A DNA stretch of 34,411 nt, taken from assembly GCA_017853715.1 (NCBI GenBank), contig JAFMIZ010000019.1, positions 1-34,411 on the forward strand. Reading direction: 5' to 3'. Both the position numbers and the translations under genes were made by a program. The DNA comes from Pedosphaera sp. (GTDB taxonomy: Bacteria > Verrucomicrobiota > Verrucomicrobiia > Limisphaerales > DSYF01). Shown piece by piece: positions 1-34,411 of this stretch. Each line of letters starts with the position of its first letter. Position 1 is the first letter of the stretch. The notes beneath the pieces are model-generated. The model saw nothing but the letters and a program-made list of their open reading frames with translations. It had not been told where the DNA came from and searched no databases.

Positions 1-498
1 GTCCGCCACCTCTTGAATCCGCCGCTGCAAAAGGCCGCAATCGGCTTGCGGCGGAACTTCCAAAACGCGGCGGCGCAGTTCCCCGGCCGCCAGCCTACCG
101 GGCTCGGCGTGATTCAACTCGTGCTTCAGCAACGCCAAATAGTAGTCCGACCAGCGTTTGGTCAGTCCGGGAGGCGCATTCGTGGGCGGACGCCAGTTCG
201 GCAGCGTGATGCTGATCGCGGTATCCACCGTCAGCGAATCGAGCTGGCACTGGCCGTTAACGGTGGAAACGCGCGTGCGCCAGTTGATCTTCCAAGTGGT
301 CAGCGCTCGGTGACCGATGAAACTCCTCCGGGGCGGGCACGATTGATGGACTTGCGGATCTCCGACGGGGTCGCACCGGTCACCATGAAATGATTCGTGG
401 TGATGGATAAGGAATCCTCCGCCGCGCAGACCGGCAGGGTTACGCCCAGCAATCCCGCCCACAAAATCAGCGCCGCGCCAAGCGATCGGCCGGTTCAT
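1..498 (-). pseudogene. DUF922 secreted zinc-peptidase-like protein, frameshifted and cut by the window edge
   Basis: Read on the minus strand, the C-terminal part (about 310 down to 1) carries a WKINW strand, an 'ITLPNW' strand and an HELNH zinc motif at 109-123. This matches the HExxH motif of the DUF922 family of predicted secreted proteases. The N-terminal part (about 465 down to 310) holds a hydrophobic signal-like segment (ALILWAGLLG, ending VCAA) and the family's 'HFMVTGATPSEIRKSIN' strand, but in a different reading frame. The likely ATG at 496-498 is in the same frame as the C-terminal part. Two opposite shifts, near 465-480 and near 303-330, therefore cancel each other. The frame carrying the signal segment has a stop just upstream and no good start of its own. 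The gene runs off the left edge. The peptidase role is known only by family; whether this copy is dead or suffers two sequence errors is open. Confidence 0.68.
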
Positions 499-717
499 TC
501 CCGGGGAGCATGGGTGCAGAACATGGGGCCATGTCAGAAATCTAGTATTCCCCGGGCCGGTCACAAGACTTTGCGTCATCCTTTCGCGCGGCATCCCCGT
601 CGGGCGCACCGTGGAAAATTGTTCACAACCTCAAAGTAGATGTTGAATTGAAGTCGGCGTCTCCTATGATGGTCGAGTTTTCGCAACCTCGTTCGGTTGC
701 GCGCACACAAATCGAAT
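499..717. other. Divergent intergenic region between the DUF922 gene and lpxD
   Basis: About 220 bases separate two divergently read genes, so promoters in both directions are expected here. I see no convincing -35/-10 pair, operator, riboswitch or small gene. Short frames crossing it have no recognisable content. Confidence 0.5.
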
Positions 718-1761
718 ATGCCGTTTACTGTCGCCGAGATTGCCCGCCAGCTTCAGGGTGAAGTTGTGGGAGACGGATCCATCGTGTTGAAGGGTTTTGC
801 CCCAGCCGACCGCGCGCAGACCGGCGACCTCACGTTCGCCGAAAACGAAAACTACTTCGCGCGGGGAGAGCAAAGCGCCGCCTCGGCCATCATCGCCCCC
901 GCCAGTTTCAGTTCCTCGAAGAAGACGCTGATCCGCGTGGCGGACGCGCGCATCGCGTTCGCCCGGGTATTGCCGCTGTTCTTTCCGGAGCCGACCTACG
1001 CGCCGGGCATTCATCCTTCCGCTGCGGTGGCCCCGAGCGCACGCGTTGATCCCAGCGCACACATCGGCCCGCAATGTGTCATCGGGGAAAACGCCACCAT
1101 CGGCGCCCGCAGCGTCCTGCAGGGACTCAATTTCGTCGGCACCGGCTGCCAGATCGGCGAAGACGCCAACCTCTTCCCCAACGTCACGCTCTATGCCCAC
1201 ACGGAACTGGGCCAGCGCGTGCGCATCCACTCCGGCACGGTGATCGGCTCGGACGGCTTCGGCTACGTGCACGACGGCGGTTCGCATCGCAAGGTTCCCC
1301 AGATCGGCAACGTCATCATCCGCGACGACGTCGAGATCGGGGCGAACGTCACCGTGGACCGGGGCGCGCTAGGACCGACCGTCATCGGCAAGGGCACCAA
1401 GATTGACAACCTGGTCCAGATCGCCCACAACGTGAACGTCGGGGAACATTGCCTCATCGTGGCGCAGGCGGGCGTGGCGGGCAGCACCAAGCTGGGCAAC
1501 TACGTCATCCTAGGCGGCCAGGTGGGGATCGCGGGCCACATCAAGATCGGCAACAAAGTTTCCATTGCTGCGCAATCCGGCGTCATGCACAGCATCAAGG
1601 ACGGCGAAAAGTGGTTTGGCTCGCCGGCACAACCTGACCGCCAGACCAAACGGCAGTTCATTGCTATTCAGCATCTGCCCGACCTGCTCAAGCGCGTGGC
1701 GGACCTTGAGCGCAAGCTCGGGCTCAAACCCGACGCCTCCCCGCCCGCCGATCCCGTCTAA
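718..1761 (+). CDS. lpxD: UDP-3-O-(3-hydroxyacyl)glucosamine N-acyltransferase
   Basis: LpxD adds the second 3-hydroxyacyl chain, from acyl-ACP, to UDP-3-O-acyl-glucosamine in the cytoplasmic part of lipid A synthesis. The 347-residue product has the usual length. It has an N-terminal uridine-binding domain (residues 1-100, with LTFAENENY), then a long left-handed beta-helix of hexapeptide repeats (about 105-310). The catalytic His lies in 'VQIAHNV' (His237, against His239 in E. coli), followed by the conserved GIAGHIKIG turn and a short helical C-terminus. ATG 718 gives the standard MPFTVAEIA start; a TTG seven codons upstream is possible but unneeded. No strong Shine-Dalgarno is visible. 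The SNF2 gene follows after 20 bases, so the two are probably co-transcribed. The gene implies an outer membrane with lipopolysaccharide. The assignment is secure. Confidence 0.96.
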   Translation: MPFTVAEIARQLQGEVVGDGSIVLKGFAPADRAQTGDLTFAENENYFARGEQSAASAIIAPASFSSSKKTLIRVADARIAFARVLPLFFPEPTYAPGIHPSAAVAPSARVDPSAHIGPQCVIGENATIGARSVLQGLNFVGTGCQIGEDANLFPNVTLYAHTELGQRVRIHSGTVIGSDGFGYVHDGGSHRKVPQIGNVIIRDDVEIGANVTVDRGALGPTVIGKGTKIDNLVQIAHNVNVGEHCLIVAQAGVAGSTKLGNYVILGGQVGIAGHIKIGNKVSIAAQSGVMHSIKDGEKWFGSPAQPDRQTKRQFIAIQHLPDLLKRVADLERKLGLKPDASPPADPV

Positions 1762-1781
1762 CTTTTCAATTCCCTTTACTG

Positions 1782-4700
1782 ATGGCCAAAGCCAAGACCA
1801 GAAGCCCGGTTCGTGCCGGCACGTCCAAATACGATGCGCACCACAAGGTGCTCTCACAGACCTACGGCGCGCTCGCCGACCTGCGTCGCGAACTCTCCGA
1901 CTCGAAGGACGCCGTGTCCCAGCGCGAGGAGATCCTGCGCAACTTCGCGGTCTGCCCTGATTCGCAACGCGCGTGGTTGTTGCTGGAGGATTACTTCGAA
2001 AAACTCTGGCTCACGCGCAAGGATTTCCCCGACACGGACTGGTGGCCCAAGATGCTGGAAGTCCGCAACAAGGAGCGCCTCGAAGAGCTGGCCTTCCTGT
2101 TCATCCGCGCCAAGCGTTCCATCCCCACCGAGCTGACGGCCCATGCGAACTTCGAGCGGTTTGCCCAGGTGCAGGACGAGGAGCACGAGCAGCGACTCGT
2201 GCGCGAGTTGGAGCAGTGGATGTTCCCCGCCACGCCATTGCATCTGGAAGTGCCCAAGGCATCGCTCCGCGTCGTGTGCGAGCCGGTGGAGGACGAGCAA
2301 CAAACCTCCCATCATCGGCTCGCCGTGCAGATGCTGCTGTCTCGCCAACGCACGGGCGAAAAGGCGAAGACCATAGCGGAGCTGAACGATCTCATCACCC
2401 GCGCCGCCCACGAGCGCGAACTGTTCCATCCTCAGGACTGGGAGTTCATCGAGTGGGTGGTAGCCGGACACAAGAACCGCGAAGTGGATGGCGACACGCT
2501 GGTGCTCAACGATGGCGAACTGTTCAACTGGCTGGCCCGTTGGGGCGCCACCACGCGCATCGAATTCGCCGATGGCGCCGGCGCGCTACAATTCGCGGGT
2601 GAGATGGCCGAGCTGTCTCCGCGCCTCGAAAAAGCCGATGGGGAACTTTATTTCACGCACAGCCTGAACGTCTCCACCGGTGAAGCCAAGCCGCTTGAAG
2701 ACGCCAAATTCTTCTCGCTGCAACCGCCGCTCGTCCTTTTGGGCACCAAGTTTTATCTGCTCCGCAACGCGCCGCCCGCGAGCATCATCGATCACTGGTC
2801 GCACCGCCCAAGCGTGCCCGTGCGCCGGTTGAGCCATCGTCTCCTGATGCACCTGCGCCAGGCCCAGACCGCGAAAGGCGTGGATTGGGAGCAATTGTGC
2901 GTCGTGCACAAGGCCAAACCGCAATTCGTCTTCGAACTGCTGGACGACACCGTCCGCCTGCGCCTGCTGGCCAGAAGCGCCAAGGATGAAAGCCTTTGGG
3001 TGTGGAACGGCCATGTTTGGACGCTGGATCAACCCACAAAGCGGGCGGGCGACAAACCGGAAATGCTCGACGACCCGCGCCTCGAACCCGCCATCGCCTG
3101 GCTCAAGCGCCTCGACTGGTTCACGCCCGAGCCCGGACTTTGGATCGGCGATGCCAACGAAAACTTTCTCGGCGCGCTCGCGGAAATTTGGGCCGATCGT
3201 CCCGACAGCGCCGAATTCCTCGGCAACCCCGGCTTCCACCGCCTGTTCCTACAACCGCGCCAGCTAAAGCCCAAGATCATCGTCAAGGGCAGCGGCATCG
3301 ACTGGTTGAGCGTCTCCGCCGAATGGGAGCAGGAAGGCATGAAGCTCAGCGCCGCCGACCTGCAACGCCTCGCCAGCGCCACCGGCCGCTTCGTGAAATT
3401 GCCGAACGCGGGCTGGGTCGAGCTCAACACCAGCGCCGTGCAATCCGCGCATGAAACCATGGCCGAACTCGGCGTGGACGGCCTGGTGCCCGTCGCGCAG
3501 AAGATCGGCATGGAACAAGTCGCGCACATGGACGAAAGCGCGCTGGGCAAGTTCGCCGATTCGCCGCAAGCGAAGGCGCTCCGTGAGAAGCTCAAGAGCT
3601 TCAAGGGGGTGCCGAACTCGGACCTGCCCAAAACACTGGCCGCCGAGCTGCGCCCCTATCAGAAGGACGGCTTTGATTTCCTCTGCCACCTCACGCACAT
3701 CAAGCTCGGCGGGATCCTGGCCGACGACATGGGGCTGGGCAAAACGCTGCAAACGCTGACGTGGCTCGCGTGGCTGCGGGAGCGCAACAAGAAGAACCAC
3801 AAGCCGTCGCTCGTCATCTGCCCCGCCTCCGTGCTGCACAACTGGCGACGCGAGGCCGAGAAGTTTGTGCCCGGCACCAAGGTGCTCGTGCTGGAGAGCG
3901 GTTCCGCCCGGCACAACTTGCGCAAACAGATTCCGGAGAACGACATCATCGTCACCAACTACGCCCTGCTCCGCCGTGACCTGGAGGAGTTGCAGAAGTT
4001 CCCTTTCCGCGCCGTCATCCTCGACGAGGCGCAGTTCATCAAGAACCCCGGCGCGCAGGTGACCACCGCCGTGAAGCAGATCAAGTCCGAGCATCGGCTC
4101 GCCCTCACCGGCACGCCGTTGGAAAACCGGATGCTCGACCTCTGGAGCATAGCGGACTTCATCCAGCCCGGCTACCTCGGCACCCAGGAGAATTTCGTTG
4201 AAACCTACGAGCCCCGCGGCGCGAACGTGGAAAGCGAACAGCGCATCGCCCGCAAGCGCCTGTCCGCCAAATTGCGGCCCCTGCTCCTGCGCCGCCTGAA
4301 GAAGCACGTGGCGAAGGATCTGCCGGAGCGCATCGAGGAACGCATGGATTGCCCGTTGGGCGACGAGCAGAAGAAACTTTACCTCGCCGAACTGCGCCGC
4401 AGCCGCGATCAGGTGATGAAAATCATCCAGGAACAAGGCGTGGCCAAGAGCAAGATGCATGTGCTCGCCGCGCTCACGCGCCTGCGCCAGATCTGCTGTC
4501 ATCCGTCGCTGGTCGGGAACAATTCCGCCTCCGGCAAGACCGAGACGTTGTTCGAAATGCTCGACCCGCTCATCTCCGAGGGCCAGAAGGTGCTCGTGTT
4601 CTCGCAGTTCGTGCAGATGCTTGAGTTGCTGGAGAAGGAATGCAAAACGCGCAACATCAGCACGCACATCCTGACCGGCGCCACCAAGGACCGGCAGGAA

Positions 4701-5039
4701 GTCGTACAAGCATTCCAGAACGATCCAAACGCGGGCGTGTTCCTGCTCAGCCTTCGCGCCGCCGGCACCGGCCTCAACCTCACTTCGTCGAGCTACGTGG
4801 TTCTTTATGATCCGTGGTGGAATCCGGCCGTGGAAGCGCAGGCCATTGACCGCTCGCACCGCATCGGCCAGACGGCCACGGTGAACGCCTACCGCCTAAT
4901 CGCGCCCGGCACCGTCGAGGAAAAGATCTGGGAACTGCAACAGAGCAAAGCCAAGACCATCGCCGACGTGCTCGGCGAAGAAGGCTTCGCCCGCAGCCTC
5001 TCGGCCACCGATTTGGAGTATCTGTTCTCAGAGGAGTAA
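1782..5039 (+). CDS. SNF2-family DEAD/H-box helicase (Swi2/Snf2 ATPase), 1085 aa
   Basis: This is a superfamily 2 ATPase of the SNF2 type, expected to move along double-stranded DNA and remodel bound proteins. Visible motifs are: the Q-like 'LRPYQKDGFDF' near residue 625; Walker A GILADDMGLGKT at about 644-655; motif Ia VICPASVLHNW; DEAQ Walker B at about 747; motif III LALTGTPLENR; the C-terminal helicase lobe starting at KVLVFSQF (about 936); and the last motif SHRIGQ at about 1024. The first 600 residues match nothing I recognise; they are rich in W, E and L and contain no CxC zinc-finger (SWIM) signature. ATG 1782 lies 20 bases after lpxD. The partner, whether RNA polymerase, a repair complex or defence, cannot be told from context; lpxD and nupC offer no hint. 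Family is certain, biological role unknown. Confidence 0.93.
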   Translation: MAKAKTRSPVRAGTSKYDAHHKVLSQTYGALADLRRELSDSKDAVSQREEILRNFAVCPDSQRAWLLLEDYFEKLWLTRKDFPDTDWWPKMLEVRNKERLEELAFLFIRAKRSIPTELTAHANFERFAQVQDEEHEQRLVRELEQWMFPATPLHLEVPKASLRVVCEPVEDEQQTSHHRLAVQMLLSRQRTGEKAKTIAELNDLITRAAHERELFHPQDWEFIEWVVAGHKNREVDGDTLVLNDGELFNWLARWGATTRIEFADGAGALQFAGEMAELSPRLEKADGELYFTHSLNVSTGEAKPLEDAKFFSLQPPLVLLGTKFYLLRNAPPASIIDHWSHRPSVPVRRLSHRLLMHLRQAQTAKGVDWEQLCVVHKAKPQFVFELLDDTVRLRLLARSAKDESLWVWNGHVWTLDQPTKRAGDKPEMLDDPRLEPAIAWLKRLDWFTPEPGLWIGDANENFLGALAEIWADRPDSAEFLGNPGFHRLFLQPRQLKPKIIVKGSGIDWLSVSAEWEQEGMKLSAADLQRLASATGRFVKLPNAGWVELNTSAVQSAHETMAELGVDGLVPVAQKIGMEQVAHMDESALGKFADSPQAKALREKLKSFKGVPNSDLPKTLAAELRPYQKDGFDFLCHLTHIKLGGILADDMGLGKTLQTLTWLAWLRERNKKNHKPSLVICPASVLHNWRREAEKFVPGTKVLVLESGSARHNLRKQIPENDIIVTNYALLRRDLEELQKFPFRAVILDEAQFIKNPGAQVTTAVKQIKSEHRLALTGTPLENRMLDLWSIADFIQPGYLGTQENFVETYEPRGANVESEQRIARKRLSAKLRPLLLRRLKKHVAKDLPERIEERMDCPLGDEQKKLYLAELRRSRDQVMKIIQEQGVAKSKMHVLAALTRLRQICCHPSLVGNNSASGKTETLFEMLDPLISEGQKVLVFSQFVQMLELLEKECKTRNISTHILTGATKDRQEVVQAFQNDPNAGVFLLSLRAAGTGLNLTSSSYVVLYDPWWNPAVEAQAIDRSHRIGQTATVNAYRLIAPGTVEEKIWELQQSKAKTIADVLGEEGFARSLSATDLEYLFSEE

Positions 5040-5133
5040 GGTGTTTTCCGTTTTCGCGGTGGTTGTGCTCATCAGAACACGCCTGACGGCATTGAGGTGT
5101 GGCACTCTTACGAGGTGCGGCCACGGACATTGA

Positions 5134-6390
5134 TCACAACAAAATCCCCGCAACCGTCGCCGTCAGGTAACACGCCAGCAACCCGCCGATCATCGCGCGG
5201 ACGCCAAGCTGGGCCATGTCACCGCGGCGTTCGGGCGCCAAGGAACCGATGCCACCGACTTGGATGGCGATGCTGGCCACATTGGCAAACCCGCAGAGCG
5301 CATAGGTCGCGATGGCATAACTGCGCGGGCTGACTTCGACGGCATTCAACGAGGTGTAGCCGATGAATTCACTGAGCACGATGCGCTCGCCCAACACGCT
5401 ACCCACCGTCGCGCAATCCGGCAGGGGAACGCCCATCAGCCAGGCGAACGGCGCGTTGAGCCAGCCGAGCATGGTCTGCAACCTGATGGGTGCAGCCGCG
5501 CCCAGTTTGTCCTGCGGGAAGACGAGGAGGAAGTTCACCAAGGCCACCAAAGCGATGAAGGCGATGAGCATGGCAATCACATTGATCGAAAGCATCATGC
5601 CGTCGCTGGCCCCACGGCAGAGGGCGTCCAGACTGTTCACGGTGGCGCGCGGCGGGTCCTTCACCACGCCGCCCGCTGTTTGGCTGACCTCGGATTCGGG
5701 GATGAGAATCTTCGAGATGAGCAACGCAGCCGGCGCGTTTAGCACCGAAGCCGTCAACAAATGCCCGCCCACCTCCGGGTGACCGGCCTGGGCACCGAAG
5801 GCGGCATACACCGCCGCAACACCCCCTGCGATGGTCGCCATGCCGCCGGTCATCATGCACATTAGTTCGCTGCGGGTCATGCGTGGGATGTAGGGCTTGA
5901 TGAGCAGCGGCGCTTCCGTCTGCCCCATGAACACATTCGCGGCGGCCGAGAGTGTTTCCGCGCCGCTGGTCCGCATCGCTTTGCGCATCACCCAGGCCAT
6001 CGCGTGGACCACCTTTTGCAGAACACCCCAGTGGTAAAAGACCGATGAAAGCATCGCCACCACGATGATGGTCCCCATGATGAGGATGCCGAGGACGAGG
6101 GCGTTCTGGGGCCCGAATGATTGCCCCAGCACTTCATCCTTGGCGAGCGGACCAAAAACGAACTTACATCCTTCCATCGCAAAGTCAGCGAGCTTGCGAA
6201 TGGCGGCGCCGGTGTAGTCAAAGATGGCCCGGCCGGGCGGCGTTTTGAGAATGAGGAAAGCGAAGGCGAATTGCAGCCCCAGGCCCCAAAGCACGGTCCG
6301 CCACGGAAAGCGTTTGCGGTTAGATGAGATGGCCCACGCAAGGGCGAGGAACGTGAACAGGCCGAGCAAGCTCACAAGTTTGAGCGACAT
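5134..6390 (-). CDS. nupC: Concentrative nucleoside transporter (NupC/CNT family)
   Basis: This inner-membrane symporter imports nucleosides with H+ or Na+. The 418-residue protein has the usual CNT size and about ten hydrophobic segments. Recognisable family stretches are the N-terminal helices, 'FVFGPLAKDEVLG', 'VFMGQTEAPLLIKPY' with the substrate-binding Gln-Thr-Glu, 'MTGGMATIAGGVAAVY', 'GERIVLSEFIGYTSL', and the C-terminal 'ALCGFANVASIAIQVGG'. The start ATG (6388-6390) gives MSLKLVSLLGLF, a natural first helix. The gene is convergent with the SNF2 gene and divergent from purU. Together with purU, hpt, the dUTPase-like gene and purB it makes this part of the window rich in nucleotide metabolism. 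The exact substrate and coupling ion are not decided by what I see. Confidence 0.93.
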   Translation of the reverse strand: MSLKLVSLLGLFTFLALAWAISSNRKRFPWRTVLWGLGLQFAFAFLILKTPPGRAIFDYTGAAIRKLADFAMEGCKFVFGPLAKDEVLGQSFGPQNALVLGILIMGTIIVVAMLSSVFYHWGVLQKVVHAMAWVMRKAMRTSGAETLSAAANVFMGQTEAPLLIKPYIPRMTRSELMCMMTGGMATIAGGVAAVYAAFGAQAGHPEVGGHLLTASVLNAPAALLISKILIPESEVSQTAGGVVKDPPRATVNSLDALCRGASDGMMLSINVIAMLIAFIALVALVNFLLVFPQDKLGAAAPIRLQTMLGWLNAPFAWLMGVPLPDCATVGSVLGERIVLSEFIGYTSLNAVEVSPRSYAIATYALCGFANVASIAIQVGGIGSLAPERRGDMAQLGVRAMIGGLLACYLTATVAGILL

Positions 6391-6623
6391 GCTCGAAGGT
6401 TAGGAATGCAGGGAAGCGTGGCAACCCGAAACAAGACTGTTCCGACCGACGGGAACCGATTGAAGTTTTGGCCGATGCGGCTATCGGGCATCCACAAGGG
6501 GAGTCTTCTATTTCCCGCCTGGGTCGCATCGGCCTACCGCAATGTAGTCCTCTCCAGAGCTGCTGCAAGGGGGCAAATTCTCCTTCCGTTCCCAGGCCCG
6601 ATGGACTTTCTTGTGGAAGGTTC
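6391..6623. other. Divergent intergenic region nupC/purU
   Basis: About 230 bases between two divergent genes. An open frame runs through it into purU, but its residues do not look like protein, and the purU family start lies at 6624. I see no riboswitch or clear promoter. Confidence 0.45.
6615..6620 (+). promoter_or_regulatory. Ribosome binding site of purU (GGAAGG)
   Basis: GGAAGG stands three bases before ATG 6624. It decides this start over the upstream in-frame ATG/TTG codons, and it agrees with the normal start of the ACT domain. Confidence 0.55.
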
Positions 6624-7472
6624 ATGAAAACATTTGCCACCATCACCGTCATCGGGCGGGACAAAACGGGCGTGATTGCGCGGGTCACCAATTTTCTCTT
6701 CGAGCAACACGCCAACATCGAAGCCTTGGAGGAACAGGTCACTCGCGGCCAGTTCAGCATGACGCTGCAGGCGTCGTGGAAGCGGGGCGAACTGAATGGC
6801 GCCCCGCTGGAGTCCGGCCTGCTGAAGCTGGCCAAGGACCTCGGCATGGAGATCAAGCTGCACTTCACCAACCCCAAGCAGCGCCAACGGATGGCCATCT
6901 TGGTGACGAAGGAAACCCACTGCTTTGAGGCCATCATGGCCGCGTTCAAGCGCGGTCAGTTCAGACAAGCCGAGCCCGTGGTCGTGGCGGGCAACCGCAC
7001 GGATCTCAAGCCGCTCGCCGAGAAATACAAACTCCCCTTCGTCCATGTGCCGTGGAACGAACGTGCCGAAGCGGAAGAAAAGTTCCTCGCGCTAACGGAG
7101 GAATATCACGTGGATTTCATCGTGCTGGCGCGGTTCATGAAGATCCTCTCACCCAACCTGGTCTGGCGCTTCAAGAACAAGATCATCAACATCCATCCCT
7201 CCCTGCTGCCGAGTTTCCCCGGCGCACAAGCGTATCGCCAGGCTTACGAGCATGGCGTGAAGATCGCCGGCGTTACCGCGCACTTCGTGAGCATGCACCT
7301 GGACGAGGGACCGATCATTTCGCAAGGCTCATTCGAGATCAAGCCCACGATGAGCTTGAAAGAAATTGTGGCTGCGGGTCAGGCCTTGGAGGCCAAGGTG
7401 CTGGTCAAAGCCATCCAGCTCTACCTCGCCAAGCGGCTGGATGTTTACTGGGGGACCGTGAGACAGGTCTGA
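6624..7472 (+). CDS. purU: Formyltetrahydrofolate deformylase
   Basis: PurU hydrolyses 10-formyltetrahydrofolate to formate and tetrahydrofolate, feeding formate to PurT-type purine synthesis and balancing the one-carbon pool. The 282-residue protein has the standard two parts: an ACT regulatory domain (residues 1-80, starting MKTFATITVIGRDKTG) and a formyltransferase-like domain (about 90-280). The catalytic triad is present: Asn189 and His191 in 'INIHPS' and Asp227 in 'LDEGPI', with the same 38-residue spacing from Asn to Asp as in GAR transformylase. The ATG at 6624 follows a GGAAGG site. The gene is convergent with hpt, leaving 22 bases between the two stop codons. The ACT domain would normally sense methionine or glycine; nothing in the sequence shows which applies here. 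Confidence 0.95.
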   Translation: MKTFATITVIGRDKTGVIARVTNFLFEQHANIEALEEQVTRGQFSMTLQASWKRGELNGAPLESGLLKLAKDLGMEIKLHFTNPKQRQRMAILVTKETHCFEAIMAAFKRGQFRQAEPVVVAGNRTDLKPLAEKYKLPFVHVPWNERAEAEEKFLALTEEYHVDFIVLARFMKILSPNLVWRFKNKIINIHPSLLPSFPGAQAYRQAYEHGVKIAGVTAHFVSMHLDEGPIISQGSFEIKPTMSLKEIVAAGQALEAKVLVKAIQLYLAKRLDVYWGTVRQV

Positions 7473-7494
7473 GAACAGGCCAAGCGGCGGCGGC

Positions 7495-8112
7495 TCACCT
7501 CTTCTTCCGCGGCAGCGTGCGCGCGTGCTGGCGGTAAACCTTGGGATGCAACACCCCGACAAAGGGCAAATTGCGGTAGCGCTCGGCAAAATCCAGTCCG
7601 TAACCCACGACAAACTTATCGGGGATGGTAAAGCCCACGTAATCCGCCTGCACTTTTTCCACCCGGCGCGATGGTTTGTCCAACAGCACACAGGTCTTGA
7701 TACGCCGAGGACGCAACACAAACAGCTTGGCCAGCACGCGATCCATGGTTTTGCCCGTGTCGAGAATGTCGTCCACGAGCAACACGTCACGCCCAGCCAC
7801 ATCGAGGCGCAGTTCCTTGGTGAAGACCAAATCGCCGGACTCGGTGCCGCCGCCGTAACTCGACACGCCCATGAAATCGAGGCGCAACGGCAATTCAAGG
7901 TGCCGGATCAAATCCGCAAGGAACAGAACCGTGCCGGTCAACAGCGAAACCACCACCAATTCGCGCCCCTTGAAGTCCCTCTGAATCTCCGCCGTCATCT
8001 CGGCGACACGCGCGGCGATCTGATCTTCGGTGATAAGCAGGCTCTCGATCTCCTTCTGCCATTGCTTCGGCACGGGGAGCGGTTTGGCTTGGGCGAGGTC
8101 GCGGGCTGGCAT
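7495..8112 (-). CDS. hpt: Hypoxanthine phosphoribosyltransferase
   Basis: This cytoplasmic purine salvage enzyme converts hypoxanthine (or guanine) plus PRPP to IMP (or GMP). The 205-residue protein has the PRPP-binding loop VLLVDDILDTGKT at residues 110-122, the 'LDFMGVSSYGGGTESG' region at 78-93, and the base-contacting 'DYVGFTIPDKFVVGYGLDF' run at about 157-175. It has about 20 more residues at the N-terminus than the shortest family members. Its ATG follows the stop of the dUTPase-like gene after two bases, so the two genes are almost certainly translated from one message. The preference between hypoxanthine, guanine and xanthine is not decided here. Confidence 0.94.
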   Translation of the reverse strand: MPARDLAQAKPLPVPKQWQKEIESLLITEDQIAARVAEMTAEIQRDFKGRELVVVSLLTGTVLFLADLIRHLELPLRLDFMGVSSYGGGTESGDLVFTKELRLDVAGRDVLLVDDILDTGKTMDRVLAKLFVLRPRRIKTCVLLDKPSRRVEKVQADYVGFTIPDKFVVGYGLDFAERYRNLPFVGVLHPKVYRQHARTLPRKKR

Positions 8113-8114
8113 CG

Positions 8115-8495
8115 TCAGATGTGCTTGGAATCGCCGTGATCCTTCACGGCATAACCGGTCTCCTGCCGCTTGAAATTGACCTCGTTCTTCTTGACGTAGG
8201 CGGCAAACACATCGTCGGCGCTCATGCCGAGGACTTGCGCGAGACTGATCAGGAAGTGGAACAGGTCCACCACTTCAACGCGGGCGTTCTGTTCGTCGAA
8301 CTTCTGGTATTTGGCCCACCACTTCCACGGAACGCTGTCCGTGAGCTCGGCCATCTCCTGCGACATGGCCCGGCAGTAGTTCAAAACCCACTTGGTTTTT
8401 TCCTCCTCAGTCATGTCCTCCATCTTGACGCCGATGCGTTCGTTGAGAGCCTTCTGCATGCGGAACAGTTCGCGTAATTGGTCCGGTTTTTCCAT
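8115..8495 (-). CDS. Dimeric (all-alpha) dUTPase-like NTP pyrophosphohydrolase
   Basis: This 126-residue helical protein carries the metal-binding pattern of the all-alpha NTP pyrophosphatase superfamily: Glu47 and Glu50 in 'SQEMAEL', a WKWW motif at 57-60, and Glu74/Asp77 in 'VEVVDLFHF'. The WKWW plus ExxD-LFHF layout is typical of the dimeric dUTPase branch rather than of MazG. Such enzymes cleave dUTP or related nucleotides to the monophosphate and pyrophosphate. The gene is the first of a two-gene unit, two bases ahead of hpt, which fits a nucleotide-cleaning and salvage role. It is shorter than classic trypanosomal or phage dimeric dUTPases, so substrate is inferred from family only. Confidence 0.8.
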   Translation of the reverse strand: MEKPDQLRELFRMQKALNERIGVKMEDMTEEEKTKWVLNYCRAMSQEMAELTDSVPWKWWAKYQKFDEQNARVEVVDLFHFLISLAQVLGMSADDVFAAYVKKNEVNFKRQETGYAVKDHGDSKHI

Positions 8496-8673
8496 GCGCG
8501 GAGCATTTCGGCGAAGCGCCTACGATGCAAGCGGAAAGGAGGATGTAGCCGGTCCAAAACATGCAACGCCCGACGACAAAGCCTCCAAGGATGGGCAGCG
8601 AACCACGCGGTTCGGTTTTGAAGGTCAAGTGTTGAAGGTTGCCCGCTTTAACGGCCCGCCGTATAACTGGCCC
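8496..8673. other. Divergent intergenic region, dUTPase-like gene / exbB
   Basis: This region of 178 bases should hold promoters for the hpt pair (-) and the exb operon (+). No clear promoter is seen. A purine run AAAGGAGG at 8535-8542 abuts an ATG-TAG, which is too close to work as a ribosome site for a real gene. Confidence 0.4.
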
Positions 8674-9303
8674 ATGCTGCTTCCGACGTTGTTGAAGAAC
8701 GGTGGGCCCATGATGTGGTTCCTGCTCATTTTGAGCGGCGTGGCCATCGCGGTGTTCATCGAGCGCGTGCTCTATTGCCACCGTGCCCAGATCAATTCCT
8801 CCGAGTTCCTCAACGGTGTCCGCACCGTGCTCAAGCGCGACAATGTCGTGGAAGCCCTCGCCATCTGCGACGCCACCCCCGGTCCCGTCGCCCGCCTCGT
8901 GCGCACGGCCATCGTGAATCGCGACAAGGGCAAAGAGGGCATCCGTGAATCGCTGGAAGACGCGGGGCTCGTCGAGGTGCCGCGATTGGAAGCGCGCTTG
9001 AACCTGCTGGCCACGGTGGCGCAAATCTCCCCGTTACTTGGCCTGCTGGGTACTGTTTATGGTTTCATGCTGATGTTCTACCAGCTCCAAGAAGCGGGCG
9101 TTTACGCGAACATCAACCAACTGGCGGGCGGCATCTGGCAGGCGCTCATCAGCGCCGGCGCCGGCATCGCCGTGGCCATCCCCACGCACGCCGCCTACAA
9201 CTATCTCGTCAGCCGCGTGAACGCCATCGTGCTCGACATGGAACGTTCCGCCACTGAGATCGTCAACATCCTCTCCGAACCGTCCGAACCGAGACAGTCA
9301 TGA
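8674..9303 (+). CDS. exbB: MotA/TolQ/ExbB proton-channel family protein
   Basis: ExbB/TolQ proteins form the inner-membrane pentamer that uses the proton gradient to energise TonB or Tol partners. This 209-residue protein has a first membrane helix (about 13-32), a cytoplasmic loop (35-110), a second helix containing 'ISPLLGLLGTVYGF' (118-131) and a third with 'ALISAGAGIAVAIP' (157-170). The channel Thr of helix 2 is kept (Thr127), but the position of E. coli ExbB Thr181 in helix 3 is Ala161. ATG 8674 gives MLLPTLLKNGGP, the usual start of the family; the open frame upstream is not protein-like. The stop overlaps the exbD start (ATGA at 9300-9303), so the genes are translationally coupled. 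Confidence 0.9.
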   Translation: MLLPTLLKNGGPMMWFLLILSGVAIAVFIERVLYCHRAQINSSEFLNGVRTVLKRDNVVEALAICDATPGPVARLVRTAIVNRDKGKEGIRESLEDAGLVEVPRLEARLNLLATVAQISPLLGLLGTVYGFMLMFYQLQEAGVYANINQLAGGIWQALISAGAGIAVAIPTHAAYNYLVSRVNAIVLDMERSATEIVNILSEPSEPRQS

Positions 9304-9731
9304 GATTTCAGCGCAATGCCCGCATCACCAAGGGTTCCATGGAGGCGGCTCCGTGGGCGGCGGTGATGTTTCTGCTGGTGATCTTCATCATGCTGGCCGG
9401 GCTTGTTTACACGCCGGGCGTGCGGGTGCAGTTGCCCGTCTCCGAGGAACTGCCGGGCACCGAAGGCCCGGCCATCCGCGTGGTGATGGATGCCGCCGGC
9501 AACTGTTACTACCGCAATCAACTCATCACCGACGCGATGTTGTTGGAGACACTCGGCAATTTCGCCAAAGCAGCGGAAAAACCCACGCTGGTGGTCGAGG
9601 CGGACCAGGGCACCAGCTACAATCATCTGGTGCGCCTGACGCAACTGGCTCGCAAGGCAGGCATCGAAGAGGCGCTGCTGGCCACGTTGCCCCCGCCGGT
9701 GGGCCGGATGAGACCTGCCGCGCAACCATGA
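9300..9731 (+). CDS. exbD: ExbD/TolR-type biopolymer transport protein, divergent
   Basis: ExbD/TolR has one membrane helix sitting in the ExbB pore and a periplasmic domain. This 143-residue protein has a short cytoplasmic start, a helix at about 18-37 and a periplasmic domain whose 'VRVQLPVSEELPG' and 'PTLVVEADQGTSYNHLVRLTQLARKAGI' match the family. The hallmark Asp at the start of the helix (TPLID in typical members, Asp25 in E. coli) is replaced: the aligned stretch is APWAAV, with Ala21 at the Asp position. The gene overlaps exbB by four bases at its start and the TonB-like gene by four bases at its end. Family membership is fairly sure; normal proton coupling is doubtful. Confidence 0.85.
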   Translation: MRFQRNARITKGSMEAAPWAAVMFLLVIFIMLAGLVYTPGVRVQLPVSEELPGTEGPAIRVVMDAAGNCYYRNQLITDAMLLETLGNFAKAAEKPTLVVEADQGTSYNHLVRLTQLARKAGIEEALLATLPPPVGRMRPAAQP

Positions 9732-10513
9732 ACCTGTCGGCTGAAGATTCCGCGCCGTGGTCCACACGCAAGCTGGGCATCGCCATCGGCATCGCGGTGG
9801 TCACTCAAGCCGTGCTGATCTTCCTGTTCAGTGCGCGGGGTGATTTCAAACCCCGGACAGCAGACATTCGCCCCAGCATTCAACTCTTGACCGGTGTGCG
9901 CCCGGAGTGGTTACGGCTGACGGACCCCTCGCTGTTCGCGCGCACACATCCGGATGGCGTTTCCGCCGCAGCGTGGCTGGATGTTCCGGAGCACAATTAC
10001 CGCCCAGCCGAGCCGCCTGACGCGCCGGCGTGGCTCCCACCTTCGCCTGCCGATTTGGGCAGGACCTTTCAAGATTACGTGAAGAACTTCGCACCGGATG
10101 GGCCGCCGTTGCGCAGTTGGCAGCCGCCCGCCGCCACGGCCCCAACGCGGCTGCGTTATCCACCCATGCCGGACAGTCAGGTGCGCGCTTACGGGACGCT
10201 GGCAAAGCGCGGCATCGCCTCCACCCCCGCCCTGCCCTCGTGGAGCAGCAGCGAGATCCTCGGCCACACGCGCGTGCAAGTGCTGGTGGACGTCTGGGGC
10301 AACCCCATGTCCGCCGCGCTCCTGCAAAGTTGTGGCCTGAAGGAAGCCGACGCCGCTGCGCTAGACATCGCCCGGCGCATGGTGTTCGGACCTGAGCCCG
10401 ACCACCGCGTGAGCGAGTTGAAAGATCCCGAGGCGAAAACCATCACCGGCTGGCTGGTCTTCGCCTGGCGGACGAAGTCGCCGGACACCAACGGCGCACC
10501 CAACCCCCGCTGA
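9728..10513 (+). CDS. TonB-like energy transducer, membrane-anchored
   Basis: This 261-residue protein has a short cytoplasmic start, one membrane helix (about 16-34) and a long Pro- and Trp-rich periplasmic region. Its C-terminal domain (about 180-255) has the TonB pattern 'VQVLVDVWGNPMSAALLQSCGLKEADAAAL' followed by 'GWLVFAW'. The position as third gene after exbB and exbD, with an ATGA overlap at 9728-9731, supports a TonB role of transferring energy to outer-membrane receptors. The linker lacks the long Glu-Pro/Lys-Pro runs of classic TonB. No TonB-dependent receptor is seen in the window, so its target is unknown. Start ATG 9728 is chosen by the overlap; upstream in the same open frame the residues are only a shadow of exbD. 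Confidence 0.78.
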   Translation: MNLSAEDSAPWSTRKLGIAIGIAVVTQAVLIFLFSARGDFKPRTADIRPSIQLLTGVRPEWLRLTDPSLFARTHPDGVSAAAWLDVPEHNYRPAEPPDAPAWLPPSPADLGRTFQDYVKNFAPDGPPLRSWQPPAATAPTRLRYPPMPDSQVRAYGTLAKRGIASTPALPSWSSSEILGHTRVQVLVDVWGNPMSAALLQSCGLKEADAAALDIARRMVFGPEPDHRVSELKDPEAKTITGWLVFAWRTKSPDTNGAPNPR

Positions 10514-10514
10514 G

Positions 10515-10739
10515 ATGCCCATTCACACACTCATCCTTGGTTTTGTGGTGATGACGCTTGGCGCGGTGGGTCTGATCGTTTTTTACACCGAACTGCGGCG
10601 GCGCAAGTTCCAGCCGCACCCCAGCCGCGACCGCATCTTCCGCTGCAAGGAATGCCAGTCCGTTTACACCGACGACCCTGACGTTGACCGCTCGCGCTGC
10701 CCCCAATGCGGCAAGCTCAACGAGGCGATTGAATTTTGA
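10515..10739 (+). CDS. Small membrane protein with a zinc ribbon
   Basis: This 74-residue protein has one N-terminal membrane helix (about 5-24), a basic stretch (RRRKF), then a zinc-ribbon with two Cys pairs, CKEC and CPQC, about 18 residues apart. The ATG starts one base after the stop of the TonB-like gene, so it belongs to the exb operon. The four Cys would bind one Zn2+; the domain is predicted to face the cytoplasm or periplasm depending on orientation, which I cannot settle. I recognise no named family beyond the ribbon fold. A link to the motor complex is only inferred from position. Confidence 0.72.
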   Translation: MPIHTLILGFVVMTLGAVGLIVFYTELRRRKFQPHPSRDRIFRCKECQSVYTDDPDVDRSRCPQCGKLNEAIEF

Positions 10740-10751
10740 TCCCATTTCAGC

Positions 10752-11789
10752 TCACACCGTCGCAATCGCACTCTCCGTACAGCTGCCATCCGTGGGCACC
10801 GAGCGTCCCGCCATCCAGCCGCGCGGCAGATGGCAACGCAGGCAGAGATCGCCGGAGTTGGCCGCGTCCTGACTGGCGATGGCGAGGTTGGCGAGGAACA
10901 GCGGATCACGCGCCACATCGGCCATCATGCTGCCCCGCCAGTTGAAGTAAGGCTGCGATTGGCATCAAAGCCGCCGTGGCACGAGGCGCAGTTGGCCGAG
11001 GAATCCAAGTCCGGCCCATGCTCAAAGGGATGCGCGCCTGGCATGTCAAAGTCGCGCAACGTGCTCGCCACGCCGTGCAAGTTTGTGAGCAGCGGTGATA
11101 CAATCGTGAAAAAGCTGCCGCTCTGATTGGAGCCGCCGTTGCCGTAGAGGTCCGTTGCCACAACGCGCAGCCGCGCTTGGGTGGTGGGCCAGCGGGCGGG
11201 CACCCAGGAGTGATTAGAGACACCCGCCCCCCCCCGGCGACCATCTGCCAGTTGGCCGCGTTGGTGGTGGAGAGGAACAGGTTGGTGGACGTGGTCGGGC
11301 TGGCATCGGTGGCGGGTCCAGGCCACGTTGGTGGCGCGATTCGCAACCAGAGTTTGTCCACCGGTCGGAGTAATCACGGTGACGACTGGCAGTGTGGTGT
11401 CGCCCCAGACCACGGGCGTCAGATAGCCCGCCAACTCCACCAGTTGTGCCGCCGTCAAATCAAGGACGAGATTGGTGTTCGCCATCGAGAGTCCTGGAAA
11501 CGTCGGTGTGTTGGAGTAATTGAGTGTGTCCGCGACCTCGGTGTGGTTTGTGAAGCCATCGCCGTCCGAATCAAAGAAACGCGCGGACAGCACGGCAGCA
11601 GTGGCACACGCCATAGTGGCCGGGCTTGCCCGTCAAGTTATCCAGCTTGGACCCCACAGCGTTTGAGTAAACCTGAAAGAACGCGTCTCGAATCGGCGGC
11701 CGAGCGTGGGTGTTTGCCGTAATGCCGATGAGGAACAAGACGAGCGCGGCTGCAACGGTGGCGGGCGGACGGAAGATCTGAGTATTCAT
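10752..11789 (-). pseudogene. Multihaem c-type cytochrome with Ig-like domain, degraded
   Basis: The minus strand holds the pieces of one exported cytochrome in shifting frames. They run in order: a signal peptide (from ATG 11789, 'AAALVLFLIGITANTHA'), 'GSKLDNL...YGVCH', then in a new frame 'DSDGDGFTNHTEV', a linker and an Ig-like strand 'ATNVAWT'. A further frame holds 'ATDASPTTSTNLFLSTTN', then 'QARLRVVATDLYGNGGS', haem motif CASCH, and in yet another frame 'YFNWRGSMMADVARDPLFLA' with haem motif CLRCH. Shifts lie near 11600 (with apparent loss of sequence after GVCH), near 11315, at a C10 run at 11227-11236 and near 10948. The reading ends at 10752, soon after CLRCH, where family members as I know them go on with more haem sites. 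The gene is convergent with the zinc-ribbon gene. The loss of its role is inferred from at least four lesions and a missing 3' end. Confidence 0.8.
11227..11236. repeat. C10 homopolymer tract
   Basis: Ten consecutive C lie inside the degraded cytochrome gene (G10 on its coding strand). A frame change occurs exactly here. Such tracts slip easily in replication and are also a common source of sequencing error. Confidence 0.85.
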
Positions 11790-11982
11790 GGCAATGCTCC
11801 GGTTGCGGGCATCGCGAACGGCGCGCGAGACCTGACTGTATTTCTGGAGTCACCTTGGCCCCCATCTGGAACCGCTGGCTTGCCCGATATTGTGCAAGCT
11901 TTAGCGTGAATTGGCCTGACCTGAGCCGCTGCCGCACTTTCGCCCTTTTTAATTCCGCCCTTTTAACTTTTAATTGGCGCGC

Positions 11983-13317
11983 ATGATTACGCGTTACTCG
12001 CGCCCGGAAATGCGGGCCATCTGGACCGACGAAAACAAGCTCAACCTCTGGCTGCAGATCGAACTGCTGGCCAGCGAGGCGCTCGTCAAGGAAGGCGTCG
12101 TGCCCGCCAAGGATTTCAAGAAGATCAAGGCCGGTTGCGACAAGTGGTTTGCCGATCTGCCCGGCCTCGTCGCCCGCCAGCGCGAATTGGAGAAGGTCCT
12201 CAACCACGACGTCATCGGCTTCACCACCGCCGTCGCCGAGGCCATCAACGACCAGGCCAGCCGCTGGTTCCACTTCGGCCTCACCAGCAGCGACGTGGGC
12301 GACACCTGTTACGCCGTGCAAATGAGGCAAAGCGCCGACCTGCTCATCGCCGACGTAAAAAAGCTTCTACCGGTCATCAAGCGCCGCGCCAACGAGCACA
12401 AGTTCACGCCCTGCATCGGTCGCAGTCACGGCATTCAAGCCGAGCCGACCACGTTCGGCCTGAAACTTGCGCTCATGTATGACGAGTTCAAACGCGCCCT
12501 GCGCCGGTTGGAGTCCGTGCGTTACACGGTCGCCGTGGGCAAGATCTCCGGTGCCGTCGGCACCAGCGCGCATTTGTCGCCGCGGGTGGAGGCTTATGTG
12601 TGCAAGAAGCTCGGCGTCCGGCCGGCGCCCATTGCCACGCAAGTGGTGCAACGCGACATACACGCCGAGTTCCAAACCACGATGGCGCTCGTCGGCGCGA
12701 GCATCGAGCGGTGGGCGGTGGAGTTCCGCCATCTGCAACGCACGGAGGTGCTCGAGGCGGAGGAGCCGTTCACCCAGGGCCAGAAAGGTTCCAGCGCCAT
12801 GCCGCACAAGCGCAATCCCATCACCTGGGAACGCCTCACCGGCCTTGCGCGCGTGCTGCGCGGCAACGCCGTGGCCTCGCTGGAGAACGTCGCCCTCTGG
12901 CACGAGCGCGACATCAGCCATAGCAGCGTCGAGCGTATCATCTTCCCGGATAGCTGCACACTGCTCGATTACATGTTCGGCCTGCTGACGCGCCTGATGG
13001 ACGGCCTTGTGGCTTATCCGGCGAACATGAAGAAGAACCTCGGCCTCTCGCTCGGCATGTGGAACAGCCAGACCGTGCTGCTCGCGCTCATCAAGAAGGG
13101 CCTGACGCGCGAAGAGGCCTATCACCTCGTCCAACGCGGAGCCATGAAAACGTGGGAGGTAAAGCACGCCGGCCGCGATGACGCGGATTTTCTCGAAGTC
13201 CTCAAGGCCGACCCCGACGTGGCCAAGCACTTCAAGAAGGGTGAACTGGAGAAGCTCTGCTCGCTGGATTTCCACTTCAAGGAAGTGGACAACCGGTTCA
13301 AGAAGCTGGGGCTTTAA
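11983..13317 (+). CDS. purB: Adenylosuccinate lyase
   Basis: PurB catalyses two fumarate-releasing steps: SAICAR to AICAR in purine synthesis and adenylosuccinate to AMP. The 444-residue protein matches the family's usual length of about 430-480. The superfamily signature is present as 'GSSAMPHKRNPI', with the flexible-loop Ser, and the upstream catalytic His lies in 'IGRSHGIQAEPTTFG'; 'FHFGLTSSDVGDT' is the substrate-binding region. ATG 11983 gives MITRYSRPEM, the normal start; a TTG three codons upstream is an alternative. About 190 bases upstream carry no gene. PhoB follows after 66-84 bases that hold a Pho box, so phoB probably has its own promoter. Confidence 0.96.
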   Translation: MITRYSRPEMRAIWTDENKLNLWLQIELLASEALVKEGVVPAKDFKKIKAGCDKWFADLPGLVARQRELEKVLNHDVIGFTTAVAEAINDQASRWFHFGLTSSDVGDTCYAVQMRQSADLLIADVKKLLPVIKRRANEHKFTPCIGRSHGIQAEPTTFGLKLALMYDEFKRALRRLESVRYTVAVGKISGAVGTSAHLSPRVEAYVCKKLGVRPAPIATQVVQRDIHAEFQTTMALVGASIERWAVEFRHLQRTEVLEAEEPFTQGQKGSSAMPHKRNPITWERLTGLARVLRGNAVASLENVALWHERDISHSSVERIIFPDSCTLLDYMFGLLTRLMDGLVAYPANMKKNLGLSLGMWNSQTVLLALIKKGLTREEAYHLVQRGAMKTWEVKHAGRDDADFLEVLKADPDVAKHFKKGELEKLCSLDFHFKEVDNRFKKLGL

Positions 13318-13325
13318 GCGGCCGC

Positions 13326-13365
13326 CCGTCACCCAATCGTCACAAAGCTGTCGCTTGACCGTCAT
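13326..13365 (+). promoter_or_regulatory. Pho box array (PhoB binding sites) upstream of phoB
   Basis: Four direct repeats of the PhoB half-site type stand at exactly 11-base steps: cCGTCAC (13326-13332), tCGTCAC (13337-13343), cTGTCGC (13348-13354) and cCGTCAT (13359-13365). The known Pho box is a 7-base CTGTCAT-like repeat with 4-base A/T-leaning gaps, giving the same 11-base period, and one PhoB dimer binds two repeats. Four repeats would hold two dimers. The array ends 36 bases before GTG 13402. This predicts autoregulation of phoB-phoR under phosphate limitation. Confidence 0.82.
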
Positions 13366-13401
13366 TGAGCGGCGGCGGGTTGCATGGTATTCAGAGGGCG
13401 C

Positions 13402-14085
13402 GTGAAATCGAAGATCCTCGTGGTGGATGATGAGCCGGAGGCCGTTGAGCTCGTGGAGTTCAATTTGAAAGGCGCGGGCTATGAAGTCTCCACCGCGGGT
13501 GACGGTGCCGAGGCGCTCAGCAAGGCCCGCCGCATCCAGCCCAATCTGGTCATCCTTGACGTGATGATGCCGGAGATTGACGGCATGGAGGTCTGCAAAC
13601 TGCTGCGACGCGACCCGGCCACGAGCACCATCCCCATCATCATGCTCACCGCGAAGGCTTCCGAAGTGGACCGCGTATTGGGGCTAGAGCTGGGCGCGGA
13701 CGATTACGTAGTCAAGCCGTTCAGCCCGCGCGAACTGGTGTTGCGCGTGAAGAAGATCCTGGAACGCGGCAAACCCGCTGAAACCGCCAAGGAAAAGTTC
13801 GTTTGCGGCGACCTCGTCATCGATATCCCACGCCACGCCGTCTTGTGGAAGGGCAAGGAGATTGATCTTACCGCCACCGAGTTCAAGCTGCTCAGCACGC
13901 TGGCGCAACGCCGCGGACGCGTGCAGTCGCGCGATGCGCTGCTGCGCGATGTCTGGGGCTACGAAAGCATGATCGATACGCGCACCGTGGACACCCACAT
14001 GCGCCGCCTGCGCGAGAAGATGGGGCCGGCCGCCAAATACCTCGACACGATCCGCGGCGTCGGCTATCGCTTCATCGAAGAATGA
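13402..14085 (+). CDS. phoB: Phosphate-regulon type response regulator (OmpR/PhoB family)
   Basis: This 227-residue cytoplasmic transcription factor has a receiver domain (residues 1-120) with acidic pair Asp9/Asp10, phospho-acceptor Asp53 in 'ILDVMMPE', Thr83 and Lys105. A winged-helix DNA-binding domain (about 130-227) carries 'LTATEFKLLSTLAQ' and 'DTRTVDTHMRRLREKMG'. I prefer GTG 13402 (MKSKILVVDDE, with AGAGGG just upstream) to ATG 13384, because the latter lies only 18 bases from the Pho box and leaves no room for a -10 element and start site; the longer form would add six residues. A histidine kinase gene follows. The Pho box directly upstream supports the PhoB identity over other members of the OmpR family. 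Confidence 0.92.
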   Translation: MKSKILVVDDEPEAVELVEFNLKGAGYEVSTAGDGAEALSKARRIQPNLVILDVMMPEIDGMEVCKLLRRDPATSTIPIIMLTAKASEVDRVLGLELGADDYVVKPFSPRELVLRVKKILERGKPAETAKEKFVCGDLVIDIPRHAVLWKGKEIDLTATEFKLLSTLAQRRGRVQSRDALLRDVWGYESMIDTRTVDTHMRRLREKMGPAAKYLDTIRGVGYRFIEE

Positions 14086-14124
14086 AGCGTGACCCGCACC
14101 GTCTGAATTCAATCTCCAGTCAAC

Positions 14125-14153
14125 GGCCGCCGAAGGTGCAACGCGGCCTTTTT
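14125..14153 (+). terminator. Possible attenuator/terminator hairpin between phoB and phoR
   Basis: GGCCGC (14125-14130) pairs perfectly with GCGGCC (14143-14148) around a 12-base loop and is followed at once by TTTTT (14149-14153). This has the shape of a weak intrinsic terminator. It could lower phoR transcription relative to phoB. The stem is only six pairs, so some read-through is likely. Confidence 0.5.
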
Positions 14154-14164
14154 GAATTTCTCCT

Positions 14165-15331
14165 GTGTGGCCTTATCTGATCATCGCGTCACTGCTGGCA
14201 CTCGCAGCGTGGCTGGCATGGCGATTGCGTCGCAGCCAGGCTGAGGCGGAGCAACTCCGCACGCAGAACGCCTCCCTCGCGGACGGCCAGCGGCTGGCCG
14301 CACTCCAAGCCCGCGCACAGGAGACGGCGGTGTTCAACAGCATGGTGGAAGGCTTGGTGCTGCTCGATGGCCAGGGCCGGATCCAGCTGGCCAATCGCCA
14401 GTTCAGCCGGCTGTTCGGGGCCGGGGATAATCTCACGGGCAAGACCATCATCGAAGCGGCCCGTATGCACGAAGTGGCAGAGCTGGTGGATGGCTTAAGC
14501 GCCGACGAGCCGGCGCATGGCGCCGAGCTGCGTTTGCCAGGCCTCCCTGACCGCTGGCTGGAAGTGAATGCAGCAGCCGTGTTCGACACACAACAGCGAC
14601 GTAAGGGCACGGTGGTGGTCTTTCATGACCTAACCCGGCTGAAGAAGCTCGAGCGCAACCGCGAGGAATTCGTAGCCAACGTGAGCCATGAGCTACGCAC
14701 CCCGTTGTCGTTGATCAAGGGTTACACCGAGACGCTGCTTGACGGCGCAAAGGACAACCCCGAAGTCTCGCTGAAGTTTCTCCAGACGATTGACCGCAAC
14801 GCGGAACGGCTAAAACTGCTGATCGAGGATTTGCTCACCATTTCCGAACTGGAATCCGGGCGCATCCGGTTGCAATTGCAGCCGGTGGCACTGAAGCCGT
14901 TAGTGGATAAATTGTGCGAGGACTTCAAACCGCGCGCCGCATCGCGCGACGTCACCCTCGTGAACGAAGTTCCCGACCTGACAGCCAATGCGGACTCCGA
15001 TCGCGTGCAACAAGTGATCAGCAACCTGGTGGACAATGCAATCAAATACGGCGGCAGCGAGGGCACGGTGACCATTCGCGGTCGCACGGGACAAGACGGC
15101 ACCATCGAGCTGTGCGTCGCTGACAACGGGCCGGGCATTCCTGAGGATGCGCGCGAACGCATCTTTGAGCGGTTCTATCGCTTGGACAAAGCCCGTTCGC
15201 GCGAGCAAGGCGGGACGGGTTTGGGCCTTTCCATCGTGAAGCACATCATCCAATGCCACGGAGGCAAAGTCTGGGTCGAAAGCGAACCCGGAAAAGGCAG
15301 CCGCTTTTTCTTCTCGCTGCCGCAGGGTTAA
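14165..15331 (+). CDS. phoR: Phosphate-regulon sensor histidine kinase (PhoR type)
   Basis: This 388-residue membrane-anchored kinase has one N-terminal helix (about 3-19), a coiled stretch, a PAS domain (about 52-155), a dimerisation domain with the phospho-acceptor His175 in 'NVSHELRTPLS', and an ATPase domain. The latter shows the N box 'NLVDNAIKYGG' (from 287), G1 'DNGPGIPEDARERIF' (about 320) and G2 'GGTGLGLSIV' (about 349). The single helix and absence of a large periplasmic sensor domain are as in PhoR, which senses phosphate through PhoU and the Pst transporter. No pst or phoU gene is in the window. The start is GTG 14165 (MWPYLIIASLL); no strong ribosome site is visible. It lies 79 bases after phoB with a hairpin between. 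Confidence 0.92.
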   Translation: MWPYLIIASLLALAAWLAWRLRRSQAEAEQLRTQNASLADGQRLAALQARAQETAVFNSMVEGLVLLDGQGRIQLANRQFSRLFGAGDNLTGKTIIEAARMHEVAELVDGLSADEPAHGAELRLPGLPDRWLEVNAAAVFDTQQRRKGTVVVFHDLTRLKKLERNREEFVANVSHELRTPLSLIKGYTETLLDGAKDNPEVSLKFLQTIDRNAERLKLLIEDLLTISELESGRIRLQLQPVALKPLVDKLCEDFKPRAASRDVTLVNEVPDLTANADSDRVQQVISNLVDNAIKYGGSEGTVTIRGRTGQDGTIELCVADNGPGIPEDARERIFERFYRLDKARSREQGGTGLGLSIVKHIIQCHGGKVWVESEPGKGSRFFFSLPQG

Positions 15332-15345
15332 CGGCCAGGCCAAGG

Positions 15346-16197
15346 TCACCGTCTCGCTCCACCTGCCTCAGTGCAATGCGATCCTCCTCGCGCTCCACCG
15401 GTTCGGTCATGGGTTCGTCGCTGAGTTTGAAGGTGGCGTGGTGGTGGGGGCGACAAGTTGCGCCCCGGCCAGGTCAGCCATTTGCAATGCTTCCTCCGGC
15501 GTGCAGTGGGCGTGAATCCAGGGATCATACGCACCGATCGGCATAATGGCAGCCGCATATGGTCCGCCGGAACGGAGATTGCGAAAGAGTGTCGTCATGG
15601 CGGTGTCGCCGCCAAAGAGGATCGCCTTGCCTTCGCGACGCAACACGCAGCCATTGTAACCGCACTCACGGTCATTCGGCCAACGGCGGCCCCAAAGGTT
15701 TACTTCAAATGCTTCAACATAAACTTCGCCACTGCCAGTAATAACGGTGGTCTGCTCTCCCCAGTTCAATTCGGAGATGTTGCTCAACTGGCTGGATTTC
15801 AAAATCTCCGTGGTATCATACGACGTGACGACCTTCTGGCCGGCGCAAATCGGGAAAGCGTGGGCAGGTCCAGGTGATTTATGTGCGCGTGAGAAAGCAG
15901 GACCAAGTCCACAGGCGGAAGCTGATTAAATCTCAGGGCAGCAGCGATATGGCGTTTAGGTCCGAGCGTCATCACGCCCGCATCCACTCCAACACACTCA
16001 ACGAAGACCGGATCCGTAAGGATGCGCACGCCATAGAAATTGATCAGCACCGTCGCGTGGCCGACCCAAGTGAACGTGATGCGATTGTTGTCCCATGTGT
16101 CAGGCCTGGGTGTGCTGGGGGCGGGCAAGGGATTACCCCCAAAATCGCGGGCTATCATCCGCCCAACGCGGGCAAGGCGGGAGCCCTAGTAGCGCAT
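15346..16197 (-). pseudogene. Metallo-beta-lactamase-fold hydrolase (NAPE-PLD/UlaG-like), degraded
   Basis: Pieces of one gene lie in order on the minus strand. 'ITFTWVGHATVLI' and 'ILTDPVF' are the standard opening of the NAPE-PLD-like branch. Next come 'VDLVLLSHAHINHLDLPTL', then in a second frame 'SELNWGEQTTV', 'CGYNGCVLRREGKAILFGGDTA' and 'IMPIGAYDPWIHAHCTPEEAL', then in a third frame 'HATFKLSDEPMTEPVE'. The metal motif HxHxDH reads HAHINH, so a zinc-binding Asp has become Asn. A TAG (16186-16188) interrupts an upstream 'MRY*GSRLARVGRMI' that looks like the old start. Shifts lie near 15840, near 15445 and probably near 15360, and no clear stop remains before phoR. The protein is almost surely inactive. 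The gene is convergent with phoR. Confidence 0.82.
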
Positions 16198-16434
16198 CCA
16201 AATTGAGCCGCCTGCCAGCCTGGCGAGGGCGGCAATGACACTACGCTTCAAGAATCTCCGACGCGATGACGTCATGGTGGGGTAAGATAAGGGCGAATCC
16301 CTAACTGGCAAATGCAACCATGGACTTGTGCCGGTGGCCCGTCAGAGCAGGGCAAATCAGAAACGGGAATCGCCGCGCTCCAACGAGGCGCAGCTACGAG
16401 GATTTGACCGGAGACTGATTCGTCGCGCCAGGAC
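16198..16434. other. Intergenic stretch with no visible gene
   Basis: About 240 bases between the TPR gene's stop and the dead hydrolase gene's old start. Short frames here lack protein-like composition, and I see no hairpin with a T-run. Confidence 0.4.
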
Positions 16435-17403
16435 TCAGCGCCGCCTGCCCACTTCCTCCTCCAACTGGGGAAGCTCCTTGGCCTCAAGGCTGCGCAGCAC
16501 GCGTCCTTTTAGCTCCTGAAGCTCGGCGTTGGTTACGGCATCAAGATATTCCCGCGCCTTGGTGAAATTGGTGGCGATCGCCTCAGTCCGCGCCAAATGA
16601 ATCATGACACCCTCCCGCGCGAGATCAGATTCAGCCAGTGTGAGCGCGTAATTCCATGCCTTCATGGCGTCGTCGCGGCGCGGCGGCTTGATGCCGTAGT
16701 AGGTCATGGCAATGTCCGTCGCGAGCAGGAAGTTCGTCGGGTCCAGCGTCAGGGCGTTCGAGTAAAGCATCAGCGCCTTGTTGAACACTTGCTGCTCGGT
16801 GATACCGTAATGTTCGCGCACATCTTTGCGAAAGAGGAAAACAGTGGTGCCGAAATTTTGGTGATAAACCGGCTCCTTGGGGTCCAGTTCGATGGCCCTT
16901 TCGTAATGCGTGAACGCGTTAGTCACGCCGCCAAAGTGTCCATAATAGTTGGCGAGATTATTCCACGCCGCCGGATTGGTCGGGTCCACTTCCTTCGCTT
17001 TGAGCATCTGCTCAAGCGCACCAGAGATATCACCGCTATCCTCGAGGAAACTGGCAAAGGCGAGCCGCCCGTCACCGTGATTGGGATGACGTTTGACGAA
17101 ATCCTCGTAGGCCTTGCGCACCGGCTCACGACGCTGGCTGATGCGGCTCAACAATTCTTCACGCGGCACGCCCCCACCCTGCTCCTCAAACTTGTTGTTC
17201 TCGATAATCCAGCCATCAATCTCTGCAGCAGCAGCGTCATCCAGTTCCATCAACTGTTCATACTCGGCTTGAACAGGATCGTTGGTAGTTGCAAGGGAAT
17301 TGGTGCGGACAACGGCGGAGGCGGCGACGGCATTGGTCAACTCGGCTAATGCATCAGATGCGAAGGCCAAGCAGGTTAAGACGGCAAGCGCGATGCATTT
17401 CAC
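16435..17403 (-). CDS. Exported TPR-repeat protein
   Basis: This 322-residue protein starts with a signal peptide (MKCIALAVLTCLAFASDALA, cut near residue 20). After a charged segment come tetratricopeptide-like helices: 'YEDFVKRHPNHGDGRLAFASFLEDSGD' (about 96-122), 'ALEQMLKAKEVDPTNPAAWNNLANYY' (about 126-155), 'AFTHYERAIELDPKEPVYHQNFG' (about 163-185) and 'ALMLYSNALTLDPTNFLLATDIAMTYYG' (about 207-234). TPR repeats bind partner proteins; here in the periplasm or outer envelope. There is no lipobox. I cannot name a partner: its neighbours are a dead hydrolase gene downstream and a small unknown gene upstream, 9 bases before its start. It is intact and well-formed. Confidence 0.85.
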   Translation of the reverse strand: MKCIALAVLTCLAFASDALAELTNAVAASAVVRTNSLATTNDPVQAEYEQLMELDDAAAAEIDGWIIENNKFEEQGGGVPREELLSRISQRREPVRKAYEDFVKRHPNHGDGRLAFASFLEDSGDISGALEQMLKAKEVDPTNPAAWNNLANYYGHFGGVTNAFTHYERAIELDPKEPVYHQNFGTTVFLFRKDVREHYGITEQQVFNKALMLYSNALTLDPTNFLLATDIAMTYYGIKPPRRDDAMKAWNYALTLAESDLAREGVMIHLARTEAIATNFTKAREYLDAVTNAELQELKGRVLRSLEAKELPQLEEEVGRRR

Positions 17404-17412
17404 GCAGTCAAA

Positions 17413-17847
17413 CTACCAACCAACCGGCGATTGTCGAGACGGGTAGAGCGCTGACCCAGCGATTCCGACCAGATCCATAGCAGTGTATGCCGACAGCGTC
17501 CTCGTCCCACAGCTCGTCCCCGGACGTGGAATAAAACGAGGACGACGAGGAGGAGCGGCTGCCGTCCTGGTACTAGTTGTTGTCAACCGCCTAACCAGGC
17601 AGTCGTTGACAAAAACACGATTGCGATGCCCCAGCAATTGCTTGCGCTGCTTCTCGATGCGGACCAGCGATTTCTCGAAACGACCCACGCGAGAGACATG
17701 CGCTTCCAACTCGGGTTCGTTCACCAGACGGTAAGCGGTCTTGACCGGCCGGACGTCCGCCATGATCACCAGCCGCCCGAAGAGCTGATTAAAGTCATAT
17801 TTCATGCGGTGCTTTTCCTTCTCCCCGAACTCGATGATGAATCTCAT
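17413..17847 (-). CDS. Small unknown protein with a disturbed C-terminus
   Basis: From ATG 17847 the first 85 or so residues look like a real, charged cytoplasmic protein: 'MRFIIEFGEKEKHRMKYDFN', then 'QLFGRLVIMADVRPVKTAYRL', and 'SLVRIEKQRKQLLGHRNRVFVND'. I do not recognise a named family, though the pattern of beta strands ending in an 'RVFVN' strand suggests a compact domain of about 90 residues. The remaining 55 residues are rich in Arg, Pro, Thr and Ser and are encoded partly by a GTCCTCG/CGAGGAC palindromic repeat. They look like read-through into unrelated DNA until TAG at 17413. The true gene may have ended near 17590. It lies between the DUF255 gene and the TPR gene on the same strand. 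Confidence 0.5.
   Translation of the reverse strand: MRFIIEFGEKEKHRMKYDFNQLFGRLVIMADVRPVKTAYRLVNEPELEAHVSRVGRFEKSLVRIEKQRKQLLGHRNRVFVNDCLVRRLTTTSTRTAAAPPRRPRFIPRPGTSCGTRTLSAYTAMDLVGIAGSALYPSRQSPVGW
17497..17550. repeat. Palindromic CGTCCTCGT ... ACGAGGACG repeat
   Basis: CGTCCTCGT at 17497-17505 pairs with ACGAGGACG at 17536-17544, and the surrounding bases (CGTCC, GACGAGG) repeat the theme. It resembles a small REP-like intergenic palindrome and covers the 3' part of the unknown gene. Confidence 0.5.
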
Positions 17848-17982
17848 AGGATGCAAATCTCGCAAGGATGTCCTTTGCGTCGCGCGTGCCACGGGCGTAT
17901 TCCTTAGCCGCGCGGATTGATAAGAAACATGTCTTGAAATGAGCCGCTTTTGGACACGAACGGGCCGCATGCCCGGCGCGCG

Positions 17983-20181
17983 TCAGCTCATCAAAAAAAG
18001 CCGCTTTCGCACTTCCGCTGAATCGGTGGTCGGGGGCTGGCAAGTCTGGCCGGCACAAAGGTAAACCGCGGCACCATCCCGCACCGAAAGTGAACGCGCA
18101 AGATCATCCACGGGGCCAGCATCACCCAACACGACTTTGTTCGGCTGATAGACCGAATGGGCCGCATGCAAAAGGTCCTGGAATAAAGCGTTCCCGAGGT
18201 CGCCAGCCACAACCACACGGGCGGGCTCATCGGCCCAATAGTCCAGTGCCTGGAGCAGGTAAGACACAGCGTGGGGCGCTCGGGAAAGCTTTTGGTGTCC
18301 GGCTAGCAATGTGCGCTGCGCCACCTCGTGGAAGTCCTTGCGGGCAGCCATCGCGGCCAGTTTGAGCAAGGCCAGCGTCGCAACGGAGTTGCCCGCAGGT
18401 TCGGCACCGTCGTAGTCATCCTTGATCCGCAGAATCAAGTCGGTGGCGCCTGCATCGCTCTGCCAAAAGCCGCCCTGGCTCGCATCGTAGAAGCGCTTGA
18501 TCATCGCCTCGGCCAAGGCGATGGCGAAGGCCAAAGTCTCCGGAACCAGCGTGGCCTCATAGAGCTCAACCACTCCACCGAGCAAGAAAGCATACGCGTC
18601 GAGCAACTGAACGGTGTCACGCTCGCCGTCGCGCCAACGGTTATAGAGCGTTCCATTCTCCCAAAGGTCGGCCTGGATGAACTTCAGATTCCTCTCTGCA
18701 GCGCCGCGATACTTTTCATCACCCAGTACGGCATACGCCCGGGCAAACGCGCCCAGCATCAGCCCGTTCCAAGAAGCAAGGACCTTGTCATCCAGATGCG
18801 GACGCACCCGTTGGGCGCGCACGGCCAGCATTTTGGCGCGAGCAGAATCGAGCAGCGCAGCGTCGGCCTGATTAGCGGCGAGCCCCGCCACGCTTAATAC
18901 ATTCAACCCCAGCAGCGGTTGGGGATGACTGTGATCCACGAAATTGCCCGCCGGCGTGATGCCATAGTGCCTCACCACCACGTTGAATTCCTCCACGGTC
19001 AACCGCGAGGATAATTCCGCCCAGGTCCAACAATAGAATTTTCCCTCATGGCCTTCGCTGTCCGCGTCCTCGGCAGAATAGAAGCCGCCGTCCGGATGCG
19101 TCATGTCTCGCAGGACATAGTCGAGGGTGCTGCGAACGATGGTGGCGAATGGAGAAGTGGAGGGCTGGAGGGCTGGAGCGTTGAGATGCTCAGCTCTAGC
19201 TGAGTCCGTCGCGCCATCCATCCGCCCGGACGCCACCAAGTGCGCATCGAGATACAACTGCACCAGCTGCGCATTGTCGTAGAGCATCTTCTCGAAGTGC
19301 GGCACCAGCCACTCGGCGTCCACCGAATAACGCGCAAAGCCGCCGCCCAATTGGTCATGAATACCGCCCGCCGCCATGCGCTCGCACATGTGCAGAACCA
19401 TTTTCAGCGCGGCTTCGTCGTGAAATCGCCGGGCGTAACGCAACAGGAATTGCGGCTGGCTGGGTTGCGGGAACTTCGGCGCGCGGCCGAACCCGCCGTG
19501 CTGTGGGTCATACACCTCTTTGAATGACTCGCCCGCTGCCTTCAACCACGACTCCACCAAGGCTCGCGGCGGAATCCCGCTAGCGCTGCCCCCGCCCACG
19601 GCTTCGCCACCGCGTGCGTTCATCATCTGCGCCAACTGGGCGTGTGTCTGTTCGGCTCCCAGTTCCAGATCGCCGCGCCGGTCGCGCCACAGCTCGGCGA
19701 TGCGCTCCAGCAATTGCGGGAAGCCGGGGCGGCCTTGTCGCGGCTCCGGTGGGAAGTAAGTGCCGCCGAAGAACGGCTTCAACTCCGGGGTGAGAAACAC
19801 GCTCATCGGCCAGCCACCGGAGCCGGTCGTCGCCTGCACAAAGGTCATGTAGATTTTATCCACGTCCGGCCGCTCTTCGCGGTCCACTTTGATGCTGATG
19901 AAATGTTCGTTGAGAAATCTGCCCACGTTCTCGTGCTCGAAGGATTCACGCTCCATCACATGGCACCAATGACAGGTGGAGTAGCCGATGCTGAGGAAGA
20001 TGGGTTTGCCCTCGTTCCGGGCGCGCGCAAAGGCCTCTTCACCCCAAGGATACCAGTGCACGGGATTGTGCGCGTGCTGGAGCAAATAAGGGGACTTCTC
20101 ACGGGCGAGGCGGTTGGTGAATTGGGGGGCTGGGGAATGTGATGGTTGTGTCACGGCCCGCCAACCTGCCTGCTCGTCCAC
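17983..20181 (-). CDS. DUF255 thioredoxin-fold protein (YyaL / SPATA20 family)
   Basis: The 732-residue protein has the DUF255 thioredoxin-like domain at residues 23-190: '[21 protein letters not shown]', CHWCHVM with the CxxC at Cys70/Cys73, '[15 protein letters not shown]' and '[24 protein letters not shown]'. Next is an alpha/alpha-barrel like N-acylglucosamine epimerases (about 215-690), with '[14 protein letters not shown]', '[18 protein letters not shown]' and '[20 protein letters not shown]'. The family is widespread, but its biochemical role is not settled. The start is GTG 20181. Two stretches look inserted: residues 11-20 before the domain and about 325-347, where the DNA contains a repeat and palindrome. 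The reading frame stays open throughout. It diverges from the cytochrome c gene. Confidence 0.9.
19150..19205. repeat. GGAGGGCT repeat plus palindrome inside the DUF255 gene
   Basis: On the plus strand, GGAGAAGTGGAGGGCTGGAGGGCTGGAG (19151-19178) contains the unit GGAGGGCT twice in a row. It is followed by CTCAGCTCTAGCTGAG (19189-19204), a seven-pair inverted repeat around CT. It encodes an Ala/Pro/Ser-rich in-frame stretch with no counterpart that I recall in the family. Confidence 0.55.
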
Positions 20182-20308
20182 CAGCGGGCAATCCGTACCT
20201 GCAAAAAAGGTGCGAAGTTGGCCAACAGATGGGTGGTTGCCGCTAGTGTTGGATGCGATGGTTCGGGCGTCAAACCAAGCGTGGAATCACGCGACAGGAC
20301 AAAAGCTT

Positions 20309-20629
20309 ATGAAAAAGATGATCCTTCTCCTGACGGTGTGCGCGTTTGCCGCCGGTTCTAGTGCCATGGCCGCCGATGGCGCCGAGTTGTATGCGAAGAA
20401 TTGCGCCAAGTGCCATGCCGACGACGGCACGGGCAAGACCAAGATGGGTGAAAAGCTGGGCTGCAAGGACTATTCCAAAGAGGCCGTGGAGGTGGACAAG
20501 GGTGCCAAAGCTGTGAAGGAAGGGCTCAAAGATACGGGCGGCAAGACGCTGATGAAAGCCTACGGCGAAACCCTCTCCGATGAGGAGATCAAGGCGGCGG
20601 TCGAGCACATGAAGTCCTTCAAGAAATAG
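20309..20629 (+). CDS. Small periplasmic class I cytochrome c
   Basis: This 106-residue protein has a signal peptide (MKKMILLLTVCAFAAGSSAMA, cut near residue 21-22), one haem motif CAKCH (Cys32, Cys35, His36), and a likely axial Met82 in 'TLMKAYGETLSDEEI', the usual place near the C-terminal helix. It would carry electrons in the periplasm. An unusual 'MGEKLGCKDYSKEAV' loop adds a lone Cys52. The start ATG 20309 is chosen because the open frame upstream has no signal-like or haem sequence. A strong intrinsic terminator follows 41 bases after the stop, so the gene is a single unit. Its redox partner is not in the window; the multihaem gene at 10752-11789 is dead. Confidence 0.9.
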   Translation: MKKMILLLTVCAFAAGSSAMAADGAELYAKNCAKCHADDGTGKTKMGEKLGCKDYSKEAVEVDKGAKAVKEGLKDTGGKTLMKAYGETLSDEEIKAAVEHMKSFKK

Positions 20630-20670
20630 GCTTTGTGGGAATCGGTTGGTTGATGGTTGTTTTGTGGTTG

Positions 20671-20707
20671 ACGCCACGGGTCTTCACCGGCCCGTGGCGT
20701 TTGCTTT
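20671..20707 (+). terminator. Rho-independent terminator after the cytochrome c gene
   Basis: ACGCCACGGG (20671-20680) pairs over ten bases with CCCGTGGCGT (20691-20700), with a ten-base loop, followed by TTGCTTT. It lies 41 bases after the cytochrome stop. Confidence 0.8.
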
Positions 20708-20772
20708 GGGGATGCGAATGGCACGGATGAATCCTGCGTTGAAATCACATTCCGGACAGGCAGTTTGGGGCC

Positions 20773-21190
20773 ATGAAATCGTTCACCAAGCAATTGCGGT
20801 TTGAAGTGCCGGGGCGACGCGGGTTTGTGAACAGCACGGACACCTAGCAGACTTGGTCCGCGAGAGCGGCGTGAAGGAGGAACTATGCCTCGTCAACACC
20901 ATGCACATCACGACCTCCGTGTTCATCAATGACGACAAGTCCGGCTTGCACCACGACTAGGAGGTCCGCTTGGAGAAGCTGGCACCCCATGCGCCCGCGT
21001 CGCACTACCATCACAACCGCACGGGCGAAGATAACGCCGACGCACAGCTGAAGCGTCAGATCATGGGCCGCGAAGTGGTGGTCGCCGTCACCCAGGGAAA
21101 ACTGGATTTCAGCCCCTGGTAAAAAATCTCCCCGGCGAATTCGACGGCAACCGCCGCGAGCGCGGGCTCATGAAAATTATCGGCAAGTAG
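20773..21190 (+). pseudogene. YjbQ / UPF0047 family gene, degraded
   Basis: From ATG 20773 the frame gives [13 protein letters not shown] and 'RGFVNSTD', then shifts near 20840-20850. The next frame reads '[20 protein letters not shown]', '[14 protein letters not shown]', '[19 protein letters not shown]', '[18 protein letters not shown]' and '[15 protein letters not shown]'. This is the conserved core of YjbQ (secondary thiamine-phosphate synthase / UPF0047) over nearly its whole length. Lesions are the first frameshift, TAG at 20959-20961, TAA at 21120-21122 and a second shift just after it, before 'PGEFDGNRRERGLMKIIG' and the old TAG stop at 21188-21190. The conserved His of 'NADAHLKR' is Gln. 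The gene is dead beyond doubt if the sequence is right. It is convergent with the barrel gene, 6 bases away. Confidence 0.9.
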
Positions 21191-21196
21191 AACTGG

Positions 21197-22228
21197 TTAG
21201 AAATCGTAACACACACCGAGACTGAACAGGAAAGACTGGCCAAGGTCCAGCTCCACGCGACGGGTGCCGAACACTTCGTCATAGTCGCCCAGCGACTGAA
21301 ACTGCACGCTACCGGCAGCGGCCCAATGCTCAGCCAGACGCCAGTGCACATTTGCCGCAAGGTAGCCGCCTACGAGCAAGGCATCGTCATTGCCGCTGCC
21401 GCTGGCGCTCACGGTAGCGCCATTGGCGAAGGCGAAGCTTTCGTTCCAGCTTACGGAACCATGCAACCAACCCAACGCCAGCCCGCCCGACAGGCTGACG
21501 CTGACGGTCTTGTTCAAGTAGAGCTCTGCATACGGACCCACGCGCGCTCCCCAAAGGCTTGCTTCGAAATCGCGTGAGCCGGTTACCGTGCCCACCGTGC
21601 CGATGGATGTGGCAGAGCTGACCGGCTTGTTGCCGATCACAAAGCCGGGCCCGTTGAGCGTGCCTCCGTAGGGCGCGCCGGGCGGAGTGGTCCCGGGCAC
21701 AAATGCATAGGCGTCGGTGGTGATGGGGGCCGTCAGGTTGTAGCCGCCACCGCTGAAGCTGAGATTCAGATAGTTCAAGGCTCCCTCAAATCCGTAGCGG
21801 ATGCTCTCCGAAGCGCCGAGCTCGCGGGTATAGGTGATTTCCATGCCCGCCGCCGGATCTTCGTCGAGGTCAGGCGAATTGAGGCTGGCGTTACCAGCGG
21901 CGCTGCTGAGCAGAATCGTGTTGTTCGCTGAGTCAATCTGCCCGCTCCCATCGTAACCCCAATACCAGGTGTAACCATCAACGCTGCCGCTGACATCAGC
22001 GAATCTGAAGCCATTGTCGTAATTGTAGGCATCGCCGTCCGGGGTCGTGCGGATGGAAGGCGGCACAGGCACCGCGCTGGCACCCGTCATCTTCGCGGAG
22101 ATATTCAACCCGAACCGCGCGGAGAAAGTGAGCCGGTCCTTGGGTGGCTCCAGCTGGGCCGCCGCGTTCAAGGTTCCGAGCAAACTCACCGCAATCAGTC
22201 CGAGCCTAAGTTGTTGGTTATGCTTCAT
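21197..22228 (-). CDS. Outer-membrane beta-barrel protein
   Basis: The 343-residue protein has a signal peptide (MKHNQQLRLGLIAVSLLGTLNAAAQ, cut after residue 24 or so). It is followed by alternating hydrophobic/polar strands rich in Gly, Ser, Tyr and aromatic ends, such as 'GFEGALNYLNLSF', 'LWGARVGPYAELYL', 'VSVSLSGGLALGWL' and 'GGYLAANVHWRL'. It finishes with 'SFLFSLGVCYDF', a last strand ending in Phe as outer-membrane barrels do. I do not recognise a specific subfamily. ATG 22228 gives the signal peptide; the longer open frame upstream is not protein-like. The gene starts 25 bases after the stop of the 1949-residue protein on the same strand, so the two are probably one operon. Confidence 0.8.
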   Translation of the reverse strand: MKHNQQLRLGLIAVSLLGTLNAAAQLEPPKDRLTFSARFGLNISAKMTGASAVPVPPSIRTTPDGDAYNYDNGFRFADVSGSVDGYTWYWGYDGSGQIDSANNTILLSSAAGNASLNSPDLDEDPAAGMEITYTRELGASESIRYGFEGALNYLNLSFSGGGYNLTAPITTDAYAFVPGTTPPGAPYGGTLNGPGFVIGNKPVSSATSIGTVGTVTGSRDFEASLWGARVGPYAELYLNKTVSVSLSGGLALGWLHGSVSWNESFAFANGATVSASGSGNDDALLVGGYLAANVHWRLAEHWAAAGSVQFQSLGDYDEVFGTRRVELDLGQSFLFSLGVCYDF

Positions 22229-22253
22229 GAATGATCTCAAGTTGTCGGGCGAC

Positions 22254-25200
22254 TCAGGGATTGATGATGATCCGATACAATCGGCTGCTGATCGACATCG
22301 GTTTGGCCTGGGTCTTGGGCGGTCCATCGTCATACCACTGTGTCCGTGTCGCCGCGGCCGTCACAGACGGCGTGGCGGCGCGCCAGGTCAGCATGTTGTC
22401 GTCACTGTAGATGACGGTGTAGCTGCGTCCGGGAATGGAAACCCACTCGATGACAAAGCGCGGGTTGCCGGACTCGCGGTTGTCCACGAATGCGCGGTCG
22501 GTCGCCACGCCGTTGGTGAGATTGGTGACCGCCGACGTGGGCAGGGTGGCCTGGATCTCGAGGGAGTTGGTAAACGGCAAGCGCGTGGGGTTGTAGAACT
22601 CGAGGCGCACGGTGGCGTTGCTGCCGGGGTCGAGCGGCGAGTTGTATTGCACGTAGCGGCGGCCATCAACGTTCGTGCCCGTGGCGTTCCAGAGCCAGAC
22701 GTTGGTGGACGCGAAGTCACCAACCAGCACCCGGAAGGCGGGCACGGTGGTGTTGAGGATGTTGGTAACGGTAACCAGCTGCTCATAAAGCCCCGTCTGC
22801 GGATTCAACACATTCGCGCCCTGACGCCAGGTGAACACGGGCTGCACCGTGAGGATGGCGTTGACGGCGGTGAAGGTGTAGTTGCTGGCCGCGAGTGTGC
22901 CCAAGTTGAGAGTGATCGGATAGATGCCGATGGGGCTGCTGTTAGTGGCGGTGGTGGTCAACACGGGCGCACCGCTGACGACGCTGGCGTTCTCGCCGTT
23001 GACGAAACCGGTCAGGGTGTGGGTGAGCGCAGGATTGTTCTGACCGAAGGCGCGGACCTGGTTGTCCGCCGTGACCGTAAGCGACGCGGGAAAGATGACC
23101 AGCGGGGCGGTGAGATTGACTGAGGTGTAGTTGGTGTCCGTCGGGTTGAACAGGACGCTCAAGCTGTTGGTGCCCACGGGGAGGACGGAGCCATTGGTCG
23201 GGTTGTAAGTGAACGTGCCGGGCACGGAGGCCGTGGCGTTGTTCTGGTTGGTGCCGAGCGGCGTGCCATAGGTAACCGGGCCGGCTGGCGTCCAGGTCAC
23301 AGTGGCGGTCGCACTGGTGACGGTCAACGTGCCGTCCACACGACTGAAGATGTAGTTGGTGGCGGCCAGCGAGCCGGCACTGACGGAGACGGGGTAAACG
23401 CCAACCGGACTGCTGATCGCAGCAGCGGTGCTCAGGCCGGGTGCTCCGCTGACGACATTGGTGGTATCGCCCAGCACAAAGCCCGTCACGGAGTAGGTGA
23501 GCGGCGGATTGGACTGGTTGTAGGCACGGATCTGGTTGTTCGCAGTCACTGTGAGCACGACGGGAGCGATGCTGATGTTAAAGGTGGCGGAAGCGCTCAG
23601 ACTCGGCGCGCCATCGTCGGTCGCCACAACCGTGACGGGTAAGGCAAATATGCCAAGCGTCGGCGTGCCGCTGAAAGTGTGCGTGGTGGCGTTGAACGTG
23701 ATGCCGGGCGGCAGGTTGCTCGCCGTCAAGGTGAGCGTTTGTCCGGCGTCCGCGTCCGTAAATGTGTTTGCCGGGAGGGTGTAGCTGAACGGTGAGCCGT
23801 AGACACCCGCTTGATTCGGAATGACCAGCGCGAGCACCGGGGCGCCGTTCAAGGGGCTGACTATGATGCTGACGGTGCCGGTGGCGTAAAGTGCGCCGTC
23901 GAACACAGTGAACGTGAAGCTGTCGTTGCCGTTGTAATTGGTCGCGGGCGTGTAAGTCACCGCGCCGGTGGCTGGGTTCAAACCGCTCAGACTGCCGTGG
24001 GCCGGACCCGAGAGAATGGCAAACGTCAGGTTGGTGCTGTCCACGTCGGAAGCCGCAAGCACCAGATTCGTGGCCACATCCTCCGGCGTGACGAACGATT
24101 GATTGTTGGCCACGGGCGCATCGTTCACCGGGATGATGATGATTTGCACGGTGCTGGTGGCGTAGAGGCTGCCATCAAACACGGACAACAGAACCAGGTT
24201 CGTGCTCGTGTCGTTGAGTGGCGGCGTGTAGTCGAATTGCCCTGTGCCTGTGTTCAACGTCAGCAGACTGGTCGGGCTCTTGAAGAGGACGCCGTAAGTC
24301 AGTGCGTCCCCGTCCAGGTCATCGCCCACGACGTTGGTGGAAAGGGTGGAATCTTCGGTGATTGTGACGGTCAGGTGGTTGATGGTGGGGGCGTCATCGA
24401 CCGGGAGAACGATGACCGTGACGAACGCGCTGTTGGTCACCGTCCCGTCCGTGACGAAATACGTCAGGGTATTGGTGCCATTAAAGTTCGGCGCAGGCGT
24501 GAACACCACATTGGTGCCGACGACCGTAGCGGTGCCACTGGGCGCGGTGACATTCACCAACACGAGCGGGTCGCCATCAGTATCGCGGTCATTCAGGAGC
24601 ACGCGAATTGTGCTCGTGCTGTCCTCGTTCATGACCACGACGTCATTGGTCAGGGCCGGAGGATCGTTCACCGGCAGAAGCACGATGCTCACCGTGGCGA
24701 CAGCACTGGTGAGCGAACCGTCATTCACCGCAAACGCAAAGCTGTCCGCGCCATTGTAGTTGGTCACGGGGGTGTAGATCAGGTTGGCGCCCGTGCCGGA
24801 CAACGCGCCGTGCAGCGGGAGACTGACCAGGGTGAAGTTCGTCACGGGGCCGTCCGCATCAGAGCCGGCCAGCGTGATGGGGAAAGCCACGTCTTCAAGA
24901 TTGGTGACGGACTGGCTGCTCGCCAAGGGCGCGTCGTTCACGGGCGAAACCGTCAGGTTCACGCTGCCGGTGGCGTAGAGCGTGCCGTCGAACACGGTGA
25001 ACGTGAACCCATCGGGGCCAAAGTAATTGGTCGCAGGCGTGTAGGTCACCGCGCCGGTGTTCGTGTTGAGGAGGCTCAGGTTGCCGTTGGTCGGAGCGGT
25101 GAGAATGGCGAACACCAGATTGGTGCTGTCCACATCGCTGGCGGCGAGCACGAGATTCGTGGCCACATCCTCCGGCATGATGAGGTTCTGGTCCGTGGCC

Positions 25201-28103
25201 ACCGGCGCGTCGTTGACCCCGAGGATGGTGAGATTCACCAGCCCGGTGGCGTAATACTGCCCGTCGAACACCGTGAAGCTAAATTGATCGGGGCCGAAGT
25301 AGTTGGTGTTGGGCGTGTAAGTCGCCGTGCCGGCACTGGCATCGAAGGCGGAGAGCAGACCATTCGTGGGTGCGTTCAGAACGGCAAAGGCCAGGTTGGT
25401 GTCATCGTCGCTGGCGGTGTAGACGAGATTAGTGAACGAATCTTCCAGCAGGACGATCCCCTGATTGAAGGCGGTCGGAGCAATGTTGTTTCCCGTGATG
25501 ACAATGATCGCCGTGGCGCTCCCTCCAAAGCCATCGCTCACGGTGTAGGTAATGGCGCCGCTGAAGGAATTCGTGGCGGTGAAGGTCAGGCGGGAGGCAC
25601 CCGGGTTGATGCTGACCGTGCCGTTGCTCGCAACCGCATTGGTGATCGTCAAGGCATCGCCATCCGGATCGGAATCGTTCACCAACGGGAACAACTGGCG
25701 GGGCACGCCATTGGTCGCCATGGCGGCATCATTCAACGCCACGGGTGGGCGGTTGGTGACGCTGATGGTCAACAGGCCGGTGTTGGTGCCGCCCTGCCCA
25801 TCCATAACCGTGTAGGTGAGCAGCACGTTGCCCAGAAAATTGGTGGCGGGTGAAAAGTCCACAGCCGGGCCATTGACGATGGCCGCGCCGTTGGTCTGCG
25901 TGACGTTGATCAACGTGAGCGGGTCGCCGTTCGCGTCGGAATCATTGGCGAGGACGTTGACGCTGATAGGCGTATTGCGAGGAATTGCCGCCGTGTCATT
26001 CACGGTAGTGGGCGGCACGTTACCGACACTCGAGACAACGGGAGGAGCGCTGTTGTTGCCACCGTTGGGGTCGGCGGTCGGACTGCTGACGCTGGCGGTG
26101 TTGGTTGTGCTGCCGCTGGCTGGCGCGGTCACGGTAAGTGTCAGGGCGAAGGTGGCATTCGCGGGCAGCGTTCCCAAGTTGGTCCACATGACATTCCCAC
26201 CGCTCAGGAAACCGCCGTTGCTGGCGCTTACAAAACTCACGTTGCCCGGCAGGACGTCGGTAACAGAAACATTCGTCGCCGCCGAGGGACCGTGGTTGGT
26301 CACGAGCAGCGTGTAACTGAAGTTGGCACTGTTCGCGATCACCGGCGGCCCGGTCTTGATGAGCTGAAGATCTGCGACAGGTGTGACGCTGGTGAACACC
26401 GGCGGCGTGACGTTGTTGGTTGAGTTAGGATCAAGGTTCGGGCCGGAAACAACCGCCGTGTTGCTGAGGTTCATCCCATCGGGCGGCGCCGTCACCGTCA
26501 CCGTCACGGTCGCGGAGTTGCTGGCAGCGATGCTCAGATTGGTCCAAATCACGTTGCCGCCGCTGAGGAATCCGCCGCTGCCCGCGCTGACGAATGTCAC
26601 CGCGGCCGGCAGCGCATCCGTCACCGCAACGCCACTGGCCGGGGATGGCCCAAGGTTGGTGACGGTGAGAGTGTAATCAAAACTGCTCGCCGCCGGGGTG
26701 GTTGAGGGGCCGCTCTTCGTCAGGCCCAGATCCGAGACCGGAATGACGGTGAACACGGAGGTTGCCGGGCTGTTGTCGGTGGTATCCGCCGTCAGGTCGA
26801 TTTGTTCATTGCCGAGGACGCCGGTGACGCGATTGGTGTAATTCCCTGCGGGCTGCGGCGCGATCGCCTGGAAGGTCAGTGTGCCGGTCCCATTACCCGC
26901 AAAGGTAAACGGCATGGCCCAGCGCAGCGTCTGACCTTGGATGATCGGATTCGTGAGCGTGAGCGAGTTGAAGGTGGCGCTGCCGGGCACGTAGGTCACG
27001 TTGCCGGGAAGGCCGGGCAGGACGCTGACGATCTCATCAAGGTCCAAGGGCAGGAAGAATCCGTTCGAAAAGGTGACTGAGTAAGTGATCAAACCACCCG
27101 GCGCCAGCAGCGACGTCGGCGTTACGGTGTGGCTGACGATGGAAAAGAGGTTGGAGGCGGAATAGATCTGATTGCCGCCCCCCCCGGAAGCCAGCGACGA
27201 CAACGCGGTATGCTTGGTGCCGGAGCCGCTGTCCACGAAGGCAAAGGGGCTGTTGGGCAGGTTCGTGCCGGTCACTTTCACGGCCCGGAAGAGGAACGTG
27301 TTGGTGTAGGTCTGGCCCGCGAAGTTGGTAAATCCGGCAATGGTCGGATCAAAGTAAAGTCGATTGGTGTAAGTCGGGTTTTGACTGAACCGCACCACAG
27401 TTTTCTGGAGCTGATATGCGTCAGGCCGCCAGGAGCCCAATACGCCCGGTGAAAATGCGATGCTGTTATTGCCACCGATGGTGCCCGTATCGCCAGCAAT
27501 GACGAGTGTGACCTCGGAGCCAAGAACGGCGAGCGGATTGAGGTTGGTGATGACGGTGACCTTGTTTGCCGCCGCCTCGATCAGGAAGATGATGTTCGTG
27601 TAGCTGTAATTGGAAACCGACAGCAAGGTGCCTTCGATTGGCGGGCCCGCCCAAACCTGAATGGAGTGAACCTCATTGGTGACGTTAAGCAGCGTGTCCG
27701 AATTGCCCGTGAAACCGGGGCCTTTCAGGTAGAAGGCGGCCAACTTGGTTTCGCCCGGGGCCAATGCGCCCAAGGTGCGAATGCCATTATCCTTCGGGGC
27801 AAGCTGAATGCGGTTCGTCGGATAGATATTGGTCAGTGCGACGTAAATGCTCGGAATGGTAACGCCGGTGTTGTTGGAAATGGTGTAGACAGCGTAATTG
27901 TAAACAACATCCGCGGGCACGCCGCCGTTGTCCTTGTTGTCTACATAGAACTTCCCCGGAGCCGAGATGCGGTGAATGACCTGCGCCTCAGCATTCCAAG
28001 CAAAGAATCCAACCAAAAACGCCAACAAGCCGCTCGACACGCGTGGTTTCCGGAGTCGCACGGCCAGTTGAGCCAAAATCCGAATGAAGTCATGAGCATT
28101 CAT
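22254..28103 (-). CDS. Giant secreted repeat protein (DUF11, cadherin-like, He_PIG, MBG domains), 1949 aa
   Basis: The protein has a signal peptide (about 1-41, ending WNAEAQ), a unique N-terminal region (42-450), and two DUF11 conserved-repeat domains (about 458-570 and 577-690). Eight cadherin-like/tandem-95 repeats follow, each marked by an 'NDAPVA'-type motif at about 698, 787, 875, 964, 1056, 1146, 1236 and 1328 (steps of 88-92 residues), with 'DxDxD' calcium-type loops such as 'NDSDANGDPL'. After a putative-Ig (He_PIG) domain at 1425-1515 ('LPPGITFNATTHTFSGTP') come two MBG-type domains (1517-1597 and 1670-1755) around a linking Ig-like unit. The C-terminal region (1756-1949) ends 'IPGRSYTVIYSD...LYRIIINP'. 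There is no LPXTG, PEP-CTERM or TAT tail. Such proteins are usually surface adhesins or matrix parts. The barrel gene follows after 25 bases. Function beyond surface location is inferred. Confidence 0.88.
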   Translation of the reverse strand: MNAHDFIRILAQLAVRLRKPRVSSGLLAFLVGFFAWNAEAQVIHRISAPGKFYVDNKDNGGVPADVVYNYAVYTISNNTGVTIPSIYVALTNIYPTNRIQLAPKDNGIRTLGALAPGETKLAAFYLKGPGFTGNSDTLLNVTNEVHSIQVWAGPPIEGTLLSVSNYSYTNIIFLIEAAANKVTVITNLNPLAVLGSEVTLVIAGDTGTIGGNNSIAFSPGVLGSWRPDAYQLQKTVVRFSQNPTYTNRLYFDPTIAGFTNFAGQTYTNTFLFRAVKVTGTNLPNSPFAFVDSGSGTKHTALSSLASGGGGNQIYSASNLFSIVSHTVTPTSLLAPGGLITYSVTFSNGFFLPLDLDEIVSVLPGLPGNVTYVPGSATFNSLTLTNPIIQGQTLRWAMPFTFAGNGTGTLTFQAIAPQPAGNYTNRVTGVLGNEQIDLTADTTDNSPATSVFTVIPVSDLGLTKSGPSTTPAASSFDYTLTVTNLGPSPASGVAVTDALPAAVTFVSAGSGGFLSGGNVIWTNLSIAASNSATVTVTVTAPPDGMNLSNTAVVSGPNLDPNSTNNVTPPVFTSVTPVADLQLIKTGPPVIANSANFSYTLLVTNHGPSAATNVSVTDVLPGNVSFVSASNGGFLSGGNVMWTNLGTLPANATFALTLTVTAPASGSTTNTASVSSPTADPNGGNNSAPPVVSSVGNVPPTTVNDTAAIPRNTPISVNVLANDSDANGDPLTLINVTQTNGAAIVNGPAVDFSPATNFLGNVLLTYTVMDGQGGTNTGLLTISVTNRPPVALNDAAMATNGVPRQLFPLVNDSDPDGDALTITNAVASNGTVSINPGASRLTFTATNSFSGAITYTVSDGFGGSATAIIVITGNNIAPTAFNQGIVLLEDSFTNLVYTASDDDTNLAFAVLNAPTNGLLSAFDASAGTATYTPNTNYFGPDQFSFTVFDGQYYATGLVNLTILGVNDAPVATDQNLIMPEDVATNLVLAASDVDSTNLVFAILTAPTNGNLSLLNTNTGAVTYTPATNYFGPDGFTFTVFDGTLYATGSVNLTVSPVNDAPLASSQSVTNLEDVAFPITLAGSDADGPVTNFTLVSLPLHGALSGTGANLIYTPVTNYNGADSFAFAVNDGSLTSAVATVSIVLLPVNDPPALTNDVVVMNEDSTSTIRVLLNDRDTDGDPLVLVNVTAPSGTATVVGTNVVFTPAPNFNGTNTLTYFVTDGTVTNSAFVTVIVLPVDDAPTINHLTVTITEDSTLSTNVVGDDLDGDALTYGVLFKSPTSLLTLNTGTGQFDYTPPLNDTSTNLVLLSVFDGSLYATSTVQIIIIPVNDAPVANNQSFVTPEDVATNLVLAASDVDSTNLTFAILSGPAHGSLSGLNPATGAVTYTPATNYNGNDSFTFTVFDGALYATGTVSIIVSPLNGAPVLALVIPNQAGVYGSPFSYTLPANTFTDADAGQTLTLTASNLPPGITFNATTHTFSGTPTLGIFALPVTVVATDDGAPSLSASATFNISIAPVVLTVTANNQIRAYNQSNPPLTYSVTGFVLGDTTNVVSGAPGLSTAAAISSPVGVYPVSVSAGSLAATNYIFSRVDGTLTVTSATATVTWTPAGPVTYGTPLGTNQNNATASVPGTFTYNPTNGSVLPVGTNSLSVLFNPTDTNYTSVNLTAPLVIFPASLTVTADNQVRAFGQNNPALTHTLTGFVNGENASVVSGAPVLTTTATNSSPIGIYPITLNLGTLAASNYTFTAVNAILTVQPVFTWRQGANVLNPQTGLYEQLVTVTNILNTTVPAFRVLVGDFASTNVWLWNATGTNVDGRRYVQYNSPLDPGSNATVRLEFYNPTRLPFTNSLEIQATLPTSAVTNLTNGVATDRAFVDNRESGNPRFVIEWVSIPGRSYTVIYSDDNMLTWRAATPSVTAAATRTQWYDDGPPKTQAKPMSISSRLYRIIINP
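23846..26021 (-). repeat. Eight tandem cadherin-like repeats within the giant gene
   Basis: DNA encoding eight repeats of about 90 residues. Repeats starting near residues 964 and 1328 share long near-identical strings ('EDVATNLVLAASDVDSTNL', 'YTPATNY', 'FTVFDG.LYATG'). The DNA there is also close (around 25130-25180 and 24040-24095), pointing to a fairly recent internal copying event. Confidence 0.75.
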
Positions 28104-28360
28104 GCAAACAGGTTGCCTTGATTCGCAACACTGAGAGCAAGCACGATGCCCCGGGGCAAATATGCGATGAAATAGTTTAAGGCACCACTAATGGTATCTC
28201 AGCCCGGAAGACACCTGTTAGTTGTGGTGGCATGACGGGCGGCCCTCCCCGGGGTGTCCCCAGTTGAAACAGCCGTGTCACGACCGTGCGACAGCGAACC
28301 ACTCAACCGCACGAGGTGAACAACGCAAACGACCCGTGGCAGGCTGCGTGTTGACCAAAC
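28104..28360. other. Intergenic region upstream of the giant gene
   Basis: About 257 bases between the giant protein's start and the stop of the dihydroorotate-dehydrogenase-like gene, both on the minus strand. It should contain the promoter of the giant gene and the end of the nifJ message. I see short GC-rich palindromes (CCCCGGGG near 28151-28158 and CCCCGGGG near 28248-28255) but no terminator with a T-run, and no convincing riboswitch. Confidence 0.45.
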
Positions 28361-29371
28361 TTAACCGATCCGTGGCACATGCACCGGATACGTCGAGATG
28401 GCGCGCATGTACTGGGCGCGCTCAAAGGCACTCGGGTCCTCACAGTTCCTCTGGCTGAGGCTGCCTTTGAGTTGCTCGACAGATTCGTATTCGTGCTCTT
28501 CCATCCACGCGACCAGGTCCTTCTCGAGCACCGCAAGCTGGCGTGCGCCGTGCCGCAACAGAACGGAACAAAGTTGCGTCACATCCGCGCCCGCCATGAG
28601 CATCTTCAGCACGTCACTCGCTCGATGCACGCCACTGGTGGCGGCGAGGCTGGCCTTGATTTGCCCGTAGAGAATCGCCACCCAGCGCAACGGCACGCGC
28701 ATCGCCATGGGGGTGCTGAGGAGGATATTCGGATTGATCTCGAGCGTTTCGAGGTTGATGTCGGGCTGATAGAAACGGTTGAAGAGGACAAGGCCGTTGG
28801 CGCCCGCTTCGTCGAGGCGCTTTGCCATGTTCGCAAAGCTGCTGAAGAACGGGCTCAGCTTCACCGCCACCGGGATCTTCACCTTGGATTTCACCGCCCT
28901 GAGGATCTCCAGATAAGTCTGCTCGACTTCGCCCCCTGTGAGATCAATGTCGGCCGGGATATAATAGATATTCAACTCAAGCGCGTCCGCACCAGCCTGC
29001 TCGATTTGCTCGGCATAATCGGTCCAACCGCCCACAGAGGAGCCGTTCAGGCTCGCGATGATGGGGATGTTCACGGCCGCTTTGGCGCGAGCGATGTGCT
29101 TCAAATATTCCTCCGGCCCCAGCTTCAAATCTTCGGGCTCAGGAAAATACGTCAGCGCCTCGGGAAAACTCTCGGTGCCGTGCTCCAGATGCTGGGCGAG
29201 TTCGATGCGATCATTGCGCAACTCCTCTTCAAACAGCGAAAACAACACCACTGCGGAGGCACCCGCATCCTCCAGGCGTTTGATGCTATCAATCTCCTCC
29301 GACAGCGGCGAAGCAGACGGCACCAGGGGCGTGCGGAGTTTCAGTCCGAGATAATTGGTGCTGAGGTCCAT
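28361..29371 (-). CDS. Dihydroorotate dehydrogenase-like flavoprotein
   Basis: This 336-residue TIM-barrel protein follows the PyrD-like layout: 'LGLKLRTPLVPSASPLS' (start of barrel), 'IIASLNGSSVGGWTDYAEQIEQAGADALELNIYYI', 'IPVAVKLSPFF', 'ANGLVLFNRF' and the FMN phosphate site 'ATSGVHRASDVLKMLMAGAD'. The NxSCPN motif that supplies the catalytic Cys or Ser region in true dihydroorotate dehydrogenases is replaced by NIYYIP, so orotate formation is doubtful. ATG 29371 gives MDLSTNYLGL, the family start. It begins 26 bases after the nifJ stop. From memory, such PyrD-like genes often follow PFOR genes in anaerobes, suggesting a role tied to ferredoxin or pyruvate metabolism, as yet unproven. Confidence 0.85.
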   Translation of the reverse strand: MDLSTNYLGLKLRTPLVPSASPLSEEIDSIKRLEDAGASAVVLFSLFEEELRNDRIELAQHLEHGTESFPEALTYFPEPEDLKLGPEEYLKHIARAKAAVNIPIIASLNGSSVGGWTDYAEQIEQAGADALELNIYYIPADIDLTGGEVEQTYLEILRAVKSKVKIPVAVKLSPFFSSFANMAKRLDEAGANGLVLFNRFYQPDINLETLEINPNILLSTPMAMRVPLRWVAILYGQIKASLAATSGVHRASDVLKMLMAGADVTQLCSVLLRHGARQLAVLEKDLVAWMEEHEYESVEQLKGSLSQRNCEDPSAFERAQYMRAISTYPVHVPRIG

Positions 29372-29397
29372 AATAATTCCTGTCTCGTTGTAGTGCG

Positions 29398-32300
29398 CTA
29401 GTTCTCCACCGTCGAAGGTTGCGGCGGTGTGACCGGAGGCTGGCCTTCCACATAGGACCGCTTGGCCAGATACTCGTAGAATTTCCAACGCCGGTCGGCA
29501 TCCACCTGCGCCTGCGCGAAGAAGCGCTTTGCTTCATCCGGCTTGCTCTTGGTAAGCATTTTGAACCGGTTCTCCGAGAGCATGTAATCCTGCACCTGGG
29601 TTTTGGCGGCCGACGAGTCGAGTTGCAGGGGATTCTGGCCGCGTTCGGCCCGCCGCGGGTCGTAGCGATAGAGCAGCCACTGACCAGATTCGACTGCGGC
29701 CTTCTGCTGCCGCGCCCCGACGCCCAGATCGAGCGCGATGCCGTGTGCGATGCAATGGCTGTAGGCAATTATCAGGGACGGCCCGGGATAGCTCTCCGCT
29801 TCAACGAACGCCTTGAGCGTTTGTTCATCCTTCGCGCCCATCGCCACGCTGGCGACGTATATGTTGCCGTAGGTCATGGCGATGAGGCCGAGATCCTTCT
29901 TACCCGCGGGCTTGCCGCCGGCGGCAAACTTGGCCACCGCGCCACGCGGAGTGGCTTTGGACATCTGGCCGCCCGTGTTGGAATACACTTCGGTATCCAT
30001 CACGAGGACGTTGACGTCGCGGCCACTGGCAAGGACGTGATCCAAGCCACCGTAACCGATGTCGTAGGCCCAGCCGTCGCCCCCGAGAATCCACACGCTC
30101 TTCTTGACCAGGGTGTCAGCAAGAGGCGCAAGCAGCTTTGCCTCGTTGGAAGACAACTGCGCGAGCTTCTGTTTCAGCGCCACGACACGGTCGCGTTGAT
30201 CGAAAATGCCCGCCTCCGTGCTTTGGTCGGCCAACAGCAGGTCATTGATGAGGTTGTCGCCCAGCTGGGGGGCGAGTTTTTTGACAAGTTCGCAGGCAAA
30301 TTCGCGCTGCTTGTCGATGGAAACCCGGAAACCCAGACCGAACTCCGCATTGTCTTCGAAGAGCGAGTTGCACCAAGTGGGGCCGCGACCGCATTTGTTG
30401 GTCGCGTAGGGAGTGCTGGGGAGATTGCCGCCATAAATCGAGGAGCAGCCGGTGGCGTTGGCAATCACGGCGCGGTCGCCGAAGAGCTGTGAGAGCATCT
30501 TTACATACGGCGTCTCGCCACAGCCCGAGCACGCGCCGCTGAACTCGAACAAGGGCTGCATGAGCTGCTGCTGGCGGAGCTGGGTGGGTTTGAGCGTGCG
30601 CCGATCCAATTCCGGCAAATCGAGGAAGAAATCCCAGTTGGTGCGTTCGGCATCGCGCAACGGCGCCTGCGGGCGCATGTTAATCGCTTTGAGCCTTGCC
30701 TCGGCTTTGTTCTTGGCCGGGCAGACATCCACGCAGATACCGCAGCCGGTGCAATCCTCAGCCGCCACTTGCAGCGTGAACTTGCGGCCCTTGAACTCGG
30801 GCAGGCGCGAATCAGTGGACTTAAAGGTAGCCGGCGCATTCGCAGTTTCGGTCGCGTCGTAAACCTTGGCGCGGATGGTCGCGTGCGGACAGATGGCCAC
30901 GCACTTCAAGCACTGGATGCAAACCTTCTCGTCCCAAACCGGAATCTCCAAGGCAAGATTGCGCTTCTCATACTGCGCCGTCGCCGTCGGGAACGTGCCA
31001 TCCACCGGAAACACACTGACCGGCAACTCATCGCCGTCACCGGCGGTCAGCTTGCCGATTACATGCTTCACAAACTCCGGGGCGTTGGGCGTGACGGGCG
31101 GGAGTAAGTTGCCGATGCCGTTAATCTTGCCAGTGATGGAGACTTCGTGCAGGTGTTCGAGCGTGTTGTCCACAGCCTTGAGGTTCATGACCACCACCTC
31201 CTCGCCCTTCTTGCCGTAGGTTTTCTTGATGGATTTCTTGATCTGCTCGATCGCCTGTTCACGTGGCAACACCCCGGCCAACGCGAAGAAACAGACCTGC
31301 ATGATGGTGTTGATGCGCCCGCCCATGCCGCTATTGCGGGCAACGGTGGTGGCATCAATCACGTAGAACTTCGCCTTTTTGGAAACGAGCTGTTTCTGGA
31401 CCGGGGTGGGAAGCCGAGACCAAATCTCGGACGCAGAGTGCGGCGTGTTCAACAGGAAGGTTCCGCCCGGCACCAGGTTCCGAAGAATGTCATACTTCTC
31501 CATAAAGCCGGGCAAATGACAGGCCACGAAGTTGGCGCGACTAACCAAGTAACTCGACCGAATCGGCTGCGGACCGAATCGCAAGTGGGACACGGTCATG
31601 CTGCCGGACTTCTTCGAGTCATACACAAAATAACCCTGCGCGTAGTTGTCGGTTTCCTCACCGATGATCTTGATGGAGTTCTTGTTCGCACCGACGGTGC
31701 CGTCGGCACCGAGGCCGTAGAACATCGCGCGGATAACGGAGTCTGGTTCGGTGGAGAATTTGGCATCCACCGACAGGCTCGTGCCGGAGATGTCGTCATG
31801 AATACCCACGGTGAACCCATGCTTGGGCTGGTCGGCAGCGAGATTGTCGAACACCGCCTTGACCATGGCCGGCGTGAATTCCTTGGAAGACAAGCCATAC
31901 CGCCCGCCCAAAATCTTGGGCATGGTCCTGAACTGACTTGAGCCATTCACCACCGCCTCGGCCACGGCGGTCATGACATCCTGATACATCGGTTCGCCGG
32001 CCGCGCCGGGCTCCTTGGTGCGATCCAGCACCGCAATGCGCTTCACACTAGCCGGCAGAGTGCCGAGGAAGCTGCTGACATCGAACGGCCGGAACAGGCG
32101 CACCTTCAGGATGCCCACTTTTTCGCCCTGCCTGGTCAAATGATCCACGGCTTCGTGGGCAACTTCACAACCGGAACCCATCAACACGATGACGCGCTCG
32201 GCATCGGGCGCGCCCACGTAGTCGAACAGATTGTAGCTGCGTCCCACCACCCGGGCGAACTGGGCCATGGTCTCCTGCACAATCCGGGGAGTCGCCGCGT

Positions 32301-33009
32301 AAAACGGGTTGCACGCCTCGCGGCCTTGGAAGAACGCATCAGGATTCTGCGCCGTGCCGCGCAGGACGGGTTTGTCCGGCGTCATGGCGCGACCTCGGAA
32401 CTCGGCAATCAGGCGGTCGTCAATCATCGCCTTGAGATCGCTCTCGGCCGGCATCTCGATTTTTTGCACTTCATGCGAGGTGCGGAAGCCGTCGAAGAAA
32501 TGAACAAACGGCAGGCGCGATTTGAGCGAGGCAGCCTGGGCGATGAGCGCAAGGTCCGTCGCCTCTTGGACACTGGCAGAACAAAGCATGCCCCAACCGC
32601 AAGACCGAACGGCCATCACGTCGCTATGGTCGCCGAAGATGGACAACGCGTGGGTGGCCACCGTGCGGGCGGTCACGTGGAAGACGCACGGCAACAATTC
32701 GCCCGCGATCTTGAACATGTTGGGAATCATCAGCAGCAAACCCTGGGACGCTGTGAAGGTGGTGGCCATGGTGCCTGTTTGCAGCGCACCGTGGACGCCG
32801 CCAACTGCGCCACCTTCGCTCTGATATTGCACCACGGACGGCACGGTGCTCCAGAGATTGGGCTTCCCCTCGGACGACCATTGGTCGCAGAATTCGGCCA
32901 TAGGGGAGGATGGCGTGATGGGGTAAATGGCCATGACCTCGTTGAGGCGGTAGGCGATGTTGGCGACGGCCTCATTGCCGTCGAGCGTGACCATTTTGCG
33001 GGCGTTCAT
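29398..33009 (-). CDS. nifJ: Pyruvate:ferredoxin (flavodoxin) oxidoreductase
   Basis: This cytoplasmic enzyme turns pyruvate and CoA into acetyl-CoA, CO2 and reduced ferredoxin using thiamine diphosphate (TPP). The 1203-residue single chain has the usual full length and domain order. The N-terminal pyrimidine-binding domain has 'AYRLNEVMAIYPITPSSPMAE' and 'QYQSEGGAVGGVHGAL'. The gamma domain is around residues 400-640. A ferredoxin-like domain has two 4Fe-4S motifs, CIQCLKCVAICP (about 695) and CTGCGICVDVCP (about 750). The TPP domain has 'GACSGCGETPYVKML', 'GCSSIYGGNLPSTPY' and 'GGDGWAYDIGYGGLDH' (about 974), and the conserved Cys of 'NKCGRGPTWCNSL' is present. All cluster ligands seen are intact. 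It implies oxygen-limited or fermentative metabolism. It heads an operon with the dihydroorotate-dehydrogenase-like gene. Confidence 0.97.
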   Translation of the reverse strand: MNARKMVTLDGNEAVANIAYRLNEVMAIYPITPSSPMAEFCDQWSSEGKPNLWSTVPSVVQYQSEGGAVGGVHGALQTGTMATTFTASQGLLLMIPNMFKIAGELLPCVFHVTARTVATHALSIFGDHSDVMAVRSCGWGMLCSASVQEATDLALIAQAASLKSRLPFVHFFDGFRTSHEVQKIEMPAESDLKAMIDDRLIAEFRGRAMTPDKPVLRGTAQNPDAFFQGREACNPFYAATPRIVQETMAQFARVVGRSYNLFDYVGAPDAERVIVLMGSGCEVAHEAVDHLTRQGEKVGILKVRLFRPFDVSSFLGTLPASVKRIAVLDRTKEPGAAGEPMYQDVMTAVAEAVVNGSSQFRTMPKILGGRYGLSSKEFTPAMVKAVFDNLAADQPKHGFTVGIHDDISGTSLSVDAKFSTEPDSVIRAMFYGLGADGTVGANKNSIKIIGEETDNYAQGYFVYDSKKSGSMTVSHLRFGPQPIRSSYLVSRANFVACHLPGFMEKYDILRNLVPGGTFLLNTPHSASEIWSRLPTPVQKQLVSKKAKFYVIDATTVARNSGMGGRINTIMQVCFFALAGVLPREQAIEQIKKSIKKTYGKKGEEVVVMNLKAVDNTLEHLHEVSITGKINGIGNLLPPVTPNAPEFVKHVIGKLTAGDGDELPVSVFPVDGTFPTATAQYEKRNLALEIPVWDEKVCIQCLKCVAICPHATIRAKVYDATETANAPATFKSTDSRLPEFKGRKFTLQVAAEDCTGCGICVDVCPAKNKAEARLKAINMRPQAPLRDAERTNWDFFLDLPELDRRTLKPTQLRQQQLMQPLFEFSGACSGCGETPYVKMLSQLFGDRAVIANATGCSSIYGGNLPSTPYATNKCGRGPTWCNSLFEDNAEFGLGFRVSIDKQREFACELVKKLAPQLGDNLINDLLLADQSTEAGIFDQRDRVVALKQKLAQLSSNEAKLLAPLADTLVKKSVWILGGDGWAYDIGYGGLDHVLASGRDVNVLVMDTEVYSNTGGQMSKATPRGAVAKFAAGGKPAGKKDLGLIAMTYGNIYVASVAMGAKDEQTLKAFVEAESYPGPSLIIAYSHCIAHGIALDLGVGARQQKAAVESGQWLLYRYDPRRAERGQNPLQLDSSAAKTQVQDYMLSENRFKMLTKSKPDEAKRFFAQAQVDADRRWKFYEYLAKRSYVEGQPPVTPPQPSTVEN

Positions 33010-33229
33010 GCGTTGAAGTGTTGTTTCCGGGAGGGCCGATGACCGGCGTGCGTCCCTAAGAACAGCCTAGATTGCCAAGCGGGTCGGGCCTTCCGTATTT
33101 TGCCAAAGGCGCAACATGATTTGGCTTGGTCGGAAGTCGGAGGCGGGCAGCCTCAACGAGTTGTCCTAAATACCGGTGATTCGGGGGGTTGCGCTAATGG
33201 GGAGAATTCGGGTAAACCATCCTCGCCCA
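33010..33229. other. Divergent intergenic region nifJ / DUF485 gene
   Basis: 220 bases between divergent genes, expected to hold both promoters. I see no definite element; an open frame through it has no protein-like content. Confidence 0.4.
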
Positions 33230-33559
33230 ATGCAAAATCCGCCGTCACCCAAGCCGGACATGCACAGCGAAGACTTCCTGCGTTCGCTGATGCGCAAACA
33301 ACTCAAGCTCTCCATCACCTGCGCCTTGGCCTTCCTGGTGGTCCTGCTAGGCCTGCCCGTCGCGAACTATTTTGCACCGGAACTAATGGCCAGACGCATC
33401 TTCGGCTTCACTTTGACGTGGTTCCTGCTCGGCGTGGGATTCTTCCCCGCCGTGTGGGTCATCTCCTTCTATTTCATCCGCAAGTCGATTGCGCTGGAGG
33501 AAAGCGAGGTTGCAGGGGTGAAAGGGGGAGATGGAGAAAGGGAGAATTCTTCGTTGTGA
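33230..33559 (+). CDS. DUF485-type small membrane protein, symporter partner
   Basis: This 109-residue protein has two membrane helices (about 27-46 and 57-84) joined by 'FAPELMARRIFGFTLTW', the layout of DUF485 proteins (YjcH in E. coli) that are encoded directly before acetate-type sodium:solute symporters (ActP). The partner symporter gene starts 446 bases downstream, separated here by a four-helix-bundle gene. The last 16 or so residues (about 94-109, 'VAGVKGGDGERENSSL') are encoded by a purine-rich repeat and look like an altered tail. The TGA overlaps the next gene's GTG. Start ATG 33230 is chosen by family; an upstream in-frame start is not protein-like. Confidence 0.75.
   Translation: MQNPPSPKPDMHSEDFLRSLMRKQLKLSITCALAFLVVLLGLPVANYFAPELMARRIFGFTLTWFLLGVGFFPAVWVISFYFIRKSIALEESEVAGVKGGDGERENSSL
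33514..33544. repeat. Left arm of an imperfect inverted repeat around the four-helix gene
   Basis: The purine tract AGGGGTGAAAGGGGGAGATG and its continuation to 33544 (GAGAAAGGGAG) matches, with a few mismatches and small gaps, the reverse complement of the pyrimidine tract at 33961-33990. It ends 12 bases before the GTG of the four-helix gene. Confidence 0.6.
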
Positions 33560-33960
33560 CAGCCAAGGGCAAGATCACCCATCACTGGCAGTTGGACGTC
33601 TATAAACTGTCAGTCGAGGCAGGAATGCGTTTGTTTGAGTTGTCAAAGAAGTTTCCGCGCGAAGAAATGTATTCGCTCACTGACCAAGTCAGCCGGTCTT
33701 CGCGTTCCGTATCTTGCCATATTTCAGAAGGATGGCGCCGCAGACGATACGAAGCTGCCTTCTGCGATAAACTGAATGGCTCCGAAAGCGAAGCCGCCGA
33801 GACTCAAACTTGGATCGAATACGCGGTTCGGTGCGACTACATCACCGCAAAGGAAGGACGCGAACTGCATAAAAGCTATGACCACATCATGGGAAAGTTG
33901 GTAAACATGCAGAACAATCCCGAAGTGTGGCTCCTGAATAACCCACGCACCCGCGCCTGA
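33556..33960 (+). CDS. Four-helix-bundle protein (S23 / 23S rRNA intervening-sequence type)
   Basis: This 134-residue helical protein has the S23 family pattern: 'HWQLDVYKLSVEAGMRLFELSKKFPREEMYSLTDQVSRSS', 'HISEGWRRRRYEAAFCDKLNGSESEAAETQTWIEYA', and 'HIMGKLVNMQNNPE'. Relatives are encoded by intervening sequences in 23S rRNA genes, stand as free genes in many genomes, or act as Avd partners of diversity-generating reverse transcriptases; a general function is not known. No reverse transcriptase or rRNA gene is near. The GTG start (33556-33558) overlaps the TGA of the DUF485 gene. The coding region is framed by purine (33514-33544) and pyrimidine (33961-33990) tracts forming an imperfect inverted repeat. 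It splits a gene pair that is normally adjacent, so it is probably an insertion. Confidence 0.82.
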   Translation: MTAKGKITHHWQLDVYKLSVEAGMRLFELSKKFPREEMYSLTDQVSRSSRSVSCHISEGWRRRRYEAAFCDKLNGSESEAAETQTWIEYAVRCDYITAKEGRELHKSYDHIMGKLVNMQNNPEVWLLNNPRTRA

Positions 33961-33990
33961 TCACCCTTTCACCTTTTCTCCCCTTCACCC
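33961..33990. repeat. Right arm of the imperfect inverted repeat
   Basis: The pyrimidine tract TCACCCTTTCACCTTTTCTC and its continuation CCCTTCACCC follows directly after the stop codon of the four-helix gene. It is the near reverse complement of 33514-33544. A T6 run follows at 33991-33996. Confidence 0.6.
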
Positions 33991-34005
33991 TTTTTTCAAT
34001 CACCC

Positions 34006-34411
34006 ATGGAACCCATCCTCGCCACCGCAGTTGACCCCTACATCCTCGCCTTCAGCGCCATCACCGTCGTCGTGACGATTTGGATGGGCTTTCGCTCAGC
34101 GAAGACTTCCAAGACGGCCAGCGACTTTTTCGTGGCCGGCCGCAGCGTGAGCGTCGGCTGGAATGCCAGCGCCATCTCGGGTGAATACCTCAGCGCCGCC
34201 AGTTTCATGGGCATCGCAGGCATGGTGATGTCGAGCGGTTACGACGCGCTGTGGTATCCGGTCTGTTACGCGTGTGGGTATCTGTTCCTGCTGTTGTTCA
34301 TCGCCGGGCCGTTGCGGCGCTTCGGGGCTTACACGATTCCCGATTTCGCTGAGGGCCGGTTCGACTCGCCGCTGTTCCGCAAGATCGCCGTGTGCTTCGT
34401 GCTGTTCATCG
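34006..34411 (+). CDS. Sodium:solute symporter (ActP-like), N-terminal part
   Basis: The first 135 residues of a SSS-family transporter are present; the gene runs off the right edge. Visible are a first helix ('ILAFSAITVVVTIWMGF'), 'FFVAGRSVSVGWNASAISGEYLSAASFMGIAGMVM' (helices 2-3, with the Ser/Ala-rich Na+-site region), 'GYDALWYPVCYACGYLFLLLFIAGPLRRFG' and 'YTIPDFAEGRF'. The YTIPDF motif and SGYDAL stretch are typical of the acetate/monocarboxylate ActP branch rather than PutP. The preceding DUF485 gene agrees with that. Substrate is inferred. Confidence 0.88.
   Translation, partial: MEPILATAVDPYILAFSAITVVVTIWMGFRSAKTSKTASDFFVAGRSVSVGWNASAISGEYLSAASFMGIAGMVMSSGYDALWYPVCYACGYLFLLLFIAGPLRRFGAYTIPDFAEGRFDSPLFRKIAVCFVLFI

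What the first reader, a model, noticed from the sequence alone, without database searches (positions are those of the whole stretch)
33514..33996. Four-helix-bundle gene bracketed by an inverted repeat, inserted between DUF485 and its symporter
Seen: a complete S23-type gene sits between a DUF485 gene and an ActP-like symporter, genes normally adjacent. A purine tract before it and a pyrimidine tract right after its stop are near reverse complements of about 30 bases. The purine tract is read as the odd tail of DUF485, and the GTG start overlaps the DUF485 stop. Inference: the gene with its arms behaves as a small mobile or domesticated cassette without its own transposase, landing so that translation of the host operon is kept. 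S23-type genes have no settled function.
Basis: partly seen in the sequence, partly recalled or inferred. Interest (0 to 1): 0.62.

Follow-up and report, generated by a model that had tools for sequence, protein, structure and literature searches.

The report
Four-helix gene cassette with repeat arms
A small gene of unknown function, found in many bacteria, turns out to sit almost everywhere between two matching mirror-image arrays of 7- or 8-letter DNA repeats, and this gene-plus-arms unit comes, goes and is swapped at the same spots between host genes, so an orphan gene family now looks like a widespread, testable kind of small mobile cassette.

Summary
In detail: an S23/IVP gene (PF05635, 33556-33960) lies between DUF485 and an ActP-like symporter, bracketed by 30-nt arms that are 80% complementary. 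In this window alone the arms are only modestly unlikely (p about 0.003-0.006). Comparison makes them real. In 97 S23 loci of the order, 74% have strongly matching arms, against 2% when arms of different loci in the same genome are paired and 0 of 30 for PIN-domain genes. The same holds across bacterial phyla. The arms are inverted arrays of 4-5 degenerate 7-nt units (8-nt in the window's clade). Each locus has its own unit sequence, and the two arms change together. At the window's site and a second site, relatives have the flanking genes with no cassette, or a different cassette; the protein is under strong purifying selection (dN/dS about 0.05). A second, unrelated family (GxxExxY) is packaged the same way with about 9-nt units. 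So the mobile-cassette reading is largely supported, but the arms are not a shared terminal repeat, and 'landing in frame' is special to one subclade. How it moves, and that the protein sets the period by binding the arms, are inferences. Closest known thing: S23-encoding intervening sequences of 23S rRNA.

The parts
33230..33559 (+). DUF485 gene, upstream host gene; its last codons are read through the upstream arm
   Evidence: PF04341 E=6.5e-10; tail VAGVKGGDGERENSSL encoded by the arm
33516..33545 (+). upstream arm: degenerate array of about four 8-nt units (GGTGAAAG/GGGGAGAT/GGAGAAAG/GGAGAATT), C-poor on the coding strand
   Evidence: inverted pair I1; lag-8 identity 0.66
33556..33960 (+). 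S23 / 23S rRNA-IVP four-helix-bundle gene, 134 aa, GTG start overlapping the DUF485 stop
   Evidence: PF05635, TIGR02436; relatives 2gsc and 2rld have five chains each; dN/dS about 0.05 against its congener
33961..33990 (+). downstream arm: inverted copy, 8-nt units (TCACCCTT/TCACCTTT/TCTCCCCT/TCACCCTT), directly after the S23 stop and before the symporter start
   Evidence: inverted pair I1; lag-8 identity 0.63
34006..34411 (+). ActP-like sodium:solute symporter, downstream host gene (cut by the window end)
   Evidence: PF00474 E=3e-19, TIGR03648 and others

Best explanation
The feature is one copy of a widespread class of small gene cassette: one S23 gene closed between two inverted arrays of 4-5 short units (7 nt; 8 nt in this clade), placed between two host genes read in the same direction. 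Shown: the architecture is a property of the S23 family in many phyla; the two arms of a locus match each other and not those of other loci; the unit sequence changes while period and pairing stay; sites are found empty, occupied, swapped, or holding a GxxExxY cassette built the same way with about 9-nt units; the protein is conserved. Inferred: the cassette is, or derives from, a minimal mobile element that moves with help from outside; the arms are kept alike at the DNA level (copying or conversion between paired arms) rather than by selection on mRNA pairing; the cassette's own protein fixes the period. The likely way is that the S23 ring (five chains in both solved structures) handles an arm of about 33 nt as 4-5 steps of 7 or 8 nt, one step per subunit, so that ends are recognised by spacing and pairing, not by sequence.
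For: Own-arm vs mismatched-arm scores: order 74% >=20 vs 2.0% (same genome) and 2.7% (other genomes); phylum 55% vs 1.8%; all phyla 71% vs 3.1%; PIN control 0/30 >=16. In 400 kb of one genome the only periodic-arm pairs with a gene-sized gap are three, and all enclose S23. Period: lag-7 identity 0.49-0.58 vs about 0.27 baseline; window-like clade lag 8 in 13/14; 7/8 label needs 10 changes on the S23 tree vs 32 shuffled; GxxExxY lag 8-10 in 38/43, mode 9. Arrays 32-35 nt in both period classes. Co-variation at one orthologous site: own median 23 vs cross 14, 0/20000 permutations. Empty sites; cassette swap between congeners whose DUF485 is about 90% alike while S23 is 58% identical in protein; another GxxExxY occupant. 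dN/dS 0.05. No G.U excess (378 vs 526 A.C), against selection on sense-RNA pairing. Neighbouring host genes co-directional and abutting.
Against: No transposition event, target duplication or excision product was seen. S23 genes mostly cluster by site (8 context changes vs 23 shuffled), so jumps are rare and swaps could be homologous recombination between species. Solo arrays without S23 are common in some genomes (G028: 101 counted GRGTTGA matches, overlapping ones included), so arrays are not made only with S23 in cis. The excess of A.C over G.U has no explanation yet. Ring-step binding is untested.
Confidence: 0.5

Rival explanations
1. RNA-level intervening sequence. The arms pair in the operon mRNA, loop out the S23 frame, and RNase III cuts the stem, as for S23-encoding IVSs in 23S rRNA; arms stay matched by selection on the RNA stem.
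For: The arms pair in both the MFE and the centroid fold of the window RNA, z=-2.1. The Coxiella IVS has a 28-bp inverted-repeat stem, tandem heptamers before its S23 frame and RNase III excision (PMC4990558). Cassettes sit between co-directional genes.
Against: G.U pairs, which an RNA stem tolerates, are not enriched over A.C (378 vs 526). It does not explain why the period follows the protein family. A dead S23 gene keeps near-perfect arms (L423).
Confidence: 0.2
2. Passenger in pre-existing repeats. Heptamer arrays and hairpins spread through genomes by their own means, and S23 and GxxExxY genes were inserted into, or prefer, such arrays.
For: G028 has many solo arrays and small hairpins with no S23, of the same length as the arms. 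Xanthomonas, Nostoc and Beggiatoaceae heptamer repeats are known without mention of S23 (PMC4692102, PMC4679880).
Against: Empty sites mostly show no array. S23 cassettes in genomes with few solo arrays still have arms. Each arm pair in a genome is private. The period differs by protein family.
Confidence: 0.17
3. Regulatory element of an ordinary operon gene: the arms control translation of S23 or of the symporter, for instance by hiding the S23 start region or by coupling to DUF485.
For: GTGA/ATGA overlap with DUF485 in the window's S23 subclade. The purine-rich arm lies just before the start codon. 26% of upstream arms hold stops in all three frames vs 10% in shuffles.
Against: Overlap in only 8 of 21 orthologs. 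The same arms occur at sites with unrelated neighbours in many phyla and around an unrelated protein family. Occupancy is patchy.
Confidence: 0.07
4. Chance low-complexity DNA: two purine/pyrimidine tracts that happen to match.
For: Two unrelated inverted pairs of similar score occur elsewhere in the window; p only 0.0025-0.006 on shuffling.
Against: All comparative tests.
Confidence: 0.01

Closest known systems
Intervening sequences (IVS) of 23S rRNA that encode S23p (Coxiella, Leptospira and others)
   Same: Same protein family; ends are inverted repeats of about 28 bp; the Coxiella IVS has tandem heptamers upstream of the S23 frame (PMC4990558).
   Different: Lies between protein genes, not in rRNA; arms at this site change sequence together between species; the protein is under strong purifying selection here, whereas Coxiella S23p is reported as decaying; RNase III processing not tested.
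Dispersed heptamer repeats (TAACTGA in Beggiatoaceae and Cyanobacteria; GGGAATC in Xanthomonas; GGGGATT in Nostoc)
   Same: Short tandem units of 7 nt, intergenic, in Xanthomonas often as inverted pairs (70 in Xcc) (PMC4679880, PMC4692102).
   Different: No link to S23 or GxxExxY is reported there; the arms here bracket a gene, the unit is private to the locus, and the window's unit is 8 nt.
Avd of diversity-generating retroelements
   Same: PF05635 resembles Avd in sequence and structure (4DWL vs 2GSC; PMC10053308); target hairpins also matter in DGRs (PMC3240598, seen as a search hit only, otherwise own knowledge).
   Different: No reverse transcriptase, template repeat or variable repeat was seen in the window's frames or in the cassettes.
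MITE / IS-type elements and REP hairpins
   Same: Small, inverted ends, presence/absence between relatives, no own transposase (as MITEs).
   Different: Ends are not conserved between copies; no target duplication seen; the cassette carries a conserved intact gene.

Membership tests
PF05635 / TIGR02436 (S23, 23S rRNA-IVP, four helix bundle) | profile match above the curated cut-off | tested here: met
   91.7 bits vs 33.8 (PF05635) and 83 vs 24 (TIGR02436)
23S rRNA intervening sequence (IVS) | located inside a 23S rRNA gene | tested here: not met
   lies between DUF485 and SSF genes; no Rfam match in 32900-34411
23S rRNA intervening sequence (IVS) | S23 frame closed by inverted repeats able to form a stem | tested here: met
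   arms 80% complementary; paired in the MFE and centroid fold
23S rRNA intervening sequence (IVS) | excision from RNA by RNase III | not testable with these tools
   needs RNA mapping
Classical transposon / MITE | terminal inverted repeats conserved between copies of the family | tested here: not met
   arms of other loci do not match better than background, even in the same genome
Classical transposon / MITE | empty sites and target-site duplication | tested here: inconclusive
   empty sites found; relatives too divergent to read a duplication
Diversity-generating retroelement | reverse transcriptase plus template/variable repeat pair near the Avd-like gene | tested here: inconclusive
   by eye, no RT-like frame in the window's ORF list; no RT profile or TR/VR search was run
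Heptamer repeat arrays (STRR-like) | tandem units of 7 nt | tested here: not met
   the window's arms have period 8; S23 relatives mostly 7

The most novel reading that the evidence does not exclude
A new category of mobile cassette whose ends are defined by repeat period and mutual pairing instead of sequence: the encoded protein (S23 pentamer, 7 or 8 nt; GxxExxY, about 9 nt) measures and perhaps writes the arms, and the long-known orphan heptamer arrays of many bacteria are its solo ends or by-products.
Probability: 0.3. Interest if true: 0.9.

Novelty: new variant of a known kind. Interest (0 to 1): 0.75.

Why it matters
S23/IVP proteins have had solved structures but no function, and heptamer arrays have been reported from several bacterial groups without an owner. 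If the arms are a general part of S23 and GxxExxY genes, both puzzles become one testable system: does the protein bind, copy or cut arrays of its own period? It would also mean that annotation misses a widespread class of small element sitting inside operons, and it would tie 23S rRNA intervening sequences to a much larger family living between protein genes.

Tried and rejected
1) Searching for one shared tract: given up, the arms are locus-private. 2) RNA stem as the driver: tested by G.U against A.C mismatches, no G.U excess; kept only as a rival. 3) 'Heptamer arrays occur only where S23 occurs': 400 kb each from genomes without and with S23 gave 0 vs 2 strict arrays, G028 18: suggestive, too few. 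4) Occupancy of the site as a clade trait: 10 changes vs 11.2 shuffled, tree poorly resolved: patchy, but number of gains unknown. 5) Arms specific to S23: wrong, GxxExxY genes have them too, with another period. 6) Solo arrays in G028 as hidden S23 remnants: no S23 or GxxExxY match in the 20 regions read around them. 7) Three-frame stops as the reason for a period not divisible by 3: enriched (26% vs 10%) but in a minority of arms. 8) Rfam: no match. 9) Literature: no paper in the open-access library was found that links these arms to S23 or GxxExxY; subscription papers were not searchable.

Full report
WHAT IS THERE. The S23 gene runs from GTG 33556 to TGA 33958-33960 (134 aa; PF05635, TIGR02436) and lies between DUF485 and an ActP-like symporter. 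The arms are 33516-33545 and 33961-33990, 80% complementary, each with an 8-nt period. Against dinucleotide shuffles the match has p=0.0025-0.006, and two unrelated inverted pairs of similar score exist elsewhere in the 34 kb. The window alone is therefore weak evidence, and the case rests on comparison.

THE ARMS ARE A GENERAL FEATURE OF S23 GENES. I took S23 genes from 58 genomes of the order and aligned the flank before each gene with the reverse complement of the flank after it. Own arms score >=20 in 74% of 97 loci; arms of different loci reach that in 2.0% (same genome) and 2.7% (other genomes) (a first version with 116 genes is, the arms are listed). The same test gives 55% vs 1.8% over the phylum and 71% vs 3.1% in a sample from all phyla, including Clostridia, Cyanobacteria, Bacteroidota, Proteobacteria, Acidobacteria, Chloroflexi, Planctomycetes and archaea. 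PIN-domain genes from the same genomes give 0 of 30 even at >=16. In 400 kb of one genome, scanned without regard to genes, the periodic-arm pairs with a gene-sized gap are three and all enclose S23.

WHAT THE ARMS ARE. They are degenerate tandem arrays, 32-35 nt long, of 4-5 units. Identity at lag 7 is 0.49-0.58 against about 0.27 at neutral lags; 136 of 190 loci have best lag 7 and 40 have lag 8. Among the genes closest to the window's, 13 of 14 have lag 8. The 7/8 label needs 10 changes on the S23 tree against 32 when shuffled; orthologs that share a site contribute to this. The upstream arm is poor in C and the downstream arm poor in G. Unit sequence differs between loci of one genome, for example in G028.

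ARMS CHANGE TOGETHER. At the DUF485/symporter site, 20 orthologous cassettes have arms as different as GTGAGTGG, GGGAGAAA and CAGGTGGG. Each upstream arm fits its own downstream arm (median 23) better than those of other species (median 14; 0 of 20000 permutations). If pairing in mRNA were what is selected, G.U mismatches should outnumber A.C; they do not (378 vs 526). I therefore favour upkeep at the DNA level, although the arms do pair in the predicted RNA fold.

EMPTY, OCCUPIED, SWAPPED. In 12 relatives DUF485 is followed directly by the symporter with no S23 or GxxExxY gene. One relative (L286) has at this site a GxxExxY gene with its own inverted arms, another (L277) a shortened remnant of one. 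Two species of one genus, G064 and G006, have DUF485 about 90% alike by eye in the alignment (blocks over the wider locus 79-93%) but different cassettes: their S23 proteins are 58% identical, whereas the G064 protein is 81% identical to the window's, from another family. At a second site, before EboC in the Ebo operon, at least 13 genomes have gaps of at most 66 nt, eight loci have S23 cassettes of 434-473 nt, and one (L423) has a ruined S23 gene between near-perfect arms. On the S23 tree the window's clade changes context 8 times against 23 when shuffled: jumps happen, but mostly a cassette stays at its site. Occupancy on the DUF485+symporter tree is patchy and not clade-like, on a poorly resolved tree.

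THE PROTEIN IS KEPT. dN/dS between the window's gene and congeneric or near copies is about 0.05 where dS is not saturated. Two solved relatives, 2gsc and 2rld, have five chains each; a paper cites the Xanthomonas S23p as a homopentamer (PMC4990558).

PLACE IN THE OPERON. In 55-69% of loci a forward frame of at least 100 aa ends within 60 nt before the upstream arm (0-13% at shifted positions), and in 70-75% a forward start lies by the end of the downstream arm (41-43% shifted).

A SECOND FAMILY WITH THE SAME FORMAT. GxxExxY genes (TIGR04256) have matching arms in 61% (order) and 67% (phylum) of loci at >=20, against 2-4% for mismatched arms. Their period is 8-10 nt in 38 of 43 loci, with mode 9. 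Thus the period goes with the encoded protein family while the sequence does not. This is the main reason to think that the protein reads or makes the arms.

WHAT DOES NOT FIT SIMPLY. Solo arrays without S23 are frequent in G028 and have the same length as arms. They may be ends left behind, by-products, or an independent repeat that S23 uses. The excess of A.C over G.U is unexplained. No movement was observed.

COMPARISON WITH THE KNOWN. The nearest described thing is the S23-encoding intervening sequence of 23S rRNA, which in Coxiella has a 28-bp inverted-repeat stem and tandem heptamers (PMC4990558). Heptamer arrays are described in Beggiatoaceae, Xanthomonas and Nostoc without mention of S23 in their text. 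PF05635 resembles Avd (PMC10053308). I found no paper that joins these observations; only open-access papers were searchable.

VERDICT. The finding is real and larger than stated. It is a member of PF05635 and works like a relative of IVS elements, but does not meet the defining location of an IVS, nor the conserved-ends rule of transposons.

Noticed in passing
L343-L372, L433-L462: GxxExxY (TIGR04256) genes are bracketed by inverted arms with a period of about 9 nt, often of the type CCACAGAGAACACAGAG or CACGGATTTCACGGATT.
   Followed up: yes
G028, e.g. L493-L512; also G078, G151: Dispersed solo arrays of GRGTTGA (101 pattern matches in G028, overlapping ones counted; 24 in G078, 41 in G151; 0 in several relatives), about 35 nt each, mostly with no S23 nearby.
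   Followed up: partly
L423 (G151), before EboC: S23 gene ruined by an insertion while its two arms remain almost perfect GAGTTGA arrays.
   Followed up: partly
G000:C23:24103-25343: In the window's own genome a GxxExxY gene follows directly after EboC, while the congener G001 has an S23 cassette directly before EboC: the Ebo operon looks like a hot spot.
   Followed up: no
L501 (G028:C13:10500-14800): Some ten different short-period arrays of several unit types crowd into 4.3 kb.
   Followed up: no
arms of all S23 loci: Arm mismatches are A.C more often than G.U on the coding strand (526 vs 378), which would be G.U on the other strand.
   Followed up: partly
window 22254-28103 (-): Frame of 1949 aa with many repeated Ig/cadherin-like segments, probably a large surface protein.
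   Followed up: no
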